Below, piece by piece: positions 1 to 64,000 of a stretch of DNA of 64,000 bases (within the stretch, counting starts at the first letter, position 1; each line of letters opens with the position of its first letter). The notes under the pieces are model-generated. The model ran no database searches and had not been told where the DNA came from. It saw only the letters and a program-made list of their open reading frames with translations. Both the position numbers and the translations under genes were made by a program. The DNA is from Halorussus halophilus (GTDB lineage: Archaea; Halobacteriota; Halobacteria; Halobacteriales; Haladaptataceae). The DNA lies in the NCBI RefSeq assembly GCF_008831545.1, contig NZ_CP044523.1, forward strand, positions 992,001 to 1,056,000. Direction: 5' to 3'.

Positions 1-1
1 T

Positions 2-262
2 AGTGGTTTCGACGCGAGGGAGCAAGGCCGCCAGCGGGGGAATCGACGAACTCGAAACCGACCGCCGAACCAGCCCAATTCTGGCCCGAGCGTCACCGAG
101 GCGTCTCGCACGCTCGGTGTCACACCCGACGCCGACACCGAACAGGTGCGACAGGCTTACCGCCAGAAGGTCAAGGCCGTCCACCCCGACAGCGAAGATG
201 GCGACGAAGAGCAGTTCAAGCAGGTGCAAGAAGCCTACGAGCGGTTGCAGAACCGTAGCTGA
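2..262 (+). CDS. J-domain (DnaJ-like) protein, C-terminal part
   Basis: This is the 3' end of a gene that begins before the window; the open frame runs from base 2 to a TGA at 260-262 (86 residues visible). The last 55 residues form a J-domain: a helix ending in QAYRQKVKAVHPD, with the diagnostic HPD tripeptide, then an acidic loop and a helix EEQFKQVQEAYERLQNRS. J-domains stimulate the ATPase of DnaK/Hsp70. The segment before it is a basic, polar linker (R, N, P, Q rich). A J-domain at the extreme C-terminus resembles haloarchaeal proteins in which a J-domain follows a membrane or linker region rather than full-length DnaJ, which has it at the N-terminus. The N-terminal domain cannot be judged. 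Confidence 0.8.
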   Translation, partial: SGFDAREQGRQRGNRRTRNRPPNQPNSGPSVTEASRTLGVTPDADTEQVRQAYRQKVKAVHPDSEDGDEEQFKQVQEAYERLQNRS

Positions 263-357
263 GAACACATAATTTTCGAGGCAGTGTCACCACACGAATT
301 TATTAGGGATGACTCATAACACCTCGGTTACTTTCCGGCGACCCCGCCGCATCCCCC

Positions 358-1863
358 ATGTTCGAGAGACAGACCCAGTTCGGTACCGCCCTCGCAGTGG
401 CCATCGTCCTCCTCGCTGTGACGACACCGCCACTAGTGAGTGGTGCGCCAAGCGCGAAGTCGGCCGAACTCACGCCTAACGCATCGTTCACACCGCAGGT
501 CGTTCACGAACATCGCGGTGACATCGCCACAATTACCGTCGATTCGCCGAAGAGTGGCTACGTCAACATCGGGTCGCAAGATACAGCATTCTGGCTCAAG
601 GTGAAAGTGGGGTCGGGAACGACTGAACTGAAGTTGAATACGTACAAAGCCGGGATGGCAGATTCGACAGCAGCGATGAAAGCCGCACTCGACGGCGGCA
701 CCGTCGTCAACAATCCGGCACCGACGCCGCTCGACAAGCCGTTAGGGGCTGCTCAGTACGAGATGAACGTGACGATGGACAACGGGCAGGAAATCGGCAT
801 CGGGAAGCTCATCATCGAAGAGCGCGCGACGAACAGTATCGAGACTCGCATCGCCCCGGAGAAACTCCAGTCCCAGGTCGAAAATCTGGAAATCACCGAC
901 CTCCCGAAACAGACGGTTGAGCCGTGGAACAACGGTTCGGTTGCGCACGAGGATTGGGTGTCTATTCACGTCAACGCATCTGGTCTCTCGGGGATGCTGA
1001 CGAAAGAGAAACTCGACGGCCACGACGGCGACGGCATCCAACTCAAGTTCACGCAGACCAGTGGCGAACTGAACGAAGAACACAACGAGTTCTGGGCCAG
1101 CGAAGACGCTACGTACTTCATTGCCAACAAGTCTGGCGAAGGATTCTTCGTGCTTATCGACACCAACAAACACGGAATCGGCCCGGGGGAGCGCTACAAC
1201 GTCACGTTCTCCGTGAAGAGACCGCTCGCTAGCGAGAAGGGCGAACGAGTGAGTACTTCGTTTAAGACGGTGCCGCGCCGGACAAAGATAAATCGAAACG
1301 GGGCCGGCGAGGAAGTCGTCGTGGACGGCAAGACCACGATATCGGGGAAGACGACGCTCACTCCGGGATCGACTATTAATTTGACAGTCCGAAACCAGAC
1401 GCTTCCGCAGTTGTTCATGACGAAGCAAGTGGAGGTCCGGGGTGACCGAACGTTCGCGACGAATTTTGATTTCAGTGACGTGTCGCCGGGACGAGCGTTC
1501 GAGATTCGGCTTCCCGACTCAGACCGGAAGAAGTCCGTCCCCGGCGTCGTCGCCGGTGGCGAGCCGACGACTCCCGAGACGACGACCCCGCCGACCACCA
1601 CGCGTCCGCCGACAACGACACCCGACGAAACCGACACGCCTGTCCAGACGACGACTACAGAACCGACCACACCCGCCACGACGGCGGGGTACACCCAGGC
1701 GGCCATCGGGGCGACCGAATCGCCACTCACCGAGCGGCCACTCGAAAACGCGAGTCAGAGCCAGGAAGGCGGCGAGAGCTTGGTGCCGGGCTTCGGAGTC
1801 GAACTAGCCATCGTTGCGCTCGCTGGCGCAGTGCTTCTCGCGCGGCGGTCGTCGGGGCGATGA
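358..1863 (+). CDS. Secreted surface glycoprotein with PGF-CTERM anchor
   Basis: This 501-residue exported protein has an N-terminal hydrophobic signal (about residues 9-30, ending LVSGA). Residues 40-400 are a beta-rich ectodomain with several N-glycosylation sequons. A Thr/Pro-rich stretch (about 400-455), typical of heavily O-glycosylated wall-spanning stalks, follows. The C-terminus has the tripartite PGF-CTERM signal: PGF at 477-479, one hydrophobic helix, and a basic tail RRSSGR. In haloarchaea that signal is processed by archaeosortase A, which removes the helix and lipid-anchors the protein next to the S-layer. The ectodomain resembles haloarchaeal surface proteins of unknown function, and I cannot assign an activity. 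The gene stands alone, downstream of the J-domain gene in the same direction. Confidence 0.85.
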   Translation: MFERQTQFGTALAVAIVLLAVTTPPLVSGAPSAKSAELTPNASFTPQVVHEHRGDIATITVDSPKSGYVNIGSQDTAFWLKVKVGSGTTELKLNTYKAGMADSTAAMKAALDGGTVVNNPAPTPLDKPLGAAQYEMNVTMDNGQEIGIGKLIIEERATNSIETRIAPEKLQSQVENLEITDLPKQTVEPWNNGSVAHEDWVSIHVNASGLSGMLTKEKLDGHDGDGIQLKFTQTSGELNEEHNEFWASEDATYFIANKSGEGFFVLIDTNKHGIGPGERYNVTFSVKRPLASEKGERVSTSFKTVPRRTKINRNGAGEEVVVDGKTTISGKTTLTPGSTINLTVRNQTLPQLFMTKQVEVRGDRTFATNFDFSDVSPGRAFEIRLPDSDRKKSVPGVVAGGEPTTPETTTPPTTTRPPTTTPDETDTPVQTTTTEPTTPATTAGYTQAAIGATESPLTERPLENASQSQEGGESLVPGFGVELAIVALAGAVLLARRSSGR

Positions 1864-1885
1864 TTTTTATACGGGGAGTGTAGAC

Positions 1886-1966
1886 ATGAACGCGAACGAG
1901 ACAAACAACACGACTGAGGAAGCGGACGGCGCGGGTACTTCGTCCGGCGGTCTCTGGCGGTGCTAG
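1886..1966 (+). CDS. Possible 26-residue upstream ORF
   Basis: An ATG at 1886 opens a 26-codon frame ending in TAG at 1964-1966, one base before the ATG of the next gene and in a different frame. The peptide is polar and acidic (N, T, E, G rich) and ends GGLWRC. Third positions are mostly G or C, as in real haloarchaeal genes. A TATA-like box (about 1863-1871) lies only about 19 nt before this ATG, slightly too close for a leaderless start, so the ATG may not be transcribed. It could be a leader peptide, a degraded start of the downstream gene, or chance. Confidence 0.2.
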   Translation: MNANETNNTTEEADGAGTSSGGLWRC

Positions 1967-1967
1967 A

Positions 1968-3035
1968 ATGTTACAGAGTATGGATAAGACGGCGTTCGGA
2001 CAGTTCGTAGCGGCTCTCTGGGACCAGCAGGGCTGGCAGACACAACTCAAGCAGGACGACGGGAAGTGTTTCGTCGCGGTCCAACGTCCCCAGACCGGCG
2101 AAGAGGGGCTCCTCTGGGCGGTTCCTGCCAGTGCTGGCGAAGTCGGCGGTCAACAGGTCCAGCAGTTCGCCTCGTTGTGCCAGAACTACGGCGTCGAGGA
2201 GTCGGCCATCGTCGCCGCTGGGTCGTTCTCGCAGCACGCCGAGAAAGTCGCACAGGGGTCGAACGTGGACATGCTCGATGGCGACACCGTACAGACGCTT
2301 GTCGAGAAGCAGGGTCTGACCGACCTACTGAAGAAGCACGCCGGAGAATCGGGCGGGACCGATAGCGGCAGTAGTGGCGATGGAGATACGAGTGGAGACG
2401 GTGACTCGCCGCTAGCCAAGGTGCGTGCGACTGCTCAGGGGGTCGCAGGTAAGGTCGGCGGCCTCGCGGGTGGCGACTCTGGCGTTTCACTCCCCGTCTC
2501 AGGAACGGCGGGTATCGCCGTGGTGCTCGTCGTCGCACTACTGGCGGCCGGTGTGCTGTTCGGGCCGTCGCTCCCGTTCCTCGGCGGTGGGGGCGACGCG
2601 CCCATCGCCACGGCGGCGACACCGACCGACGAAAACGCGACGACGCTCTACGCGGGATGGAACGCAGAACGTGTCGATTCCATCGACCCGAACGAGAGCG
2701 ACGACAGGGCGTACTACCCGCCGAAGGGCGAACAGTTCGTCGTCGTCCAGTTCAACTTCACGAACGAGGGCGAAAGCGACGTTCCACTGAATGCTTCCTC
2801 GTTCAAACTCCGCACCGAGAATCGAACGTACGGCCACCAACCGCTCGCCGGACAGCGACTCTTTGCCGGTTTCACCCTCGGTCCGGGAGAACGGTATCTG
2901 GACAACGCCCTCGTGTTCTCTATTCCGAAAGGTGCTGACGCGACGCTCGTCTACGACTCGAACGTGACCGGAACGCCGGTGAACGTCGAGTTCGAACGCG
3001 ACACGAGTCTCCCGACGAACGTCAGCGAACCCTGA
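1968..3035 (+). CDS. Membrane protein: Mrr-like domain plus external DUF4352-like domain
   Basis: This 355-residue protein appears to have three parts. Residues 1-125 resemble the Mrr-type restriction endonuclease-like fold (helical start FGQFVAALWDQQGW, then strands and QQVQQFASLCQNYGV). The expected QxK of the nuclease core appears degenerate (VQRP), so catalysis is doubtful. A Gly/Ser/Asp linker leads to one transmembrane helix (about 177-200). The C-terminal 150 residues have the Ig-like pattern of DUF4352 proteins (QFVVVQFNFTNEGESDVPL, LGPGERYLDNALVFSIPKGA). The topology is probably cytoplasmic N-terminus and exterior C-terminus. The start could also be the ATG at 1980. Function is unknown; an envelope sensor or adaptor is possible. 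Confidence 0.7.
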   Translation: MLQSMDKTAFGQFVAALWDQQGWQTQLKQDDGKCFVAVQRPQTGEEGLLWAVPASAGEVGGQQVQQFASLCQNYGVEESAIVAAGSFSQHAEKVAQGSNVDMLDGDTVQTLVEKQGLTDLLKKHAGESGGTDSGSSGDGDTSGDGDSPLAKVRATAQGVAGKVGGLAGGDSGVSLPVSGTAGIAVVLVVALLAAGVLFGPSLPFLGGGGDAPIATAATPTDENATTLYAGWNAERVDSIDPNESDDRAYYPPKGEQFVVVQFNFTNEGESDVPLNASSFKLRTENRTYGHQPLAGQRLFAGFTLGPGERYLDNALVFSIPKGADATLVYDSNVTGTPVNVEFERDTSLPTNVSEP

Positions 3036-3125
3036 TCGTCGCTCTTTTTCCGACTCTCGAGAGGTATAAAACTACCCTGTGGGCGGCCGAACAACGACAT
3101 ATATGGACATGGGTTTCGGGGAAGG

Positions 3126-3132
3126 CTTTTTA
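3126..3132 (+). promoter_or_regulatory. TATA-like box of the GTPBP1-type GTPase gene
   Basis: The CTTTTTA box is centred 27 nt before the ATG at 3156. In haloarchaea this spacing predicts transcription starting at the A of the start codon, that is, a leaderless mRNA. This supports the chosen start. Confidence 0.6.
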
Positions 3133-3155
3133 CGTAGTCGCACTAACTCGCGGGT

Positions 3156-4796
3156 ATGTGCCCTGACCGGGCCGTGCTACAGCAGGCCCTCGAACGTGGC
3201 GAGCGTGAGGGCGGAAGCGTCGAATTCAAGGAACGTCTCACGAGGACGGTTCACCTCGCGGAAGGCCGGATGGAGAGTCTGGCCGCGCAACTCCGCCACC
3301 GCGTTCTCTCCGGTGACGGCGAGGCGACGTACGTCGTCGGCGTCACCGACGACGGCGGCATCGCGGGTATCAGCCACGAAGCCTTCTCCGAATCGATGGA
3401 CGTACTGAGCCTGCTCGCCGAGGAGGCGGGCGCGCACATCGAAGACGTACAGACGTGGGGCATCGACGCCGACGGCAGCGCATCCAATCGCGGTGGAAAG
3501 AGCGGCGTGAAGGGTCTCGTCGGCGTGGCGACCATCTGTGAAGGCGCAGTCTTAGATACGGACAGCGAACACATCGTGGTCGGTACCGCAGGCCACGTGG
3601 ACCACGGGAAATCGACGCTCGTCGGGTCACTCGTGACCGGGCAACCCGACGACGGTGAGGGCGGCACCCGCGGCTATCTCGACGTGCAGCCACACGAAGT
3701 CGAGCGTGGACTCTCGGCGGACCTCTCCTACGCCGTCTACGGGTTCGGCGAGGACGGGCCGGTTCGGATGGACAACCCGCACCGGAAGTCCGACCGTGCG
3801 CGAGTAGTCGAGGAGAGCGACCGCCTAGTCTCGTTCGTTGACACCGTCGGTCACGAACCGTGGCTCCGAACTACGATTCGCGGGCTGGTCGGTCAGAAAC
3901 TCGACTACGGCCTGCTGACCGTGGCCGCGGACGACGGCCCGACGAAGACGACGCGCGAGCATCTCGGGGTCTTGCTCGCTACTGAACTGCCGACAATCGT
4001 CGCCATCACGAAAGCCGACATCGTGGAAGAAGACCGCGTGCTGGAGGTCGAACGCGAAGTCGAGCGCCTGCTCCGGGACGCTGGCAAGACGCCGTTGCTC
4101 GTCGAACGCCACGGCGTCGATGCCGCTATCGAGGAGATCGACGAGAACGTCGTGCCGATTCTCACGACCAGCGCGGTCACGATGGACGGCTTGGACGAGT
4201 TAGACGAGTTGTTCGAGCGACTACCGAAGACGACGGCCGACAGCGGTCCCTTCCGGATGTACATCGACCGCACCTACTCGGTGACGGGCGTCGGCGCAGT
4301 TGCGTCGGGGACTATCATGTCCGGCCACGTCGAAGCGGGTGACGAACTCCTCATCGGTCCGATGGCCGACGGTGACTTCCGCGAGGTGGAGGTGCGCTCC
4401 ATCGAGATGCACTACCACCGCGTGGACGAAGCCAAGGCGGGCCGCATCGTCGGCATCGCGCTGAAGGGAGTGCGAGAGGCCGACATCGAACGCGGGATGG
4501 TACTGTTACCGGCTGACGCCGAGCCAGAGCCGGTCCGGGAGTTCGAGGCCGAAGTCGTCGTCCTGAACCATCCGACTCGCATCGGAGACGGCTACGAACC
4601 CGTGATTCACCTCGAAACGGTGAGCGAGGCGGTGAAGTTCTTCCCCGAGGGCGGCCAACTGTTGCCCGGCGACTCCGGGAAGACCAGAGTTCGGTTCAAG
4701 TTCCGCCCGTATCTCGTGGAAGAAGGCCAGAAGTTCGTCTTCCGCGAGGGCCAGAGCAAGGGTGTCGGCACGGTGACGAATATCACCCCCGAATAG
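3156..4796 (+). CDS. GTPBP1-type translational GTPase
   Basis: This 546-residue GTPase belongs to the EF-Tu/eEF1A superfamily, GTPBP1/GTPBP2 branch. Residues 1-125 are the family-specific N-terminal domain. The G domain starts at about 139 with G1 GHVDHGKST (146-154), then G3 DTVGHE and G4 TKAD. Two beta-barrel domains follow (YSVTGVGAVASGTIMSG and the C-terminal RVRFKFRP region). In eukaryotes, relatives of GTPBP1 take part in mRNA surveillance and ribosome rescue; the archaeal role is not settled. All GTP-binding motifs are intact, so it should be active. The mRNA is probably leaderless. The gene stands alone between the Mrr-like gene and a small membrane protein gene. Confidence 0.88.
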   Translation: MCPDRAVLQQALERGEREGGSVEFKERLTRTVHLAEGRMESLAAQLRHRVLSGDGEATYVVGVTDDGGIAGISHEAFSESMDVLSLLAEEAGAHIEDVQTWGIDADGSASNRGGKSGVKGLVGVATICEGAVLDTDSEHIVVGTAGHVDHGKSTLVGSLVTGQPDDGEGGTRGYLDVQPHEVERGLSADLSYAVYGFGEDGPVRMDNPHRKSDRARVVEESDRLVSFVDTVGHEPWLRTTIRGLVGQKLDYGLLTVAADDGPTKTTREHLGVLLATELPTIVAITKADIVEEDRVLEVEREVERLLRDAGKTPLLVERHGVDAAIEEIDENVVPILTTSAVTMDGLDELDELFERLPKTTADSGPFRMYIDRTYSVTGVGAVASGTIMSGHVEAGDELLIGPMADGDFREVEVRSIEMHYHRVDEAKAGRIVGIALKGVREADIERGMVLLPADAEPEPVREFEAEVVVLNHPTRIGDGYEPVIHLETVSEAVKFFPEGGQLLPGDSGKTRVRFKFRPYLVEEGQKFVFREGQSKGVGTVTNITPE

Positions 4797-4850
4797 AATC
4801 GACGCACGTAGTCGGAACGACTTTTACTCGTCCTGCGAAAGTTCCTGTCA

Positions 4851-5189
4851 GTGACCCGACCTCGTGCAATCGACCTCGCCGCGAAGGCGTTCGTGGGCGT
4901 GTTGTTACTCGTGACGCTGGTCGCGTTCGGTTTCGCGATTCGAGACGGGGCGACGACCGAGGACCTCGTAGTCGGTCTTCTCTCGCTGTACCTAACTGGC
5001 ACCTTGGCTGTTGGCGTCTTCCGGGACCAGACCGAGAGTCGTGGCTGGCGCATCGCTTTCTTCGGTGGGTTCCTCGCGTGGGCCGGCTACGACTACGCGA
5101 CGGGCGGTGGCACGCTCGCGCTCCTGTTGCTCGTCGTCGGCGTCTTCGCACTCGTGACGACCGCGTTGGAGTTTCGAACCCAGAATTAG
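4851..5189 (+). CDS. Small integral membrane protein, unknown function
   Basis: This 112-residue protein starts at a GTG, with a TATA-like ACTTTTAC about 27 nt upstream that suits a leaderless transcript. It has a short basic N-terminus and four hydrophobic segments (about 12-31, 38-55, 66-80, 85-104) separated by charged loops. No catalytic or binding motif is visible. Its stop codon overlaps that of the convergent HAD gene (shared bases 5186-5189), so the two genes end tail to tail without a spacer. Confidence 0.7.
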   Translation: MTRPRAIDLAAKAFVGVLLLVTLVAFGFAIRDGATTEDLVVGLLSLYLTGTLAVGVFRDQTESRGWRIAFFGGFLAWAGYDYATGGGTLALLLLVVGVFALVTTALEFRTQN

Positions 5190-5869
5190 TTCGCCCAGGG
5201 GCGCGCTTCCAGTGACGCCAGCGAGTCGAACGCGTAGTTCGGCTTCGGCTCCGGTTCGACACCGCGCTCCGCTGGCACCCAGACAGAGCCGACGCCCGCG
5301 GCGTGTGCGCCCGCAACGTCAGAAGAGATGGAGTTGCCGACGTGGAGCGTACGCTCCGGCGTCGAATCGAGGGCGTTCAGGGCGACTTCGAACGGTTCGG
5401 CCTCCGGTTTGGCGGCGGTGTCGTGACCCGCGAACACCAACTCCTCGAAGTAGTCGGTGAGTCCGGCAGCTTCGAGTTTGGTGGTCTGCATCCCCGGTGG
5501 ACCGTTCGTCACGAGGCCGAGTCGGTACTCGCTGGCGAGCGTTTCGAGCAGGTCGTGTGCCCCGGGCAGCGGTGCCACTTGCGAGTGGTCGCGCTCGGCG
5601 GCGTAGATTTCCGCTATTTCACGGCTGACTTCCGGGTCGCGTCCGTACGACTCTGCAATCGCTTCGAAACACCGGGCGCGCACTTCGTCGATGCTCACGT
5701 TCGGGCCGGTGTGTTCGTGGAATCGGTCGAGGTAGTCGCCGATTTCGAAGAACGGCTCTACGCCTGCGCGTCGGAAGGCGTGGTCGAGCAACTCGGTTGG
5801 CGGCCGTTCGTAGTCTACAAGCGTGCCGTCTAAGTCGAAGAGGATGGTCTCGATGTCGGAATTTGGCAT
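5186..5869 (-). CDS. HAD-superfamily hydrolase
   Basis: This 227-residue HAD phosphatase shows motif I DLDGTLVDY (from residue 12), a helical cap (about 20-95), motif II VTNGPPG, motif III lysine in AAKPEAEPF, and the acidic motif IV region HVGNSISSD. The cap size and pattern fit the class-I group that includes phosphoglycolate phosphatases and other small-metabolite phosphatases. Substrate cannot be read from sequence. It is transcribed towards the preceding small membrane gene, and the stop codons overlap. Confidence 0.85.
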   Translation of the reverse strand: MPNSDIETILFDLDGTLVDYERPPTELLDHAFRRAGVEPFFEIGDYLDRFHEHTGPNVSIDEVRARCFEAIAESYGRDPEVSREIAEIYAAERDHSQVAPLPGAHDLLETLASEYRLGLVTNGPPGMQTTKLEAAGLTDYFEELVFAGHDTAAKPEAEPFEVALNALDSTPERTLHVGNSISSDVAGAHAAGVGSVWVPAERGVEPEPKPNYAFDSLASLEARPWAN

Positions 5870-6046
5870 CTGGGTCGCTACGTAAGCGTTCGTCGTTCTC
5901 GCTGAAAAGATGTTTGGCGATACCGTTCGGTAGGGAGTGCATTAGCTGGTGGAGTATCGAAACTGGGTCGGTCTGAAAGTGGGACGTCACGCGACGCCGG
6001 TCACTTACTCGAATCGTCGTAAATAACTCTCGGCGCAAATACCGCC

Positions 6047-6055
6047 ATCTTAAAG
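6047..6055 (+). promoter_or_regulatory. TATA-like box for the gcvPA-gcvPB operon
   Basis: The ATCTTAAAG box is centred about 29 nt before the gcvPA ATG at 6081 and supports a leaderless operon transcript. The 210 nt between the HAD gene and gcvPA shows nothing like the bacterial glycine riboswitch. Confidence 0.5.
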
Positions 6056-6080
6056 CGGTCCACTCCTAACCTCAGACCAC

Positions 6081-7424
6081 ATGAGCGGACGAAACGAGCG
6101 CGGGGAACGGGGAAGCCCGTACGCTCCACACACCGCCGCCGAGACGGCGGCGATGCTCGACGCCGTGGGCGCAGACGACGTAACGGAACTGTTCGACATT
6201 CCCGAGTCGGTCGCCTTCGACGGCGAGTTCGGTATCGACGCCCGCACCGAACGGGAGACCGAGCGCCACGTCGAAGGGATGTTGGCGCGAAACGAGGACC
6301 TGTCCGAGTTCCTCGGGCGAGGCCACTACGAACACTACGTGCCCTCGCTGGTGGACCACATCTCCCAACGCTCCGAGTTTCTGACTTCCTACACGCAGTA
6401 CCAACCGGAAATCACGCAGGGGTTCTTGCAGGTGCTCTTCGAGTATCAGTCGATGCTGGTCGAGTTGACCGGTCTCGGCGTGGTCAACGCCTCGATGTAC
6501 GACCACGCGACCGCACTGGCCGAGGCCGCACTGCTCGCGGCCCGCGTGCGCCAGACCTCCGGCGACCGCGTGCTGGTTCCGGAGTACATCCTGCCCGAAC
6601 GCCGCGACGTGCTGCGAAACTACACCGAGGGCGCAGGGCTCTCCGTCGAGACCTACGGCACGGAAGACGGCAACGTCGATGCCGACGCGCTCGAAGACGC
6701 CATCGACGACGAGGCCGTGTTGGTCTACGCAGAGAACCCGACGACGTTCGGGACCATCGAAGAGAACTTGGAGGCTGTCGGCGAACTCGCCGACGACCAC
6801 GACGCGCTGTTCTGTCTCGGCACCGACCCAGTGGCGCTCGCGCTCCTCCAAGAACCCGAGCAGGTCGGCGCAGACGTAGTGGTCGGTGACGCCGCGTCGC
6901 TCGGCCTGCCGACCGCCTACGGAATGGGTCTCGGTCTGTTCGCCACGCGCGAGGACTTCGTCCGGCAGGTCCCCGGCCGTCTCGTCGGCGCGAGCGAAGA
7001 CGCAGACGACCAGCGTGCCTACACGCTGACGCTCCAGACCCGCGAACAGCACATCCGCAAAGAGCGCGCGACGAGCAACATCTGCACGAATCAGGCGTGG
7101 GTCGCGCTCCGCACTGCGATTCACGCCGCGTATCTCGGGCCGTCCGGACTGGTGGACCTCGCTAACGACTGTGTCAGCCTCGCCACCGACCTCGCCGCGA
7201 GGTTGGACGAGGTGAAGGGCGTCCAAGCGCCCGTCCACGACCGCCACCACTTCCGGGAGTTCGTCGCTCACACCGACCAACCCGCGAAGGCAGTGGTCGA
7301 AGACCTCGAAGCGGAGGGCTTCGCAGTCCACAAAATCGGCGAACATCACGTACAAGTCTGTATCACCGACGCGAACGAACACGCCGCGGATGCGCTCGTC
7401 GCGGCGTTCGACGAGGTGGCCTAA
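6081..7424 (+). CDS. gcvPA: Glycine dehydrogenase (decarboxylating) subunit 1
   Basis: This 447-residue alpha subunit belongs to the two-subunit P-protein of the glycine cleavage system. The complex decarboxylates glycine with PLP and passes the aminomethyl group to the lipoyl arm of GcvH. The N-terminus ([20 protein letters not shown]) and the motif [24 protein letters not shown] belong to the GcvPA family, as does the late [12 protein letters not shown]. The PLP lysine is in the other subunit. It is the first gene of a two-gene operon; the gcvPB ATG follows its TAA after one base. gcvT and gcvH, often neighbours in haloarchaea, are not in this window. Confidence 0.95.
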
Positions 7425-7425
7425 C

Positions 7426-8844
7426 ATGGAGTACGACCAAGCCCGCTGGACCACGAACGACGAGTACGAACCGCTCCTCTCGGAGAAGAACACCGAGGAA
7501 GTCGAAGTCGAATCTTCGCTTCCGGACGAGTTGACGCGCGACAGCGTGGAGCTACCCGAACTCTCCGAACCCGAGTTGGCCCGCCACTACACGCGTCTCT
7601 CCCAGATGAACTACGGCGTCGATAGCGGTCCCTATCCGCTGGGGAGCTGTACGATGAAGTACAACCCGAAGTTCACCGAGGACGTTGCGGCGCTCCCCGG
7701 CGCGGCGGTCCACCCCGACCGCTCGGACCGGAGCGTGCAGGGAAGCCTCGCGCTGATGGCTGGACTCCAGGACTACCTCGGCCGCATCGGCGGGATGGAC
7801 GCCGTGAGCCTCCAACCGCCTGCTGGCGCGGCGGGCGAGTTCGCCGGAATTCTGGTCGCCAAGGCATTCCACGAGGCCAACGGCGAGAACGGCCAGCGCA
7901 AGGAAATCATCGTCCCCGACAGTGCCCACGGTACGAACTTCGCCAGCGCCGCGCTGGCGGGCTACGACGTAGTCGAACTCCCCTCCGCGGCGGACGGCCG
8001 CGTCGATTTGGAGGCGCTCGAAGCCGCCGCGGGCGATTCGACGGCCCTGTTCATGTTGACGAATCCGAACACGCTCGGCCTCTTCGAGCGCGACATCGAG
8101 GAAATCGCCGACATCGTCCACGACGCTGGCGGTCTGCTCTACTACGACGGCGCGAATCTGAACGCCCTGCTCGGCCAAGCGCGACCGGGCGACATGGGCT
8201 TCGACATCATGCACTACAACGTCCACAAGACGTTCGCCACGCCTCACGGTGGTGGCGGTCCTGGTGCCGGACCAATCGGCGTCACGGACGAACTCGCGGA
8301 CTTCCTGCCTGCACCGCGCGTGAACGACGACAACGGCAAGTACGAACTGTTCGACCCCGAGCAGAGCGTCGGCAAGGTCCACGGTTTCCAAGGCAACTGG
8401 CTCGTCCTCGTGAAAGCGTACGCCTACATCGCGCGACTCGGCGACGAGGGGCTCGAAGACGCCTCGGCGAAGGCTGTGCTGAACGCCAACTATCTCGCCA
8501 CGCAAATCGAGTACGAGGTGCCGTTCGGCCCCTTCCACCACGAATTCGTCGCCAGCGCGGGCGATCAAGATGCCGCCGACGTGGCCAAGCGCATGCTCGA
8601 CTACGGCGTCCACCCGCCGACGACGAAGTGGCCCGAAATCGTCCCGGAGGCGCTGATGACCGAACCGACCGAAATCGAAGGTCGCGAGACGCTCGACCAA
8701 CTCGCAGACGCGTTCAACGCAGTCGCCAACGAGGACGACGAGACGCTCGAAGCCGCACCTGAACGCACCAGCGCCAAGCGCATCGACCAGACGAGCGCGG
8801 CGCGGGACCTGCGACTCTCGTGGCAGTCGCTCGACGAGGAGTAG
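7426..8844 (+). CDS. gcvPB: Glycine dehydrogenase (decarboxylating) subunit 2
   Basis: This 472-residue PLP-binding subunit of glycine decarboxylase includes SQMNYGVDSGPYPLGSCTMKYNPK near the N-terminus and the PLP-lysine motif NVHKTFATPHGGGGPGAGP, followed by VGKVHGFQGN and GVHPPTTKWP, all typical of the family. I chose the ATG at 7426, directly after the gcvPA stop. A longer frame opens at 7390 but would overlap gcvPA, and its extra residues have non-coding character. The tight spacing indicates translational coupling and one-to-one production of the two subunits. Confidence 0.95.
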   Translation: MEYDQARWTTNDEYEPLLSEKNTEEVEVESSLPDELTRDSVELPELSEPELARHYTRLSQMNYGVDSGPYPLGSCTMKYNPKFTEDVAALPGAAVHPDRSDRSVQGSLALMAGLQDYLGRIGGMDAVSLQPPAGAAGEFAGILVAKAFHEANGENGQRKEIIVPDSAHGTNFASAALAGYDVVELPSAADGRVDLEALEAAAGDSTALFMLTNPNTLGLFERDIEEIADIVHDAGGLLYYDGANLNALLGQARPGDMGFDIMHYNVHKTFATPHGGGGPGAGPIGVTDELADFLPAPRVNDDNGKYELFDPEQSVGKVHGFQGNWLVLVKAYAYIARLGDEGLEDASAKAVLNANYLATQIEYEVPFGPFHHEFVASAGDQDAADVAKRMLDYGVHPPTTKWPEIVPEALMTEPTEIEGRETLDQLADAFNAVANEDDETLEAAPERTSAKRIDQTSAARDLRLSWQSLDEE

Positions 8845-8975
8845 CTCAACCTCCCTGTGAACGAACAGTTAGTTCGGCGTATTCGCTGATACAGACCCGC
8901 CAAGACGGCGATACTCCAGCGAACGAACTGATATGTTTATCGACGTGACGGTGGGGATTCGATTGGGGGCAAACG

Positions 8976-9578
8976 ATGACACGAGAGACCGGAGAGACCG
9001 GGAATAGCGGAGAGGCAGACGGGCGGACGCGCCGCAAGTTCATCGGGGCAGTTGCCGCGGGGGGCGTCCTCGCGAGTATCGGGACTATCGTAGGGGGACA
9101 GGAGACGACCACCGGACAGGGAACGACCACTGTCGGCAACGAAACTGCGACGACCGCAGCGAACCAGACCGAAACGACGGTCGCCGAGACGACACCGGCC
9201 GAGGCTGGGACAACCGTCGTAGACCAGCGAAACATCGCGCTCGGTGCGCGACAGGGTGGCTGGCGCGGGCGCGAGCCAGAGTCGATTCGCAGGCAACGGA
9301 ACCCGCCGTTGGCGCTACGCGAGGGTCAGACGTACCGAGTCACGTGGCGGAACCTCGACGGACTCCCGCACAACTTCTCGTTCTTCGACGACCAAGGATT
9401 CCGGATGCCGATAATCACGATCGACGGCGAGGAGGTCAGACGAACCCCAGTGGTCAGTCAGCGCGGAGCGACACAGACGTTCGAATTCACCGCTGACCCG
9501 GGGATAGAGGCGTACATCTGTAACGTCCATCCGCTCACCATGCGAGGTAACGTCTTCGTCTGGACGGGTGAGATTTGA
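8976..9578 (+). CDS. Tat-exported blue copper protein (cupredoxin)
   Basis: This 200-residue protein starts with a Tat signal (RTRRKFIGAVAAGG). A Thr-rich spacer (about 48-80) follows, then a plastocyanin/azurin-like domain (about 85-200). Type-1 copper ligands are evident: His in GLPHNF, then Cys, His and Met in the compact CNVHPLTM. It is expected to carry single electrons on the outer face of the membrane. The domain is clearly paralogous to the N-terminal domain of the next gene (shared GLPHNF, VSQRGATQ, VHP..MRG), so the pair probably arose by tandem duplication. There is no C-terminal anchor. Confidence 0.85.
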   Translation: MTRETGETGNSGEADGRTRRKFIGAVAAGGVLASIGTIVGGQETTTGQGTTTVGNETATTAANQTETTVAETTPAEAGTTVVDQRNIALGARQGGWRGREPESIRRQRNPPLALREGQTYRVTWRNLDGLPHNFSFFDDQGFRMPIITIDGEEVRRTPVVSQRGATQTFEFTADPGIEAYICNVHPLTMRGNVFVWTGEI

Positions 9579-9731
9579 CCGGGGAACCTCCCGTCGAGCG
9601 ATGATTTTCAGCGGCGAGAATCGAAAGAAGCGCCGGTAATCTCCGTTACGAACGGTGAAATCGAGAGTATTCCTGATACCCGCCGAACGTTTATGTGCGA
9701 CTTCGTGGAGGTTCTTTGGGGGAATGGGGAG

Positions 9732-11747
9732 ATGACACGTACACCAGACGAAAGAGCGAACAGCACAACTCAGACGAGACGACGATTTTTACAGGCAGTC
9801 GCGGCAGGAGGCATCGCCGGGGGCATCGGTCTGACTGGCGCACGGGCACAGGAGACGACCTTAGAGTTCGGCGGCCAGCGCTCGGGATGGGTCGGCCGCG
9901 CGCCAGCGGCAATCGAAGGCCAAACGAATCCGACGCTACAGTTAGAGGCGGGTCGGACGTACACGGTTCGCTGGGAGAACGTGGACGGCCTCCCGCACAA
10001 CTTCGCGTTTCTGGACCCGGACGGGAACAGCATCCCGGTCATCCAGACCGACGACGGGGCGGTCGCCGAGACTGAAATAGTCTCACAACGAGGCGCGACA
10101 CAGGAGTTCCAGTTCGTCGCCGAACCAGCGATTGCGACGTACTTCTGCGTCGTCCACCCGAATTCGATGCGGGGGGGCGTCGAGGTTCGGGGCGGAGGGG
10201 CGACGACGACCGCGGGCGAGGAGACGACCCAACGACCAGAACGCTTCGTGCCACGGGGGCCGACTGTCGGACTCCAACAGGTGGCTGGCGACCCAATTCA
10301 ACAGCCAGTCGGGTTCGCGGTCGCCGACGAGGACCGCGACCGACGGTTCGTCGTGGACCAGAACGGGCAGATATACGTCCACGGACCGGACGGTATCGAA
10401 TCCGAACCGTTCCTCGACGTGCAGGAGAAGTTGGTCTCGCTCCGGAGCGACTTCGACGAGCGCGGACTGCTCGGGTTGGCGTTCCATCCGGAGTTCCAAG
10501 ACAACGGCCGGTTCTTCGTACGTTACAGCGCGCCGTTGCGCCCGGAGGACTTCGTCGGCCCCGACCGAGAGGGGACGCCGAAGGACTTCGACCACACGTT
10601 CGTCCTCTCTGAGTACCAAACGACAGACGATGGGAGTGCTGCTCGACCGGACTCCGAGCGAATCCTCCTGGAGATTCCGGAACCGCAGTTCAACCACAAC
10701 GCGGGCGACCTCGCGTTCGGTCCGGACGGCTACCTCTACGTGGCGGTCGGCGACGGTGGCGGTGCGAACGACTCCGACATGGGCCACGTGCCCGACTGGT
10801 ACGACGACAACGAGGGCGGCAACGGCCAAGACGTGACCGAGAACCTGTTGGGGAGCATTCTGCGCATCGACGTAGACAACGAGGAAGACGGGAGACGGTA
10901 CGCCATCCCAGACGACAACCCGCTCGTCGGCACCGACGCGTTCCCCGAACACTACGCGTGGGGGCTTCGGAACCCGTGGCGTATGTCGTTCAACGACGGC
11001 GAACTGTTCGTCGCGGACGTCGGCCAGAACCTCTTCGAAGAGGTGAACATCGTCGAACGGGGCGGCAACTACGGGTGGAACGTCAAGGAAGCGACGCACT
11101 GTTTCAGCCCCGCGAGTCCGGACGAACCGCCGGAGAACTGTCCGGATTCGACGCCGGACGGCGTGCGCGGTGGAGAGCCACTCATCGACCCCGTCATCGA
11201 GTATCCACACACGTTCCAGAACCAATCGGTCGGCATCTCGGTCACCGGCGGCTACGTCGCGCAGAGCGACACCGTCGGCGAGCTACAGAGTCGGTACGTG
11301 TTCGGTGACTGGAGTCGTTCGTTCAGCGAACCGCGCGGGCGGCTGTTCGTGGCGACTCGTCCAGAAGCGGGGGAAACCGAAACTGCTGAGGAAACGACGA
11401 CTGACACAGCACAAGCGGGAGACGGCGACGGACTCTGGTCGTTCGAAGAACTCGTCGTCGAAAACAGCCCGAACGGCGAAGTCAACCGGTTCGTCCTCGC
11501 CTTCGGTCGGGACCGAAACGGAGACCTGTACGTCTGTACGAGCGAGACACCGAGCGTGAGCGGTTCCGGTAGCGTCTACAAAATCGTCCCTCCGGGAGAA
11601 GGCGACCAGATTTCGCCGCCGGTCCAAGCGACGACTACTGCCGGGGAGACGACGACCGGCGGTGGTGAGACGACGACTTCCGATGGGGAAGCGACGACTG
11701 TCGAAGAAACGACGTCTGCCCCAGAGACGACCGAAGAGAGCGGATAG
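9732..11747 (+). CDS. Cupredoxin fused to PQQ-type sugar dehydrogenase
   Basis: This 671-residue secreted protein has a Tat signal (TRRRFLQAVAAGG), then a cupredoxin domain (about 38-150) with copper ligands in GLPHNF and CVVHPNSM. A short Thr-rich linker precedes a six-bladed beta-propeller (about 175-620) of the glucose/sorbosone dehydrogenase family (GLLGLAFHPEF, FNHNAGDLAFGPDGYLYVAVGDGG, YAWGLRNPWRMSF, GGNYGWN). The tail is a Thr/Glu/Gly-rich spacer. Such propellers oxidise sugars with PQQ; the fused copper domain could take electrons directly from the cofactor. I prefer the ATG at 9732, after a GGGGAG ribosome-binding site, to the one at 9693, because it gives a normal Tat signal. Substrate is unknown. 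Confidence 0.85.
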   Translation: MTRTPDERANSTTQTRRRFLQAVAAGGIAGGIGLTGARAQETTLEFGGQRSGWVGRAPAAIEGQTNPTLQLEAGRTYTVRWENVDGLPHNFAFLDPDGNSIPVIQTDDGAVAETEIVSQRGATQEFQFVAEPAIATYFCVVHPNSMRGGVEVRGGGATTTAGEETTQRPERFVPRGPTVGLQQVAGDPIQQPVGFAVADEDRDRRFVVDQNGQIYVHGPDGIESEPFLDVQEKLVSLRSDFDERGLLGLAFHPEFQDNGRFFVRYSAPLRPEDFVGPDREGTPKDFDHTFVLSEYQTTDDGSAARPDSERILLEIPEPQFNHNAGDLAFGPDGYLYVAVGDGGGANDSDMGHVPDWYDDNEGGNGQDVTENLLGSILRIDVDNEEDGRRYAIPDDNPLVGTDAFPEHYAWGLRNPWRMSFNDGELFVADVGQNLFEEVNIVERGGNYGWNVKEATHCFSPASPDEPPENCPDSTPDGVRGGEPLIDPVIEYPHTFQNQSVGISVTGGYVAQSDTVGELQSRYVFGDWSRSFSEPRGRLFVATRPEAGETETAEETTTDTAQAGDGDGLWSFEELVVENSPNGEVNRFVLAFGRDRNGDLYVCTSETPSVSGSGSVYKIVPPGEGDQISPPVQATTTAGETTTGGGETTTSDGEATTVEETTSAPETTEESG

Positions 11748-11752
11748 AACGG

Positions 11753-13681
11753 TTATTCGAGGAAGGAAACGTCGGTTTCCTTGTTCTCGACTTCAGCGTC
11801 GAGGTGGTCGCGGAAGCGCTCGATTTCGACGTCGTTCTCGTCGCGCTCCTTGCGGTCGCGCACCGAGACGGTCTGGTCTTCCTCCTCGTCGTCGCCGACG
11901 ATGAGCATGTACGGCACGTTGTCGTCGTGGGCCTGCTGAATCTTCTTGCCGACCGTCCACGAGCGGTCCTCGATTTCGACGCGGAAGTCGTCCAGATACC
12001 GGTTCTGCAACTGCTTCGCGTAGCCGATGTTGTCGTCGCTCACAGGCAGGATGCGAACCTGCTCGGGTGCGAGCCACGTCGGGAACTTCCCGTTGAAGTG
12101 CTCTATCATGACGCCCATGAACCGCTCGAACGTGCCGAGCAGCGCGCGGTGGACCATCACCGGGCGGTGTTCCTCGTTGTCCTCGCCCGTGTAGGTCAGG
12201 TCGAGGCGCTCGGGGATGTTGAAGTCCAACTGGACCGTGCCGATGGTCCACTCGCGGCCGATGGCGTCCACGGCGTTGATACCGATTTTCGGACCGTAGA
12301 AGGCGGCTTCGCCAACTTCGACGTCGTATTCCAGATTCTCGGACGCGAGGGCGTCTTTCAGTGCGTCGGTGGCGGTCTCCCAGATATCGTCGCTACCGAC
12401 CGCGTTGTCGCCTTTCGTCTCCAGTTTGTACTTCACTTCGAGACCGAAGTGGCCGTAGATGTCGTCGATAGCGCCGAGTACGTCCACGATTTCGCCCCGA
12501 ATCTGGTCTTCTCGGATGAACGCGTGGCCGTCGTCCTGCGTGAATCCTCGGACTCGGAGCAGTCCCGACAACTCGCCCGACTGTTCGTTGCGGTAGCAGG
12601 TGCCGAACTCCGAGAACCGAACCGGCAAGTCGCGGTAGGAGTGTTGCTTGCGGTCGAAGACGTTGGCGTGGTTCGCGCAGTTCATCGGCTTGAGACCGTA
12701 CTCGGTCTCGTCCTGTTCCCACGCGAACATCTCACCCGCTTCCTTGAAGTTGTCGTAGTGGCCGGTCGGCTTCCACAGTTCGGCCTTGTTGAGTTCGGGC
12801 GTCCACACTTCCTCGTAGCCGAGTTCGTCGTTCTTCGTGCGGACGTACTCTTCGAGTTCGCGGCGAATCGTCATGCCGTTCGGATGGAAGTGGACACAGC
12901 CCGGTGAGTAGTCGGGGATGGAGAACAGGTCCATCTCTTGACCGATTTTGCGGTGGTCGCGCTCTTCGGCTTCCTTGCGTCGCTGGATGAACTCCTCTAG
13001 TTCCTCCTCGCTCTCGAAGGCGGTGCCGTAGACGCGGGTCAGCATCTCGTTCTCTTCGTCGCCGCGCCAGTAGGCACCCGAGATGTTCAGGAGTGCGAAC
13101 CCGCCGATTTCGCCCGTCGATTCGACGTGCGGACCCTTACAGAGGTCTTCGAACTCGCCTTGCTCGTAGAACGAAATCGTCTCCTCGTCTGCGGCCTCTG
13201 TCTCCAGAATCTCGCGCTTGAACTCGTTGTCCTCGTAGACCTCGAACGCCTCGTCGCGAGACCGCTCGAACCGTTCGATGTCGTAGTCCTCCGCGATGAT
13301 GTCGTAGGCTTCTTCTTCGATTTCTTCGAGGTCTTCTTCGTCCAAATCGACACCGTAGATGTCGTAGTAGAAGCCGTCGTCCGTCCACGGGCCGATGGTT
13401 AACTTCGCGTCGGGGTAGAGTCGCTGGAGGGCTTGTGCGAAGACGTGAGCGCCGGAGTGGCGAAGTACGTCGAGGTACTCCTCGCTCTGGTCTGTGACGA
13501 TTTCGATGCGTACGTCCTCGTGGAGTTCAGTCGCCTTGTCTACGAGGTCGCCGTTCACGACACCTGCGACGGTGTCTCGCCCGAGTCCGGGCCCGATTTC
13601 GTACGCGACGTCCTCGACAGACGAGCCCTCCGACAGCTCCAACTCGGAGCCGTCTGGGAGGGTGACGGTGATCTGGCTCAT
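11753..13681 (-). CDS. thrS: Threonyl-tRNA synthetase
   Basis: This 642-residue class II synthetase charges tRNA-Thr. The order is TGS domain (1-60), second additional domain with editing-site histidines (HSGAH and CKGPH), catalytic core (about 240-530; [51 protein letters not shown] in parts, zinc ligands Cys/His/His), and the anticodon-binding domain (about 540-640). The TGS plus HxxxH editing arrangement is the bacterial/eukaryotic type, not the archaeal type whose N-terminal domain resembles D-aminoacyl-tRNA deacylase. This is consistent with ancient transfer into haloarchaea. It converges on the sugar dehydrogenase gene with 5 nt between the stops. Confidence 0.96.
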
Positions 13682-14417
13682 GTTTCTATTTCGGACGCGG
13701 ACGACGGATAACGCTTTCTACACGCGGGTTGGGAGCGTTTCCAGACGAGTTGGGGGTAGCGGGCCAACTGGCCGAAACGCCGAAGAGAGCGCGTCTCTAG
13801 CCGACTTCGTTGCCGCCGACCCCCCGATTACATATATCGAAATTTAGTTTATTCGTTGGCGTACGTCCGGAGGTTGTGTCGCTCTTAGAAGGTCGAAACT
13901 CGGTTTGGGGTGGGAAGAGAGAGTCATTCCGGAAAATAGCCCCTGATTGCAGGTGAGTGGGGTGGTACTCCAACGACCTCTCTTGATTTCGCTGGGACGA
14001 GTGTCGGGTGGCTTGTGAAAGTTGTCGAGGACGAGTGATTGTTCCCATTGCAATAGCGCGGAGATACGGAATGGAGATACGGGTTGGTGGGGGTAGTTGT
14101 ACGCGTGCGCGCACGAGAATGAGACATCCACAAAAATCAGACATAGTTAGACACCACGATAGAGTGTCTCCGGTCCGGTGTTCCCTGAAGTTCGACCGGT
14201 TCAACGCTCGACCGAGTCTGTCTTTGGACTAACCACCGTTCGACTGGATTGGTTCCCAGATTAGGGGCCACTCGGTCGAGTGAGTTCTGGTTTGCAGTTC
14301 ACGTACGTGACGTGTGTCGAGGCGATACTGAAGTCGATAAATCGGACCGGTGTGTATCGGATCGGTGCGCCGCTCCCGAGTTTAGCGGCAACTGCGAAAA
14401 CACGTTCAGAAACCGCG
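13682..14417. other. 736-nt region with no convincing gene
   Basis: Frames here have poor codon character in both strands, and GC is visibly below the neighbouring genes. The thrS promoter must lie at the left edge. AT-rich boxes (CATATATCG and TTTAGTTTATTC at about 13831-13855) could be promoters. A short direct repeat GGAGATACGG occurs twice near 14062-14081. There are no ORB-like repeats, no tRNA, and no hairpin block like the L/R elements described elsewhere. It may hold an unrecognised RNA or the remains of a lost gene. Confidence 0.4.
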
Positions 14418-14585
14418 TCAGGCTTCGGCCGAGTCGATGTCGCCGTCGATGCGGACGAGGCGGAAGTCACACTCCGGACAGCCCCACTTCGTCTTCTCTC
14501 CGAGGTGGAGATTCGTACTCGCGGTGCGGTAGAACGTGCGCTCTGTCTCGCACTGAGGGCAGTGATGGTCAAGTTCTTGGCTCAT
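14418..14585 (-). CDS. Small zinc-ribbon protein
   Basis: This 55-residue protein has two CPxC knuckles (CPQC near residue 9 and CPEC near residue 39) that would bind one zinc ion, separated by about 26 residues containing TERTFYRTASTNLHLGEKTKW. Such tiny zinc beta-ribbons are abundant in haloarchaea and mostly uncharacterised. The ATG at 14585 is preceded by a TATA-like CTTAAAC about 27 nt upstream, which excludes the longer frame that begins at 14648. Confidence 0.75.
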   Translation of the reverse strand: MSQELDHHCPQCETERTFYRTASTNLHLGEKTKWGCPECDFRLVRIDGDIDSAEA

Positions 14586-14595
14586 ATTCGGCAAT

Positions 14596-14781
14596 CTAGT
14601 TGCGGCGAAGTTTAAGATACTGGTTTCTCCCTCGCTGGACACCGTCAACAGGTTCGTGGGGCGACTTGGCGGCTGCTGTCGTGTGCCAGTACGGAGAACA
14701 GTCGCTGACGACCTCTTCTACCGGACGGACAGCGGTGTCCTTGGTGAAGACATCTACGCGGATAGCAGAGATAAACTTCAT
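14596..14781 (-). CDS. Possible 61-residue hypothetical protein
   Basis: A frame from the ATG at 14781 reads MKFISAIRVDVFTK at the start and ends GRNQYLKLRRN. Third positions are moderately GC-rich and a segment EEVVSDCSPYW looks protein-like, but no family is recognised. The promoter of the downstream zinc-ribbon gene lies inside its last codons, so the two would not need to share a transcript. It could be a real small gene, a remnant, or chance. Confidence 0.3.
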   Translation of the reverse strand: MKFISAIRVDVFTKDTAVRPVEEVVSDCSPYWHTTAAAKSPHEPVDGVQRGRNQYLKLRRN

Positions 14782-14858
14782 AGTACGATACGAATTCTCG
14801 TGTTCGATGCCACGCTGCCGTGCAGTAGTTTCATGCCCGAGAGTCCCCAAGACGGAGT

Positions 14859-15095
14859 ATGTCCATCACGCTCTATTCCCTCGATGGCTGCCCGTACTGC
14901 GAGAAAGTCCACGACGCCCTGGACGAGAAGGGCGTCGAGTACGAGACGGAGTGGGTCCAAGCACTCCACTCGAAGCGGAATGAAGTCAAACGAGTGAGCG
15001 GCCAGCGCGGTGTGCCCGTCCTCGTGAACGAGAGTCGCGGTGTGACGATGGCCGAGAGCGAGAAAATCGTCGAGTACGTCGAGGCCTCCCTCTAA
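14859..15095 (+). CDS. Glutaredoxin
   Basis: This 78-residue thioredoxin-fold protein has the dithiol active site CPYC at residues 11-14, the cis-proline segment GVPVLV and a helix ESEKIVEYVEASL. It is expected to reduce disulfides or glutathione/gamma-glutamylcysteine mixed disulfides in the cytoplasm; haloarchaea use gamma-glutamylcysteine. It forms an operon with the downstream cobalamin adenosyltransferase gene, whose ATG follows after one base. Confidence 0.9.
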   Translation: MSITLYSLDGCPYCEKVHDALDEKGVEYETEWVQALHSKRNEVKRVSGQRGVPVLVNESRGVTMAESEKIVEYVEASL

Positions 15096-15096
15096 C

Positions 15097-15630
15097 ATGA
15101 AGGTGTACACCGGGCGTGGCGACGAGGGGAAGACCGACCTCCGAGACATGTCCCGCATCTCGAAGGCGAGTCCTCGAATCGAGGCGTACGGGACCGTAGA
15201 CGAACTGAACGCTCTGGTCGGCCGCGTTCGACCCTGCGGTCACGACGATGTGGACGACCACCTTCGGGAAGTACAGAACCACCTCCACGTCGTGCAGGCG
15301 GATTTCGCGAACCCGGACCCCGACGAAGACGCCCCCGTCGTGCGGGAAGAACACGTCGAACTGCTGGAAGACTGGATGGATAGCTACGACGAGGAGTTAG
15401 AGCCGCTCCAGTCGTTTATCTTACCTGGCGGAAGCGAGTCAGGTGCGAATTTACATCACGCCAGAACCGTCTGTCGGCGGGCCGAACGGCGCGCGGTCAC
15501 GCTGCAGAACGACGAGGACATAAACGACGTTGCGGTGAAGTATCTCAACCGACTCTCGGACGCGTTGTTCGTGTTCGGCCGCGTCGTCAACCAACGCGAC
15601 GGCGTTCCGGAAGAGTCGCCGTCGTACTGA
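15097..15630 (+). CDS. Cob(I)alamin adenosyltransferase, PduO type
   Basis: This 177-residue enzyme transfers adenosyl from ATP to cob(I)alamin or cob(I)yrinic acid diamide, making the coenzyme for B12-dependent mutases and ribonucleotide reductase. The ATP-binding N-terminal motif TGRGDEGKTDL is intact, followed by EAYGTVDELNALVGRVR, ILPGGSESGANLHHARTVCRRAERR and the C-terminal KYLNRLSDALFVFGR, all diagnostic of PduO-type enzymes. It is translated directly after glutaredoxin; the link may be reduction of cobalt or shared redox need. Confidence 0.93.
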   Translation: MKVYTGRGDEGKTDLRDMSRISKASPRIEAYGTVDELNALVGRVRPCGHDDVDDHLREVQNHLHVVQADFANPDPDEDAPVVREEHVELLEDWMDSYDEELEPLQSFILPGGSESGANLHHARTVCRRAERRAVTLQNDEDINDVAVKYLNRLSDALFVFGRVVNQRDGVPEESPSY

Positions 15631-15751
15631 GTCAGCGGCGACAGCGTGAGTCCGTCGCACTGCCGTGAGGTGAGTCGTCGCACTGCCGTGGTGCGATTGA
15701 TTGCTGAGACCGACACGTTAATCCTGTTTCAGTGGTTTGGTACTTGTAAGC

Positions 15752-16303
15752 ATGCGGATACGCGAGTGGCGAGACATCGTCGAAGACGTAGTCGAAAAAG
15801 ACGTTGACCCCGAGGGCTGGCGCGCGCTCGGTGGAACTCGCGCGGGCGGCGTCGGTGAGGATATGTATCTCGGCCACCCGCGCGGTGGTGTCTACCTACT
15901 GAAGACGTACGCGAAGAACCCTTACGAAGTTCGCGGCGTCGGGACGCAAGTGGCGCGAAAGTTGGACGACGAAATCGGGTCGTTCCTCCCCGACAAAGAG
16001 CAAGAGAGTCGCTTCGCTGTCCAGAGTCCGCCGGGCGACGAGGGGCAGGCCAAGCGGCAAGCCCGGCACGTCGAGGAAGTCGTCAAAGCCCACGCAGACG
16101 CTCCGACGACTTCGAACGACTTCTTCGACGACCTGATGGACGCGCTCGACAGTCCGGCGTTCGGTCCCATCGACTACGACTTCGCCGACCGACCGGATTC
16201 CGTCGAAGACGTGTCCGAGCGGTTCGAGGAGGCCGAAGAGTTGCTGAACGAAGAACTGGACGACCTCATTGACGACGACGAAGTCGGGCGCGGCTTCCAA
16301 TAG
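15752..16303 (+). CDS. Hypothetical acidic haloarchaeal protein
   Basis: This 183-residue protein starts MRIREWRDIVEDV. Residues 1-90 look globular (GWRALGGTRAGGVGEDMYLGHPRGGVYLLKTYAKNPY in parts). The second half is strongly acidic and helical, with a stretch EEAEELLNEELDDLIDDDE near the C-terminus that may form a coiled coil. I recognise no catalytic motif or family. The ATG at 15752 is preferred over upstream TTG/GTG codons. It stands alone. Confidence 0.7.
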   Translation: MRIREWRDIVEDVVEKDVDPEGWRALGGTRAGGVGEDMYLGHPRGGVYLLKTYAKNPYEVRGVGTQVARKLDDEIGSFLPDKEQESRFAVQSPPGDEGQAKRQARHVEEVVKAHADAPTTSNDFFDDLMDALDSPAFGPIDYDFADRPDSVEDVSERFEEAEELLNEELDDLIDDDEVGRGFQ

Positions 16304-16374
16304 GTGACCGGACTATTCGTTGCTTTTCGCCGACGACGAGTAGGCTTAAGCGAGTCCGACGACACGCCACACGC

Positions 16375-16461
16375 ATGGACGCGACTGAGTGGCAGGACGA
16401 GCGAATGCTGACGGCGAAGCGAACGAAGAAGTCGAGCGCGGACGTCGCAGTTGAACGATAA
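16375..16461 (+). CDS. Leaderless 28-residue small ORF
   Basis: The ATG at 16375 sits 28 nt after a TATA-like GGCTTAAGC (16343-16351), exactly the spacing of a leaderless start, and opens 28 codons to a TAA at 16459-16461. The next gene's ATG follows after two bases in another frame. The peptide is charged (MDATEWQDERMLTAKR then a KK-rich turn). If the promoter is used as predicted, this is the first codon read on the mRNA. It may be a real microprotein or a leader that couples translation of the membrane protein gene. Confidence 0.4.
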   Translation: MDATEWQDERMLTAKRTKKSSADVAVER

Positions 16462-16463
16462 CG

Positions 16464-16664
16464 ATGGTCGGGCCACCTTCGAGCGAAGACCAGCAGGCGG
16501 CGAGGACTCGACTCAAAATCGCCATCGTCGTACTCGTGGGCGTCTCGGCGGGACTCATCACCTTCCAAGGTGGCGGGTCACTCGTCCAAATCGGGGTAGC
16601 CGTTGCCGCCGGACTTGTCCTCGGTGCGGCGTTGCTCGCTTATCTCACGCACATCGCAACTTGA
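16464..16664 (+). CDS. Small two-helix membrane protein
   Basis: This 66-residue protein has a short polar N-terminus (MVGPPSSEDQQAARTRL) and two hydrophobic helices (about 18-35 and 42-62) joined by a glycine-rich turn FQGGGS. No family is recognised. It lies two bases after the 28-residue ORF and no separate promoter is evident, so the two probably share a transcript. Confidence 0.65.
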   Translation: MVGPPSSEDQQAARTRLKIAIVVLVGVSAGLITFQGGGSLVQIGVAVAAGLVLGAALLAYLTHIAT

Positions 16665-16693
16665 ACATCGCAGTTTGAACGTCGCAACCTGGA
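16652..16693 (+). repeat. 14-bp tandem repeat, three copies
   Basis: Three head-to-tail units (CATCGCAACTTGAA, CATCGCAGTTTGAA, CGTCGCAACCTGGA) span the stop codon of the small membrane protein gene and run towards the convergent metalloprotease gene. It looks like replication slippage that may have changed the 3' end. Confidence 0.6.
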
Positions 16694-16724
16694 CTGTGGA
16701 AGAGCCGACAACGCGACTCGAATT

Positions 16725-17708
16725 CTACGGGTTCACGCGCGCGACCCACTGCTGTGGGTCGTCTAACTCGGCGTCAGTCGGCAGGTTCTCCGGTCGGTCC
16801 CAGACCGCACTGGCACCGGAGAGGCCCCGACTGGTGGCGACCCTCTCGAAGAACGTCTTGCCGCGTTCGTACTGGCGGCGTTTCATGCCGAGACCGAGCA
16901 GCCGACGCAGGAGCTTCGAGAGCGGGTCTCGGCCCTGTCTTCGTGCGTCCATCTTCTCGCGGAGGTCGGCGTACTCGTCGTCGAACGCCTCGTCCATCAG
17001 TAGCTCGGCGTACCCCTCGACAGCGGTCATCGCGGCGTCAAGTTCTCTGAAGGCTTCGCGGTCGAGTTTGCCGCTTGCGAGCGCCTCGATGCCCGATTCC
17101 ATGCGCTGTTCGAGGTGGTCCGAGAGCCACGGGGCCGCACCGAACTCGGCGGCGTGGGTTACTTCGTGGAAGGCGATCCATCGTCTAAATCGGTCGTAGT
17201 CCACGTCGAGCATGTCTGCGACGCGGTGGATGTTCGGGTGGACGAAGTACAGCGCGTGGTCTTCGGGTGTTTCGGCGAGTAGAAGCGGGTCGTACTGCCC
17301 GAGAACGTTCTTGGCGAGGACCGACAGCATCACCGACATTGTCCCCGTGTTAACAGTGCGGGCGACGCCGGGCAGGACTTCCGGGCCGTGTTCTTCGACC
17401 GGGCCCATCACGCGGCGGAACGTGTCGATGTTGGCGTCTATCCAGTGATGACGATTCTGTACTTCGATGGTGTCGGGTACGTCGAAATCGACACCTGCGA
17501 CTTCTCGGACGCGGTTCCGTGCGTCGCGTACGTCGCTGGCGTACCCTTCTCGCTCGGCCGCCGACAGTTCCAACGACCCGGACTCTGTCGCCGCCTTCGC
17601 GGCCTCCCCGACGGCATCCCAATCGATGGGCCCCTCGCCAGACGACTCGGCGATAGCCCGGACACTACGATACAGATTCACGTCTTCGAGTTGGTGTGGA
17701 GCGGTCAA
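16725..17708 (-). CDS. Zinc-dependent metalloprotease-like protein (DUF2342 type)
   Basis: This 327-residue protein has the zinc signature HEVTH at residues 181-185, followed by AAEFGAAPWLSDHLE, as in the DUF2342 family once described as associated with coenzyme F420 biosynthesis. The N-terminal half is helical (VNLYRSVRAIAESS); the C-terminal part is basic (MDARRQGRDPLSKLLRRLLGLG). Actual protease activity is unproven for the family. Its start is 29 nt from the outermost origin repeat, so its promoter region is part of the replication origin, and transcription leads away from the origin. Confidence 0.8.
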   Translation of the reverse strand: MTAPHQLEDVNLYRSVRAIAESSGEGPIDWDAVGEAAKAATESGSLELSAAEREGYASDVRDARNRVREVAGVDFDVPDTIEVQNRHHWIDANIDTFRRVMGPVEEHGPEVLPGVARTVNTGTMSVMLSVLAKNVLGQYDPLLLAETPEDHALYFVHPNIHRVADMLDVDYDRFRRWIAFHEVTHAAEFGAAPWLSDHLEQRMESGIEALASGKLDREAFRELDAAMTAVEGYAELLMDEAFDDEYADLREKMDARRQGRDPLSKLLRRLLGLGMKRRQYERGKTFFERVATSRGLSGASAVWDRPENLPTDAELDDPQQWVARVNP

Positions 17709-17736
17709 AATCTTTCTGCCGGAGCGGTGTCGGAGT

Positions 17737-17766
17737 CCCCCGACACACCATTGTCGCGGATGTAAC
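17737..17766 (-). repeat. ORB-like repeat 1
   Basis: Read on the minus strand it is GTTACATCCGCGAC then AATGGTGTGTCGGGGG, near the consensus, including the terminal G-run. It lies 29-58 nt upstream of the metalloprotease start, where its promoter must be, so Orc binding could affect that gene. Confidence 0.85.
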
Positions 17767-17810
17767 GGAGAACGTACGTCTCGGGAGGTGTGGGGAGCGG
17801 TATTGGGTTC

Positions 17811-17834
17811 GGGACACTACTGTCGCGGATGTAT
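17811..17834 (-). repeat. ORB-like repeat 2
   Basis: The minus-strand reading is ATACATCCGCGAC followed by AGTAGTGTCCC. The core is intact and the right half is weaker. It has the same orientation as repeat 1. Confidence 0.8.
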
Positions 17835-17910
17835 CGGAATCGAGCCGATTTTTCTGGCTCGCGAACACTATTTGGCCCCTATAGCCGCTCTAAGTCGATA
17901 TTCGGCCAGA

Positions 17911-17937
17911 TTTACATACGCGAAAGTGGGGTGTGTT
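17911..17937 (+). repeat. ORB-like repeat 3
   Basis: The sequence TTTACATACGCGA then AAGTGGGGTGTGTT has one core mismatch (C to A). It diverges from repeat 2 across a 76-nt spacer. Confidence 0.8.
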
Positions 17938-17964
17938 GGTCTTCTAGTCTTTCCCTCTAATACT

Positions 17965-17993
17965 GTTACAGACGCGATGGTGGTGTGTCCCCC
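17965..17993 (+). repeat. ORB-like repeat 4
   Basis: The sequence GTTACAGACGCGATGG then TGGTGTGTCCCCC points towards the AT-rich element, ending about 60 nt before it. It is a strong match in the right half. Confidence 0.85.
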
Positions 17994-18053
17994 TCACCTA
18001 TATTAAACCGTCGTTTCTCTTCGGGACGGGACGACATATAGACACACAGACCA

Positions 18054-18125
18054 TCACAAAATGATGAGTAATCACAAACAATACTGGGGAATAACAATAA
18101 TAAATATTTTATTAGTGGTTAATGG
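18054..18125. other. AT-rich DNA unwinding element
   Basis: Within 18061-18120 only 15 of 60 bases are G or C, and the core around 18092-18113 (AATAATAAATATTTTATTAG) is nearly pure A/T. It lies between repeats 4 and 5. It is the natural site for origin melting once Orc1 is bound. Confidence 0.8.
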
Positions 18126-18165
18126 AGTGGGAGAAAGGAAGGAAAGACAAGAGGAAGAGATGAAG
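18124..18165 (+). other. Polypurine tract beside the unwinding element
   Basis: On the plus strand 39 of 42 bases are purines (interruptions at 18128, 18148 and 18161). It directly abuts the AT-rich element. Purine tracts of this length can form triplexes or bias which strand stays single-stranded; a role here is inference. Confidence 0.7.
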
Positions 18166-18300
18166 TTACACAATCAGTCTACTACAAGACGACCAACCAC
18201 AATCTCCTAGACTGTATCCCCGGCCATCGGCTATCGTCCGTTGCCAATCGTGTACGGTTCGTCGTTCGCTATCTCCAACTCATTCGTGATTACGCCAACT

Positions 18301-18330
18301 ATTACATCCGCGAGGGGGGTGTGTACTCCC
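18301..18330 (+). repeat. ORB-like repeat 5
   Basis: The sequence ATTACATCCGCGAGG then GGGGTGTGTACTCCC is a full-length copy with an intact core, the first one on the orc1 side of the AT-rich element. Confidence 0.85.
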
Positions 18331-18444
18331 AAACGCCCCGTTTTCCGCTTCGCTAACTTCGTCCTGTTTCGTTCTCCGTCAGCCGTTTTCGTTCGAACGT
18401 CGCCTACCACTTTCCGGACAGTCGTCTGACCCGGCCTCGAACGC

Positions 18445-18473
18445 GAACATCCGCGAAGGTGGTCTGAGAACCC
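18445..18473 (+). repeat. ORB-like repeat 6
   Basis: The sequence GAACATCCGCGAAGG then TGGTCTGAGAACCC has an intact core and a partly diverged right half. Confidence 0.75.
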
Positions 18474-18523
18474 TAATCTTGGAATTACTCTCGATAGCAC
18501 GTTCACTCCGCGCTCGGTTCCGA

Positions 18524-18550
18524 AATACATCCGCGACGGTACCCCCTACC
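18524..18550 (+). repeat. ORB-like repeat 7, at the orc1 promoter
   Basis: The sequence AATACATCCGCGACGG then TACCCCCTACC abuts the TATA-like CCTTTTTGTA (18549-18558) of orc1. Orc1 bound here would cover the upstream promoter element, so autoregulation is likely. Confidence 0.8.
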
Positions 18551-18585
18551 TTTTTGTACCGAAGGGCGGAACCCCCTGTCAACAG

Positions 18586-19815
18586 ATGGAATCTGAAGGC
18601 GACGACGACCGCGACCCGCTTTTCCGGTACGACGACCCGGTCTTCTCCGACGAGGACCTGCTTCGAATCTCCCACCTGCCCGGCCCGAACCGCATCGTGG
18701 GCCGCGACGAACACATGCAGAAGGTGGCAGAGGCATTGAACCCCGCTATCTTCGGCCAAGAACCGACACACCTGTTCATTTTCGGCAAGACTGGGACCGG
18801 GAAATCGCTCATCTCCCGCAGCGTCTCGAAACGCGTCGAGAACGAGGCCGAGCGCGAAGACGTAACCGTCGAGACGGCGTTCATCGACTGCGGTGAGCAG
18901 ACGACGGAAGCGTCGGTCATCAAGACGGTCGGACGGGAACTCAACGACCCCGACGAGACGGGCATCACCGTTCCACAGCGTGGCCTCGGCACCGGTGACT
19001 ACTACGACCGACTCTGGCGCATCATCGACACCTGTAGCGACGTGACCATCGTCATCCTGGACGAGATCGACATGCTCGAAGACGACGAGGTCCTCCGCAA
19101 ACTCTCGCGCGCGGGAGAGAACCGCCGGGTAACCGACTCGACCATCGGCATCGTCGGCATCTCGAACAAGATTGACTTCCCGGACGAACTGAACGAACGA
19201 GTCAAGTCGAGTTTCGCCCACGACGAACTCGTCTTCCCGCCGTACGACGCCCACCAACTCATCGACATCCTCCAGAATCGTGCCGACGCGTTCCGCGATG
19301 GCGTCCTCTCTGACGACGCCGTCCCGCTCACCGCCGCGCTGGCCGCACAGGAACACGGCGACGCCCGCAAAGCTATCGACATCCTGCGAAACGCGGGTCG
19401 AATCGCCACCAAGCAGGACGATAAGGTTGTCACCGAACAGCACGTCTACGCGGCCAAGGAGAAGACCGAAGCCGACAGATTCGCAGAACTCATCGAGGGC
19501 GCACCCACGCAAGCCAAGGCCATCCTCCTCGCTCTCACACTCCTCACCGAAAATCGCCACCAAGAGCAGTTCCCGACCCAGCAAATCTACAAGCAGTACC
19601 AGTCCATCGCGTCGGAACTCGACATGGACGCCCTCTCCGAGCGCCGCGTCCAAGAAATCCTGCAAGAGCAGGACTTCCTCAACGTCATCAACTCCGAGAC
19701 GAAGGGCCGGGGCCGGGGCCGTGGTGTCCACACCATGCACCGACTACTCGAAGAACCGGAAATCGTGAAGAAGGTCCTCAACCGCGACTCGCGCATCGCG
19801 GACCTCGCGCTCTGA
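18586..19815 (+). CDS. orc1: Origin recognition protein Orc1/Cdc6
   Basis: This 409-residue AAA+ initiator has Walker A GKTGTGKS (about residues 67-74), Walker B VILDEIDML (about 156-164), sensor 1 GISNKI, and the arginine-finger/sensor 2 region HGDARKAIDILRNAG. A C-terminal winged helix (about 300-409) should contact the ORB repeats upstream. It binds origin DNA and loads the MCM helicase. The immediate position beside the repeat cluster identifies it as the cognate initiator. Repeat 7 at its promoter suggests autoregulation. dna2 follows in the same direction after 77 nt with its own TATA box. Confidence 0.96.
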   Translation: MESEGDDDRDPLFRYDDPVFSDEDLLRISHLPGPNRIVGRDEHMQKVAEALNPAIFGQEPTHLFIFGKTGTGKSLISRSVSKRVENEAEREDVTVETAFIDCGEQTTEASVIKTVGRELNDPDETGITVPQRGLGTGDYYDRLWRIIDTCSDVTIVILDEIDMLEDDEVLRKLSRAGENRRVTDSTIGIVGISNKIDFPDELNERVKSSFAHDELVFPPYDAHQLIDILQNRADAFRDGVLSDDAVPLTAALAAQEHGDARKAIDILRNAGRIATKQDDKVVTEQHVYAAKEKTEADRFAELIEGAPTQAKAILLALTLLTENRHQEQFPTQQIYKQYQSIASELDMDALSERRVQEILQEQDFLNVINSETKGRGRGRGVHTMHRLLEEPEIVKKVLNRDSRIADLAL

Positions 19816-19862
19816 ACGATAGTTGAGACCAACGACTTCACTTCCACCGCGGACAGGGAGGC

Positions 19863-19869
19863 TTTTTTA
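19863..19869 (+). promoter_or_regulatory. TATA-like box of dna2
   Basis: The TTTTTTA box is centred 27 nt before the GTG at 19893. This supports both the GTG start and a leaderless transcript separate from orc1. Confidence 0.6.
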
Positions 19870-19892
19870 CCGCCGAGGGCTACGATGCTGTC

Positions 19893-22589
19893 GTGAACGT
19901 TCGGGGAGAAGTCGTCGATGCGGGGGAGACGCGCGCAGTCAGCACCCAGTACGGCGAGCGAAACCTCGCAGAGGTGACGGTCCGCGAGGACGACGGTCCC
20001 AAGCAGGTGACGCTCTGGGGCAAGTGGACCGAGAGCGCGGCACTGCTGGAAGAGGGGATGGAACTGCTGGTAACAGACGTCGAGACCGACCAGTATCAGG
20101 GTGAGACCACCTACTCCACTAGCAAAGAATCGTCGGTCGTCGTGGAACCCGGTTTTCTGGTGGACGTGACCGACATCCGCTCGTGGGTGCAGTGTCCGCG
20201 GATGTACTACCTCAACAAGATTTCGGGGATTCCACTCAATTACCCCGTGGTCAAGGGGACCATCGTCCACGAGGTGTTCGGCGACCTCCTCCGCGGCAGA
20301 GAACTCGATGACTCCATCGAGGAGCGGGTCGAAGAGGCGGGCCTCCAACTCGGCCTGCTCGGCATGGAGGCGAGCGACGTAGCCGACGAGGTGCGCCAGA
20401 ACGCCAAAGCTATCGAAGGCTGGCTACAGCAGGGCGTGCTTACAGAAGAAGACGACTGGCGAAGCGAGCAACTACTCGTCAGCCAGCAGTACGGCATCAA
20501 AGGCCGTGCCGACGCCCTGCGGCGGGGGATGCCCGTCGAACTGAAGACCGGCAAGAACCTCAAGCGCGACCCCAGATTCCAGGACAAGATTCAGGCGGTC
20601 TGTTACGCGCTCCTCCTTCGGGAGAAGGGCGTCCCGGCCGACACAGGAACCCTCCTGTACACGAAAAATACCGCGCTCGACCGCGGCGACGAGAGCGGCG
20701 ACCTCTCGCCCGCCAAGGAGTTCTCCATCGGCGATGGCCTGCTCGACTTCGTCGTTCGCACGCGCAACGAAATCGCGGCGATGGAGTACGAGACGGACGT
20801 GCCGACCGGCTACGAGGCCGACGCGACCTGCGAGTACTGTTTCGAGCAGGACACCTGCATGGTCGTCTCGGGCCGACTCGACCAGGAGTCGAAAGCGGGC
20901 CAAATCGGCAACGCGCTCCCCGAGGAAGAGCAACGCTACTTCGAGAAGATGTACCGCCTCGTGGAAGAGGAGCGTGGCGCGACCCACGAGGAGTACGCGA
21001 AACTCTGGGAGCAGACGCCCGAAGAGCGCGCGGACGACGACCGCGCGCTCATCGACTTGAAGCCCGGTTCTCAAGTCGAAATCGAAGGCGGTCGCTGGGA
21101 ACTGCGCGCCACCCGCACGAGCGACGCAGTCTCGAAGATTCGCGAAGGCGACGTCGTCCTCGCCAGCGACGGCGACCCAATCGGTGGCCACGCCGAGATG
21201 GCGCGCGTGAAGCAACTGGGCGAGGAAGTCGTCGTCACAGCCGACGAATCGGTCGAACTCCGGCGACTCGACGTGTACCCCTCCGAACTCTCGGCTGACC
21301 GAATGTTGACCGCGCTCCACGACTTCGTGCTGAAGGGCGACCCGCGCCAGAAGGACGTGCTGTTCGACCGCGCCTCCCCTGACTTCTCTGCCAACCACCA
21401 GACCTACATCGACAACAACGAGGCACAGAACGAGGCGGTGAACCTCGCCACGAACGCCGAGGACTTCGCGCTGGTCCACGGTCCGCCAGGGACGGGCAAG
21501 ACGTACACCATCGCCAGAATCATCCGCGCGATGGTCGAGCAGAGCGAGGCGACGGAGTCGCCTCGAAACGGAGGCGGTGCAACCGCCGAAGGGGGAGAAA
21601 CCGCTCTCCTTTCCGCATTCACCAACCGCGCCGTGGACAACGCCCTAGAAGCCCTCCGCGACCAAGGCTTCGAAGACGTTGTACGAGTTGGAACGGAAAA
21701 CGGTGTCCGGCCGGACATGCAGGACCTTCGCTTCGAACAGGGTGGCGACCCGAACGAGCGCGTGAAAGAACTCCGGGACGCGAGCGTGGTCGCCGCCACG
21801 ACGGCGACCTGTGGCTCGCGCATCATGCGCGAACAGCACTTCGACGTGGCGCTGGTGGACGAGGCTTCCCAACTCACCGAACCCGCCACGCTCGCGGCGC
21901 TCAACCTCGCCGACCGCTTCGTCCTCGTGGGCGACCACCAGCAGTTGCCGCCGGTCGTCAGAACTGAAAACGACCTCTCGACTTCGCTCTTCCAACGACT
22001 CATCGAGACCTACCCCGATTCTGGTGTGATGCTCGACCGACAGTACCGGATGAGCCAGCGCATCCAGGCGTTCGCCTCGCGGGAGTTCTACGACGGCGAG
22101 CTACGCCCTGCCACAGGTGACGTCGCCGGACAGCGATTGGCTGCACTGCCGGACGTGGACACGTCCGCGCTCCCCAACGACCTCCAGAACGGCGTCTCGT
22201 TCGTAGACCCCGACGGCGAGACGGTGGGGAACACGAACCCAATCGAAGCGGACCGCGTTGCGGAGGTCGTTCAGTCGTTCCTCGACGCTGGTTTGAGTCC
22301 CGATGAAGTCGGCGTCATCGCGCCGTTCCGCGCGCAGGTCGCCGAGATTGGTCGGAGAGTTTCTGCGGGCGTCACCGTCGATACGGTGGACAGATTCCAG
22401 GGGTCCAGCAAGGAGGTCATCGTGGTGTCGTTCGTGGCGACTGGGAACTTGGAGAGTCCCATCTTCGAAGACTACCGGCGAGTGAACGTCGCGCTCACGC
22501 GAGCGAAGAAGTCCCTGGTTCTCGTGGGTGACGAGGCGGCGCTCTGTACGGACCCGCTCTACTCCCGGATGGTGGACTGGGCGAAGTAG
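19893..22589 (+). CDS. dna2: Dna2-type nuclease-helicase with N-terminal OB fold
   Basis: This 898-residue replication/repair enzyme starts with an RPA-like OB fold (about residues 1-80; EVTVREDDGPKQVTLWGKW). A Cas4/AddB-type PD-(D/E)xK nuclease domain (about 90-330) has an iron-sulfur set: Cys101 in VQCPRMYY plus the trio in CEYCFEQDTC. The superfamily 1B helicase follows, with Walker A GPPGTGKT (about 529-536), Walker B VDEASQLTEPA, GDHQQLPPVV, and terminal motifs VDRFQGSSKEV and NVALTRAKKSL. Dna2 enzymes trim 5' flaps and resect ends. The position beside oriC and orc1 fits a replication role. Confidence 0.92.
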   Translation: MNVRGEVVDAGETRAVSTQYGERNLAEVTVREDDGPKQVTLWGKWTESAALLEEGMELLVTDVETDQYQGETTYSTSKESSVVVEPGFLVDVTDIRSWVQCPRMYYLNKISGIPLNYPVVKGTIVHEVFGDLLRGRELDDSIEERVEEAGLQLGLLGMEASDVADEVRQNAKAIEGWLQQGVLTEEDDWRSEQLLVSQQYGIKGRADALRRGMPVELKTGKNLKRDPRFQDKIQAVCYALLLREKGVPADTGTLLYTKNTALDRGDESGDLSPAKEFSIGDGLLDFVVRTRNEIAAMEYETDVPTGYEADATCEYCFEQDTCMVVSGRLDQESKAGQIGNALPEEEQRYFEKMYRLVEEERGATHEEYAKLWEQTPEERADDDRALIDLKPGSQVEIEGGRWELRATRTSDAVSKIREGDVVLASDGDPIGGHAEMARVKQLGEEVVVTADESVELRRLDVYPSELSADRMLTALHDFVLKGDPRQKDVLFDRASPDFSANHQTYIDNNEAQNEAVNLATNAEDFALVHGPPGTGKTYTIARIIRAMVEQSEATESPRNGGGATAEGGETALLSAFTNRAVDNALEALRDQGFEDVVRVGTENGVRPDMQDLRFEQGGDPNERVKELRDASVVAATTATCGSRIMREQHFDVALVDEASQLTEPATLAALNLADRFVLVGDHQQLPPVVRTENDLSTSLFQRLIETYPDSGVMLDRQYRMSQRIQAFASREFYDGELRPATGDVAGQRLAALPDVDTSALPNDLQNGVSFVDPDGETVGNTNPIEADRVAEVVQSFLDAGLSPDEVGVIAPFRAQVAEIGRRVSAGVTVDTVDRFQGSSKEVIVVSFVATGNLESPIFEDYRRVNVALTRAKKSLVLVGDEAALCTDPLYSRMVDWAK

Positions 22590-22877
22590 GGGGTCGAATC
22601 TGTCGGCGACGTGCCTCCGGGAACTGCGACGCGCGCGCCGACTGGCAGATGCGGAGATTCGAAACTCGGTCGTCGTTTCCCAGCGCGCACCCACAATCTG
22701 GCCGCGAGCAAATTTCAAGAGTCGCCCGAACTTTACAAACAGTCCCGCCGAAACGAAGTTACTTTCCCGACACGAACCGGGGAACGTTGCCGCGACACCC
22801 CGGAAACCATGCGAAAGCCAACACACGAGGCACAACTTCCGGTACGTTTAAGAGTTCCACGAGTGCGGATTAATGAT

Positions 22878-23063
22878 ATGAGTGGGCGACCGCTAGACGT
22901 GCTCGAAGCTTCCCTCGAAGAAGAGGTCACGGTTCGACTGAAAGGTGGCGAGGAGTACGTCGGCGTGCTGACTGGCTACGACCAGCACATGAATCTAGTA
23001 TTGGAGGACGACGAAGACACAACCATTATACGCGGCGATAACTTGGTTTCCATCAAACCATGA
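22878..23063 (+). CDS. lsm: Lsm (Sm-like) RNA-binding protein
   Basis: This 61-residue Sm-fold protein has Sm1 ([26 protein letters not shown] in parts) and Sm2 ([11 protein letters not shown]), with the RNA-contacting D-x-H-M-N and R-G residues present. Archaeal Lsm proteins form seven-membered rings that bind U-rich RNA. The ATG at 22878 lies 28 nt after a TATA-like CGTTTAAGA (22845-22853), so longer readings of the frame are rejected. Its TGA overlaps the rpl37e ATG by four bases (ATGA), a conserved lsm-rpl37e pairing in haloarchaea. Confidence 0.95.
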
Positions 23064-23233
23064 CTGGTGCAGGAACACCGAGCCAAGGAAAGAAGAACAA
23101 GACGACGCACGTGAAGTGCCGTCGCTGTGGTGAGAAGTCCTACCACGTGAAGAAGAAGCAGTGCTCGTCGTGCGGCTTCGGCAAATCCGCCAAACGCCGC
23201 GACTACGAGTGGCAGAGCAAAGCTGGCGAGTAA
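23060..23233 (+). CDS. rpl37e: Large-subunit ribosomal protein L37e
   Basis: This 57-residue zinc-binding ribosomal protein starts [20 protein letters not shown]. It has the four cysteines of L37e in two CxxC pairs (CRRC and CSSC) and a basic C-terminus ([14 protein letters not shown]). It binds 23S rRNA near the exit-tunnel side of the large subunit. It is too short for simple ORF calling but fully supported by family sequence and by the four-base translational overlap with lsm. Confidence 0.95.
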
Positions 23234-23244
23234 CTCGTCGATTG

Positions 23245-23263
23245 CCCCGAACGGGGTCTCTTT
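23245..23263 (+). terminator. Hairpin plus T-rich tail after rpl37e
   Basis: CCCCG-AA-CGGGG is followed by TCTCTTT, 12 nt after the rpl37e stop. Its position suits the end of the lsm-rpl37e transcript, though many archaeal terminators need only the T-run. Confidence 0.45.
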
Positions 23264-23363
23264 GCGTTCTCTCTGTCGGCTAGTTCGGTAGTGGTGAATA
23301 TACAGTAGCGACTGCTTTGAAACGACGTTTGTTCGACTTTCTGACTATCACTGTAGAGTAGTT

Positions 23364-23570
23364 ACTTCTTCGAAATCCCCGACCCGCTCGCGGTCGCTGA
23401 CACGGGATATTCGCGGCTCTCCACACAGTCCGCCGCGAATACTGGCCCGCCGCGAATACTGGCCCGCGCAGACGACCATGGCAAGCGCGAGCGCGCCGCC
23501 CCTTTCAGTCCCACCCTATTGGCTACTGTCACCGAGCTTTTCGGGTGGTTTGGTTCATCAAGCGCATCTG
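23364..23570 (+). repeat. R-type hairpin element, copy 1 (solo)
   Basis: It begins ACTTCTTCGAAATCCCCG and later carries the hallmark CCCCTTTCAGTCCCACCC (from about 23499), followed by about 50 nt still alignable to other R copies. An outer stem is formed by CGCTCGCG (23385-23392) and CGCGAGCG (23486-23493). Inside lies a 17-bp direct repeat CCGCGAATACTGGCCCG in two adjacent copies. No L block is nearby. The element fills most of the 455-nt gap before purF. Confidence 0.75.
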
Positions 23571-23657
23571 TCGGTTAACCAATAAGATCCGACATCAGAT
23601 ACACGAACGTGCATACTCTACTCCTGTCGAACCAGAAATTCGGCACGATAGCGAGGG

Positions 23658-23664
23658 TTTTTAC
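23658..23664 (+). promoter_or_regulatory. TATA-like box of purF
   Basis: TTTTTAC is centred 27-28 nt before the ATG at 23689. It fixes the start and rules out the longer frame that opens at 23545. Confidence 0.6.
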
Positions 23665-23688
23665 TACTGGCCCGGCCAACCTCCACCC

Positions 23689-25158
23689 ATGCCAGACGGC
23701 CGGGACCCCCTCGAAGGGCCGACTGAGAAGTGCGGCGTAGTCGGCGTCTCGCTCGCAGACCGCGACGCCGCTCGCCCACTGTACTACTCGCTGTACGCGC
23801 TCCAACACCGCGGCCAAGAGTCCGCGGGAATCGTCACCCACGACGGGTTCCAACAGCACGACCACGTCGAGATGGGCCTCGTCGGGGACGCCTTCGACGA
23901 GGACGACATCGAGAGTCTGCGCGGGAGCGCGGGCATCGGCCACGTTCGCTACCCCACCGCGGGGAGCGTGGACAAGTCCTGCGCCCAACCATTTACGGTG
24001 TCGTTCAAGAGCGGCGCGCTCGGCTTGAGCCACAACGGCAACCTCGTCAACGCCGAAGAGGTGCGCGACCAACTGGCCGGGAAGGGCCACGCCTTCACCT
24101 CCGACGGCGACACCGAGGTCATCGCGCACGATTTGGCGCGCAACCTGCTGGAAGCCGACCTCGTGCGCGCGGTGAAGCGAACGATGGGTCGAATTCACGG
24201 CTCGTACTCGCTGACCATTATGCACGACGACACCGTCCTCGGCGCGCGCGACCCCGAGGGAAATCGCCCGCTCTGCATCGGAAAACTCGATGACGGCTAC
24301 GTCGTCGCCAGCGAGTCGGCGGCCATCGACACGCTCGACGGCGAACTCGTTCGGGACGTGAAACCCGGCGAACTCGTCGTCCTGCGACCCGACGGCGAGG
24401 GGTTCGACTCCTATCAACTGTTCGAACGCGAGAATACGGCTCACTGCTTCTTCGAACACGTCTACTTCGCACGCCCCGACAGCGTCATCGACGACAACCT
24501 CGTCTACGAAGTTCGCCGCGAATTGGGGCGCAAACTCTGGGACGAGAGCGGCATCGACACCGACGTCGTGATGCCCGTCCCCGACTCCGGACGCGCGTTC
24601 GCATCCGGCTACGCCGAAGCGGCCCAAGAATCCGGCGCGACAGTCGAGTTCGCGGAGGGGATGATGAAGAACCGCTACGTCGGCCGCACCTTCATCATGC
24701 CGACTCAGGACGAACGCGAGCGCGCGGTCCGCCTCAAGTTGAACCCCATCAAATCGACGGTCGAGGGCAAGACCGTGACGCTCATCGACGACAGCATCGT
24801 TCGCGGGACGACTTCGACCCAACTCGTCCAACTACTCAAAGACTGCGGCGCGGCCGAAGTCCACATGCGAATCGGCGCGCCGCCAATCGTCGCGCCCTGC
24901 TACATGGGCATCAACATGGCGACCCGCGAGGAACTCATCGCCGCGGACAAGTCCGTCGAGGAGATTCGAGAGGCGATTTCGGCCGACAGCCTCTCCTATC
25001 TCTCGAAGGACGCCGTCGCCGAGGCCCTCGACACCGACCGTCTCGACCTCTGTATGGGCTGTGTCACTGGCGAGTACCCCTACGACATCGACGGCGAGGA
25101 GACCGACCGCGAGGTCGAACGTCCCGTGGTCGCCGACGCCGCGAGCGCGGACGACTGA
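23689..25158 (+). CDS. purF: Amidophosphoribosyltransferase
   Basis: This 489-residue enzyme makes 5-phosphoribosylamine from PRPP and glutamine, the first committed step of purine synthesis. It has a short N-terminal propeptide ending EK, then the catalytic Cys15 (CGVVGVS) of the class II glutamine amidotransferase domain (to about 245). A phosphoribosyltransferase domain has the PRPP loop VTLIDDSIVRGTTS and MPVPDSGR. Cys15 would become the N-terminal nucleophile after propeptide removal. The late cysteine-containing DRLDLCMGCVTGEYP is typical of iron-sulfur-type PurF. The TATA box implies a leaderless mRNA. Confidence 0.96.
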   Translation: MPDGRDPLEGPTEKCGVVGVSLADRDAARPLYYSLYALQHRGQESAGIVTHDGFQQHDHVEMGLVGDAFDEDDIESLRGSAGIGHVRYPTAGSVDKSCAQPFTVSFKSGALGLSHNGNLVNAEEVRDQLAGKGHAFTSDGDTEVIAHDLARNLLEADLVRAVKRTMGRIHGSYSLTIMHDDTVLGARDPEGNRPLCIGKLDDGYVVASESAAIDTLDGELVRDVKPGELVVLRPDGEGFDSYQLFERENTAHCFFEHVYFARPDSVIDDNLVYEVRRELGRKLWDESGIDTDVVMPVPDSGRAFASGYAEAAQESGATVEFAEGMMKNRYVGRTFIMPTQDERERAVRLKLNPIKSTVEGKTVTLIDDSIVRGTTSTQLVQLLKDCGAAEVHMRIGAPPIVAPCYMGINMATREELIAADKSVEEIREAISADSLSYLSKDAVAEALDTDRLDLCMGCVTGEYPYDIDGEETDREVERPVVADAASADD

Positions 25159-25179
25159 ACCTCGTTCCCGCTCGCGTCT

Positions 25180-26136
25180 TCAATCTCCGGAAACCGTCAC
25201 CCGAATCCGCCGCCACTCTTCTGCGAGCGCGTCGCGTTTGACGAGTGTGAACCCCGCGACGATGACCACGAACCCGACGACCGTCGCGAGGTCGATGGTT
25301 TCACTGAGTAGTAGCCATCCACCGAACGCCGCGAAGATGGGTGCGACGTAGCCGACGAGGTTGATTTCGACTGGGCCGAGCGAGTCGAGCAAGCGAAAGT
25401 AGAGTAGAAAACCTAGACAGCCAGCGACCGGTGCGAGGTAGGCCAGCGCGAGAATCGCGGTCGGTGTCCACTCGACGGCGCTGAGCGATTCGTCCGGCAG
25501 TGCGGCACTGGTCAGGTGAAGCAATCCCGCTCCCAACAGCATCATCCACGCTTGCTGTGGAACTGGCGGCAGGTCGCTACTCTCGGTCCGTCGGAGCAGT
25601 ACTGCCCCGAGTGCAAAACTCGCGGCCGCGAGCAGGATGAGTCCTTTTCCAACGACTCCCGGCGCGAGCAGTCTGTCTGGGTCGGGACTGGCGACGATGG
25701 CGACTCCGGCGAGGCCGACGAGTAAGCCGAACGTTCCGACCCGACCGAGGCGCTCGCTCGGGAGTAAGGCCCGCGCGAACACCGTGGTCAGAATCGGGTC
25801 GAGACTGATGATGATGGCCGCGACGGCACTGGTCGTGTACTGCTGACCGACGAACATGAACGCGTGGTGGGCCGCGATGAACGTCGCGGCGCCGACGGCG
25901 ACCGGAAGCCACTCTACCCATCCGCGGGGTCGCCAACGCTCTGCATCGCCGAACCGCCCCGACCTACCCACCGAAATCCCGACGTACGCCAGTAACAGCA
26001 GACCTGCGAGGTCGTAGCGGAGCGCCGCGAAGAGTACGGGCGGAACGTACGGCAGTCCGGCCTCGACGGCGACGAACGAAGTCCCCCAGAGTGCCGAGAG
26101 CAGGAGAAACGACGCGAGAGCCCGGTAGCGAGTCAC
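25180..26136 (-). CDS. DMT-superfamily (EamA) transporter
   Basis: This 318-residue integral membrane protein has ten predicted helices in two EamA repeats. Typical features are LSALWGTSFVAVEAG in the first helix, AALRYDLAGLLLL, and in the second repeat LAYLAPVAGCLGFLLYF and PIFAAFGGWLLLSE. EamA proteins export or import small metabolites such as amino acids or their analogues; the substrate cannot be inferred. It is convergent with purF (21-nt gap). Confidence 0.88.
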   Translation of the reverse strand: MTRYRALASFLLLSALWGTSFVAVEAGLPYVPPVLFAALRYDLAGLLLLAYVGISVGRSGRFGDAERWRPRGWVEWLPVAVGAATFIAAHHAFMFVGQQYTTSAVAAIIISLDPILTTVFARALLPSERLGRVGTFGLLVGLAGVAIVASPDPDRLLAPGVVGKGLILLAAASFALGAVLLRRTESSDLPPVPQQAWMMLLGAGLLHLTSAALPDESLSAVEWTPTAILALAYLAPVAGCLGFLLYFRLLDSLGPVEINLVGYVAPIFAAFGGWLLLSETIDLATVVGFVVIVAGFTLVKRDALAEEWRRIRVTVSGD

Positions 26137-26215
26137 GGCGGTTAGTTCGGGTGGGCGCGTAAAGTAGTTTGTCAGGGTGTGACATGGGGTGTGAAGGGGA
26201 CGGAAGCGTCCTCGC

Positions 26216-26773
26216 TCAGAATAGATAGAGCATCAGGTAGACGACGATGCCGAGCGAGAACGAGACGAGCCAGAGACTCGCCGCGATTCGCCCGACTCGG
26301 GGGTGGTTCGTCGCGGGCAGTTCAGAGACAGGTCGAGTCAGCGCGAGCAGGAGCACGTAGTACAGCAGTGGGATGCAGACCACCGCCAGCAGGACGTGAA
26401 TCCCGAGGACGGGGTAGTAGACGAACTGCTCGACTACGTCCGGGCCGTCGAACGGCGTCGGGCCTTTCAGCGCGACTCGATAGAGGTACAGCACGAGAAA
26501 CGTGGCGAACAACACGACACCAGCTATCATCCCCGTGCGGTGACGGGCGACGTCTCCCCGTCGAATCGAGCGCCACGCCGCCGCGATGACGCCGATGGCG
26601 ACGACGCTGATGGCAGCGTTGATGTGTGGGATGGCTGCCAGTACGGCGTCTGGAGCGCGGGGAAGCGCACTCGCCGGGACGACTTGGAGCGCGACGGAAA
26701 ACACCAGCGCCAGCGAGACGACGCTGAGGACGCCGGTCAGTGCCGGTACGTGCCGCTTGGCGAACCGTTGCAT
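26216..26773 (-). CDS. DUF420-family membrane protein
   Basis: This 185-residue protein has five hydrophobic segments and family features such as LPHIN-like AIPHINAAISV, RRGDVARHRTGMI, and histidines in YYPVLGIHVLLAV. DUF420 proteins are often linked to terminal oxidase assembly (CtaM/YozB group). No oxidase genes are in this window, so the role is inferred only from family. Confidence 0.8.
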   Translation of the reverse strand: MQRFAKRHVPALTGVLSVVSLALVFSVALQVVPASALPRAPDAVLAAIPHINAAISVVAIGVIAAAWRSIRRGDVARHRTGMIAGVVLFATFLVLYLYRVALKGPTPFDGPDVVEQFVYYPVLGIHVLLAVVCIPLLYYVLLLALTRPVSELPATNHPRVGRIAASLWLVSFSLGIVVYLMLYLF

Positions 26774-26847
26774 AGCGGGTCGTTGGCACGCCGAGAGGAA
26801 AGGTCTGCCGTGTGGCGTCGTACCGCCCGCGCCGAGAAATGAAAGGC

Positions 26848-26858
26848 CTTTTATTTAC
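26848..26858 (+). promoter_or_regulatory. TATA-like box of tRNA-Leu
   Basis: CCTTTTATTTA is centred about 43 nt before the mature tRNA 5' end, giving a short 5' leader of about 15 nt to be removed by RNase P. Confidence 0.5.
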
Positions 26859-26895
26859 CGGCGGGTTACGAGTGAGTGCGAGAAAGACCCAGCGA

Positions 26896-26980
<85 letters not shown>

Positions 26981-26985
26981 TCGCA

Positions 26986-27068
26986 TGCGTGGCTTTGCCA
27001 CGTTACGCCGAGGCGGTGTAACCGCCGAGGACGATGCAGGTGGAGTCCCTTGGGACTGCACCCACGCA
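26986..27068 (+). other. Stem-loop cluster that mimics the tRNA acceptor stem
   Basis: Right after the tRNA, TGCGTGG (26986-26992) can pair with CCACGCA (27062-27068). Its right arm extends to CCCACGCA, identical to the tRNA 3' end. Inside are GGCGGT-GTA-ACCGCC (27012-27026) and a long hairpin with AGTCCC-TT-GGGACT (27044-27057) extended by GGTG/CACC. An alternative hairpin, CGTGGC-TTT-GCCACG (26988-27002), competes with the outer stem. It could act in termination or 3' processing, or be tRNA-derived debris. Confidence 0.5.
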
Positions 27069-27091
27069 AAATTCTACTGAAACAACTTCGA

Positions 27092-27105
27092 CCAGCGAAC
27101 GCTGG
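27092..27105 (-). terminator. Possible terminator hairpin of the 27.1-kb minus-strand gene
   Basis: The palindrome CCAGCG-AA-CGCTGG lies 7 nt past the stop of the hypothetical gene at 27112-27477. On the minus strand it is followed by a T-containing stretch. Confidence 0.35.
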
Positions 27106-27111
27106 TTCGTT

Positions 27112-27477
27112 TCATTCGTACTCGATTGCGACAGTCAGCAGTCCTCCTGCGCACTCGTCGCCGGATACAGACGCGACGCACCCCCGTTCTCCGTCGTGCC
27201 ACTGGTGCCACGGGCCGACGAGCAACTTCGTCGGTTCGCCGTCCACGCGAACCGGAAGTTCTCGGTAGAGTCGCGTTTCGTCGGCGGTGTGCGAGACGGC
27301 CCTCGAAGCGACTACTTCGACCGTCGCGCCAACTCGACAGTGTTCGCGCGTGAGCAAGCCGCGGACGGACTGGTCGTCACTCGGACCAGATTTGCTACGT
27401 TCGTCCGCCCCACGCGCCGCTCGTCGGCGACTGTCGTCGAGTTGCGTCACTACTCGGGAGTCGTCTGGACGCGGCAA
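27112..27477 (-). CDS. Hypothetical protein
   Basis: This is a 121-residue frame. The first 40 residues are Arg/Ser/Asp rich and may be non-coding if translation really starts later (GTG codons near V9-V10). Residues 45-121 look like a beta-rich globular domain (CRVGATVEVVASRAVSH, LPVRVDGEPTKLLVGPWHQW, GGLLTVAIEYE). No family is recognised. It lies between tRNA-Leu and a thioesterase gene transcribed in the same direction. Confidence 0.45.
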   Translation of the reverse strand: MPRPDDSRVVTQLDDSRRRAARGADERSKSGPSDDQSVRGLLTREHCRVGATVEVVASRAVSHTADETRLYRELPVRVDGEPTKLLVGPWHQWHDGERGCVASVSGDECAGGLLTVAIEYE

Positions 27478-27582
27478 AAGCGGTGGCGACGGTTCACCGT
27501 TTCGCGGGTCAATCGCCGAACTGCTCGGCGTCGAACAGTCGCGTCCGAACGAAAACAGTTCACGACCAGTAGAAAGCCGCGA

Positions 27583-27984
27583 TTAAAGCCCTTCGAACGC
27601 TCGAATCTGCTCGCGCCACTGTTCCGGAATCGGCACCGAGGACTCTGTCTCGCGGTCGTAGACGACTTGAATCGTCTCGCCAGTCGCGGCCACCTCGCCG
27701 TTCGCGCGGACCTCGTACTCCATCGGCACGGACGATTCGCCGAGTTCCGGGACGCGGAGTGCGACCGTCACGTCGTCTCCGTGTCGAATCGGTTTCCGGT
27801 AGTCGAGTTCGAGGTGGGCCAGTACGGAATCGACTTCCGACAGCGATTCGGCGAAGACTTCCTCGAAGTACGCCACGCGCGCTTCTTCGAGGTAGGTCGC
27901 GTACACTGCGTTGTTCACGTGCCCCATGCTGTCGATGTCGTTGAATCGCACGTCGATATCTACTGCCAGCGAGTAGTCGGCCAT
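27583..27984 (-). CDS. Hotdog-fold acyl-CoA thioesterase
   Basis: This 133-residue protein of the YbgC/4-hydroxybenzoyl-CoA thioesterase group has the signature VRFNDIDSMGHVNNAVYATYLEEAR near residues 12-36 (in parts), where the Asp and the GHVNN loop form the active site. Helix and strands such as LELDYRKPIRHGDDVTVALRV follow. It hydrolyses acyl-CoA thioesters in the cytoplasm; chain preference is unknown. The ATG at 27984 has a TATA-like AATTAAAC about 27 nt upstream, so the long N-terminal extension of the open frame is rejected. Confidence 0.9.
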   Translation of the reverse strand: MADYSLAVDIDVRFNDIDSMGHVNNAVYATYLEEARVAYFEEVFAESLSEVDSVLAHLELDYRKPIRHGDDVTVALRVPELGESSVPMEYEVRANGEVAATGETIQVVYDRETESSVPIPEQWREQIRAFEGL

Positions 27985-28051
27985 CGCCCGGTAGTTGTGC
28001 GCTCGACAGTTTAATTCCTCAGTTTCCGGTAGCCGTTCGCCACACGCGGAA

Positions 28052-28798
28052 TCAACCGTACGTCTCGTGGAGGTAGTCGTCGAGTTCCCCGACGAGTTCG
28101 GGGTCGTAGGTCCAGAACCCAGAAAACGTGTGTGGCTCACCTTCCTCCGCGAGTAGCGCACACGCTTGCTCGTCCGTCGTTCCCAGTTCGCTCGTCCTGC
28201 CCGTTTCGTTCTCTTTGCTCGCTCGGCCACCGTCGAAGACGACGAACCAGAACGCCCCGATTTCTGGCGTCTCGTCCGTATGTACCGTCACACCGGGTAT
28301 CTCTGGGCTCCAGTCCGGCCGTCCGTAGACGTGCACGTCGAGGCCCTCCTTGTTCGCCAGCAACTCGTAGATTCGTTCCTGTGCGCGCAAGGCCGACAGC
28401 GACTGGAATCCCGTCCGGAGCGTTCCGCGACCGCACCGAAACGCTCGGTCTTCGATTTCTCGGGAAGTGGCCAACATCTGGCGCTTGTCGAACGAGACGA
28501 ACGTCGTGTCCGCGAGCAAGTTCAACAACGCCTGCGTGGCCTCGCTCGGTGCGGTTCCGAAGGTAGTCGGCGGCGCGACGAGTTCCCGAACGGCGTCACC
28601 GCCGACGCTGCCGACGAACTCGCCGTTCTCGCTCACGACGACGAAACCGCCCGACCCATCGTCGGGCAGCGTTTCGTGTTCGACCGTGACGTTTCGCGTC
28701 TCGAAGTGGTCGCCGAGTCGCTCGTACTGCTCGGGCGCGAACACCGTCAGCGTCTTTCGTCGCCGGGCGACTTCCGCGAGAAAGTCCGCGAGTGACAC
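28052..28798 (-). CDS. DICT sensory domain protein
   Basis: This 248-residue protein starts at a GTG (SLADFLAEVARRRKTLTVF) seven bases after the stop of the upstream HTH gene. The N-terminal 90 residues and the later GFQSLSALRAQERIYELLA match the DICT domain, named for its association with diguanylate cyclases and two-component systems. The C-terminal part (GVTVHTDETPEIGAFWFVVFDGG) is the usual second half. Haloarchaeal DICT proteins are commonly paired with a small HTH protein, as here, suggesting a sensor-regulator unit. The ligand is unknown. Confidence 0.85.
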   Translation of the reverse strand: MSLADFLAEVARRRKTLTVFAPEQYERLGDHFETRNVTVEHETLPDDGSGGFVVVSENGEFVGSVGGDAVRELVAPPTTFGTAPSEATQALLNLLADTTFVSFDKRQMLATSREIEDRAFRCGRGTLRTGFQSLSALRAQERIYELLANKEGLDVHVYGRPDWSPEIPGVTVHTDETPEIGAFWFVVFDGGRASKENETGRTSELGTTDEQACALLAEEGEPHTFSGFWTYDPELVGELDDYLHETYG

Positions 28799-28805
28799 TG
28801 CTGTC

Positions 28806-29252
28806 TCACCCCGACTCGTCGTGGAGCGACCGTTCGGCCGTCTGAGCAGACTCGTTTTCCTCCCGCTCGATTTCGAGCGAGAGGTCGAGATACGCCGCGA
28901 GACTCTCGGGGACGCTCTCCAGTCCGATTGTCTTCGTGTCGGAGTCGTAGCCCACGAATCCACACTCGGCAAGTTTCGGTAGGTGTCGATGGTGGAGCGA
29001 GATGGCGACTTCTCGGCGGTATTCCGGCGTCGCTATCTCCGGCGTCGATATCTGGCGTTCGCTCTCGCGGGCGTGTAGCCATCCAGTGAGAACAGTGACC
29101 AACTCCGCGACGGAGACGTTCCCTCGGTCGCGGAGATAGTACAGTACGTGACGGCGATACGGATCCGAGAGGACGTCGAGGAGGGTATCTACCTCGTCTC
29201 GCTGTCGTTCTGCGTTCGATTCGGAGGACTGACCGCTTCCCTCGTTCGTCAT
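28806..29252 (-). CDS. Winged-helix regulator (DUF7344 type)
   Basis: This 148-residue protein has an acidic N-terminal tail (1-20), then an ArsR-like winged helix: DTLLDVLSDPYRRHVLYYLRDRGNVSVAEL (in parts), a second helix HLPKLAECGFVGYD and a wing DTKTIGLE. Short acidic and basic runs end the protein. This is the common haloarchaeal DUF7344 regulator pattern. It is first in an operon with the DICT protein and probably controls its own or nearby genes. Confidence 0.85.
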   Translation of the reverse strand: MTNEGSGQSSESNAERQRDEVDTLLDVLSDPYRRHVLYYLRDRGNVSVAELVTVLTGWLHARESERQISTPEIATPEYRREVAISLHHRHLPKLAECGFVGYDSDTKTIGLESVPESLAAYLDLSLEIEREENESAQTAERSLHDESG

Positions 29253-29393
29253 CGAAATTCCCCAAGAGAACTAATCGACGGGCAGTTATGAGTCTTTGCA
29301 AGGTATTATCTGTCACATGGCGGTGCTCTCTACCACTCGACCCCGCCTCGCGCTACCGCGTAGTTGAAATGTGCCCTCTTCGTAATGCTATCC

Positions 29394-29891
29394 ATGGCTA
29401 AGTATTCGACCGGCGGGTCGTCCGGTTCTAGCGGGGGCGGCGCGTGCGAACTCTGCGGGAAGACCAGCGACTCGCTGACGGCGGCGAACGTTGCGGGCGC
29501 GCAGTTGCAGGTGTGTCCGGACTGTGCGAGTCACAACGATAACGCAAAGACAGACGACGAAGACGCCGAAGAACGCGACCGCAAGCGTCGCGCCGCACAG
29601 AACACGGCGAAGGCCAGCGGCGTCTACGACGACGACTCGACCCACTGGGAAGAGGAGGGGACGAACTACGACGACGACCCCCTACCCTACCTCGTGAGCG
29701 ACTACGGCGACCGATTAGAGGAAGCCAGACAAGACGCCGGACTCCAGCGCGAGGAGTTGGCCGACGAGTTGGACGTGCCCGAAACCGATCTGCTCGCCGT
29801 CGAACAGAGCCGCGCAAATCAGGCCGGCGTCGGCGGCGGCCTCATCAGCGCGCTCGAAGACCGCCTCGACGTGACGCTCGCCGACGAGTGA
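29394..29891 (+). CDS. Zinc-ribbon/HTH protein, aMBF1-like
   Basis: This 165-residue protein has an N-terminal zinc ribbon (CELCGK and CPDC, about residues 16-46), an acidic/basic linker, and a C-terminal Cro-type helix-turn-helix (about 110-165; LEEARQDAGLQREELADELDVPETDL in parts). That is the architecture of archaeal multiprotein bridging factor 1, which binds the small ribosomal subunit, though the sequence is divergent. The ATG at 29394 (MAKYSTGG) is preferred to the upstream ATG at 29364 because that extension is not protein-like. Confidence 0.8.
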   Translation: MAKYSTGGSSGSSGGGACELCGKTSDSLTAANVAGAQLQVCPDCASHNDNAKTDDEDAEERDRKRRAAQNTAKASGVYDDDSTHWEEEGTNYDDDPLPYLVSDYGDRLEEARQDAGLQREELADELDVPETDLLAVEQSRANQAGVGGGLISALEDRLDVTLADE

Positions 29892-29993
29892 CTGCGACAC
29901 TCGCCGACGAGTAACTAATTTCACTCGTTTCGAGGCGGCAAGTACTCGCTTCGCCGTAATGTTATTGACTACTCCTGTGGTGGATACGCCTGT

Positions 29994-30965
29994 ATGGATA
30001 TCGGCGTTCACACTCCACCGCTGTACGGCGAGGAACTCGAAGACGCAGTCGCATATCTCCACGGCATCGGCGTAGACGCCATCGAACCGGGCGTCGGCGG
30101 CTGGCCGGGAGACACGCACATGGACCGCGGGTCGTACCTCGGCGACGAGGACGCCCAAGACGACCTCGCGGCGATGCTCGACGAGTACGAGATGCGCATC
30201 AGTGCGCTGGCGACGCACAACAACCCGCTCCATCCCGACGACGAGCAGGCCGAGCAAGCCGACACGGAACTCCGGGAGGCCATCGAACTCGCGGCCGAAC
30301 TCGACGTGAACAAAGTCACCTGTTTCTCGGGACTGCCCGCTGGCGGGCCGAACGACGAGGTGCCCAACTGGATTACGGCACCGTGGCCGACGGAACATGC
30401 CGAGGCTCACCGCTACCAGTGGGAAGAGGTGGCCATCCCGTACTGGCAGGACCTCGCGGAACACGCCGCAGACCACGGCGTGGACGTGGCCATCGAGATG
30501 CACCCGAACATGCTCGTCTACGAACCGACGGGGATGCTCCGCCTGCGCGAGGCGACCAACGAGCGAATCGGCGCGAACTTCGATCCGAGCCACCTCTACT
30601 GGCAGGACATCGACATCACGGACGCCATCCGACTGCTCGGCGAACACGACGCCATCCACCACTTCCACGCGAAGGACACGAAGGTGTACGAGGCCCAAGC
30701 CCGCCACAAGGGCGTCCTCGATACGACGCCGTACGACGAGGAACAGGACCGCTCGTGGCTGTTCCGCTCGGTGGGGTACGGCCACGGCGAAGAACACTGG
30801 AAGGACATCGTCTCGACGCTTCGCATGGTCGAGTACGACGGCGCGCTCTCTATCGAACACGAGGACTCGCTAACCAGTTCGAGCGAAGGACTGGAGAAAG
30901 CCGTCGCGATGCTCCAGCGCGCCATCTTCCGGGACACGCCCGGTGAGGCGTACTGGGCAGAATAG
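29994..30965 (+). CDS. Sugar phosphate isomerase/epimerase family protein
   Basis: This 323-residue TIM-barrel protein is of the xylose-isomerase-like (AP endonuclease 2) fold. Likely metal ligands lie in IEMHPN (about 165), NFDPSHLYW (about 195), HHFHAKDT (about 222) and SIEHED (near 288). It probably isomerises or epimerises a sugar or inositol-type compound. A Gfo/Idh/MocA oxidoreductase gene lies 820 nt downstream; the two families often cooperate in sugar or inositol catabolism, but here an unrelated gene and a repeat element separate them. Confidence 0.88.
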   Translation: MDIGVHTPPLYGEELEDAVAYLHGIGVDAIEPGVGGWPGDTHMDRGSYLGDEDAQDDLAAMLDEYEMRISALATHNNPLHPDDEQAEQADTELREAIELAAELDVNKVTCFSGLPAGGPNDEVPNWITAPWPTEHAEAHRYQWEEVAIPYWQDLAEHAADHGVDVAIEMHPNMLVYEPTGMLRLREATNERIGANFDPSHLYWQDIDITDAIRLLGEHDAIHHFHAKDTKVYEAQARHKGVLDTTPYDEEQDRSWLFRSVGYGHGEEHWKDIVSTLRMVEYDGALSIEHEDSLTSSSEGLEKAVAMLQRAIFRDTPGEAYWAE

Positions 30966-31030
30966 CGCGTTCGAATCCGACCATCGATTTCGCAGGAGGT
31001 ATTTTCACCTTCGACGCCGATTAGAGCCCT

Positions 31031-31411
31031 ATGGGGGACCTGATTTCGGAGACGTTAGCCGACGAACTGACGAGCGCCTGCCGGACTGCGGTGGGCGACG
31101 AACTGCGTAGCATCACCTACTTCACGGACGAGGGGGAGGAACAAATCTACCTACGCGGCGACCTCGAGTCCGACGCCGACCTCGTGGGCTTCGCCGACAA
31201 CGAACGCCTCGGCTTTCGCTCGCAGTCGGTGTACACACAGACGGAACTCGGCGAACACCGATTCATCATCCGCGTGTTCGACCACGGCTTTCTCACGCGG
31301 GTCATCGTCGGCGACCACGGCGCGTTCGTGACGACCGACGAGATGGCGATGACTCGCTTCGAAGAGCTTGCGAAAACGGTCGAGACGGTACTGAGAGAGC
31401 ATAGCGCGTAG
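31031..31411 (+). CDS. Hypothetical haloarchaeal protein (DUF7522-like)
   Basis: This 126-residue, soluble, acidic alpha/beta protein starts MGDLISETLADELTSACR. A central segment DNERLGFRSQSVYTQTELGEHRFIIRVFDHGFLTRVIVGD (in parts) looks like a curved sheet. Similar stand-alone proteins are widespread in haloarchaea with no assigned function. The family label is from memory and tentative. Confidence 0.65.
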   Translation: MGDLISETLADELTSACRTAVGDELRSITYFTDEGEEQIYLRGDLESDADLVGFADNERLGFRSQSVYTQTELGEHRFIIRVFDHGFLTRVIVGDHGAFVTTDEMAMTRFEELAKTVETVLREHSA

Positions 31412-31450
31412 GATTTGGGAAGTAAACCGTCGCTATTTTCACTACCGACC

Positions 31451-31637
31451 GGCGCGCGCTGGCGAAACCCCGAAGGGTGTTTCGCCGAAGTCGCGTGAGG
31501 GATGAGCATCACAGACTCGGAAAGCGCGCTACGGCGCGCTTTCCGTAGCGAGAAGCGCAGTCGGTTGGGGAGGACGTGGCCGTCGCGGTGCGGAGCGGTG
31601 CTGTGCGGTTTCTCCTTGGTTTCGGGAGTAGCTAGCG
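31451..31637 (+). repeat. L-type hairpin element, copy 1
   Basis: It starts GGCGCGCGCTGGCG, then hairpin 1 (GCGAAAC..GTTTCGC, 31462-31485), GTGAGGGATGAGCA, and hairpin 2, a perfect 12-bp stem (31518-31529 with 31534-31545, loop TACG). The conserved core begins GCAGTCGGTTGGGGAGG at 31557 and ends TCGGGAGTAGCTAGC at 31636. It occupies half of the gap before the Gfo/Idh/MocA gene; an R copy follows that gene in the same orientation. Confidence 0.8.
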
Positions 31638-31785
31638 TTGCTGTGCCAACGACTCTTGAGCAGTCCCCAGTACGAGTTACCCTCTCTGATTGCTCTCTTC
31701 TAGTTCAGGTTCCCGTTCAGCGTATCCCTCGCAAGCAGTACCGCGTTCCTGAAACACTAAGCCGCTCCATAAAGAAAATCCACTT

Positions 31786-32907
31786 ATGACACTCAAAGTC
31801 GGCGTCCTCGGCTACCGATTCATGGGCAAGGCACACGCGAACGCGCTCGCGCGCCTGCCGATGTTCTTCCCGGAGGCACCCGAAGTCGAACGCCACACGC
31901 TCGTCGGCCGAGACGAGGAGGCCCTCGAAGACGCCGCCGAACGACTCGGATTCTCTCACACCAGCACCGACTGGGAAGCCACCATCGAGGAGGTAGACGT
32001 GTTCTACAACCTCGGGCCGAACCACGTCCACGCCGAACCCTCCATCGCGGCACTGGAAGCGGGCGTTCCTGTCCTCTCCGAAAAACCCCTTTCCAACGAC
32101 CTCGAAAGCGCAGAGCGAATGGCCGCGGCCGCCGAATCTGCGGGCGTCCCGACTGCCACGGCGTTCAACTACCGGTTCGTTCCGGCGATTCAGTACGCGA
32201 AGAACCTCATCGACGCGGGCGAACTCGGCGATATTCACCACTTTCGAGGCCAGTACCTCCAAGACTGGCTGGTGGACCCCGAGGCTCCATGGTCGTGGCG
32301 CAACGACGAGGAGATGGCCGGGAGCGGCGCGCTCGGGGACCTCGGCGCGCACACCATCGACCTCGCGCGCTTCCTCGTCGGCGAAGTAGAGCGCGTCTCT
32401 GGCCACCTACAGACCTTCGTAGACGAGCGCCCGGTAGAAGGGAGCGAGGACGAGAGCGGCGAGACTGAAACCCGACCGGTCACCGTGGACGACGCCTACT
32501 CCGCGCAGGCAGAACTGGCGGGCGGCGTGATGGGCACCTTCGAAGCCTCGCGGTTCGCCAACGGACACAAGAACGACCACACTATCGAGATTCACGGCTC
32601 CGAGGGCAGTCTGAAGTTCTCGCTCGAACGACTGAACGAACTCGAAGTCCTGCGCGACGACAACCGCGGCTACGAGACGATTCTGGTCACCGACGAGAGC
32701 GACCCTTACATCGGCCACTGGTGGCCGCCGGGCCACGTCGTCGGGTGGGAACACACCTTCGTCCACGAGAACTTCGAGTTCTTGAGTGCAGTTGAATCGG
32801 GAGACACTGCGTATCAGCCGGACTTCGCGGACGGCCTCGAAGTTCAGCGCGTCCTTGACGCCATCGAGGAGAGCGACGAGCGTGGTGAATGGGTAGATGT
32901 GGAATAA
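31786..32907 (+). CDS. Gfo/Idh/MocA-family oxidoreductase
   Basis: This 373-residue NAD(P)-dependent sugar or inositol dehydrogenase-like enzyme has an N-terminal Rossmann fold with VGVLGYRFMGKAHANAL (glycine motif G-x-G-x-x-G modified to GYRFMG). The family motif EKP appears in LSEKPLSND (about residue 100). A C-terminal dimer domain contains GALGDLGAHTIDLARFLVG, which supplies the catalytic histidine region. Substrate is unknown. The gene is bracketed by an L element upstream and an R element downstream, both in its own orientation. Confidence 0.9.
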   Translation: MTLKVGVLGYRFMGKAHANALARLPMFFPEAPEVERHTLVGRDEEALEDAAERLGFSHTSTDWEATIEEVDVFYNLGPNHVHAEPSIAALEAGVPVLSEKPLSNDLESAERMAAAAESAGVPTATAFNYRFVPAIQYAKNLIDAGELGDIHHFRGQYLQDWLVDPEAPWSWRNDEEMAGSGALGDLGAHTIDLARFLVGEVERVSGHLQTFVDERPVEGSEDESGETETRPVTVDDAYSAQAELAGGVMGTFEASRFANGHKNDHTIEIHGSEGSLKFSLERLNELEVLRDDNRGYETILVTDESDPYIGHWWPPGHVVGWEHTFVHENFEFLSAVESGDTAYQPDFADGLEVQRVLDAIEESDERGEWVDVE

Positions 32908-32963
32908 GAGTAGGATTGAAGACCTCTACTGACTCATTTCGGACCGACAGCGTTACCTCTGCT

Positions 32964-33090
32964 GCTTCTTCGAAAGCCCCGGCGCGCTCGCGGTCGCTCT
33001 GTTGACGCGAGCGCGCCGCCCCTTTCATTCCCACCCTGTAGAATGGTTAGTCGGGCGGTTTCGGTGGTAGGTCTCGCTGGCCGATACTGC
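32964..33090 (+). repeat. R-type hairpin element, copy 2
   Basis: It starts CTTCTTCGAAAGCCCCG. GGCGCGCTCGCG (32981-32992) pairs perfectly with CGCGAGCGCGCC (33006-33017) over a 13-nt loop, and the hallmark CCCCTTTCATTCCCACCC follows. Further similarity to the other copies runs to about 33090. It is the most compact R copy, with no internal hairpins, and sits 56 nt after the oxidoreductase gene. Confidence 0.8.
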
Positions 33091-33168
33091 GGGTTGCTAT
33101 CGTCGCTCACTCTTCTTCAATGCGTTTAGCAACTCTTTTAAACGACCACTGGCTTCCGGCGAACGAGA

Positions 33169-33390
33169 ATGCCCCTACGTTGTGAGAAGCCGGGGTGTCG
33201 CTGGACGGCTATCGCCCCCTCGTCCGCGGCGGCCCGCGAGCAGTACCGCGAACACTTGAAAGACGAACACACCACCGAAGTAGACGCCGAGATTCCGGAG
33301 GGAATGGTGCAGGTGAAAGTAGACGGTGAGTGGAAGACGATGACGCCCGAGGAGGCGAAATCCTTCCACGAGGACGGCCACGGCGACTAG
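33169..33390 (+). CDS. Small C2H2-like zinc-finger protein
   Basis: This 73-residue protein has a Cys-x4-Cys pair near the N-terminus (CEKPGC) and two histidines in REHLKDEH about 25 residues later, forming a C2H2-like finger of the kind common in haloarchaeal small proteins. The rest is an acidic tail with VQVKVDGEWKTMTPEEAKSF. Nucleic-acid or protein binding is possible; nothing more specific can be said. Confidence 0.7.
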   Translation: MPLRCEKPGCRWTAIAPSSAAAREQYREHLKDEHTTEVDAEIPEGMVQVKVDGEWKTMTPEEAKSFHEDGHGD

Positions 33391-33402
33391 CTTTCTTCTA
33401 CG

Positions 33403-34254
33403 TTACAGTTCCCGAACGCCCTCGTCGGTGACGATGGTGTCGAGCAGTCGCGTCGGCGTCGCGTCGTAGGCCGGGTTCTCCACGGAGAATCCTTCAGCGG
33501 GTTCCCGGATAACTTCGCTTCCCGACCGGAAGTCGTTCTCGAAGCGGAATCCTTCGGCGACGAGTTTCGCCGAGGAACCGACGACGGTGACTGGAACGTC
33601 TACTTCCTCGGCAGTCGCGGCCAGCGGGAAGGTGCCGACTCGGTTGTAGAGGGTGTCATCGACCACGCAGTCCATGCCGAGGAAGACGCGGTCGCACTCC
33701 GGAAGGTAGTGGCCGCACGCCCCGTCTACGACGAGGTGGGCGTTCACGCGGTCCATCTCCGCCAGCACGCGGGCGGTCTTGCGACCGAGGTAGCGCGGCC
33801 GTGCCTCCGAGACGTACACCTCTAAGAACGTCCCGTCGCTGACTGCTTGCTCGATGGCTTCCAGCACCGTCGAGGAGTAGTCGTGCGTGAAGATGGTCAT
33901 CCCATCTTCGAAGTACTCGACGGCGTTGTCCGCGGCCTTTCGCTTGGCAGTTTCGACCTGCTGGACGACCTCTTCGATGGCGCGTTCGAGTTCCTCCTTC
34001 GCCTCCGGAACCGTCTCCGCCTCGGCGTCGGTGACCATCGAAGCGATGGCGCGCTGGGTCGTCACCAGCGACGCGTGGGAGGGGTTCGCACGTCGGAGCG
34101 CGGAAGAGTTGCGTTCGAGTGCACGTTCGAACTCCTCGACGGAGGCGAACTCGCGTTCGAGCAAGTCGGCGAGCGCGCGGGCGGCCTTCACCGCGACGAC
34201 GGAGGAGCTATGAGTCTGCATCTCTCGAATCTCCTCGACCGTCTCGTCTATCAT
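33403..34254 (-). CDS. eIF2B/ribose-1,5-bisphosphate isomerase-like protein
   Basis: This 283-residue protein has a helical N-terminus (MIDETVEEIREMQTHSSSVVAVKAARAL in parts) and the eIF2B-family core: FTHDYSSTVLEAIEQ, VYVSEARPRYLGRKTARVL, FLGMDCVVDDTLYNRVGTFPLAATA, PVTVVGSSAKL. Haloarchaeal members are annotated either as eIF2B-like or as ribose-1,5-bisphosphate isomerase relatives of the AMP pathway. The GMD segment and the VGT-containing loop are conserved, so isomerase activity is possible. The ATG at 34254 is favoured over the one at 34281. Confidence 0.82.
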   Translation of the reverse strand: MIDETVEEIREMQTHSSSVVAVKAARALADLLEREFASVEEFERALERNSSALRRANPSHASLVTTQRAIASMVTDAEAETVPEAKEELERAIEEVVQQVETAKRKAADNAVEYFEDGMTIFTHDYSSTVLEAIEQAVSDGTFLEVYVSEARPRYLGRKTARVLAEMDRVNAHLVVDGACGHYLPECDRVFLGMDCVVDDTLYNRVGTFPLAATAEEVDVPVTVVGSSAKLVAEGFRFENDFRSGSEVIREPAEGFSVENPAYDATPTRLLDTIVTDEGVREL

Positions 34255-34389
34255 ACCAAAGTGCTCTCCCGGACGGGCCAAAGGTTTTGCTCATCGAGCA
34301 GTGGCCACGAGACCGTGCTACCTGTTCCTGCGGCTGGACTTGTTCGGGCGGCCGGGGTGGATAAGTAGCTGTAGCTCGAAGTGCTAACA

Positions 34390-34737
34390 ATGACCGTGCC
34401 GGTCCGGTACTACTGTCCCCGCTGCGGAGCCGTCGCGGCACTGGACCGCGAGGGCTACCTCTCCGACAAATGCGTGACGCCCACGCCACTCGACGGCTGG
34501 GAGTACGCCGCCGCGTACGAGGAGTACGAAGACGTAGACGGCGTCGAAATAGTCTGTGGTGGGTACGAAACCGAGGGCGAAGGCTGTGGCGAGGTGTACT
34601 ACCTGAGCTTCGTCAAGTACGAGGACGGCGAAGAGGTAGACCCGAAGGACCGGTCGTTCGTGCCGCCGACCGTCGATGGCCCCTCGATTCCCGACCACGA
34701 GGAAGAGGACGGGCCGCGGTTCGACTTCAAACCGTAG
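34390..34737 (+). CDS. Hypothetical zinc-ribbon protein
   Basis: This 115-residue protein has CPRC at residues 9-12 and later single cysteines (DKCVTP, VCGGYETEGEGCGEVYYL) that could complete a zinc site. The remainder is very acidic and ends HEEEDGPRFDFKP. The ATG at 34390 lies about 30 nt after GGATAAGTAG. No family is recognised. Confidence 0.7.
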   Translation: MTVPVRYYCPRCGAVAALDREGYLSDKCVTPTPLDGWEYAAAYEEYEDVDGVEIVCGGYETEGEGCGEVYYLSFVKYEDGEEVDPKDRSFVPPTVDGPSIPDHEEEDGPRFDFKP

Positions 34738-34752
34738 TTCGACCGCAACGAC

Positions 34753-35001
34753 TTATCGCTCTACGACGACTTCCTTCGTCTGTTTCGCGTCGATACCGAA
34801 CAGTAATCCCGAGAGGAACAGCAGTTCGTTGCCGACGTAGTACCGCTCCACGACGTAGTTCACTAGTGCGATGTCTGGCGTGGCGAAACCGAGGACGACC
34901 AGCACGAGCGCGACGATGGCGGCCAGCCCCGCGAACCAGCGGACGATAGTTCCCGAGACGATACCGACGACGAAGACGACGAGGGCAGTGAGGAAGCTCA
35001 T
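34753..35001 (-). CDS. Small membrane protein
   Basis: This 82-residue protein has two strongly hydrophobic helices (about 3-20 and 24-45), a polar loop VVERYYVGNE, and a third shorter hydrophobic segment LLFLSGLLFGI before a charged tail. No family is recognised. It is convergent with the zinc-ribbon gene and follows the sensor kinase gene in the same direction. Confidence 0.65.
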   Translation of the reverse strand: MSFLTALVVFVVGIVSGTIVRWFAGLAAIVALVLVVLGFATPDIALVNYVVERYYVGNELLFLSGLLFGIDAKQTKEVVVER

Positions 35002-35091
35002 CCAGCGTACCGACGGACGATTCGACCTTCAACTTATCGAGCATCCAGTCAGTTTCGGACGGCTAGACGTAGGATTCAGCGACGCCACACT

Positions 35092-37389
35092 TCATTCGGT
35101 TCGAACTTCGACGCGGACGCCGCCCCACTCGCTCTCGCAGAGTCGAAGTGACCAGCCGTGTGAGTCGGCGATGCTCTGGACGATTGGGAGTCCGAACCCG
35201 GTGCCGTCGGCGGCGGTCGAGTAGCCCCGGTCGAAGACGGTGTCGCTCTCCCCCTCGGGGATGCCAGTGCCGTCGTCGGCGACGTAGAACCCCGCGTCGT
35301 CTTCGAGTGGGGAGACCACCAGCGAGACGTCGGAGCCACCGTGCTCGACAGCGTTGTGGAACAAGTTCTCGAACAGCGTTCGAACCCGCTCTCGGTCGGC
35401 CCGAACCGTCCCGAGGCCGTCGGCTATCGTGACCACCCCGGAGTCGGTCCCGGCGGTGGCCCGCGCGTCGTCGGCGACGGCGGTCAACTCGACGGGGTCG
35501 GGGTCGCTGACGACGCGGCCCTGTCGGGCGAACTCCAGTACGCTCTCGACGAGCGCTTCCATCCGGTCTATCGCGTCGCTCGCCGCGACCAGATGCTCGG
35601 TGTCGCCGGTCTCTTTGCCGAGTTCGACGCGTCCCTGTGCGACGTTCAGCGGGTTGCGAAGGTCGTGGCTGAGGACGCTGGCGAACTCGTCCAGTCGCTC
35701 GTTCTGCCGTTCGAGTTTACGCTTCTGTCGCTTTCGGTCGGTGATGTCCCGGCCTTCCGCGATGAGGCTCTGCACTTCCCCGTCGTCGCCAGTCACTGGC
35801 CGAATCGAGACGTCCAGCGTGACCGACGTTTCGTCCGGGCCACTGTTCTCCGCCTCGAACCGGACGAACTCGCCGTCGGCGGCCGCTTCGAGGTACGAGC
35901 GCAACTGCTGGTTCGGGTACGGGTCCCACCACGGCGTCTCCCAGAACTGCTCGCCCGCGACGTCCTCGTTCGTCACGTCGGCGAACGACAGCGCCGTCGA
36001 GTTGACCCGGACGACAGTGCCGTCGGTCTCCAGCAGGCCGATGAACGACGAGGGGTCCTCGAAGACGGCCGAGAACCGCCGCTCGCTCTCGGTGAGTTCC
36101 GCGCGTCGTTTGGTTCGCTCGGAGATGTCCGAGATGGTTCCGACGTGATACCGGTCGTCGTCGATTTCGACACAGGTTGTCGAGGTCTCGACTGGGACCC
36201 GACTCCCGTCGCTTCGTATCATCTCGACCTCGCGGCGGCGCGTCTCGCCGAGGTCGAACGACTGCCAGTAGTCGTCGGTGCGCTCGCGGTCGAACTCCGG
36301 AGTCAGACTCCAGATACCGCTGTCGCGCAGTGCCGGTCGTTCGAGGCCGAGCATCGACGCGAACGCCTCGTTGACGTACGCGAGTTGGCCGTCCGACCCG
36401 TAGGCCGCGACGCCGACGCCGACGCCCTCGACGACTTGCTCGAAGAAGTCGAGTTCGCGCTCGCGCGCGGCCAGCGTCCGGCGCGTTTCGGCGGCGTGTA
36501 TCGCCTTGGCGACGGTCTCACCCAGTTCCGTGAGGACGGTCACTTCTCGGTGGTCGAACGCCTCGGTCCTGTCTGCGTAGATGCAGAGGACGCCGTAGGA
36601 ACTGTCGGCGTGGACGAGCGGGACGCAGACGACGGAGTGGAAGCCGACGGCCGTCGCGGCTTCGCGCCACTCGCCGGTTCCCTCGCCCCTGTCGAGGTCG
36701 TCAACGACTTGCGAGTCGCCGGTCTGGACCGCCCTGCTCGCGGGTCCGCATCCCACCGTCGAATCGACCGCGTCGGACTGAATCGCGTCGAGGTACGACT
36801 GTCCGACGCCCGCCGAGGCACGCGGTCGGACTTCGCCGTCGTCGTCGGGGTCGCCGACCCACGCGAAGACGTACGGCTCGGACTGCGTCAATCGCTCGCA
36901 GGCCAATCGTTCGACCTCTTCGCGGGTCTCCGCCGAGACGAGTCCGCGCTGGACTTCTCGGATGACGTCGTTGACCCGCGACAACTCCGCGGCGCGGGCT
37001 TCCGCGCGCTGGCGCTCGACGGCGTTCTCGACGCGATTTGCGAGGACTTCGTACTGGTCGGAACCGGACTCCTTCTGGAGGTAGTCGGTGACGCCTGCCG
37101 AGATGGCCTCGCTCGCTATCTCCTCGCTTCCCTTGCCCGTGAACAGGACGAACGGGAGCGTGGGATGGTCGTCTCGAACGGCGTCGAGAAACGTCAGGCC
37201 GTCCATTTCGGGCATGTCGTAGTCGCTGACGACGCAATCGACGCGCTCGTCGGCCAGTCGGCCGAGCGCGGCCGCCGGATTCGTCTCGACAGTCACGTCG
37301 AACCCGTCTCGAACGCGCTCCAGATACGTCGCAGAGAGGTCCGCGAGGTCGGGGTCGTCGTCTACAAGTAACACTCGGACGTTCGCCAT
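35092..37389 (-). CDS. Hybrid sensor histidine kinase: receiver-GAF-PAS-PAS-HisKA-HATPase
   Basis: This 765-residue soluble kinase starts with a receiver domain (1-125): acidic pocket DDDPD and phospho-acceptor Asp56 in VVSDYDMPEMDG. A GAF domain (about 145-300) contains CERLTQSEPYVFAWVGD and VVCVPLVHADSSYGVLCIYAD (in parts). Two PAS domains follow (about 305-425 and 430-550), then HisKA with LSHDLRNPLN (His near 577) and HATPase_c (660-762) with N box NLFHNAVEHG, DDGTGIP and GTGFGLPIV. There is no membrane segment, so it senses internal signals. An N-terminal receiver suggests it is itself the target of a phosphorelay. Confidence 0.92.
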   Translation of the reverse strand: MANVRVLLVDDDPDLADLSATYLERVRDGFDVTVETNPAAALGRLADERVDCVVSDYDMPEMDGLTFLDAVRDDHPTLPFVLFTGKGSEEIASEAISAGVTDYLQKESGSDQYEVLANRVENAVERQRAEARAAELSRVNDVIREVQRGLVSAETREEVERLACERLTQSEPYVFAWVGDPDDDGEVRPRASAGVGQSYLDAIQSDAVDSTVGCGPASRAVQTGDSQVVDDLDRGEGTGEWREAATAVGFHSVVCVPLVHADSSYGVLCIYADRTEAFDHREVTVLTELGETVAKAIHAAETRRTLAARERELDFFEQVVEGVGVGVAAYGSDGQLAYVNEAFASMLGLERPALRDSGIWSLTPEFDRERTDDYWQSFDLGETRRREVEMIRSDGSRVPVETSTTCVEIDDDRYHVGTISDISERTKRRAELTESERRFSAVFEDPSSFIGLLETDGTVVRVNSTALSFADVTNEDVAGEQFWETPWWDPYPNQQLRSYLEAAADGEFVRFEAENSGPDETSVTLDVSIRPVTGDDGEVQSLIAEGRDITDRKRQKRKLERQNERLDEFASVLSHDLRNPLNVAQGRVELGKETGDTEHLVAASDAIDRMEALVESVLEFARQGRVVSDPDPVELTAVADDARATAGTDSGVVTIADGLGTVRADRERVRTLFENLFHNAVEHGGSDVSLVVSPLEDDAGFYVADDGTGIPEGESDTVFDRGYSTAADGTGFGLPIVQSIADSHGWSLRLCESEWGGVRVEVRTE

Positions 37390-37472
37390 CTACACTCGTA
37401 CGCCACACGTACGTGACACTACAAAAATCCACCTGCTGATAGGTTCGTTCAGTTATCTGTTGGCACGACTGG

Positions 37473-38930
37473 TCATCCTTTGATATTACAGACCGGGAAC
37501 GTCCGCGCGACTTTGTCGCCGATGCCGAGCGCGTCCGAGACGCGGACGACTTCGTCTACGTCCTTGTAGACGCCCGGCGCTTCCTCCGCGACTGTCGCGC
37601 CGCTCTGGGCTTTCACGTAGATGTGCTGTTGCGCTAACTCGTCCTGCACGTCACCACCCCAGTAGTCCTTCTTGGCCTGCGTGCGACTCATCACTCTCCC
37701 TGCGCCGTGGGCAGTGGAACCGAAGGTTAGGTCCATCGACGCTTCGCCACCCCGGAGGACGTAGCTCCCCGCGCCCATGCTTCCGGGGATGATGATTGGT
37801 TGGCCAACGTCGAGGTAGGTTCCCGGAACTTCGGGATGTCCGGCGGGGAACGCTCTGGTTGCCCCTTTGCGGTGGACGTAGAGTTCTTTCTCCTCCCCGT
37901 CGATGGTGTGCATCTCCTTCTTCGCGATGTTGTGCGCCACGTCGTACAGCAGGTCCATCCCCATCGACTCCCAGTCGTCGTCGAAGACGCGTTCGAACAC
38001 TTTTCGGGTGCGGTGCATGACGAGTTGCCGGTTCACCCACGCGAAGTTGATGGCCGCACACATCGCGTCGTAGTAGTCTTCGGCGAGATGGCTCCCGGCG
38101 GGTGCGGCCGCGAGTTCCTTGTCGGGCAACTTCGACAGCAACCCGCCGTGAGCTTTCTCGATTTTTCGCAAGTAGTCGGTGCAGACCTGATGGCCCAGCC
38201 CTCTGCTCCCGCAGTGGATGAGGACCACGATTTGGTCTTCTTCCAATCCGTACGCCTCCGCCACGTCGTCCAGATACGTGTCGGTCACGCGCTGGACTTC
38301 GAGGAAGTGGTTGCCCGACCCCAGACTCCCGATTTGGTTCTTGCCTCTGTCTTTGGCCTTCTGGGAGACTTTCGACGGGTCGCTGTCGTGGCGAACGCCC
38401 TCATCCTCGCAGTGGGCCAAGTCCTCCGGGACCGCGTAGCCTTCTTCGAGCGCCCACTCCATCCCGCGGTCTAAGATTGCATCGACGGTAGCCAGGTCGC
38501 TCTCGACGACCCCACCACCGCCGAGACCGGAGGGAACGTTCGCGAACAGCGACTCGACCAGTTCCTCCTCCTGGCCGCGCACGTCGTCGTACGAGAGATT
38601 CGTCCGCATCATCCTCACCCCACAATTTATGTCGTAGCCGACCGCTCCCGGTGAAATACAGCCGTCTTCGGTGTCGATTCCGGCGACACCGCCGACCGGG
38701 AACCCGTACCCCTGATGGCCGTCCGGCATGCAGATGGCGTACTTCGTCACCCCCGGCAGGTGCGTCGAGTTCTTCAGTTGTTCGAGCGTCTTGTCCTCAG
38801 AAATTTCGTCCAGTAATCTTTCGCTGGCGAGGACGCGCGCAGGCGTGTTCATCCCGCCTTCCCGTGGAATCTCCCAAACGTACTCCCGTACCTTCTGGAG
38901 TGTGACGTCGCCCGCTTCGTATGTGTCCAT
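37473..38930 (-). CDS. rtcB: RNA-splicing ligase RtcB
   Basis: This 485-residue 3'-5' RNA ligase joins 2',3'-cyclic-phosphate and 5'-OH ends, as in tRNA splicing, using GTP and manganese. Conserved features are MPDGHQGYGFPVGGVA, GYDINCGVR with metal ligand Cys103, GSLGSGNHFLEVQ, the loop HCGSRGLGHQV, and the guanylated His408 in STAHGAGRVMSR. The gene lies 81 nt downstream of its activator archease in the same direction, a conserved functional pairing. No intein is present. Confidence 0.96.
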   Translation of the reverse strand: MDTYEAGDVTLQKVREYVWEIPREGGMNTPARVLASERLLDEISEDKTLEQLKNSTHLPGVTKYAICMPDGHQGYGFPVGGVAGIDTEDGCISPGAVGYDINCGVRMMRTNLSYDDVRGQEEELVESLFANVPSGLGGGGVVESDLATVDAILDRGMEWALEEGYAVPEDLAHCEDEGVRHDSDPSKVSQKAKDRGKNQIGSLGSGNHFLEVQRVTDTYLDDVAEAYGLEEDQIVVLIHCGSRGLGHQVCTDYLRKIEKAHGGLLSKLPDKELAAAPAGSHLAEDYYDAMCAAINFAWVNRQLVMHRTRKVFERVFDDDWESMGMDLLYDVAHNIAKKEMHTIDGEEKELYVHRKGATRAFPAGHPEVPGTYLDVGQPIIIPGSMGAGSYVLRGGEASMDLTFGSTAHGAGRVMSRTQAKKDYWGGDVQDELAQQHIYVKAQSGATVAEEAPGVYKDVDEVVRVSDALGIGDKVARTFPVCNIKG

Positions 38931-39011
38931 AGGAGGGGGTTCGCCGTCGGTATCAGAATAGGTTTTCCTGCCCCAGTGATACGTAGAATCGACGCTGGCA
39001 CACGTCGGAGG

Positions 39012-39443
39012 TCACACGTCGAAGACGACGTACGCGCGCCATCCCGAATCTGCTTTCTCTAGGGCCATCTCGGAGTAAGTCACGGCCTTGATTTCCCGCG
39101 CGGTAATCTCGGCCAGTGGCACGCCGCGGGCGCTCCCTTCGAGGGCCCACGCGCTCTGGTCGTTTTCGTCGTCCTCGGCTTCCTCTCGAACTTCTACTTC
39201 GTTCTCGACCGGGAGGACCGCCCGCACGTCACGCTGGTAGATGAGTTCGTCCAGATAGTCGAACAGGAGCGCTTCCTTGCTCTCCGCGCGAACCGTCACG
39301 TCGAAGCGCTCGCCCGTCTCGGGAACGTCCTCGCACATCGCACCTGCGAGACCGTCCGCTGTCGCCGCGAACACCTCGCCGAGCGTCGCCCCCGTCGCTT
39401 CGACCCCCACGTCGGCGGTGTGGTCGCGCAGTTCGTAGCTCAT
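39012..39443 (-). CDS. Archease
   Basis: This 143-residue cofactor accelerates RtcB guanylylation and multiple turnover. It shows the N-terminal YELRDHTADVGVEATG with its metal-binding Asp, the helix EVFAATADGLAGAMC, EALLFDYLDELIY, and the C-terminal EITAREIKAVTY and VVFDV, all characteristic. I chose the ATG at 39443; an upstream ATG at 39491 would add a basic non-conserved extension. It is first in the archease-rtcB operon. Confidence 0.95.
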   Translation of the reverse strand: MSYELRDHTADVGVEATGATLGEVFAATADGLAGAMCEDVPETGERFDVTVRAESKEALLFDYLDELIYQRDVRAVLPVENEVEVREEAEDDENDQSAWALEGSARGVPLAEITAREIKAVTYSEMALEKADSGWRAYVVFDV

Positions 39444-39537
39444 ACGTCTGTCGATGCTGGGACTCTTCAAAGGGTTTTGGACGCGTGCCAACGTATGGCG
39501 GTGGAATTATATTGGCGACGCGCCTACGGACACGTTA

Positions 39538-40104
39538 GTGAGCGTCAAGGTCGAATCGGAAGTCGCCCGACCGGGCGACGAAAGCTACGTCGATGCGGCG
39601 TGGCAACTCAAAGAGCGCATCCGGCGCGACGAGGGCGTTCTCAAGCAGCGCCGCGGGTTCTTCGTCGATGCCTACCGCCGTTCGACGGTCCATCTCCTGC
39701 TGACCACCGATACTGGGAACTCTACCGATCGCTCGGACACACCGAAAGCGGAGAACGGCGGCCCGGACACGGAGTTCGCGGATACGATGTCCTCGGACAC
39801 GGAGTTGATGGGATTCGCCGCCGTTCGCCGGGACGGCTACATTCTCTTTCTCGCTACCTCGCCGGACTTCCGCGGCGAAGGCGTCGGCAAGCGACTCGTC
39901 GGTCGGGTCGCCGAGGACAACGAGACGGTCTCTTGTCACGCGCGAGCGTCTAACGAGAACGCGCTCGGGTTCTACGAACATCTGGGCTTCGAAGTGAAGC
40001 GCCACATCGAGAACTACTACGAGGACAGCGGCGACGCCTACTACCTGAAACTCGGAGATGGCGGCGGCCTCGCCAAGAAGCTCTCCGATTTCATGCGTGG
40101 GTAG
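39538..40104 (+). CDS. GNAT-family N-acetyltransferase
   Basis: This 188-residue protein starts at a GTG about 22 nt after TATA-like ATTATAT. The acetyl-CoA loop is visible as SPDFRGEGVGKRLVGRV (R/Q-x-x-G-x-G/A). It is followed by CHARASNENALGFYEHLGFEVKRHIENYY (in parts), typical of the family. A polar insert (about 70-100, N, T, D, E rich) splits the N-terminal half. The acceptor substrate is unknown. The promoter overlaps that of the divergent archease-rtcB operon region. Confidence 0.85.
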   Translation: MSVKVESEVARPGDESYVDAAWQLKERIRRDEGVLKQRRGFFVDAYRRSTVHLLLTTDTGNSTDRSDTPKAENGGPDTEFADTMSSDTELMGFAAVRRDGYILFLATSPDFRGEGVGKRLVGRVAEDNETVSCHARASNENALGFYEHLGFEVKRHIENYYEDSGDAYYLKLGDGGGLAKKLSDFMRG

Positions 40105-40182
40105 ACGGCCCACGAGGACGCTAGCGACCCACGGCCGCGATGGAAACCGCTTTATTGTCGCCCCGAATTAGCCGGAACACGA

Positions 40183-41340
40183 ATGGAAGAGCGCACCCGA
40201 GCGTACCTCCGGGGCCGGTTCCGGGACTACTACCGGCGGAGCGAAATCTCGCCGCCGCCGGACCCCGACAACCGCGAGTGGGGGTACATCCCGTGGACGA
40301 GTGGACCGACGACGATGGTTCGTCACCAGTCGCTACTCGAACTCGGTGAACTCGGCGACTTCCTCCAACGCGAGCGGCCACGCCACGTCTACTTCTCGGC
40401 GGGCCGCTACGACGACCCCGGCGCGGACGACATGGACGACAAAGGCTGGTTCGACTCCGATTTGGTCTTCGACTTGGACGCCGACCACCTGCCCGGTGTG
40501 GACCCCGAGGGCGACTCCTACGCCCAGATGCTCGCCGACTGTAAAGACGAGCTACAGAAACTGCTCGACATTCTCGAAGTCGATTTCGGGTTCGACGACA
40601 TGACCGTCGTCTTCTCCGGCGGCCGCGGCTACCACGTTCACGTCCGAGACGAGGGCGTGCGAAAGCTGGACCGCGACGAACGCCGCGAAATTGTCAACTA
40701 CGTCCTCGGCGACGGCGTCGGCTACGAGTCGGTCGTCCAGACCGAACAGCGCGGGACGACGACGGCGCGCGTTCTCCCAACCGAGGGCGGTTGGGGGCGG
40801 CGCGTCCACCGCGAGGTTCTCGCCATCGCTGACGAACTCAGAGAGATGGACGAGGACGACGCCCTCGAACGACTTCAGGAGTTCGACCGCATCGGCGAGG
40901 GCCGCGCCGAGACGATTTTGAGTGCGGTTCACGACGACTACGAGACCTTACAGTCTGGGAACATCGAGCGCGGCGGGCAGGGACTCCGCCAGCTAGTGAA
41001 GATAGTCTCCGAGAAGACGGTGTCCGGCCAGCGCGCAGCGATAGACGAACCGGTGACGACCGACACCCACCGACTCATTCGCCTGCCGGGGAGTCTCCAC
41101 GGCGGGACCGCGCTCCAAGTGAAGCGACTCGACCGGGACGAAATCGAATCGTTCGACCCGTTGAGAGACGCGATTCCGGACACCTTCGTCGGTAACGACG
41201 TGATGGTCGAACTGCCAGAGAGCGGTGTGGTCGAACTGAACGACGAAACCTTTACGCTCTCGGAGGGTGACGTATCACTTCCTGAGTACGTGGCCGTCTT
41301 CCTGATGGCGCGCGGCAGAGCCGAGAAGGGTCGCGAGTGA
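40183..41340 (+). CDS. priS: DNA primase small subunit
   Basis: This 385-residue catalytic subunit of the archaeal/eukaryotic-type primase has the metal-binding FDLDADH (Asp97, Asp99), the nucleotide loop SGGRGYHVHV and the conserved RLIRLPGSLHGGTALQVK (in parts). It makes RNA/DNA primers with the large subunit PriL, which is not in this window. The GINS gene starts four bases after its stop, a conserved replication operon. Confidence 0.96.
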   Translation: MEERTRAYLRGRFRDYYRRSEISPPPDPDNREWGYIPWTSGPTTMVRHQSLLELGELGDFLQRERPRHVYFSAGRYDDPGADDMDDKGWFDSDLVFDLDADHLPGVDPEGDSYAQMLADCKDELQKLLDILEVDFGFDDMTVVFSGGRGYHVHVRDEGVRKLDRDERREIVNYVLGDGVGYESVVQTEQRGTTTARVLPTEGGWGRRVHREVLAIADELREMDEDDALERLQEFDRIGEGRAETILSAVHDDYETLQSGNIERGGQGLRQLVKIVSEKTVSGQRAAIDEPVTTDTHRLIRLPGSLHGGTALQVKRLDRDEIESFDPLRDAIPDTFVGNDVMVELPESGVVELNDETFTLSEGDVSLPEYVAVFLMARGRAEKGRE

Positions 41341-41344
41341 ACAT

Positions 41345-42250
41345 ATGAATCTAGACGAACTCCGCACGGTACAGAGCAAGGAGCGGTCGAAGGATAGCCT
41401 CCAGCACCTGCGGGAGTCGTTCTACTCCGACGTCGGCCGCTACATCGCAGAGTTGAAAGACCAGCGCGAGCGGGCGGCAGACCAAGCCGCGGACCCGTTC
41501 GACGACCCCGAGGTCAACCGACTGACCGACGAAATCAACACCGCCGAAGAGGTCGTGGAGGCGGTCTACGAACGGCGCGTCGGGAAGGTCGTCAAGCGCG
41601 CGAGTCTCGCCGCTGCCGGAATGCCCGCCGACGAGGAGGGCCTCACCAGCGAGGAACAGCGCCTGTTTAACGAACTGGTCGAGCGAATCGAGGAGAACAA
41701 AGCCGAGGTGCTGGACGTGCTGGGCGGTGACGTGGTTTCGACCACCAACGAGTCCGCAGATGCTTCGACCGATGCGCCCGCGCCAGCAGAGACGACGCCT
41801 GCTGGAACTGAAGCCAACTCGACGCCGGAAGGTACCTCTCCGACCGATGCAGAGGTGAGTGCTGCGGACGTGATGGGCGGCGGTGGCGACTCCAGCGCCG
41901 ACTCCGCGTCGGCAACAGACGACGCGCCCGCGGCCGACGCTACATCCACCACCGAGAGTCCCGACACTGAGAGCGACGACGCTGACAGGCCGTCTGCGGA
42001 GGCCGCGGCGATTGTTGGAAACGGAGACGGAGCGAGCGACGACGAAGTCGCCGACCAGCAGACTCCCGACGAGTCGGAGTCGAGTTCGGGACTCGACGAC
42101 AGGACGACTGTGCGCATCACGAGCGACGTCGGCGAAATCTTCGGTGTAGACGAGCGGACCTACGAACTCGCGGACGAAGACGTAGTGACGTTGCCCGCCG
42201 AGAACGCCGTGCCGCTGGTCGAACAGGGCGCGGCCGAAGAGTTACAGTAG
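41345..42250 (+). CDS. GINS complex protein (Gins51/Sld5 type)
   Basis: This 301-residue protein has a helical A domain (about 1-130; MNLDELRTVQSKERSKDSL, FYSDVGRYIAELKDQRE, EEQRLFNELVERIEENK). A long Ala/Thr/Ser/Asp linker (about 135-245) is almost surely disordered. A short C-terminal B domain (TVRITSDVGEIFGVDERTYELADEDVVTLP in parts) ends in LVEQGAAEELQ. GINS couples MCM helicase to primase and polymerase. Coupling with priS supports the call. Haloarchaea often have this single long-linker form, thought to form a homotetramer. Confidence 0.9.
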   Translation: MNLDELRTVQSKERSKDSLQHLRESFYSDVGRYIAELKDQRERAADQAADPFDDPEVNRLTDEINTAEEVVEAVYERRVGKVVKRASLAAAGMPADEEGLTSEEQRLFNELVERIEENKAEVLDVLGGDVVSTTNESADASTDAPAPAETTPAGTEANSTPEGTSPTDAEVSAADVMGGGGDSSADSASATDDAPAADATSTTESPDTESDDADRPSAEAAAIVGNGDGASDDEVADQQTPDESESSSGLDDRTTVRITSDVGEIFGVDERTYELADEDVVTLPAENAVPLVEQGAAEELQ

Positions 42251-42317
42251 TCTATTTTCCTCGCTGTACGGCTCGATATCCCGATTTAAGACGCCTGCGT
42301 GTGAACGCCCGGACAGC

Positions 42318-43343
42318 ATGGTCTCTCCGGTACTGATGAACGTCGTCCTCGCAATCGTCGGCACCGCGGTCGTCTGGAAGGGAAGCGGCCTACTCGAAAG
42401 CGCGAGCGAGCAGTTGTCGGCGTACTACGGCCTCCCGGCAGCCGTGCAGGGCGCAATCGTCGTCGCCATCGGGTCGAGTTTCCCCGAACTGTCGAGCGCG
42501 GTCATCTCGACGTGGCTCCACGGCGACTTCGGTCTCGGCGTCGCGGCCATCGTCGGTTCCGCGACGTTCAACTTGCTCGTCATCCCGGCGCTGTCGGGGA
42601 TTCTCGCAGATGGCGTGGAGGCCGACCGGACGGTCGTCTACAAGGAGGCGCAGTTCTACATGGTCGCCGTCTCTGTGTTGGTCATCACCTTCGCGCTGGC
42701 GGTCATCTACAACCCCGTCAGTCTCGACGGCCCCGCCAGCATCGGCGGCGAGATGACGCGCTCGCTCGCCATGATTCCGCTGTGTTTCTACGGCGTCTAC
42801 ATTTTCACGCAGTACCACGACACGATGGACCACGAGGCCGAGACGCCGCCCGAGGACATCAACCCGATTCGTCAGTGGGCGTACCTCGCGGTGAGTCTCG
42901 TCCTCATCGCCGTCGCCGTCGAGATGCTGGTCCTGTCGGCGCTCGGCTTCCGCGACATGACCGGCGTCCCGAGTTTCATCTGGGGGCTAACCATCGTCGC
43001 CGCCGGGACGAGTCTGCCGGACACGCTGGTCAGCGTCCGCGCGGCGAAGAACGACGAGGGCGTCACAAGTCTCGCGAACGTCCTCGGGAGCAACGTCTTC
43101 GACTTGCTCGTCGCGGTTCCCGCGGGCATCATCGTCGCCGGAACTGCGGTCATCAACTTCTCCGTCGCCATCCCGATGATGGGCTTTCTGACGGTGGCGA
43201 CGGTCGTCGTCTTCGCTATGCTCCGTACGGAACTCCACCTCTCCGCGCGGGAGTCGTACATCCTCCTCGGCCTCTACGGCCTCTTCGTCACGTGGCTCGT
43301 CCTCGAAACGCTGGACGTTACACACTTCGTTCCGGGTGCCTAA
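42318..43343 (+). CDS. Sodium/calcium exchanger family protein
   Basis: This 341-residue CaCA antiporter has ten helices in two inverted halves. The alpha repeats are GSSFPELSSAV..GSATFNLLVIPALSG and GTSLPDTLVS..ANVLGSNVFDLLVAVP, with the cation-binding Glu in the first and Asp in the second. It should exchange Ca2+ (or K+) against Na+ across the cell membrane, useful in a high-salt cytoplasm. It is a single gene, followed by a tiny membrane protein gene in the same direction. Confidence 0.9.
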   Translation: MVSPVLMNVVLAIVGTAVVWKGSGLLESASEQLSAYYGLPAAVQGAIVVAIGSSFPELSSAVISTWLHGDFGLGVAAIVGSATFNLLVIPALSGILADGVEADRTVVYKEAQFYMVAVSVLVITFALAVIYNPVSLDGPASIGGEMTRSLAMIPLCFYGVYIFTQYHDTMDHEAETPPEDINPIRQWAYLAVSLVLIAVAVEMLVLSALGFRDMTGVPSFIWGLTIVAAGTSLPDTLVSVRAAKNDEGVTSLANVLGSNVFDLLVAVPAGIIVAGTAVINFSVAIPMMGFLTVATVVVFAMLRTELHLSARESYILLGLYGLFVTWLVLETLDVTHFVPGA

Positions 43344-43391
43344 CGGCGCGGCCTCGAAACATCTATTTGTTGGGTGATTGGAACGAACTGT

Positions 43392-43553
43392 ATGCCGACT
43401 GAACTCTCCCCGCCGCAGTTCATCGCAGTCCTCGTCATCATCGCTCTGAGCGTCTTCACCAACGAGTTGCTACTCGGTGTCGTCGCGCTTCTCCTGCTGG
43501 GGATTCTCACCGAGCTAGTCGCAATCAGGAATAGTCTGGACGGCGGGGAATAA
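43392..43553 (+). CDS. 53-residue two-helix membrane protein
   Basis: This small protein, MPTELSPPQFIAVLVIIALS.., has two hydrophobic helices (about 10-23 and 26-45) and an acidic end LDGGE. An AT-rich box CTATTTGT lies about 27 nt before the ATG, and third positions are GC-rich, so it is likely real although very short. No family is recognised. It may work with the exchanger upstream. Confidence 0.6.
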   Translation: MPTELSPPQFIAVLVIIALSVFTNELLLGVVALLLLGILTELVAIRNSLDGGE

Positions 43554-43592
43554 CGAATTACGGCTCTTCACTCGTTGGTCGTACGGTTAAAA

Positions 43593-43758
43593 ATAGTGCA
43601 CTCACCGCGAGCGAATGAGGCGCACTCTGCGCGCTTCGAAGCGAGTGGAGCAAGGAACCCGCAGAAGAGCGCGCGTAGCGCGCTCTGGCGCGGGTGACGC
43701 AGTGTATTTCATGAAAATTTTGCCAGGGAGAGCGCTACGCGCTCGACCGCAGCAAAAG
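43593..43758. repeat. Third-type hairpin-rich intergenic element
   Basis: The element has hairpins AGAGCGCGC-GTA-GCGCGCTCT (43666-43686) and GAGCGC-TAC-GCGCTC (43730-43744). The latter is nested inside pairing of AAATTTTGC (about 43714-43722) with GCAAAAGTT. Segments such as ACCGCGAGCGAATGAGG and GCAGCAAAAGTTTC resemble sequences I recall as common in haloarchaeal intergenic DNA. It differs from the L and R blocks. It separates the small membrane gene from the convergent cdc48. Confidence 0.6.
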
Positions 43759-43760
43759 TT

Positions 43761-46025
43761 TCACTGGAAGGTTCTGCCCAGTTGGTCCTCTTCCTGCTCG
43801 GGTTCGGCGCTCTCGAAGCGCTCTTCGATTTCGTCGTAGCGTTCTTTCGTCTCCTCGGTCACGCTGGCGTTGATTTCGTCCAGTGCTTGTTCGAAGTGCT
43901 CGGCACTGATGCGGACGTTCCCGACGCTCTCGCCGATGTCTTCGGGGTCCACGCTCGTGACGAACTCCCGACTCGCGGCCATCGCGGCCTCACGAGTAAG
44001 CGCCTCGATGTCGGCACCGACGAAGCCCTCGGTCTCCGCGGCGAGGAAGTCGAGGTCAACGTCCTCGGCCAGCGGCTTGTTGCGGGTGTGAACCTCGAAG
44101 ATCGCTCTGCGGGCGTCCTCGTCGGGCACCGGCACGTGGACGTGGCGGTCCAGACGACCCGGACGCAGGAGTGCGTTGTCGATGAGGTCCGGCCGGTTCG
44201 AGGTGGCGATGACGACCACGTCTTCGAGTTCTTCGAGGCCGTCGAGTTCCGTCAGCAGTTGCGAGACGACGCGCTCGCCGACCTGCGACCCGCCGCCGCT
44301 ACCACTGCCGCGCTCGGTAGCGATAGAGTCGATTTCGTCGAAGAACACCACCGTCGGGGCGTTCTCGCGGGCCTTGCTGAATACTTCCCGGACTCCTTTT
44401 TCGGACTCGCCGACCCACTTGCTGAGCAGTTCGGGACCCTTGATCGAGATGAAGTTGCTGTCGCTCTCGTTGGCGACGGCCTTCGCCATCAGGGTCTTGC
44501 CCGTGCCCGGTGGGCCGTACATCAGTACGCCCTTCGCGGCCTGCATGTCGAGTGCTTCGAACACCTCGGGGTAGTCCAGCGGCCACTGGATGGTCTCTCG
44601 GAGGCGCTCTTTGGTGTCTTCGAGGCCACCGACCTGCTCCCACGTCACGTCGGGGACTTCCACGAACACCTCGCGGAGCGCGGAGGGTTCGATGCCCTTT
44701 AGCGCCTCTTTGAAGTCCTTCTCGGTGACTTGTAGTTGGTCGAGTACGTCTGCCGGAATCTCCTCCGAATCGAGGTCGATTTCGGGACGGATGCGCCGGA
44801 GCGCGTTCATCGCCGACTCTTTGGCGAGGTTTTCGAGGTCGGCACCGACGAAGCCGTGGGTGTTGTCGGCGTACTCCTCTAGTTCGATGCCGTCCGCGAG
44901 GGGCATCCCGCGCGTGTGGACCTGCATGATTTCGAGGCGGCCGTCGCGGTCTGGCACACCAATCTCGATTTCGCGGTCGAAGCGACCGGGCCGACGGAGT
45001 GCGGGGTCCACGGCGTCCACGCGGTTCGTGGCGGCGATGACGGTGACTTCCCCGCGCTCTTCGAGGCCGTCCATGAGCGAGAGCAGTTGCGCGACGACGC
45101 GGCGTTCCACGTCGCCACCCGCCTCCTCACGTTTGGGCGCGATGGAGTCCAATTCGTCGATGAAGACGATTGCGGGGGCGTTCTGCTCTGCTTCCTCGAA
45201 CACCTCGCGCAGTTGCTCCTCACTTTCCCCGTAGTACTTGCTCATGATTTCGGGACCCGAGATGGTCTGGAAGTGCGCGTCGATTTCGTTGGCGACGGCC
45301 TTCGCCATCAGGGTCTTACCGGTGCCCGGCGGCCCGTGGAGCATGACGCCCTTCGGCGGGTCGATGCCCAACCTGCTGAACAGTTCGGGGTGGCGCATCG
45401 GCAACTCGATCATCTCACGAACTTGTTCGAGTTCGCCTTCGAGTCCGCCGATGTCCTCGTAGGTGACGCTCGGCGCGCCGTCACCACCGGTCGCACCGCC
45501 CGATGCGACCTCTTCGGCGGGGCGTTCGCTGATGTTGATGTCCGTCGAGTCGGTCACGACGACCGTGCCCTCGGGATTCGTCTCGGCGATCCTCAGCGGG
45601 ATGGACTGGCCAGAACCCATGCCCATCAGGCCGAAGCCAAATGGAACGTTCTGCCCTTTGGTAATCGCTTGCCCACTGAGTTTGTCGCGAATGTGGGGTG
45701 CGATGTTGCCCCGAATCTGGAGATTCTGGGGCAGTGCGATAGTGACCGTGTTCGCGGGTTTCACGTCCGCGGTGTCAATCGTCACTTTGTCGTCGATACC
45801 GACGCCCGCCTCTTGGCGGAGTTGGCCGTCGATGCGCACGACGCCGCGACCTTCGTCCTCGGGGTAGCCCGGCCAGACGCGAGCGACCGCGCGGCCCTGC
45901 TTTTTGCCCTCGATGACGATGTAGTCGCCGTTCTCGACGCCGAGTTCCTGCATCGACCGCCGGTCGATGGCGGCGAGTCCGCGCCCCGCGTCTTTTTGTT
46001 TAAGTGGTTTGACAGTAAGCTTCAT
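43761..46025 (-). CDS. cdc48: Cdc48/VCP-type AAA+ ATPase
   Basis: This 754-residue hexameric unfoldase has an N domain (1-180; double-psi barrel), a D1 ATPase with Walker A GPPGTGKT (231-238) and [10 protein letters not shown], and a D2 ATPase with a second GPPGTGKT (about 504-511) and [14 protein letters not shown] short acidic tail ends QLGRTFQ. Pore-loop residues and arginine fingers ([20 protein letters not shown]) are intact. It extracts and unfolds proteins, probably feeding the proteasome. Its ATG overlaps the stop of the upstream Hsp20-like gene by four bases. Confidence 0.95.
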
Positions 46026-46267
46026 TGGTTCACCGTAATAGTAAGGACGCCGTTAGTCATAAACGCTTCCGCCTCCCCCTTGGGGAGTTCCAGTTCTAGC
46101 TGACGGGAGTCCTCGTCCTCGAAGACGACGATTGCGGTGTCTTCGAGAATATCGACTGAAGCCTCTTCTTCGGTGGCACCGAAGTCGGCCACGATGACTT
46201 CCGCTTCGTCGTACTTGTAGTGGCGTGCGAAGACGTCTTCGCGCTCGCCAACCTGTTTCAATGACAT
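46022..46267 (-). CDS. Hsp20-like small protein (DUF7127 type)
   Basis: This 81-residue beta-sandwich-like protein has [31 protein letters not shown] (in parts), then [23 protein letters not shown]. The last segment matches the end of alpha-crystallin domains (NGVLTI), although the N- and C-terminal extensions of true Hsp20 are missing. It overlaps cdc48 by four bases, indicating translational coupling and a role as a partner or adaptor of the unfoldase. A TATA-like TTAAGTACTAG region lies upstream. Confidence 0.8.
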
Positions 46268-46396
46268 CTTTGTCCTAACCTATGGTTAGGCGTTCTAGTA
46301 CTTAAATCTTTTCCTGGCGAATCACGTGACTGCGGTGGGGTTCTACCAAACGACGCAAATTGCGGTTCAGGCTGGAGGCAGACCTGACCTACCGGA

Positions 46397-46405
46397 CCTT
46401 TTTGT
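46397..46405 (+). promoter_or_regulatory. TATA-like box of the alpha/beta hydrolase gene
   Basis: CCTTTTTGT is centred 27-28 nt before the ATG at 46429, fixing this start and rejecting the longer frame from 46360. Confidence 0.55.
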
Positions 46406-46428
46406 CACACGCACGCGAACGCGAGGGC

Positions 46429-47205
46429 ATGGAAACGGTTACACACCACGGACGGACGACCGCGTACCGACTCGCCGACCGAGGCGGCGAGGAGTCCCCG
46501 TTGCTGTTCGTCCACGGGTCTGGCGGTACCCACGAAGTCTGGAAGGGCCAACTCGGTCGCCTGTCGAGCGACCGCCCGGTCGTCGCACTCGACTTGAGTG
46601 GCCACGGCGAGTCCGACGACATCGACGCCGACGCAGGCTACGAGACGCGCGCCGCCTACGTGGACGACGTGCTGGCCGTCGCCGAGGAGACAGACGCCGG
46701 GGTCCTCGTCGGCAACTCGCTCGGCGGTGCGGTCGCCCAGCAACTCGTCATCGAACGCGACCACGAGTTCGACGCGCTCGTGTTGGCGGGCACCGGCGCG
46801 AAACTCCCGGTGCTGGACGACCTCTTGGAGTGGCTTCAGTCGGACTTCGACCGCGCAATCGAGTTCCTCCACGGCCCGGACAGGCTCTTCCACGACGCCG
46901 ACTCGCGGTACGTCCAGCTATCGACCGAGTCGATGAAACGCGTCGGCCAGCGCACAACGCTCCGGGACTTCGTCTCGTGCCACGACTTCGACGTGCGCGA
47001 CAAATTAGAGGACATCGACGTGCCGACGCTCGCCGTCGTCGGCGAACACGACCACCTCACGCCGCCGGAGTACCACGAACGACTCGCTGCCGAAATCCCC
47101 GACTGCCGATATCGGGAGGTACTGGGCGCGGCTCATTTGGCCATGCTCGAAGAACCAGAAGGGTTCAACACGGCGATTCGGGAGTTTCTGGACGACTTGG
47201 AGTGA
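46429..47205 (+). CDS. Alpha/beta hydrolase
   Basis: This 258-residue hydrolase has oxyanion-hole motif LLFVHGSGGTHEVW (from about residue 25), nucleophile elbow GNSLGG (Ser near 98), catalytic Asp in VVGEHDHLTPP and His in GAAHLAMLEEP. A helical cap lies between about residues 125 and 190. It resembles generic esterase/haloperoxidase-type hydrolases of the cytoplasm; the substrate is unknown. The mRNA is probably leaderless. Confidence 0.9.
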   Translation: METVTHHGRTTAYRLADRGGEESPLLFVHGSGGTHEVWKGQLGRLSSDRPVVALDLSGHGESDDIDADAGYETRAAYVDDVLAVAEETDAGVLVGNSLGGAVAQQLVIERDHEFDALVLAGTGAKLPVLDDLLEWLQSDFDRAIEFLHGPDRLFHDADSRYVQLSTESMKRVGQRTTLRDFVSCHDFDVRDKLEDIDVPTLAVVGEHDHLTPPEYHERLAAEIPDCRYREVLGAAHLAMLEEPEGFNTAIREFLDDLE

Positions 47206-47273
47206 GTAGTGGAGAAGATAAGTTCACAATATACGTAAACTACATACGGACCTGACTCGTAGCGACAGCTACG

Positions 47274-47861
47274 ATGACAGGCCAACTACTCGCCACTGGG
47301 TCGCCCGTTCCTACACACGTCGTCGCAGAGAGTTCTGACCAGCACGACATCGACCAGTCAGAACTCGCCGACGCACTGGCGACGATTTACGAGGACCTGC
47401 TGGACGGTGGCGACGCTATTCTCCAGCACTACGCCGCGGAGAACCCCGACCGACCGCCGGTCGTCACCGAACAGGGACTCACCGAAGTCATCTACGTCGA
47501 TTCCGCACAGTGGGACCAGATGGCCAAACGGTTGGAGTTCTCCGAGGAACTCCGTGAAGCCGCGATGACTGCGCACGCCGAGTACGCCCGCGAAGTCGAT
47601 GAAAACGGCGATAGCGAACGGGAATCGGACGAGTCCGATTCGCTCCACGCGCTCGTGATGCCCTCCCGGACGGTCGCCGAACTGGTACGGGCGGGACTCT
47701 CGGACCGACAAGCCACGGTCCAGACGCTCCGGATGGCCGGACACACCCAAGAGCAAATCGGCGACGAACTCGGCATGCAAGTCGGGACGGTCAAATCTCA
47801 CTGTGGTCGCATCGACCAGAAAGTTCGAAATGCGGAGCGACTCCTCGAACTCGTCGAGTAG
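47274..47861 (+). CDS. HTH protein with sigma-region-4-like domain
   Basis: This 195-residue protein has an N-terminal part helical and acidic (about 25-130; DALATIYEDLLDGGDAILQHYA). It contains VIYVDSAQWDQMAKRLEFSEELREAAMTAHAEYAREV (in parts). The C-terminal 50 residues form a clear helix-turn-helix: LSDRQATVQTLRMAGHTQEQIGDELGMQVGTVKSHCGRI (in parts), like LuxR or sigma region 4. It is probably a transcription regulator; targets are unknown. It stands alone. Confidence 0.78.
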   Translation: MTGQLLATGSPVPTHVVAESSDQHDIDQSELADALATIYEDLLDGGDAILQHYAAENPDRPPVVTEQGLTEVIYVDSAQWDQMAKRLEFSEELREAAMTAHAEYAREVDENGDSERESDESDSLHALVMPSRTVAELVRAGLSDRQATVQTLRMAGHTQEQIGDELGMQVGTVKSHCGRIDQKVRNAERLLELVE

Positions 47862-47968
47862 CGATTCCGTTGCTCGGTCGTCGCCCGCGCCCCCTCGTTC
47901 TCACGAGACGAGAGCGACCCTCGCTGGTTATATCGACTCGTGTCGTTCACTTTGTCGGTGACACATTC

Positions 47969-48634
47969 ATGGGGGAGACTACAACGTACGACCGCACTGC
48001 TCAGATACTCGGCGAAACGACTGCGGTGAACCAGCGACGCGCGGGAATACTTTTTATCGCGCTCGCTGCCCAGTTCATGACGATACTCATGCTCGCGGCG
48101 GCGATAGCTCCGAACTACGACTTCGGCGGCGGCGCAATCAGTGACCTCGGTGTCGTCCCCGAGACTGCACTCCTGTTCAACGTCTCGCTGGTCGCCGTCG
48201 GCGTCTTGAACTTGCTCGGCGGCTACTTCTTCTACCGAACGCACGGCGCGCGGTGGATTCTGGCCGTCTTCGCGCTCGCGGGTCTCGGAGCAGTCGGTGC
48301 TGGCCTATTCCCGCTCGACACCGGCGGACTCCACGGTCTGTTCGCGCTCCTCGCGTTCCTGTTCTTCAACGTGCAGGCGCTCGCCAGCGCGACGCGCCTC
48401 TCCGGCGCGATGAGGGCCATGTCGATACTCGCGGGCGGGGTCGGTCTCGTCTTCGTCGTCCTGATGGCAATTGGTGACGCCGGAAACGCGGCGGCGTTCG
48501 GACCCATCGGACACGGCGGGACCGAACGGATGATAGTCTACCCGGTGATGCTGTGGCTGGTCGCATTCGGTGGGTATCTGTTGGGTGCGCCAGAGACTAC
48601 GGTGGCCGAGAAGGAAGACGCGACTGCTCAGTAG
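47969..48634 (+). CDS. DUF998-family membrane protein
   Basis: This 221-residue integral membrane protein has six hydrophobic helices and family motifs PNYDFGGGAISDLG, LNLLGGYFFYRT and GLFPLDTGGLHGLFALLAF. DUF998 proteins are widespread and uncharacterised; some resemble Frag1/DRAM. The ATG at 47969 follows TTATATCG (about 47929) by some 38 nt, so a short leader is likely. The last seven bases overlap the convergent panB. Confidence 0.85.
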   Translation: MGETTTYDRTAQILGETTAVNQRRAGILFIALAAQFMTILMLAAAIAPNYDFGGGAISDLGVVPETALLFNVSLVAVGVLNLLGGYFFYRTHGARWILAVFALAGLGAVGAGLFPLDTGGLHGLFALLAFLFFNVQALASATRLSGAMRAMSILAGGVGLVFVVLMAIGDAGNAAAFGPIGHGGTERMIVYPVMLWLVAFGGYLLGAPETTVAEKEDATAQ

Positions 48635-49443
48635 ATGTCGTCTATCTCGTCTTCACTGTAACTGTGCGCTTCGGCGGGGAACTCGCCCGACTCGACGGCG
48701 TCGCGGAACCCCGTTATCGCACGCTCCATCTCGCTTTTCACGTCCGCGAACTGCTCGGAGAAGTACGGACTCCGGTCGCTCAGACCCATGATGTCGTTGA
48801 GGACCAGCACTTGCCCGTCGGTGTCTGGGCCTGCACCTATGCCGATGGTCGGGATGTCGATGGCGTCGGTAATCTGGGAAGCGACGTTCGCCGGGACGTG
48901 TTCGAGGACGAGCGAGAAGGCTCCGGCCTCCTCGTGGGCCTTCGCCAGTTCCAGCATCTCGCTCGCGCTCTCCTCGTCGGTGCCCTGCCGGAAGTAGCCG
49001 CCGAGTTGATTCACACGCTGAGGTGTCAGTCCGAGGTGCGCCATCACGGGGATGCCCAGCTCTACGAGCCGTTGGGTCAACTCGACGGTGTGGGGGCCGC
49101 TCTCTAACTTGACGGCGTTCGCGTCGGCTTCCTTGAGCATCGTCCCGCAGTGTTCGATGGCATCGGCTTCGTCCACGCCGTAGCTCAGGAAGGGCATGTC
49201 CGCCACGACCATCGCGTCCTCTGTCGCACGAGCGACTGCCGCGGTTCGACTCTGCATCTCATCGACAGTGACTGGGAGCGTCGAGTCGTAGCCCAACACG
49301 GCGTTGCCCATGCTGTCGCCGACGAGAATCACGTCTACGTCCGCCTCGTCTACGATTGCGGCGGTCGGCGCGTCGTACGCGGTCAGCATCGTAATCGGTT
49401 CCTCGCCCGCCATCGCCGCGAGGTCCTGAACGGTCGTCGCCAT
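48628..49443 (-). CDS. panB: 3-Methyl-2-oxobutanoate hydroxymethyltransferase
   Basis: This 271-residue TIM barrel transfers a hydroxymethyl group from methylenetetrahydrofolate to ketoisovalerate, giving ketopantoate for coenzyme A. Conserved stretches are MLTAYDAPTAAIVDEADVDVILVGDSMGN (in parts), VVADMPFLSYG, AVKLESG, PVMAHLGLTPQ, GIGAGPDTDGQVLV and DIMGL, with the Mg-binding Asp in VGDSMG. I chose the ATG at 49443 (MATTVQDLAAM). It shares a folate one-carbon link with glycine cleavage elsewhere in the window. Confidence 0.95.
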   Translation of the reverse strand: MATTVQDLAAMAGEEPITMLTAYDAPTAAIVDEADVDVILVGDSMGNAVLGYDSTLPVTVDEMQSRTAAVARATEDAMVVADMPFLSYGVDEADAIEHCGTMLKEADANAVKLESGPHTVELTQRLVELGIPVMAHLGLTPQRVNQLGGYFRQGTDEESASEMLELAKAHEEAGAFSLVLEHVPANVASQITDAIDIPTIGIGAGPDTDGQVLVLNDIMGLSDRSPYFSEQFADVKSEMERAITGFRDAVESGEFPAEAHSYSEDEIDDIY

Positions 49444-49519
49444 GGCTGGTTCTCTCACGCCCGCGATTAAACGTGTTCGGTTCGGAGACGTATCGTCCGG
49501 TTCGAGACGCCCCGTCCGC

Positions 49520-51067
49520 TCAGAACAGCGAGGTTAACAAGTCGATAGTACCCCAGAACAGCGTCGTCACGAGTGCACCCAAGAATCCGAGGACGCCCGT
49601 ACCGGACACCGGACTCGTGCCGACGAACTCCTCGACGCTGTCGGGAATCCAGTCGCCGTCGGTGTCGATTTTCGTGGGGTCGCTTCCCAACTCTCGTTCG
49701 CGGCCGTCGTCGAGTTGGTCGTAGTCGCTGTCACTCTTGAACGGGTGACTACCGAGATGGCGCTCGGCGTCGTTTCTGAGTCCGTCTCCGTCCGGGTCGC
49801 CAGTCTCCCCGAGCGTGTAGGTGTACGGCGAGTTCGGAACCGGCGCGAGTCGTTCTTCGTAGAGGTACGGCCGGAGCCACGCCGAGAGGTCGCGCCCGGC
49901 GACTGCCTCGACGGCCCGCTGGAAGTCGCTGGTCGAGAGCCGACCGCTACTGTCCTCGGCTCGTTCGTTCAGTCGCCGGAAGACGGCAGTGAGAGTCTTC
50001 GAACCGTTCGTTTCAGTCCGAATCCTCGCGTCGAGTGCCGCCAGCAAGCGCGCGCCCTGTTGGTACGGCGTTCGGGCAGACGGCCACGACTCCGGGCGGG
50101 CAAGCGTCGCAGTCGGCGTCTCGACGTCTCGAATCGTCCCCGCCGCCTCGCCGTACAGCGAGGGCTTCTCGTGGATGGTCAACACTGCCGCGTAGTAGGT
50201 CGCGCTTGCCTCGGTGAACCAGCGGAACTCCGAGGTGGTCCGGAACTGCTGGCGAGTGTGGACGAACTCGTGGACCCACGGGTTGTTGGCGTCGATGTCG
50301 GCGTCGTCACGCACCCAGAAACTCTGGCCGAACGCTTGCCCGCCGACGCTCGTCTCGATACCCTCGGAGGGGAGGACGAACGCGGTCACGGTCCCTTCGC
50401 TCGCTCCCGAATCGAAGGCAGTGCTGGCGTCGGTCAGCGTCTCCAGTGCGGTGTCTCGACTCACGTCTACGCTCGCCTCGTGGGGGACGACCAGTCGGAA
50501 CGTCGTCCCGCCTGCGTTCTGGGTCGCCATCTCGACCGGACCGAAGTACGCCATCTGTGCAGTTGCGATGCCCTCACTGGCGAGCGCCGTCGTCCGTTCG
50601 ACGCTCGGCTCGCCACCGGTGTACGACCAACTCACTGCCGGTCGGGGTATCTTGAGGAACGTCCAGTTCTCGCGAGAAATCGCCGACTTCCAGGGTCCGA
50701 ACTGCTCGCTCGTGGGCGAGAGTTGTAATCGAATCTTCGGCGCGTCGGTCCGCTCGTCCCACGTGAGGCGTTGTCCGGACCGCTCGAAGCCGGTGACAGA
50801 GACGATACTGGCGTCGTTGTGCGGGAACTGGACGCCCAAGCCGTGGACGTTCGACGGCAAGTCGTAGCTGTAGGTGAGCGTCACGCCGCCGTTTGTCCGC
50901 TCGACGTGGACCTGTTCGGTGACCGTCGGGTTCGACTGCGAGACTGTCTCGGCGGTCGTTGCGGAGGTCGGCGTCGCTGGCGTCGCCGCCGAAACGGGGG
51001 CGAGAAGCGCCGAGACGACGGCTACCAGTGTGAGGAGACGGGCGAGGCGGGGACCGGGCACGTCCAC
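49520..51067 (-). CDS. Secreted membrane-anchored metallopeptidase-like protein
   Basis: Read from the GTG at 51067, the protein has 515 residues and begins with a signal peptide VDVPGPRLARLLTLVAVVSA. A large beta-rich N-terminal domain precedes the M1-like zinc site HEFVH (about 266-270), with the third ligand Glu in WFTEASATYYA about 19 residues later. Near the C-terminus, three thrombospondin-type-3 calcium loops (DPDGDGLRND, DSDYDQLDDG, DTDGDWIPDS) lead to a final hydrophobic anchor. The frame also opens at an ATG at 51148, but that extension is polar and basic. It is probably a cell-surface peptidase. Confidence 0.8.
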   Translation of the reverse strand: MDVPGPRLARLLTLVAVVSALLAPVSAATPATPTSATTAETVSQSNPTVTEQVHVERTNGGVTLTYSYDLPSNVHGLGVQFPHNDASIVSVTGFERSGQRLTWDERTDAPKIRLQLSPTSEQFGPWKSAISRENWTFLKIPRPAVSWSYTGGEPSVERTTALASEGIATAQMAYFGPVEMATQNAGGTTFRLVVPHEASVDVSRDTALETLTDASTAFDSGASEGTVTAFVLPSEGIETSVGGQAFGQSFWVRDDADIDANNPWVHEFVHTRQQFRTTSEFRWFTEASATYYAAVLTIHEKPSLYGEAAGTIRDVETPTATLARPESWPSARTPYQQGARLLAALDARIRTETNGSKTLTAVFRRLNERAEDSSGRLSTSDFQRAVEAVAGRDLSAWLRPYLYEERLAPVPNSPYTYTLGETGDPDGDGLRNDAERHLGSHPFKSDSDYDQLDDGRERELGSDPTKIDTDGDWIPDSVEEFVGTSPVSGTGVLGFLGALVTTLFWGTIDLLTSLF

Positions 51068-51177
51068 ACCATCGGACGCGGGACCGATGAACGTTCGGGT
51101 TGTCGGAATTCTCGCCGAACTCCTCGCCGCACAGCGCATCGTGCACATTTAAGCTCTGCGGGGCCTGCCTTCGAACT

Positions 51178-51423
51178 GTGCCAGAGCCAGTCGAGTCTCA
51201 CGACCCCGAAGGCGTCGATTACGGGTGGGTCATGCAGACGACCTTCGTCCTCACCATCGTCGTCGGCGCGCCAATCGTCGCCCTGCTCGCAGTTGCGACT
51301 GGCGTCTCGCTACCGACATGGGCCTCTCGGGTGTCGTTCGCGGTTCGGGTCGGCGCGCTCGTCTGGTTTATCGTGGCTGTGGGCGTGTTTCTGTACGCCC
51401 GAAAGGAAGAGAACGTGGCGTGA
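51178..51423 (+). CDS. DUF5822-type small membrane protein
   Basis: This 81-residue protein starts at a GTG about 28 nt after TATA-like ACATTTAAGC (51145-51154), hence leaderless. The N-terminus PEPVESHDPEGVDYGWVMQTTF is the conserved part of this haloarchaeal family. Two transmembrane helices (about 18-40 and 50-72) follow, with a charged tail RKEENVA. Function is unknown. It is divergent from the peptidase gene. Confidence 0.75.
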   Translation: MPEPVESHDPEGVDYGWVMQTTFVLTIVVGAPIVALLAVATGVSLPTWASRVSFAVRVGALVWFIVAVGVFLYARKEENVA

Positions 51424-51471
51424 GAGTGTTCGGGAACGTTTGGTCTGTTTCGAGAGACCTGGTTTCGGTTT

Positions 51472-51611
51472 GGCGCGCGCTGGCGTGACCTCGTGTCACG
51501 CCATCTCCGTGCGAGGGATGAGCGAATGGACGTGAGCGAATCGGCTGGGGAGGGTGTGGCTCTCGCGGTGCTGTGCGGGCGGTCTTCTAGGTATCGGGTG
51601 TAGCTAGCTTC
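51472..51611 (+). repeat. L-type hairpin element, copy 2
   Basis: It starts GGCGCGCGCTGGCG. Hairpin 1 is GGCGTGAC-CCTCGT-like loop-GTCACGCC (51482-51502), a stem unrelated in sequence to the hairpin in copy 1. GTGCGAGGGATGAGCGA follows, then the core TCGGCTGGGGAGGGTGTGGC from 51541, ending GTAGCTAGCTTC at 51612. Hairpin 2 is reduced to an imperfect fold here. An R copy follows 44 nt later in the same orientation. Confidence 0.8.
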
Positions 51612-51655
51612 GACTCTACCGACTTCGATGGCAAAAACCATGACACAGTAGTAAC

Positions 51656-51880
51656 CTCCTAGAAAGCCCCCGTGCGCTAACTCCCGCGACTTGCTGTCGT
51701 TCGAAAGACCCGACGGGTCTTTCGTGATGACGAGAGAGCGATGCTCTCTCGAACCACGCTCCTCACTGCGTTACGGTGCTTACTTCGTCGGGGTTCGTTT
51801 AGCGCACGGCCCCTTTCAGTCCCACCCTGTGGAATGGGTCGCCGGGCGTTTCCGATGGTTCGATTTACTGAGCGCGTTCT
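51656..51880 (+). repeat. R-type hairpin element, copy 3
   Basis: It starts ACCTCCTAGAAAGCCCCCG. The outer stem CCGTGCGCTAA (51670-51680) pairs with TTAGCGCACGG (51799-51809). Inside are two perfect hairpins, CGAAAGACCCG-A-CGGGTCTTTCG (51702-51724) and CGAGAGAGC-GAT-GCTCTCTCG (51731-51751). The hallmark CCCCTTTCAGTCCCACCC follows from about 51810. Together with the L copy it fills the 473-nt gap between the DUF5822 and HAD genes. Confidence 0.85.
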
Positions 51881-51896
51881 GTTCTATGTTTCCCCG

Positions 51897-52418
51897 CTAC
51901 ACCCACTCGAACTTCGTCCCCGCCCGCTCTGCGGTCGTCTCGTCGCTCTTCGAATCGCCAACGAACAGCACCTCTTCAGCTTCCACGCCCAGCTCCTCCA
52001 CGGCGGCCAACAACGCTCGCGGGTGCGGTTTCCGATGGGGCACAGTCCCGCGACCGACCACGCTTCCGACCTCGCCCATCAAGTCGTGCTTCTCCAGCGC
52101 GATTTCGACGGCGTCCTCGTGGTTCAGCGAACAAACTCCCACGGGGACATCACGCTCCCCCAACTCGTCCGCGAGTGGTAGTCTACTGGACTCGCGCGCG
52201 CCTTCGCGCTCTGCCTCCGCGATGAGTTCGTCGGCTTCCTCGCCGATTCCGGCGTCTTCGGCCGCCGAGAGCAACGTCCACGAACCCAGTGGCTCGGCGT
52301 CGATGCCCTCCGATTCGAGCAGTTCGGTCAGTCCGCGCTCGACGGCCTCCCAATCGACCGCGAGGCGGACCAGCGTTCCGTCCAAGTCGTAGACGACCGC
52401 AGACACGTCTCTCGTCAC
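51897..52418 (-). CDS. HAD-superfamily hydrolase
   Basis: Read from the GTG at 52418, this 173-residue protein has motif I VVYDLDGTLVRL (nucleophile Asp near residue 11), a small helical cap, motif II VCSLNHE, motif III lysine in HRKPHPRALL, and motif IV LFVGDSKSDETTAERAG (in parts). It is probably a small-molecule phosphatase. The GTG start has a pyrimidine-rich TATA-like TCCTTTGCG about 27 nt before it; an ATG at 52445 is the alternative. Confidence 0.82.
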   Translation of the reverse strand: MTRDVSAVVYDLDGTLVRLAVDWEAVERGLTELLESEGIDAEPLGSWTLLSAAEDAGIGEEADELIAEAEREGARESSRLPLADELGERDVPVGVCSLNHEDAVEIALEKHDLMGEVGSVVGRGTVPHRKPHPRALLAAVEELGVEAEEVLFVGDSKSDETTAERAGTKFEWV

Positions 52419-52469
52419 GAATTGGCGTAGGTGGAGGGTGCGCAAAGGAACTTCGGTCGAAAACGTCTG

Positions 52470-53597
<1,128 letters not shown>

Positions 53598-53689
53598 ACT
53601 CGCGTTGTTGAGGAGTGCGTGGAAAAAGTTGCCCCTTTTCCGGGCGGCCGCGGAACGGATTTTTGTCAGTTCGGCCGCTACTCTCTCGC

Positions 53690-53994
53690 GTGCCGACCGA
53701 TTTGGAGGCCGCCCGAGACGACCTGCGCGAGGCTGGCTACGACTTCGAGATTTCGGACCCGGAGTCGGCGAATCCGATACTCGACGGTCAAATCGAGTAC
53801 GACTACCCCGAACCGGAGACGCTGAGGGGTAGATTCGCCCGGCGAGTCGGTATCACATGCGTCCCCACCGACCCAGAAATCCTCCCCAGCGACTTCAGGA
53901 AATCGCCGACGACCACGGTCTCGTCGTGCAACCGATGGGTGGTTCTCACAGCGATGGAACCGTCTACGTCGTCTGTTCTGAGAACGGCGTCTGA
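53690..53994 (+). pseudogene. Small haloarchaeal gene with apparent internal frameshift
   Basis: A GTG at 53690 lies 28 nt after ATTTTTGT and opens a good frame (PTDLEAARDDLREAGYDFEI, then GQIEYDYPEPETLRG), convincing to about 53835. The natural-looking end of such a protein (RLQEIADDHGLVVQPMG, then SDGTVYVVCSENGV and a TGA at 53992-53994) is in another frame, from about 53900. Between them about 60 nt look non-coding, with a stop in one frame. I infer a single small gene broken by an insertion or indel; two overlapping short genes are the alternative. Confidence 0.45.
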
Positions 53995-54014
53995 GTGTCT
54001 CGTTTCTTCCTGTC

Positions 54015-55223
54015 TTACTCCCGAAGATACGAGACGACCGCTTCGGGGTCCGCGTCAAGTCCGCCGCCCTGTGCGAACGTCGGACTGCCGCCGCCTCCAC
54101 CGCCGAATTCCTCCGTCACGTCGTCTACGATATCGCCTGCTTCTGGGTCGCCACCGGTCGCGGCGACGACGAAGGTCGCGCCGTCTTGTCCCGTCAGGAC
54201 TACCGCTGTGGCGCCACTGTCCGCTGATTCACCGACCAGTTCTTTCGCTCGCTCACCCACTTCGTTCGGTCCGAAGTCGGCGACGGTGCCGACTAGCCAG
54301 TGACTGCCGTCCTCGCGCTCCACGGGGTCGTTCCGGAGGTCCGCGAGGCGGGCGTCTAGCACCTCCGACTTCGCGTCTTGGAGGTCGCTCTCCAGTCGCT
54401 CGATGTCGTCGCTCGCCCGCGTGGCGGCTTCCGGGAGGTCGGAGACGCCAACGTCCAGTGTCTGGGCGGCCTCGCGGGCGGCGCGGGCGTCCTCGGCTCT
54501 GCGGCGAATCGCGGCGGGACCGACTGCAAACTCGACGCGGGTGAGACCCTCACCGGGATTAGACCGCGAGAGAACCGTAACGGGACCGATTTCGCGGGTG
54601 TTCTCGACGTGCGTGCCGCCGCAGGCCGCCACGTCCCAGCCGTCGATGTCCACGACGCGGACCATGTCGGAGTCGCTCATCACGCCCTCCTCTGTCTTGG
54701 TGTTGAACGCGATGTCTTCGCGGTCTCTGGCGGCCTCCTCGGAGATTTCCTCCCACGTGACCGAGAGGGAGTCCCAGACTGCGCGGTTCGTGAGTCGTTC
54801 GAGTTCGACCAGCGTCTCGTCGTCGATGTCCGTCGAGGTGGTGAAATCGACGCGGACCTTCTCCGCGCCGATGTCGAACCCGCCGTAGCCGAGGTCGGAG
54901 AGGAGTCTTCTCCCTGCACCGTAGAGGACGTGACTCGCCGTATGGGCGCGCATCGCGTAGGTCCTGAACTCGGGGTCGATTTGGGCCTGCACTGTGTCGC
55001 CCACCTCGAACTCGGGGGCGTCTGCGAGATGGTGGACGATTCCCCTGCCCTGCTTTTCGACGTGTTCGACTTCGATTCCGGCGAGGTTGCCACGGTCTGC
55101 TGGTTGTCCGCCGCTCTCGGCGTAGAAGTAGGTCTCGTCGAGCGTAACCGCACGCTCGTCGGTGCTCGTCACCTCGGCTTCGAAACTGGTCGTGTACGGG
55201 TCCCGTGCCGCGAGTTGACTCAT
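54015..55223 (-). CDS. Alanyl-tRNA editing protein (AlaX-L type)
   Basis: This 402-residue trans-editing enzyme hydrolyses Ser- or Gly-tRNA-Ala. The N-terminal beta domain contains VTLDETYFYAESGGQPAD. The zinc-binding editing site is HTASH (His-x3-His) with CGGTHVENTREIG further on. A coiled-coil follows (about 245-300; DIERLESDLQDAKSEVL), then a C-terminal DHHA1 domain with the glycine-rich FGGGGGGSPTFAQGGG. It lacks the aminoacylation domain of AlaRS, so it is not a full synthetase. It works beside ThrRS and AlaRS in quality control. Confidence 0.93.
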   Translation of the reverse strand: MSQLAARDPYTTSFEAEVTSTDERAVTLDETYFYAESGGQPADRGNLAGIEVEHVEKQGRGIVHHLADAPEFEVGDTVQAQIDPEFRTYAMRAHTASHVLYGAGRRLLSDLGYGGFDIGAEKVRVDFTTSTDIDDETLVELERLTNRAVWDSLSVTWEEISEEAARDREDIAFNTKTEEGVMSDSDMVRVVDIDGWDVAACGGTHVENTREIGPVTVLSRSNPGEGLTRVEFAVGPAAIRRRAEDARAAREAAQTLDVGVSDLPEAATRASDDIERLESDLQDAKSEVLDARLADLRNDPVEREDGSHWLVGTVADFGPNEVGERAKELVGESADSGATAVVLTGQDGATFVVAATGGDPEAGDIVDDVTEEFGGGGGGSPTFAQGGGLDADPEAVVSYLRE

Positions 55224-55274
55224 AGCGTGTGAGAAGTAGACGCGCCGACTAAAGGGTCACGTTGGCGGTCGAAA

Positions 55275-55709
55275 TTAGGTGAGCAGGTCCCGCCGAACCC
55301 GTGCTTTCAGGTAGTCGATGCCGGTCAGCGCGGCGGGCACCGCGACGGCGAACCCGGCCAGAAGCGCCCAATCGCGGAGTTCGAGCGTGACTCCGAGCAC
55401 GACCATGGCACTGACGAAGACGGCGATTGCGGCGACGACGGCGAGAATCTTTCTGACTGCTCGCGGGGCGTCGAAGGACTTCGTGGGCCGCCACAGCAGG
55501 TTCTCCGCGGCGACTGCAAGGCCGACGCCCTCGGCGAGACCGACCACGGTGTAGACGCCGGGGTGGAGTTCGGGCAGTGGGTGCGGGAGTGCAACGACAG
55601 CGACGACAGTGAGGATGCCGAGCGCGCCAGCGTACGGCGTCTCGATTGCTCGAAGGAGGCGAGCGATGGGAGGTGGGTCCTCCCGAAGCGAGTCGCTGAG
55701 TTCGTACAT
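55275..55709 (-). CDS. Hypothetical four-helix membrane protein
   Basis: This 144-residue protein has an acidic N-terminus (MYELSDSLREDPPPIARLL) and four hydrophobic helices (about 28-45, 52-68, 86-106, 112-130), with a basic end ARVRRDLLT. No family is recognised. It stands alone. Its promoter region adjoins an R element. Confidence 0.65.
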   Translation of the reverse strand: MYELSDSLREDPPPIARLLRAIETPYAGALGILTVVAVVALPHPLPELHPGVYTVVGLAEGVGLAVAAENLLWRPTKSFDAPRAVRKILAVVAAIAVFVSAMVVLGVTLELRDWALLAGFAVAVPAALTGIDYLKARVRRDLLT

Positions 55710-55760
55710 GATAGCTGTATGTGTTTTCTACACTATCAATCTTGAGGGAGGTGTGACGGG

Positions 55761-56048
55761 AGTGGTCGGAAAGGGGTCTGCTTTGGCCTGCCTACTCAAC
55801 CAACAGGGTGGGACTACCGAAAGACGCGCCGAGCGCGTCTTTCGACTTCCCACTCACTTCGCTCGCGAGACTGAAAGGGGCCGGACGCTCGCGTTCACGT
55901 GGTTGCTTCTACGGGCTACTATGTTGGTCGTGCTGTGGGGAGAGGCCAAAATATCCCGCAGAACGACCGCGACCACCGGGAGAGCAAAGCTCTCCCGAGA
56001 TAACGGCGCTTCGCGCCGTGAACGGACGGGGTCTTTCGAGGAAGAAGT
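55761..56048 (-). repeat. R-type hairpin element, copy 4 (with hairpin inserted in the conserved block)
   Basis: On the minus strand it starts CTTCTTCCTCGAAAGACCCC. The outer stem includes CGTTCACG/CGTGAACG (56017-56024 with 55892-55899). Internal hairpins are ACGGCGC-TTC-GCGCCGT (56003-56019) and CGGGAGAGC-AAA-GCTCTCCCG (55977-55997). The hallmark block is split: CCCCTTTCAGTC, then about 60 nt holding a 12-bp hairpin CGAAAGACGCGC-CGA-GCGCGTCTTTCG (55818-55844), then TCCCACCCTG. It is the largest R copy. Confidence 0.8.
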
Positions 56049-56055
56049 GATGTTG

Positions 56056-56100
56056 AATTGGCTGAATCGGCTGAATTGGCTGAGTTGGCTTAGTTGGCAA
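56056..56100. repeat. 9-bp tandem repeat, five units
   Basis: Five head-to-tail 9-mers (AATTGGCTG, AATCGGCTG, AATTGGCTG, AGTTGGCTT, AGTTGGCAA) occupy most of the 62-nt spacer between the L and R blocks at this locus. Confidence 0.8.
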
Positions 56101-56110
56101 AATCAGCAGT

Positions 56111-56290
56111 GAAACTAGCTACTCCCGAAACCGAGGAGAGACCGCACCGCAACCGCAGCAGCCACACCCTCCCCAACCGACTGCGGTCCTCAGGTTCGGA
56201 CGACGCGACGAGTCGCGTCGTCCGCGTTGTGGTCCTCGTCCCTCGCGCGAAGTTAGCGCGACACGCTCTGCGGTCGCGCCAGCGCGCGCC
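56111..56290 (-). repeat. L-type hairpin element, copy 3
   Basis: On the minus strand it starts GGCGCGCGCTGGCG (56290-56277). Hairpin 1 is GCGCGAC/GTCGCGC (56256-56262 with 56273-56279). GCGCGAGGGACGAGGA follows, then hairpin 2, a 28-nt perfect palindrome (56197-56224). The core GCAGTCGGTTGGGGAGGG ends TCGGGAGTAGCTAG. Neither stem sequence matches those in copies 1 and 2. The L-then-R order is the same as at the other loci, but reversed on the chromosome. Confidence 0.85.
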
Positions 56291-56361
56291 GGGTGGTCTG
56301 AGTAGTATCGTGTCTCTCCAGAGCAAGCCAGCGAAATAGAAGGAACCCGAAACTCCCCGCC

Positions 56362-57693
56362 CTAAGCCACGTCTTCGACCGCACTCGCGAAGAGGTCGAA
56401 CGCGAGGTCGATTTCGCGCTCGGTCACGTCGAGCGGCGGGAGCAGGCGGAGCGTCTTGTAGCCACAACCCAGCGTCAGCAGGCCGCGCTTCATCGCGGCG
56501 TCCACGACTGCCTCGCGCCGGTCTTTGGTGTCGAACTCGACGGCGAGCATCAGGCCCGCGCCGCGCACGTCGATGACGTTCGGCAATTCGGCGTCTTCGA
56601 GCAGTTCACGCATCTGGCGGCCGCGCTCGGTGACGTTGTCGAGCAGGTCGTACTCTTCGATTGCGTCGATGGTGAGCGCGCCCTGTAGTGCGGAGACGAT
56701 GTCGCCCGCGCCCCACGTCGAGGAGAGTCGGCCCTTCTCTTCCGGGAACACGTCCTTGCGCGAGATGGTCGCACCGACGCGCAGACCCTTCGCAGAGGTG
56801 ATTACGTCCGGTTCGAGGTCAAGGTGGTCGATGGCCCACATCTTCCCAGTGCGGCCCATCCCGGCCTGAATCTCGTCGGCGATGACGTTCAGGTCGAACT
56901 CCGCGCGGATATCGGCGAGGTCACTGACGAATCCATCGTGCGGGGTTCGGTAGCCGCCTTCGCCTTGCACGGGTTCCATGATGACGTAGGCAACCTCTTG
57001 TGGGTCGAGAATTCCCTGACTGTCGTCGAACTTGTCGGCGAGGACGTTGCCGCCGGGGCCGTCGGTCAGCCACTTCTCTTCGTACTCCGCCTCCGTCGAG
57101 GGGTAGGGGAGCGAGACGACGCCGCCGATTTCGGGGTAGCCCTGTCGATGGACCCGCTTCGAGCGGTTCAGCGAGAGTGCCCCGAGCGTGCGGCCGTGGA
57201 ACGCGCCGTCGAAGGTGAACGCACGGTGGCCACCGCTCGCGTAGCAGATTTTGATGGCGTTTTCGACCGCTTCCGCGCCAGAGTTAGAGAGGAAGACAGT
57301 GTCCATGTCGTAGTGACTCGTCAGATCGGTCAGGCGGTCCATCAGTTGCGTCGGGCCGGGGAACTCGGGCTCTTCCGGCGGCCAGCCACCCGCCGCGTAG
57401 AAGTCCTGTCCCGCGATTTTGGTGGGATCCGGAAGCTCGAACTCGTCCATCTTGTCCATGATTTTGGGGTTGTTGTACCCCAGCGGTGCGGCCGCGACGT
57501 GGCTCGTGAAGTCCATGAGGACGTTGCCGTCCACGTCGGTACAGAACGGCCCCTCCGCGTCTTCCATGTAGTCCCAGACGAAGTCGTAGACGTAGGTACT
57601 CGGTGCGGAGAACTGGTGGTGGTACTCCGACCACTCGCTCGCTCGTTTGCCCGGCATCCGCTCGACGGTCGGTTCGGCGGTGTCTCGGTCCAT
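56362..57693 (-). CDS. Class III aminotransferase
   Basis: This 443-residue PLP enzyme belongs to the acetylornithine/4-aminobutyrate aminotransferase group. Conserved are SNSGAEAVENAIKIC, GAFHGRTLGALSL, PVQGEGGY, the Asp in ADEIQAGMGRTG and the PLP lysine in TSAKGLRVGATIS. The N-terminus HHQFSAPSTYVYDFVWDYMEDAEGP (in parts) is typical of haloarchaeal members labelled GABA or ornithine aminotransferases; the donor is not certain. The ATG at 57693 lies 27 nt after TTTTAAGC on the minus strand and is probably leaderless, so the longer frame is rejected. Confidence 0.9.
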   Translation of the reverse strand: MDRDTAEPTVERMPGKRASEWSEYHHQFSAPSTYVYDFVWDYMEDAEGPFCTDVDGNVLMDFTSHVAAAPLGYNNPKIMDKMDEFELPDPTKIAGQDFYAAGGWPPEEPEFPGPTQLMDRLTDLTSHYDMDTVFLSNSGAEAVENAIKICYASGGHRAFTFDGAFHGRTLGALSLNRSKRVHRQGYPEIGGVVSLPYPSTEAEYEEKWLTDGPGGNVLADKFDDSQGILDPQEVAYVIMEPVQGEGGYRTPHDGFVSDLADIRAEFDLNVIADEIQAGMGRTGKMWAIDHLDLEPDVITSAKGLRVGATISRKDVFPEEKGRLSSTWGAGDIVSALQGALTIDAIEEYDLLDNVTERGRQMRELLEDAELPNVIDVRGAGLMLAVEFDTKDRREAVVDAAMKRGLLTLGCGYKTLRLLPPLDVTEREIDLAFDLFASAVEDVA

Positions 57694-57761
57694 GTCACCG
57701 AGTATGGAAGACCCCGTTTTAAGCGGTTCGTTGTGGTTCGGGCAAAAATTGTCAAACCGCT

Positions 57762-59018
57762 TTACACGGTAGCGACGAGCGCGGCCCCGCTCGCCGCCGC
57801 CAACAGCACGCCGCTCCACGCGGCGACTCGGTAGGCGAACGAACGGTTCGGAGCAGAGAGCGTCAGCGCGGCCTTCACGGCAATGGAGGACGCCGTCGCC
57901 AACAAGATGGCGATGACGGCCGTACTCTGGCCGATGGAGCCACCGCGGTACAGCACGACTGCCGAGGAAGTCGCACCGGCACTCGATACGAGTCCCGACA
58001 GCAGCGCAGTCACGTAGAACCCCGCAGAGCCGAACTGCTGTTGGGCCGCCGCGCCGCCAGCGATGACGAACAGGAAGATGGCACCGAACCCGAGTGCGTT
58101 GCGCATCGAGAACGGGCTTTCGAGGTCGATATCGATGTTCTCGGACCAGTCAGCGGTGTAGGCCGCGATGGCGACGCTCCCAAAAATGACCGCCCCGAGC
58201 GGCAACACCGCGCCGTAGAGAATCGGCATGTCGCTCGTGACGGTGAACGCCAGCGCGATACCGAGGTTCCGCACCGCCATCGCGGCGTCCGCAAGCAGGA
58301 TGGCCGCGACGCCGTAGGAACTCGCTTGCGGGCGCTGTCTCACGTGGTCGAGCATCGTCCCGACGACCGCAGTCGAGGACGCGAGACCACCGAAGAAGCC
58401 CGTGACTGCGATGCCGCGACCGCCGTAGGTCTCGACGACGGCGTAGTTGACGATGCCGATGCCCGCCACTGTGACGACCATCAGCCAGACGACTCGCGGT
58501 TCGATGCCGAACGCCAGTTCCTCGGCGGGCAACAGCGGATAGATGACGAACGCGAGGATTGCGAACTCCACCGCCGAGCGGAGTTCCTCGCGGGAGAGTC
58601 CCCACGCGAAACTGTGTAGCTCGCGCTTCAGCACGAGCAACAGCGACGACAGTACCGCGACGGAGACGCTCACGACCGTGTAGCCTTCCATCACGAGCGC
58701 GCCGACGCCGAACGCGACCAGCATCGAGACGGAGGTGGTCAGCGAGAGTCCTTCTTCGTCTTCGGTGAGACCCTGCACTGCGAGCAAGATTCCTTGGACG
58801 ATGACGAGCAGTCCGCCGAGCGCGAGCAACACGTCACGGTCGAGCAGCGTGAAGACCGCTCCGAGCAGGCTGATGAGGGTGAACGTCCGCACCCCTGCAG
58901 GCTTGTGGGACCACTCCCGTTCGAGGCCGAGGAACAATCCCAGCGCACCCGCTAAGGCGATACGGACGACCTGATTGTTCAGCGGCGCACTCGTCAGAAA
59001 GTCGAACAAGCCCGGCAC
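57762..59018 (-). CDS. MgtC/SapB and DUF4010 membrane protein
   Basis: This 418-residue protein starts at a GTG 28 nt after the minus-strand TATA-like box at 59041-59050. The N-terminal domain is MgtC-like (IALAGALGLFLGLEREW, GVRTFTLISLLGAVFTLL), with about four helices. A DUF4010 domain (about 185-418) has eight helices, including GFFGGLASSTAVVGTM and SGLVSSAGATSSAV. The fusion is common in archaea; a role in cation homeostasis or transport is suspected but unproven. Confidence 0.88.
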   Translation of the reverse strand: MPGLFDFLTSAPLNNQVVRIALAGALGLFLGLEREWSHKPAGVRTFTLISLLGAVFTLLDRDVLLALGGLLVIVQGILLAVQGLTEDEEGLSLTTSVSMLVAFGVGALVMEGYTVVSVSVAVLSSLLLVLKRELHSFAWGLSREELRSAVEFAILAFVIYPLLPAEELAFGIEPRVVWLMVVTVAGIGIVNYAVVETYGGRGIAVTGFFGGLASSTAVVGTMLDHVRQRPQASSYGVAAILLADAAMAVRNLGIALAFTVTSDMPILYGAVLPLGAVIFGSVAIAAYTADWSENIDIDLESPFSMRNALGFGAIFLFVIAGGAAAQQQFGSAGFYVTALLSGLVSSAGATSSAVVLYRGGSIGQSTAVIAILLATASSIAVKAALTLSAPNRSFAYRVAAWSGVLLAAASGAALVATV

Positions 59019-59040
59019 TGTTCGACCTACGGTATGTAGG

Positions 59041-59050
59041 CATAAATAGT
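59041..59050 (-). promoter_or_regulatory. TATA-like box of the MgtC/DUF4010 gene
   Basis: Read on the minus strand this is ACTATTTATG, centred 28 nt before the GTG at 59018. It supports a leaderless GTG start against the much longer open frame from 59276. Confidence 0.6.
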
Positions 59051-59186
59051 ACTCCCTAATCGCCGATTCCTCCCGGAAAATGATGTCGATTGACGTGCCA
59101 GAGTCACGTGCAAGAATCCGACGCCAGCGACTTCGATTGACATCAGGAGACGAACCTTTTTGTCGCGCGGTGACAGTGACAGCGTT

Positions 59187-60497
59187 ATGGTTGACGGCTG
59201 GAACGTAGATCGCTCGCGCGTCGGTTGGTGGTGCTTCGGACTCGCGTTGGCAGCGGCCGTCTTGTTCGTCGTCCACTCGTTCATCGGGACGTTCGTCTTC
59301 GGCGTCTTCATCTACTACGCGACGCGCCCCGTCTATCGGCGACTGCGTCGAAAGGTTCGGCCAGCGAGTCTCGCTGCAGCGACGGCACTGTTCACGCTCG
59401 CACTCCCGGTCTTGTTGTTGATGATTTACACCGGCGCAATCGCGCTACAGGAGTTCGGGAAGGTCGTTCGGCGACTGCAGAACGAGGGCGCACTGGCGGA
59501 CATCAACGGACTCTGGACGCAGGTTCAACCGTTCATCAACGCCTCGTCGGTCGCACAGACGCCCAACGAGATACTGACGAACCCCGGCGGGAGTACCGAC
59601 GTCGTTCGCGAGATTGCCACCTCTGCGTTTCAGTACGTCGGACTGGTCGGAACGGGTCTACTTCACCTGTTCGTGATGATAGCTATCGCGTTCTACCTGC
59701 TTCGGGACGACCACCGGTTCTCGCGGTACGCCCGCCGACAGTTCGCCGACGATGGGGGCGTCCTCGAAGCCTACGTTCGGGCGGTGGACCGCGACTTCAA
59801 CAGCATCTTCTTCGGCAACATCCTGAACGCCCTGATGACGGGCACTATCGGTGCAGTGGCGTACAACCTCGTGAACCTCGTCGCGCCGCCTGCATTGGCG
59901 ATTCCGTATCCGACGCTCATCGGCTTGCTCGCTGGCGCGGCCAGCCTCATCCCGGTCGTCGGCATGAAGTTGGTCTACTTCCCCGTAGCGGCATATCTCG
60001 GCATCCGTTCCGCCGTCGAGAGTCCGGAACTGCTCTGGTTCCCCGCGCTGTTCTCGGCCGTCTCGTTCGTCGTCGTGGACACGATTCCCGACCTCGTGTT
60101 GCGGCCGTACGTCTCCGGGCGAGACCTCCACATCGGCATGGTGATGCTGGCGTACATCTTCGGTCCGCTGTTGTTCGGGTGGTACGGCATCTTCCTCGGG
60201 CCGATGATTCTGGTGCTGGTCGTCCACTTCGTCCGCATCGTCCTCCCGGAGCTAATCGCGGGCGAACCGATTCGGCCGTGGGCCGTGGACCCGACCTATC
60301 TCTTCGAACCGACGGGCACCGAGACGGCCGGTGTAAACGAGACGACGACCGGCGACGAGACCCCACGAACTGACGCGGCCCGCAAAGCCGCCGAAACAGA
60401 CGCCGGGGAGGTCGGAACTGGCGACGCCATAACCGACTCGGAACCGGCCGACGACACGCCTCGGTCGCCGACTGGTCCGGGAACGCCGGAGTCGTAA
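59187..60497 (+). CDS. AI-2E family transporter
   Basis: This 436-residue membrane protein has about eight helices and a large central soluble loop (about 90-150). Family signatures are GVFIYYATRPVYRRLRRKV, DGGVLEAYVRAVDRDFNSIFFGNILNALMTG (in parts), GLLAGAASLIPVVGMKLVYFP and the late FGPLLFGWYGIFLGP. The C-terminal 80 residues are an acidic Thr/Asp/Glu tail, probably cytoplasmic. Haloarchaeal members may move small solutes or ions rather than autoinducer-2. The TATA box is at 59155-59163. Confidence 0.9.
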   Translation: MVDGWNVDRSRVGWWCFGLALAAAVLFVVHSFIGTFVFGVFIYYATRPVYRRLRRKVRPASLAAATALFTLALPVLLLMIYTGAIALQEFGKVVRRLQNEGALADINGLWTQVQPFINASSVAQTPNEILTNPGGSTDVVREIATSAFQYVGLVGTGLLHLFVMIAIAFYLLRDDHRFSRYARRQFADDGGVLEAYVRAVDRDFNSIFFGNILNALMTGTIGAVAYNLVNLVAPPALAIPYPTLIGLLAGAASLIPVVGMKLVYFPVAAYLGIRSAVESPELLWFPALFSAVSFVVVDTIPDLVLRPYVSGRDLHIGMVMLAYIFGPLLFGWYGIFLGPMILVLVVHFVRIVLPELIAGEPIRPWAVDPTYLFEPTGTETAGVNETTTGDETPRTDAARKAAETDAGEVGTGDAITDSEPADDTPRSPTGPGTPES

Positions 60498-60613
60498 CGG
60501 TCTGGCGCTCTCGCTTTCTCTCCCTCCTTTCGCGCGTGCTTCTCGCTCGTTCGTCGGTCTGACTCCCCGGTTCCCCCACGCCCATCCAACGTGTCTGCGT
60601 CTTCGGTCTGGAA

Positions 60614-60901
60614 CTACGCCTCGACCGGTAAGTCGACGTACTTGGCTTCCCACTCCCGTCGGGCCTCGATTTCGCGGGTGCCGCGGCGGGTCAGCGTGTA
60701 GTAGTTGGTCCTGCGGTCGCGCTGTCCTTTCTCGATGAGGCCCTTGTCCACCAAGGTGTCGAGGTTTGGATACAGTCGGCCGTGGTGAATCTCTTTCTCG
60801 TAGTACGCTTCGAGTTCGTCTTTGATGGCGAGACCGTGCGGTTCGTCCAGTCCGGCGATGACGTAGAGCAGGTCACGTTGGAATCCAGTCAGGTCGTACA
60901 T
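60614..60901 (-). CDS. PadR-family transcriptional regulator
   Basis: This 95-residue winged-helix protein starts MYDLTGFQRDLLYVIAGLDE. It has helix-turn-helix AIKDELEAYYEKEIHHGRLYPNLDTLVDKGLIEK (in parts) and wing RTNYYTLTRRGTREIEARR, the standard haloarchaeal PadR pattern. It lacks the long C-terminal dimer helix of bacterial PadR. The target and ligand are unknown. The ATG at 60901 is preferred; the frame extends to 60964 without protein-like sequence. Confidence 0.88.
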   Translation of the reverse strand: MYDLTGFQRDLLYVIAGLDEPHGLAIKDELEAYYEKEIHHGRLYPNLDTLVDKGLIEKGQRDRRTNYYTLTRRGTREIEARREWEAKYVDLPVEA

Positions 60902-61073
60902 CGGTGACGTACAGAGTAAGCTTTCGAACGAATTGAAGATAACGGCCCATCGGAGTCGCTTCACGACCTCCCGTCACGGCAGTTCGGTGGAAGTTCGCGT
61001 CTGGACTCGCAATCTTCTCGTTCGGTATCAAATGGACGACGCGTATATGACAGTGGAGCGCGTTTGTGGTACT

Positions 61074-61361
61074 ATGCCAGAAGAAGTACTCTTCAAAACC
61101 GAGCGCCGCCAATCCCGTGCCGACGTCGCCGCGTACCTCCGAACGGTCGCGGAGAAACTGGAAGCTGGCGAGAAGATGACCTTGGCCGCAGGCGACCAGT
61201 CAGTGTCGCTCGCGGTGCCTGCACAACCGACGTTCGAAGTGAAAGCCGAGCGCGAAACGTCTTCGGGAGGCGGCCCCGCCGAACTCAGCGTCGAGTTCGA
61301 GCTAGAGTGGGACGAAGGAGCAGACCAGTCCGGGTCGAGCGGGACGCTCGAAATCGAATAA
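61074..61361 (+). CDS. Amphi-Trp domain protein
   Basis: This 95-residue protein starts MPEEVLFKTERRQSRADVAAYL, the hallmark of the amphi-Trp domain, whose helix and strand carry an aromatic/amphipathic pattern. It continues LAAGDQSVSLAVPAQPTFEVKAERE and SVEFELEWDEGAD. The family is small, archaeal and bacterial, without known function. TATA-like GTATATGA (61042-61049) lies 28-30 nt before the ATG, so it is leaderless. Confidence 0.85.
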   Translation: MPEEVLFKTERRQSRADVAAYLRTVAEKLEAGEKMTLAAGDQSVSLAVPAQPTFEVKAERETSSGGGPAELSVEFELEWDEGADQSGSSGTLEIE

Positions 61362-61439
61362 CCACGTTTCGCCTTCCTGTCGGTATTTCGCTGGGTGGAA
61401 CAGTAGTCAGCGGACATGCACACAGCGACCACTCACGGT

Positions 61440-61551
61440 GTAATTTTCATCGAAAGGAAAGCGGAACACGCGGGGGTGAAAAAGCCCCGCGAACCGCTTG
61501 CCGCCCTGAATTGGTCCCCGCTGACGCTTCGGCCCTCCAAGCGAAGCGTCA
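61440..61551 (-). ncRNA. Candidate structured small RNA
   Basis: On the minus strand a TATA-like CATTTATAG (about 61573-61582) would place a start near 61550. There a perfect 10-bp hairpin begins (TGACGCTTCG, 61522-61531, with CGAAGCGTCA, 61542-61551). About 25 nt later a second, longer fold uses CGCGGGG/CCCCGCG (61485-61491 with 61469-61475), extended by outer GCGG/CCGC pairs, and is followed by a TTTCCTTTC stretch. No ORF fits. The fold and promoter match in position, but transcription is unproven. Confidence 0.35.
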
Positions 61552-61670
61552 TTTACTGCATAACACCCCACGACTATAAATGTACCGGCGACGGAAATCA
61601 GTGCCGGATGCACCGCTGTACCCCAATTTCAGAAACTCTTCGCCGAAATTTTTCCATGCAGTTAAATTGT

Positions 61671-61817
61671 TTAGATGTGCTCTTCTTCTAGTACCCACCC
61701 GAGTGCCCGCTTGTAGTAGGTGAACATCTCTTCGACACCTTTGTGTCGCATCTCCTCGCTGTCGAGTTGCTCCTTGAGGAACTCGTACTGCTCTCGAATC
61801 TCCTCCTCGTCTCTCAT
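61671..61817 (-). CDS. 48-residue hypothetical helical protein
   Basis: An ATG at 61817 opens a 48-codon frame, MRDEEEIREQYEFLKEQLDS then EEMRHKGVEEMFTYYKRALG and WVLEEEHI. It is highly charged and almost certainly helical, with clean GC-rich third positions. Similar short MRDEEEIR-type proteins occur in haloarchaea. It is likely real though small. It lies between the amphi-Trp and P450 genes. Confidence 0.65.
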   Translation of the reverse strand: MRDEEEIREQYEFLKEQLDSEEMRHKGVEEMFTYYKRALGWVLEEEHI

Positions 61818-61944
61818 ATCTCCTTGTTGGCGTTCTGGGGTTATGAGTGCGGTGGGGTAGACCTGTGAAAAGAGAGCGGTAGGTATGGTAGAGCCGTGGA
61901 TACGAGGCCGTAACTTTTCGCCCTACTTCTTCCAATCCCCAAAC

Positions 61945-63255
61945 ATGAACCAAGCGAAGCGTCCACCGACACCCGACGGCGTGCCACTACTCGGGCACGG
62001 CCTCGACTTTTCGCGCGACCCGTTCGGTTCGATGACGGAGTGGGCGAAGCAGGGGGATGTCGTCCGACTGAACTTCCCGAGCCAATCGTTGTACTTGGTC
62101 ACTGAGCCACATTTGATCGAGCAGGTACTGATGGAGAACGAATCGACGTTTACTGTCGGCCGACAGCAACGCGAGACGTTCCGCGGCGTCGAGGACGACT
62201 CAGTGACCGCCAGTACCGGCGACGAGTGGACGCGCCTGCGCAAGGGGCTCCAACCCGCGTTCACGTGGGACGGTATTCGCGGGTACGGTCGTCAGATGGC
62301 CGACCGCACCGCCGAACACGTCGGTCGCTGGGACGCTGGCGACCAGTTCGACTTGTTGGAGGAGATGCGTCTGCTGACGCTCCGTATCCTCGGCGATACA
62401 CTCCTCGGCGTCGATATGGAGGGCGACGAGGCCGTCGTGAAAGACGCCGCCGACGCGCTCATCGACCGGGCAGACCCTCGACGGTTCGGCCAGTTGCTCC
62501 CCGACTGGGTGCCTACGCCGACGCAACGTCGCTTCGAGCGAGCCATCGGCAACCTCGACAGCTACGTCGCGGGCGTACTCGCCGACCGCTCACCTGGTGA
62601 TGGGGACGTCTGTTCAGTCCTCCTCGCGGCCCACGAACGCGGCGACCTCTCGATGGCGGAGGTGCAGGACAACCTGACGGCGCTGTTGCTCGCGGGCCAC
62701 GACACGACGGCAGTGTCGCTCACCTACGCGTGGTACGAACTGAGCAGAAACCCCGACGTCCGCGAGTCGCTCGTCGAAGAGGCCGAAACAGTACTCGCGG
62801 GGGAACTCCCCGACGTAGACGACTTCGACGTGCTCGAACAGACTCAGAACGTCGTCAACGAGATACTTCGGCTCTATCCGCCTACGTGGGCCGTGAACCG
62901 AGAAGCGACCGAGACGGTCACGCTCGGTGGATACGAGATTCCGGCAGGCACGCAACTGATGCTTCCCCAGTGGGTACTCCATCGCGACGACCGGTTCTGA
63001 GACGACCCGGAGACGTTCGACCCGTCGCGGTGGGACCGCGACATCGAACGGCCGGAGTACGCCTACTTCCCGTTCAGTGGCGGCCCACGCCACTGTATCG
63101 GAATGCGATTCGCCCGCCTCGAACTGGTGCTGGCGCTGGCGACGATGGTCGGCCGCGTCGAGTTGGACGTCTCGACAGCGGGACCGCTGACGTTCGCGCC
63201 CTCGCTTTCGCTCCGTCCGGAAACCAACGTCCACGCGACGGTGCGTCGTCGCTGA
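61945..63255 (+). pseudogene. Cytochrome P450 interrupted by one in-frame TGA
   Basis: The frame from the ATG at 61945 encodes a P450: I-helix LLAGHDTTAVSLTYAW, ExxR motif in EILRLYPP, and PERF-like region. It stops at a TGA at 62998-63000 (codon 352). In the same frame the gene continues without fault: DDPETFDPSRWDRDIERP, then heme loop FPFSGGPRHCIGMRFA with ligand Cys at codon 384, to a TGA at 63253-63255. In relatives the position before DDP is often Trp or Tyr, so TGG to TGA is the likely change. Without readthrough the product lacks heme and is inactive. Confidence 0.85.
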
Positions 63256-63264
63256 CCTGTTCCC

Positions 63265-64000
63265 CTATTTTCGGTCCAACCGAGACAGTCCGTGCCAAAT
63301 CGCGTCTACCATGCGTTCCTCGCCTGCACCAGTGGCGTCGTCCCACCCGCGAGCGAGCGCGTCTTCTAGCAGTCGCACGTCGTGGTTCTCGAAGTTGTTC
63401 AGCCCGCGGAAGTCTTCGAGCGCCTCACGCTCGACTTCGCCGAACGTCTCCGACGATTTGTCGTCGTAGAATCCCAGTTCGTTCAGCACGCTCGTCACCT
63501 CGCTAGCGACTTCGCCAGACAATTCTTCGAACTCCTCCGGTTCCTCGCGTTCGAGTAGGGTCACGTCGTAGATTTTGAACACCCGTTCGAGTTCCGCGAT
63601 AGGCGTCTCGTGGTCGTCTACGCGCACGTCTATCCAGCGGTCGTTGTTCCCCTGATAGCCGCCTTCGGGTTTGACGACGTACAGCGCCGCGCTCTGCTTG
63701 CCGCGCTTGTCGCCACCTGCCTCCTCGGCCGCGTAGAGCGCGGCGAGTAGCTTCTCGGGCAGGCCCCCGTCCGTCTCTCCGAAGGTAGCTTCCATCGCGT
63801 CCAACGTCTCGGCGTTTTCGAGGATGTTGCCCTGCACGGCGTAGTGCTCCCCTTGCCGGTCGTCGGCGTACTCGAAGCACTCTTCGCCGGTGTAGCCTGC
63901 CACGGAGCCGTCTCGGTCGACGATTCCGATCTGTCTGCTCGCCGCATCTGGGTCGTCAGAAACGAGTTCTTCGACGACTTCCTCGGCAGACGCGCCGTCG
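63265..64000 (-). CDS. DUF1028 (Ntn-hydrolase-like) protein, 5' end outside the window
   Basis: The open frame continues to the window edge. Visible residues include SAEEVVEELVSDDPDAASRQIGIVDRDGSVAGYTGEEC (in parts), DRQGEHYAVQGNILENAETLDAM (in parts), LYAAEEAGGDKRGKQSAALYVV and the YQGNNDRWIDVRVDDHETPI region, all standard in DUF1028. These proteins resemble Ntn hydrolases, with the nucleophile expected near the missing N-terminus. The C-terminal part (about 80 residues after LERVFKIYDVTLL) is a helical extension. The substrate is unknown. It is convergent with the P450 pseudogene. Confidence 0.88.
   Translation of the reverse strand, partial: DGASAEEVVEELVSDDPDAASRQIGIVDRDGSVAGYTGEECFEYADDRQGEHYAVQGNILENAETLDAMEATFGETDGGLPEKLLAALYAAEEAGGDKRGKQSAALYVVKPEGGYQGNNDRWIDVRVDDHETPIAELERVFKIYDVTLLEREEPEEFEELSGEVASEVTSVLNELGFYDDKSSETFGEVEREALEDFRGLNNFENHDVRLLEDALARGWDDATGAGEERMVDAIWHGLSRLDRK

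What the first reader, a model, noticed from the sequence alone, without database searches (positions are those of the whole stretch)
31451..33090. Paired L and R non-coding blocks recur in fixed order and orientation at three loci
Seen directly: an L block (start GGCGCGCGCTGGCG, core AGTCGGTTGGGGAGG, end GTAGCTAGC) is followed by an R block (start CTTCTTCGAAAGCCCCG, hallmark CCCCTTTCAGTCCCACCC) at 31451-33090, 51472-51880 and, on the minus strand, 56290-55761. The L-R spacing is about 1326, 44 and 62 nt. Order and relative orientation are the same each time, so L and R behave as the two ends of one unit. There is no ORF in the blocks. Known analogues include non-autonomous derivatives of IS200/IS605 elements, whose ends are hairpins recognised as single strands, and palindrome-associated elements reported in Haloquadratum. 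Whether this pair is already described I cannot tell.
Basis: partly seen in the sequence, partly recalled or inferred. Interest (0 to 1): 0.85.

Follow-up and report, generated by a model that had tools for sequence, protein, structure and literature searches.

The report
Mosaic palindromic repeats in haloarchaeal intergenic DNA
The two repeated non-coding blocks are real, but they are two separate families of hairpin-forming repeats spread through the spaces between genes in salt-loving archaea; they resemble the REP/BIME repeats of bacteria, they join in several arrangements, and no mobilising enzyme is known.

Summary
L and R are real and far above chance. The host genome (Halorussus, 4.45 Mb) holds about 58 R cores and at least 45-56 L cores, all intergenic. 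Two of the three window pairs are such composites. The third (31451-33090) is not a unit: a resident oxidoreductase gene, present in every congener, lies between a lineage-specific L and an R left from another composite.
Across 392 genomes of the order L and R copy numbers are uncorrelated. Some genomes carry 125 L with 7 R, others 70 R with no L. Outside Halorussus the usual arrangement is convergent doublets: R> <R (20-29 nt apart), L> <L and L> <R.
Both are structured, with strong compensatory covariation. Helices keep shape while sequence and apical hairpins are exchanged, even at orthologous sites. Empty and occupied orthologous sites and uneven copy number indicate past mobility; one L site is shared by six species.
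An IS200/IS605 origin is not supported: eight element-rich genomes lack TnpA, and no intact L or R core lies near the host's 13 TnpB genes. Best reading: two families of REPIN/BIME-like non-autonomous palindromic elements, mobiliser unknown.

The parts
31451..31636 (+). L element, host-lineage-specific, about 150 nt upstream of a resident oxidoreductase (MviM/Gfo-Idh-like) gene
   Evidence: CM E 1.4e-10; absent at this interval in six congeners
31786..32907 (+). Resident oxidoreductase gene between L and R; NOT cargo
   Evidence: found in all 17 congeners with or without L/R
32972..33035 (+). R element (short hairpin form), remnant of an older L>R> composite at this site
   Evidence: G074 carries L>R>, G041 L only, G171 R only here
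51472..51608 (+). L element of a complete L>R> composite
   Evidence: CM E 2.2e-21
51662..51826 (+). R element: GAAAGCCCCCG - type B hairpin core - CGGCCCCTTTCAGTCCCACC
   Evidence: same site holds type A R in G108/G130/G171, a truncated R in G058, nothing in seven other congeners
51827..51890 (+). Degenerate ~26-nt repeats that follow R (GTTCACCGGGCGTTTTCGGTGGT-like)
56114..56290 (-). L element of the second L>R> composite
   Evidence: CM E 2.6e-9
55807..56037 (-). R element of the second composite; its CTTTCAGTCCCACC core is split by a hairpin insert
   Evidence: site without L/R in G114 and G176, degenerate L tail and repeats in G097
55812..55868 (-). Hairpin cassette inserted in the R core (AGTC repeated on both sides)
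   Evidence: read directly
23372..23515 (+). Solo R element (type A core, GAAATCCCC start) without an intact L

Best explanation
L and R are two unrelated families of interspersed, hairpin-forming, non-autonomous DNA elements of Halobacteriales that work like bacterial REP/REPIN/BIME repeats. Each is a half-element with short invariant single-stranded motifs (L: GAGGGAYGAG and TCGGYTGGGGAGG; R: GAAAGCCCC and GGCCCCTTTCAGTCCCACC) held apart by stems whose sequence is free but whose pairing is kept. Shown: high copy number, intergenic location, covariation, convergent doublets with tight spacing, independent copy numbers, empty and occupied orthologous sites, core swaps, and a Halorussus-specific tandem L>R> composite with ~55-nt spacing. 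Inferred: a trans-acting recombinase recognises the folded single strand and copies single, doublet or composite elements to new intergenic sites; copies are then inherited, gain hairpin cassettes and lose hairpins by precise deletion (GAAAG|TCCCACC).
For: Copy numbers with near-zero reversed-pattern controls: R exact in 185/392 genomes, L core in 164/392. 58 R and 48 L matches counted in the host genome; none of those evaluated lies inside a called gene. Independence: rho 0.26, p 0.18 in the complete family sample and -0.07 in a pooled but selected set. Doublets: R> <R 26 with 22 at 20-29 nt, L> <R 18 at 5-56 nt, L> <L 11 in one genome. Covariation: L 96.6% paired cells, score 0.374 vs 0.213 shuffled and at most 0.131 slid; R type B 97.0%, 0.436 vs 0.095 shuffled and at most 0.051 slid. 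Site history. Composite spacing. Precise hairpin-less form GAAAGTCCCACC: 13 of the 18 matches are in R-rich congeners (5 in the host genome), 1 each in five others. Copies on Halorussus and other haloarchaeal plasmids.
Against: No mobilising enzyme was identified. Exact element boundaries and target sites were not resolved, because the closest relatives differ by about 15-20% in DNA. One L site is shared by six species and one R site by five, so many copies are old. Fixed G-U pairs in L helix 1 could mean that L acts as RNA.
Confidence: 0.55

Rival explanations
1. L (and perhaps R) is a family of structured non-coding RNAs or RNA leaders transcribed from many intergenic loci; covariation reflects selection on the RNA.
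For: L helix 1 varies only by G-C to G-U exchange with no A.C mismatch (GU:14/GC:9, GC:16/GU:7); interior G.T exceed A.C in L hairpin P2 of G302, 32 vs 4; invariant unpaired motifs; 21 of 45 L lie codirectionally between two genes of their own strand; one L site conserved in six species.
Against: Up to 125 copies in one genome and zero in congeners fit a repeat better than a gene family; strand asymmetry is not consistent between helices or between R sets; R stems change almost only by full Watson-Crick exchange (66 double changes, 1 one-sided), as expected of a DNA palindrome; no Rfam match.
Confidence: 0.2
2. L and R are the two ends of non-autonomous IS200/IS605 elements (PATE-like), moved by TnpA.
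For: Near-terminal palindromes and no shared terminal inverted repeat, as in Haloquadratum PATEs (PMC3119063); precise hairpin-less junctions GAAAG|TCCCACC; the type B core of R shares 38 nt with the 3' end of a TnpB-type gene in Salinirubellus.
Against: G041, G108, G104, G008, G391, G248, G376 and G366 carry 20-96 L+R copies but no Y1_Tnp gene, while element-poor genomes G180, G155 and G243 have 4-5; 13 TnpB loci of the host genome carry no intact L/R core; L and R occur without each other.
Confidence: 0.1
3. L and R are host functional sites (nucleoid, replication or transcription insulation), kept by selection on their DNA structure.
For: Strict intergenic placement; gene starts face the 5' side of R in 43 of 58 (p 0.0003); conserved structure at orthologous sites.
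Against: Absent or nearly so in sister species that live without them (0 L and 0 R cores in G017 and G136); orientation classes of element-bearing intergenic regions match those without elements.
Confidence: 0.1

Closest known systems
REP / BIME / REPIN repeats of bacteria (Bertels and Rainey 2011, PMC3116915; GTAG/CGTC REPs PMC3733652; RAYT PMC2817692)
   Same: High-copy extragenic palindromes, inverted doublets with short fixed spacing, mosaics of different half-units, lineage-specific amplification.
   Different: L and R are ~110-190 nt rather than 20-40 nt, multi-helix, accept nested hairpin cassettes, are archaeal, show no GTAG/CGTC tag common to all copies and have no linked RAYT (Y1_Tnp) gene in many carriers.
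PATEs of Haloquadratum walsbyi (PMC3119063)
   Same: Non-coding haloarchaeal elements with near-terminal palindromes, no TIR, no target duplication, many diverged copies, precise core deletions.
   Different: PATEs share ends with IS605-type transposons; L/R show no association with tnpA or tnpB and their copy number does not follow tnpA.
SMR-A small mobile repeats (PMC3119063)
   Same: Hairpin units inserted inside palindromes of other repeats, as seen for the cassettes inside L and R.
   Different: SMR-A are ~110 bp with ITRs; the cassettes here are ~52-57 nt, one or two hairpins, at fixed positions (GAGG^GATGAG of L). I did not compare sequences with SMR-A.
MITEs
   Same: Short, non-coding, non-autonomous, patchy.
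   Different: No TIR/TSD in Halorussus L or R; one R-bearing type in MAG QS_9_67_17 does have GTGTTCAG...CTGAACAC terminal repeats, without obvious TSD.

Membership tests
IS200/IS605 non-autonomous derivatives (PATE) | Terminal or near-terminal hairpins, no TIR | tested here: met
   no TIR seen in Halorussus copies
IS200/IS605 non-autonomous derivatives (PATE) | TnpA (Y1 HUH) available in carrier genomes, copy number following it | tested here: not met
   eight element-rich genomes lack PF01797
IS200/IS605 non-autonomous derivatives (PATE) | Ends shared with tnpA/tnpB-coding elements | tested here: not met
   no intact L/R core at 13 TnpB loci (one locus has a weak L-tail match about 1.1 kb from the TnpB domain); only a 38-nt core similarity to a Salinirubellus TnpB 3' end
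IS200/IS605 non-autonomous derivatives (PATE) | Fixed 4-5 nt target at one end, no TSD | tested here: inconclusive
   relatives too diverged to place exact ends
REPIN / BIME | High-copy extragenic palindromic unit | tested here: met
REPIN / BIME | Inverted doublets with short fixed spacing and mosaic combinations | tested here: met
   tandem composite
REPIN / BIME | GTAG/CGTC tag at the palindrome foot | tested here: not met
   alignments A1-A3: Halorussus L tails contain GTAG but G302 L and R do not share it
REPIN / BIME | Linked RAYT transposase | tested here: not met
   in the host genome Y1_Tnp genes lie only on contig C3, L/R on C1 and C2
MITE | Terminal inverted repeats and target-site duplication | tested here: not met
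   not in Halorussus copies; TIR-like ends only in the QS_9_67_17 type
Known structured RNA (Rfam) | Match to a curated covariance model | tested here: not met
   no match
Structured RNA (any) | Transcription of the element strand | not testable with these tools
   no RNA-seq available

The most novel reading that the evidence does not exclude
L and R are founding members of an archaeal class of modular palindromic mobile elements, recognised by fold rather than sequence and moved by an enzyme unrelated to TnpA/RAYT, in which hairpin cores are exchanged as cassettes at fixed junctions.
Probability: 0.25. Interest if true: 0.8.

Novelty: new variant of a known kind. Interest (0 to 1): 0.58.

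Why it matters
Two repeat families found here in 164 and 185 of 392 haloarchaeal genomes, at up to 125 and 70 core copies per genome, are absent from Rfam and were not found by motif search in 5.39 million open-access papers. They give archaea a counterpart of REP/BIME repeats, offer a natural system for structure-guided recognition (stems change freely, folds do not), and make the question of what mobilises such elements testable, since eight element-rich genomes have no Y1_Tnp gene.

Tried and rejected
L-cargo-R transposon at 31451-33090: rejected, the gene is resident in all congeners. IS200/IS605 ends: TnpA and TnpB tests failed. Rfam families: none. Transcription terminators: no T-run seen by eye, and convergent intergenic regions are not enriched. 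Deciding RNA versus DNA from MFE strand asymmetry and G.T versus A.C counts: inconclusive, because composition and fixed wobble pairs confound both. Phage origin: no match in 50,697 phage records. Finding the transposase through the QS_9_67_17 terminal repeats: no useful plasmid match. Literature search by sequence motif: nothing relevant.

Full report
CHECK. The window is G000:C1:992001-1056000 of a 4.45 Mb haloarchaeal genome. Its genus is Halorussus: a congener contig equals that of H. salinisoli in length. A covariance model of L, built from 19 copies of another family's genome (G302) plus four haladaptataceal and Haloarcula copies, one of them from this window, finds exactly the three L copies in the window (the 51472 copy was in the training set, the other two were not).

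CENSUS. Pattern searches of the whole genome gave 71 R-like (7 reversed-control) and 53 L-like (1 control) places. In 377 kb of fetched stretches 58 R cores and 48 L-core matches (about 45 genuine) were counted, and none of those evaluated lies inside a called ORF (simple codon-usage gene caller). The covariance model gives 56 L in this genome, limited by the number of candidates scored.

COMPOSITE. 22 of 58 R are preceded by an L tail; the distance from tail to GAAAG is 44-56 nt in 19 and exactly 55 in nine. About 1.7 such cases would be expected from the density of the loose tail motif. So the tandem L>R> unit is real in this genome. It also occurs in congener G074, but among 160 R cores of other records only two follow a true L tail (L327, L341).

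INDEPENDENCE. R (exact) occurs in 185 and L (up to 1 mismatch) in 164 of 392 genomes of the order. Examples: 125 L/7 R (G302), 69/1 (G108), 29/0 (G031), 0/70 (G324), 1/58 (G265), 0/45 (G187). Counts are uncorrelated in the complete family sample (rho 0.26, p 0.18) and in a pooled but selected set (rho -0.07). Outside Halorussus the pairs are convergent: R> <R 26 times (22 at 20-29 nt), L> <R 18 times (5-56 nt), L> <L 11 times in G302 stretches, L>R> core pairs none. Some R doublets have symmetric outer arms and one hairpin-less half (GGTGGGACTTTCGAGG). The G302 loci were oriented on L hits and overlap in part, so its doublet count is approximate.

THE THREE WINDOW LOCI. (a) 51472-51890: complete L>R>. 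At the orthologous convergent gene junction, G108, G130 and G171 carry R with a different (type A) core, G058 a truncated R, and seven congeners have 32-72 nt with no element. (b) 55807-56290: complete L>R> with an insert splitting the R core; G114 and G176 have neither, G097 keeps a degenerate L tail and repeats. (c) 31451-33090: the oxidoreductase gene is found in all 17 congeners searched; the L upstream is absent at the short interval of six congeners; the downstream site has R here, L>R> in G074, L only in G041, R only in G171 and 22-60 nt without elements in G017, G108, G181 and G066. The third pair is therefore a coincidence of two histories.

STRUCTURE. L: 96.6% of cells paired, covariation 0.374 against 0.213 shuffled and at most 0.131 when slid; 16 of 41 pairs compensated in the Halorussus-only alignment. 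R type B (27 sequences): 97.0% paired, covariation 0.436 against 0.095 shuffled and at most 0.051 slid; 66 double changes but one single-sided change. L helix 1 varies only through G-U. Strand-asymmetry tests disagree between helices and data sets, so RNA versus single-stranded DNA is left open.

MOBILITY AND INHERITANCE. In a 20-kb syntenic block of six species of one genus, two L sites are occupied only in G302, where other DNA stands in the other five, and one L is shared by all six at the same place and strand, with different stem sequences. In one species (G254) a ~52-nt two-hairpin cassette lies in GAGG^GATGAG, the same position as cassettes in Halorussus L copies. Hairpin-less R junctions GAAAGTCCCACC occur 13 times in R-rich congeners (5 in the host genome) and once each in five other genomes, with few control hits. 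Copies are also on plasmids.

MOBILISER. Y1_Tnp (PF01797) is missing in G041, G108, G104, G008, G391, G248, G376 and G366, which hold 20-96 element cores by the two patterns, and is present in 4-5 copies in element-poor G180, G155 and G243. No intact L or R core lies at the 13 TnpB loci of the host genome; one locus has a weak L-tail match about 1.1 kb from the TnpB domain. So the IS200/IS605 and RAYT routes are not supported as the present mobiliser, although past activity with later loss cannot be excluded.

PLACE AMONG KNOWN THINGS. The architecture works like REP/BIME/REPIN repeats, but size, nested cassettes, lack of a common tag and lack of RAYT argue against membership. PATEs and SMR-A of Haloquadratum (PMC3119063) are the nearest haloarchaeal descriptions. 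No Rfam family matches, and motif searches of 5.39 million open-access papers found nothing relevant; subscription papers were not searchable.

CONCLUSION. Shown: two independent high-copy structured repeat families, a Halorussus-specific tandem composite, convergent doublets elsewhere, variable occupancy and core exchange. Inferred: trans-mobilisation by an unidentified enzyme that recognises the folded strand.

Noticed in passing
L232, L238, L239, L242, L318 (MAGs QS_9_67_17 and QH_7_66_36): R lies in the middle of ~270-nt elements with terminal inverted repeats GTGTTCAG...CTGAACAC and no obvious target duplication; parent IS not found.
   Followed up: partly
window 51662-51826; locus L130:2501-2538: 38 nt of the type B R core match the 3' end of a TnpB-like gene on a Salinirubellus plasmid, perhaps a shared hairpin cassette.
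   Followed up: partly
L402:5574-6020 and 11457-12069 (G302): At two sites G302 has L doublets where five congeners have other DNA (coding at the second), resembling deletion-coupled insertion.
   Followed up: no
L444 (G254:C1:2717500-2718800): A ~52-nt two-hairpin cassette inserted in GAGG^GATGAG of an orthologous L; five sister species lack it.
   Followed up: partly
window 51827-51890; G000:C1:237658 onward; G074 downstream of the oxidoreductase gene: R is followed by ~26-nt repeats, in places near-perfect tandem arrays (TCTGGTCAGTCAGCTGTTTCCGATGG).
   Followed up: no
G000:C1:3003661, 3540147, 2566431; L133: Triplets R> L> <R in which L is cut at its GCGGTG run by an inverted R; Haloarcula rara plasmid CP119786 has the L> <R part.
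   Followed up: partly

Follow-up and report, generated by a model that had tools for sequence, protein, structure and literature searches.

Dispersed between the genes of haloarchaea, the L-block is a non-coding repeat, and one of its strands carries a fold of paired arms that has been preserved by evolution, probably as DNA and possibly as RNA. On balance, and with slightly better than even confidence, the L-block is interpreted here as a REP/BIME-like haloarchaeal repeat whose L strand folds, is selected as single-stranded DNA and is recognised by a protein.

Dispersal and architecture of the repeat

The window (the whole stretch of 64,000 nucleotides that was analysed) holds three L-block copies, all lying where the earlier note had placed them (Table 1). 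Their longest perfect stems were compared with those of shuffled sequences (p = 0.003 for the 31451 copy, 0.0001 for the 51472 copy and 0.02 for the minus-strand copy), and the numerous further copies carry more weight as evidence than these three. A pattern made of the conserved flanks joined by 10-40 nt of any sequence, in which pairing was not a condition, gave 92 hairpin-1 matches in the whole genome; its reversed control gave 9. The same architecture is also found in Haladaptatus, Halosimplex, Halorarius and Halomicrobium, and plasmid matches occur in Halorussus, Haloarcula, Halobaculum and Natrinema; where these plasmids are annotated, none of the matches falls under a feature. The sampled blocks overlap no called gene, by crude gene calls, and are thus intergenic. 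A micro-ORF that would start at GTG and stop at the TAG in the tip was rejected, its frames (26/22/21) carrying no coding signal, as was a phage or viral origin, with zero matches in phage sequences and a single, unrelated-looking viral match.

Table 1. Positions in the window of the L-block copies and their parts.
Feature	Positions	Strand	Remark
L-block, focal copy, GGCGCGCG to GTAGCTAGC tip	51472..51608	+	
P0, outer stem of hairpin 1: GCGCG 51473-51477 with CGTGC 51508-51512, one G.T	51473..51512	+	CGYGC partner also genome-wide
P1 (hairpin 1), GGCGTGAC-CTCGT-GTCACGCC	51482..51502	+	
P2 arm, zipper form: GAT GA GC GA AT GGAC GT GA GC GA ATC	51517..51542	+	
Conserved G-rich box GGCTGGGGAGGGTGTGG	51543..51559	+	
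Tip CGGGTGTAGCTAGC, one among several alternative right ends	51595..51608	+	
L-block copy carrying hairpin 2	31451..31636	+	
P1 of the 31451 copy: GGCGAAAC/GTTTCGCC, inner CCC-GAA-GGG (GAA triloop), bulged T	31461-31486	+	
P2 arm of the 31451 copy: 5-nt stem GCATC 31506-31510 / GAAGC 31552-31556, central A.A	31501..31562	+	type-B rules
Hairpin 2 of the 31451 copy, 12-bp stem	31518-31545	+	
L-block copy	56113..56290	-	
Hairpin 1 of the minus-strand copy, GCGCGAC/GTCGCGC	within 56241-56290	-	
Hairpin 2 of the minus-strand copy: arms of 13 bp, 2-nt centre, GGACC/GGACC as outer 5-nt stem	56197..56224	-	

The block reads, in order, GGCGCGCG-CT, stem 1, YGCGAGG, arm 2, GG.TGGGGAGG.GTGTGGC, GCGGT repeats and tip. 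Single copies have a sharp left edge at GGCGCGCG, while the right ends differ between otherwise near-identical copies (the window copy and L099); similarity between copies sometimes extends 200-250 nt past the core start. Head-to-head pairs, with inverted GTAGCTAGC ends, are mostly separated by a linker of 38-42 nt, though many copies are single. In pairs such as those of L018, L030 and L067, this linker has an A/T-richer centre, roughly GTGAAAATRCGCGAAACTGA, a possible promoter or recombination core. A copy is absent from most congeners at the two sites tested for this, and at one site the genome G004 has the insert and G015 lacks the whole of it. This patchy presence speaks for mobility of the block.

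Some other features accompany the block. The four G runs of the G-rich box and its homologues could possibly form a two-layer G-quadruplex on the same strand, and one copy (L037) carries a tandem, GTGCTGTGGG-like expansion after this box. A second dispersed repeat, GGCCCCTTTCAGTCCCACCC, lies at 51797-51828, 23486-23517 and 33006-33037 of the window, and its relatives directly follow the L-block in Halosimplex and in some Halorussus copies.

Pairing in hairpin 1 and arm 2

Hairpin-1 stems come in dozens of sequences and almost all are paired: 61 different stem-1 arms occur among 89 parsed copies, poorly pairing ones counted in, and 77 of the 89 score at least 12 in the stem search, as do 14% of shuffles. 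In 40 of the 55 distinct GGCGCGCGCTG copies the 7-nt arm is matched by its exact reverse complement, where shuffled partners gave a mean of 6.8 and a maximum of 15. The hairpin is surrounded by an outer stem, GCGCG/CGYGC. Its five-base loops are mostly C..GT or T..AT, and the loop base adjoining the 3' arm is T in 47/71 copies of this genome and in 27/29 of a hand-picked genus set. The differing but paired stems that the earlier note had described for hairpin 1 were thus found in all three window copies and are supported genome-wide; pairing is preserved in most copies but not in an exception class of about eight, which carry GGAGCGACGACAGGAGCGACTC or near variants and are unpaired. A non-pairing direct repeat, GGAGCGACGRCAGGAGCGACTC, stands in place of hairpin 1 at some sites, frequently in one partner of a head-to-head pair (near 487112, 2436274, 2529074, 2643203, 3001457, 3179440 and 3610462 of G000:C1, and near 88911 of G000:C2).

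Arm 2 (P2) sits between GAGG and GG.TGGGG, has a closing stem GAY...RTC and occurs in two forms. In the zipper form, 2-bp units alternate with tandem GA/GA (G.A pairs) under a triloop cap, and the first unit is paired in 88% of 74 arms (38% when shuffled, at most 58%). In the second form (type B), a 5-nt stem comes after GAY-GA, and its central mismatch is fixed, being A.A in 66 cases and A.C in 19; this stem uses 21 arm combinations, its positions 2 and 4 using all four Watson-Crick types between them, and in this genome hairpin 2 stands above it. The focal copy has no hairpin 2 and carries the shorter zipper form of the same arm instead. Hairpin 2 of the 31451 copy was correctly described in the earlier note, while the supposed 28-nt perfect palindrome of the minus-strand copy is indeed a hairpin but falls short of perfection at its two central bases. 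Nested hairpin modules, GAGG^TCTTCGGGAACG...CTTCCGGT^GGATGAG, are found at the same insertion point in many copies (arm 2 of L014, L016, L072 and L093, for example).

Of 193 P2 loops, 109 are GNA (GAA 56, GGA 27, GCA 19, GTA 7), as are 6/579 in shuffled arms, loop sequence having played no part in the folding score; in other genera the loop is GNA in 17/25 arms. Triloops are closed by C-G in 117/134 cases, and the internal loops are GA/GA (242) or GA/GCA or GCA/GA (128).

Covariation and change at orthologous sites

Covariation was assessed with a home-made equivalent of R-scape, in which each column was simulated along the tree of 44 type-B copies with its number of changes held. Two pairs of the type-B 5-nt stem covary past this phylogeny-aware null, with G values of 38.8 (5:9 with 3:-9) and 36.0 (5:7 with 3:-7), the largest of 42,000 null values being 26.6. 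In the same 44-copy simulation the 5:10 pair (E 0.1) and the closing pair (E 0.9) are below significance, the statistic of the latter being weakened by its wobbles.

Because the congener sites orthologous to two of the window copies have diverged too far for base-level comparison, closer pairs of genomes were used. Between G004 and G015, which are 94.7% identical at one locus, both bases of a stem-1 pair differ in an orthologous copy, C-G becoming A-T. In the comparison of G002 with G007 (90%), the inside of stem 1 is swapped wholesale together with its loop, and arm 2 changes from CT/AG to CC/GG and from GC/GC to AC/GT, with one zipper unit lost. Gene conversion from another copy could still be the source of these changes. 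Core identity in five orthologous pairs is 97, 91, 80, 96 and 69%, and that of the DNA 80-180 nt beyond the core is 64-78%; the core is often, not always, better kept than nearby intergenic DNA, this being so in most of the five pairs.

The covariation is real, and with two inner-arm pairs beyond the null, in a test of the type suggested in the earlier note, and orthologous copies changing on both sides together, the conclusion of that note that a folded RNA or single-stranded DNA is selected is supported. The stems lie at homologous positions and are therefore not unrelated insertions, though other hairpin modules are inserted in some copies. The earlier note's picture of whole stems being replaced holds for the inner hairpin of one orthologous pair (L241/L258), but much of the variation proceeds pair by pair.

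The selected molecule and known systems

The strand that is selected can be read from the wobbles. In the closing stem, counted over distinct arms of this genome and the genus (GAT/ATC 98, GAC/GTC 62, GAT/GTC 32, GAC/ATC 1), T.G outnumbers C.A by 32 to 1; T.G is tolerated and C.A is not, and therefore it is the L strand that is selected as a single strand. RNA can also form GNA triloops and tandem G.A pairs, and the RNA versions of GNA or GNNA mini-hairpins are probably much weaker. In DNA, two G-C pairs capped by a GNA or GNNA loop give a mini-hairpin of very high stability, the melting temperature of GCGAAGC being 78 C (PMC4686876), and such loops contain a sheared G-A pair (PMC6479982). GNA triloops being extra-stable loops of DNA mini-hairpins, these sequences lead us to lean towards single-stranded DNA over RNA.

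The conserved fold of the L-orientation strand comprises the P0-P1 hairpin and the P2 zipper or mismatch arm, followed by the G-rich box; under the single-stranded DNA reading, this strand would be exposed during replication or recombination. A protein would read the hairpin shape and the G-rich box, not the stem sequence, and thereby mobilise or maintain the copies, while stem letters would drift freely as long as pairing holds.

A fold selected as RNA, either a structured 3' UTR or a non-coding RNA element that is spread by transposition or recombination and stabilises, processes or regulates the upstream transcript, is a serious if doubtful alternative. The strand asymmetry is equally compatible with it, G-U being allowed, and so is the better conservation of the core in most of the five orthologous pairs. 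Single copies lie preferentially downstream of the 3' end of a same-sense gene (34 against 13, a hand count on crude gene calls), often 20-90 nt past the stop codon, a placement that fits RNA and counts against the single-stranded DNA reading. On the other hand, the loops are DNA-favoured GNA triloops rather than the tetraloops typical of RNA, copies are intact in divergent or antisense settings too, wobble pairs are few within P2 (74/2333), and no Rfam family scores above its gathering cut-off for the L-block, a known Rfam family being rejected accordingly.

It is improbable that the fold is not selected and that mutational template switching, or gene conversion between arms and copies, keeps the inverted repeats perfect. 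The wholesale swap in L241/L258 and the many copies with inserted hairpin modules would suit such a process, but template switching, whose products are perfect palindromes, cannot favour T.G over C.A, maintain the central A.A/A.C through 21 arm combinations, or hold GA/GA loops in register or GNA loops. It is highly improbable that the block is a cruciform or a double-stranded protein site in which the two strands both pair, as inverted repeats and head-to-head pairs of near-constant spacing might suggest, since a T.G reads as C.A on the complementary strand and tandem G.A likewise becomes T.C, so that the asymmetry argues against selection on both strands.

To our knowledge, natural selected folds of single-stranded DNA are rare except at transposon ends, integron sites and replication origins. 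The covariation, drawn from dozens of copies per genome and several families, makes the L-block accessible to determination of its structure, to capture of proteins and to genetics in archaea that can be cultured; should the molecule prove to be RNA, Rfam would lack an abundant family of structured RNAs. No description of this family, of its fold or of its range among archaea was found in the literature covered, most subscription papers lying outside it.

With the structured non-coding RNAs of Rfam, the L-block shares covarying stems on one strand, whereas its loop types favour DNA. PATEs and IS605-type transposon ends of haloarchaea (PMC3119063) are likewise non-coding with palindromes near their ends, but PATEs lack inverted terminal repeats, while L-block pairs have inverted GTAGCTAGC ends. 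No linked Y1 transposase partner of the PATE/IS605 kind was found: Y1_Tnp is absent from the block-rich genomes G011 and G002, and around Y1 genes there are scattered single motif matches only and no L-block pair. Haloarchaeal MITEs and SMRs (PMC3119063) are short, transposase-free and mobile, with inverted ends that the L-block has in paired form; a covarying internal fold is absent from the description of them that was consulted, and for the L-block no target duplication is evident and no parent transposon was found.

Dispersed structured repeats as a kind are known from bacteria. REP/BIME/REPIN elements with TnpA_REP (RAYT) (PMC6006769, PMC3116915) share with the L-block its many intergenic copies, imperfect hairpin, inverted pairs and one-strand structure of single-stranded DNA type. 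The L-block differs in having GGCGCGCG and not GT[AG]G at the 5' foot of the hairpin, in lacking a linked Y1 protein or a tnpA_REP gene flanked by repeats, and in being archaeal and a longer, two-hairpin unit with a G-rich box. Tentatively, and somewhat short of even confidence, this widespread haloarchaeal repeat may be a selected folded single strand of chromosomal DNA, built of G.A zippers and GNA mini-hairpins and read by a non-Y1 protein; it would then be the archaeal equivalent of REP repeats, with a DNA fold peculiar to it.
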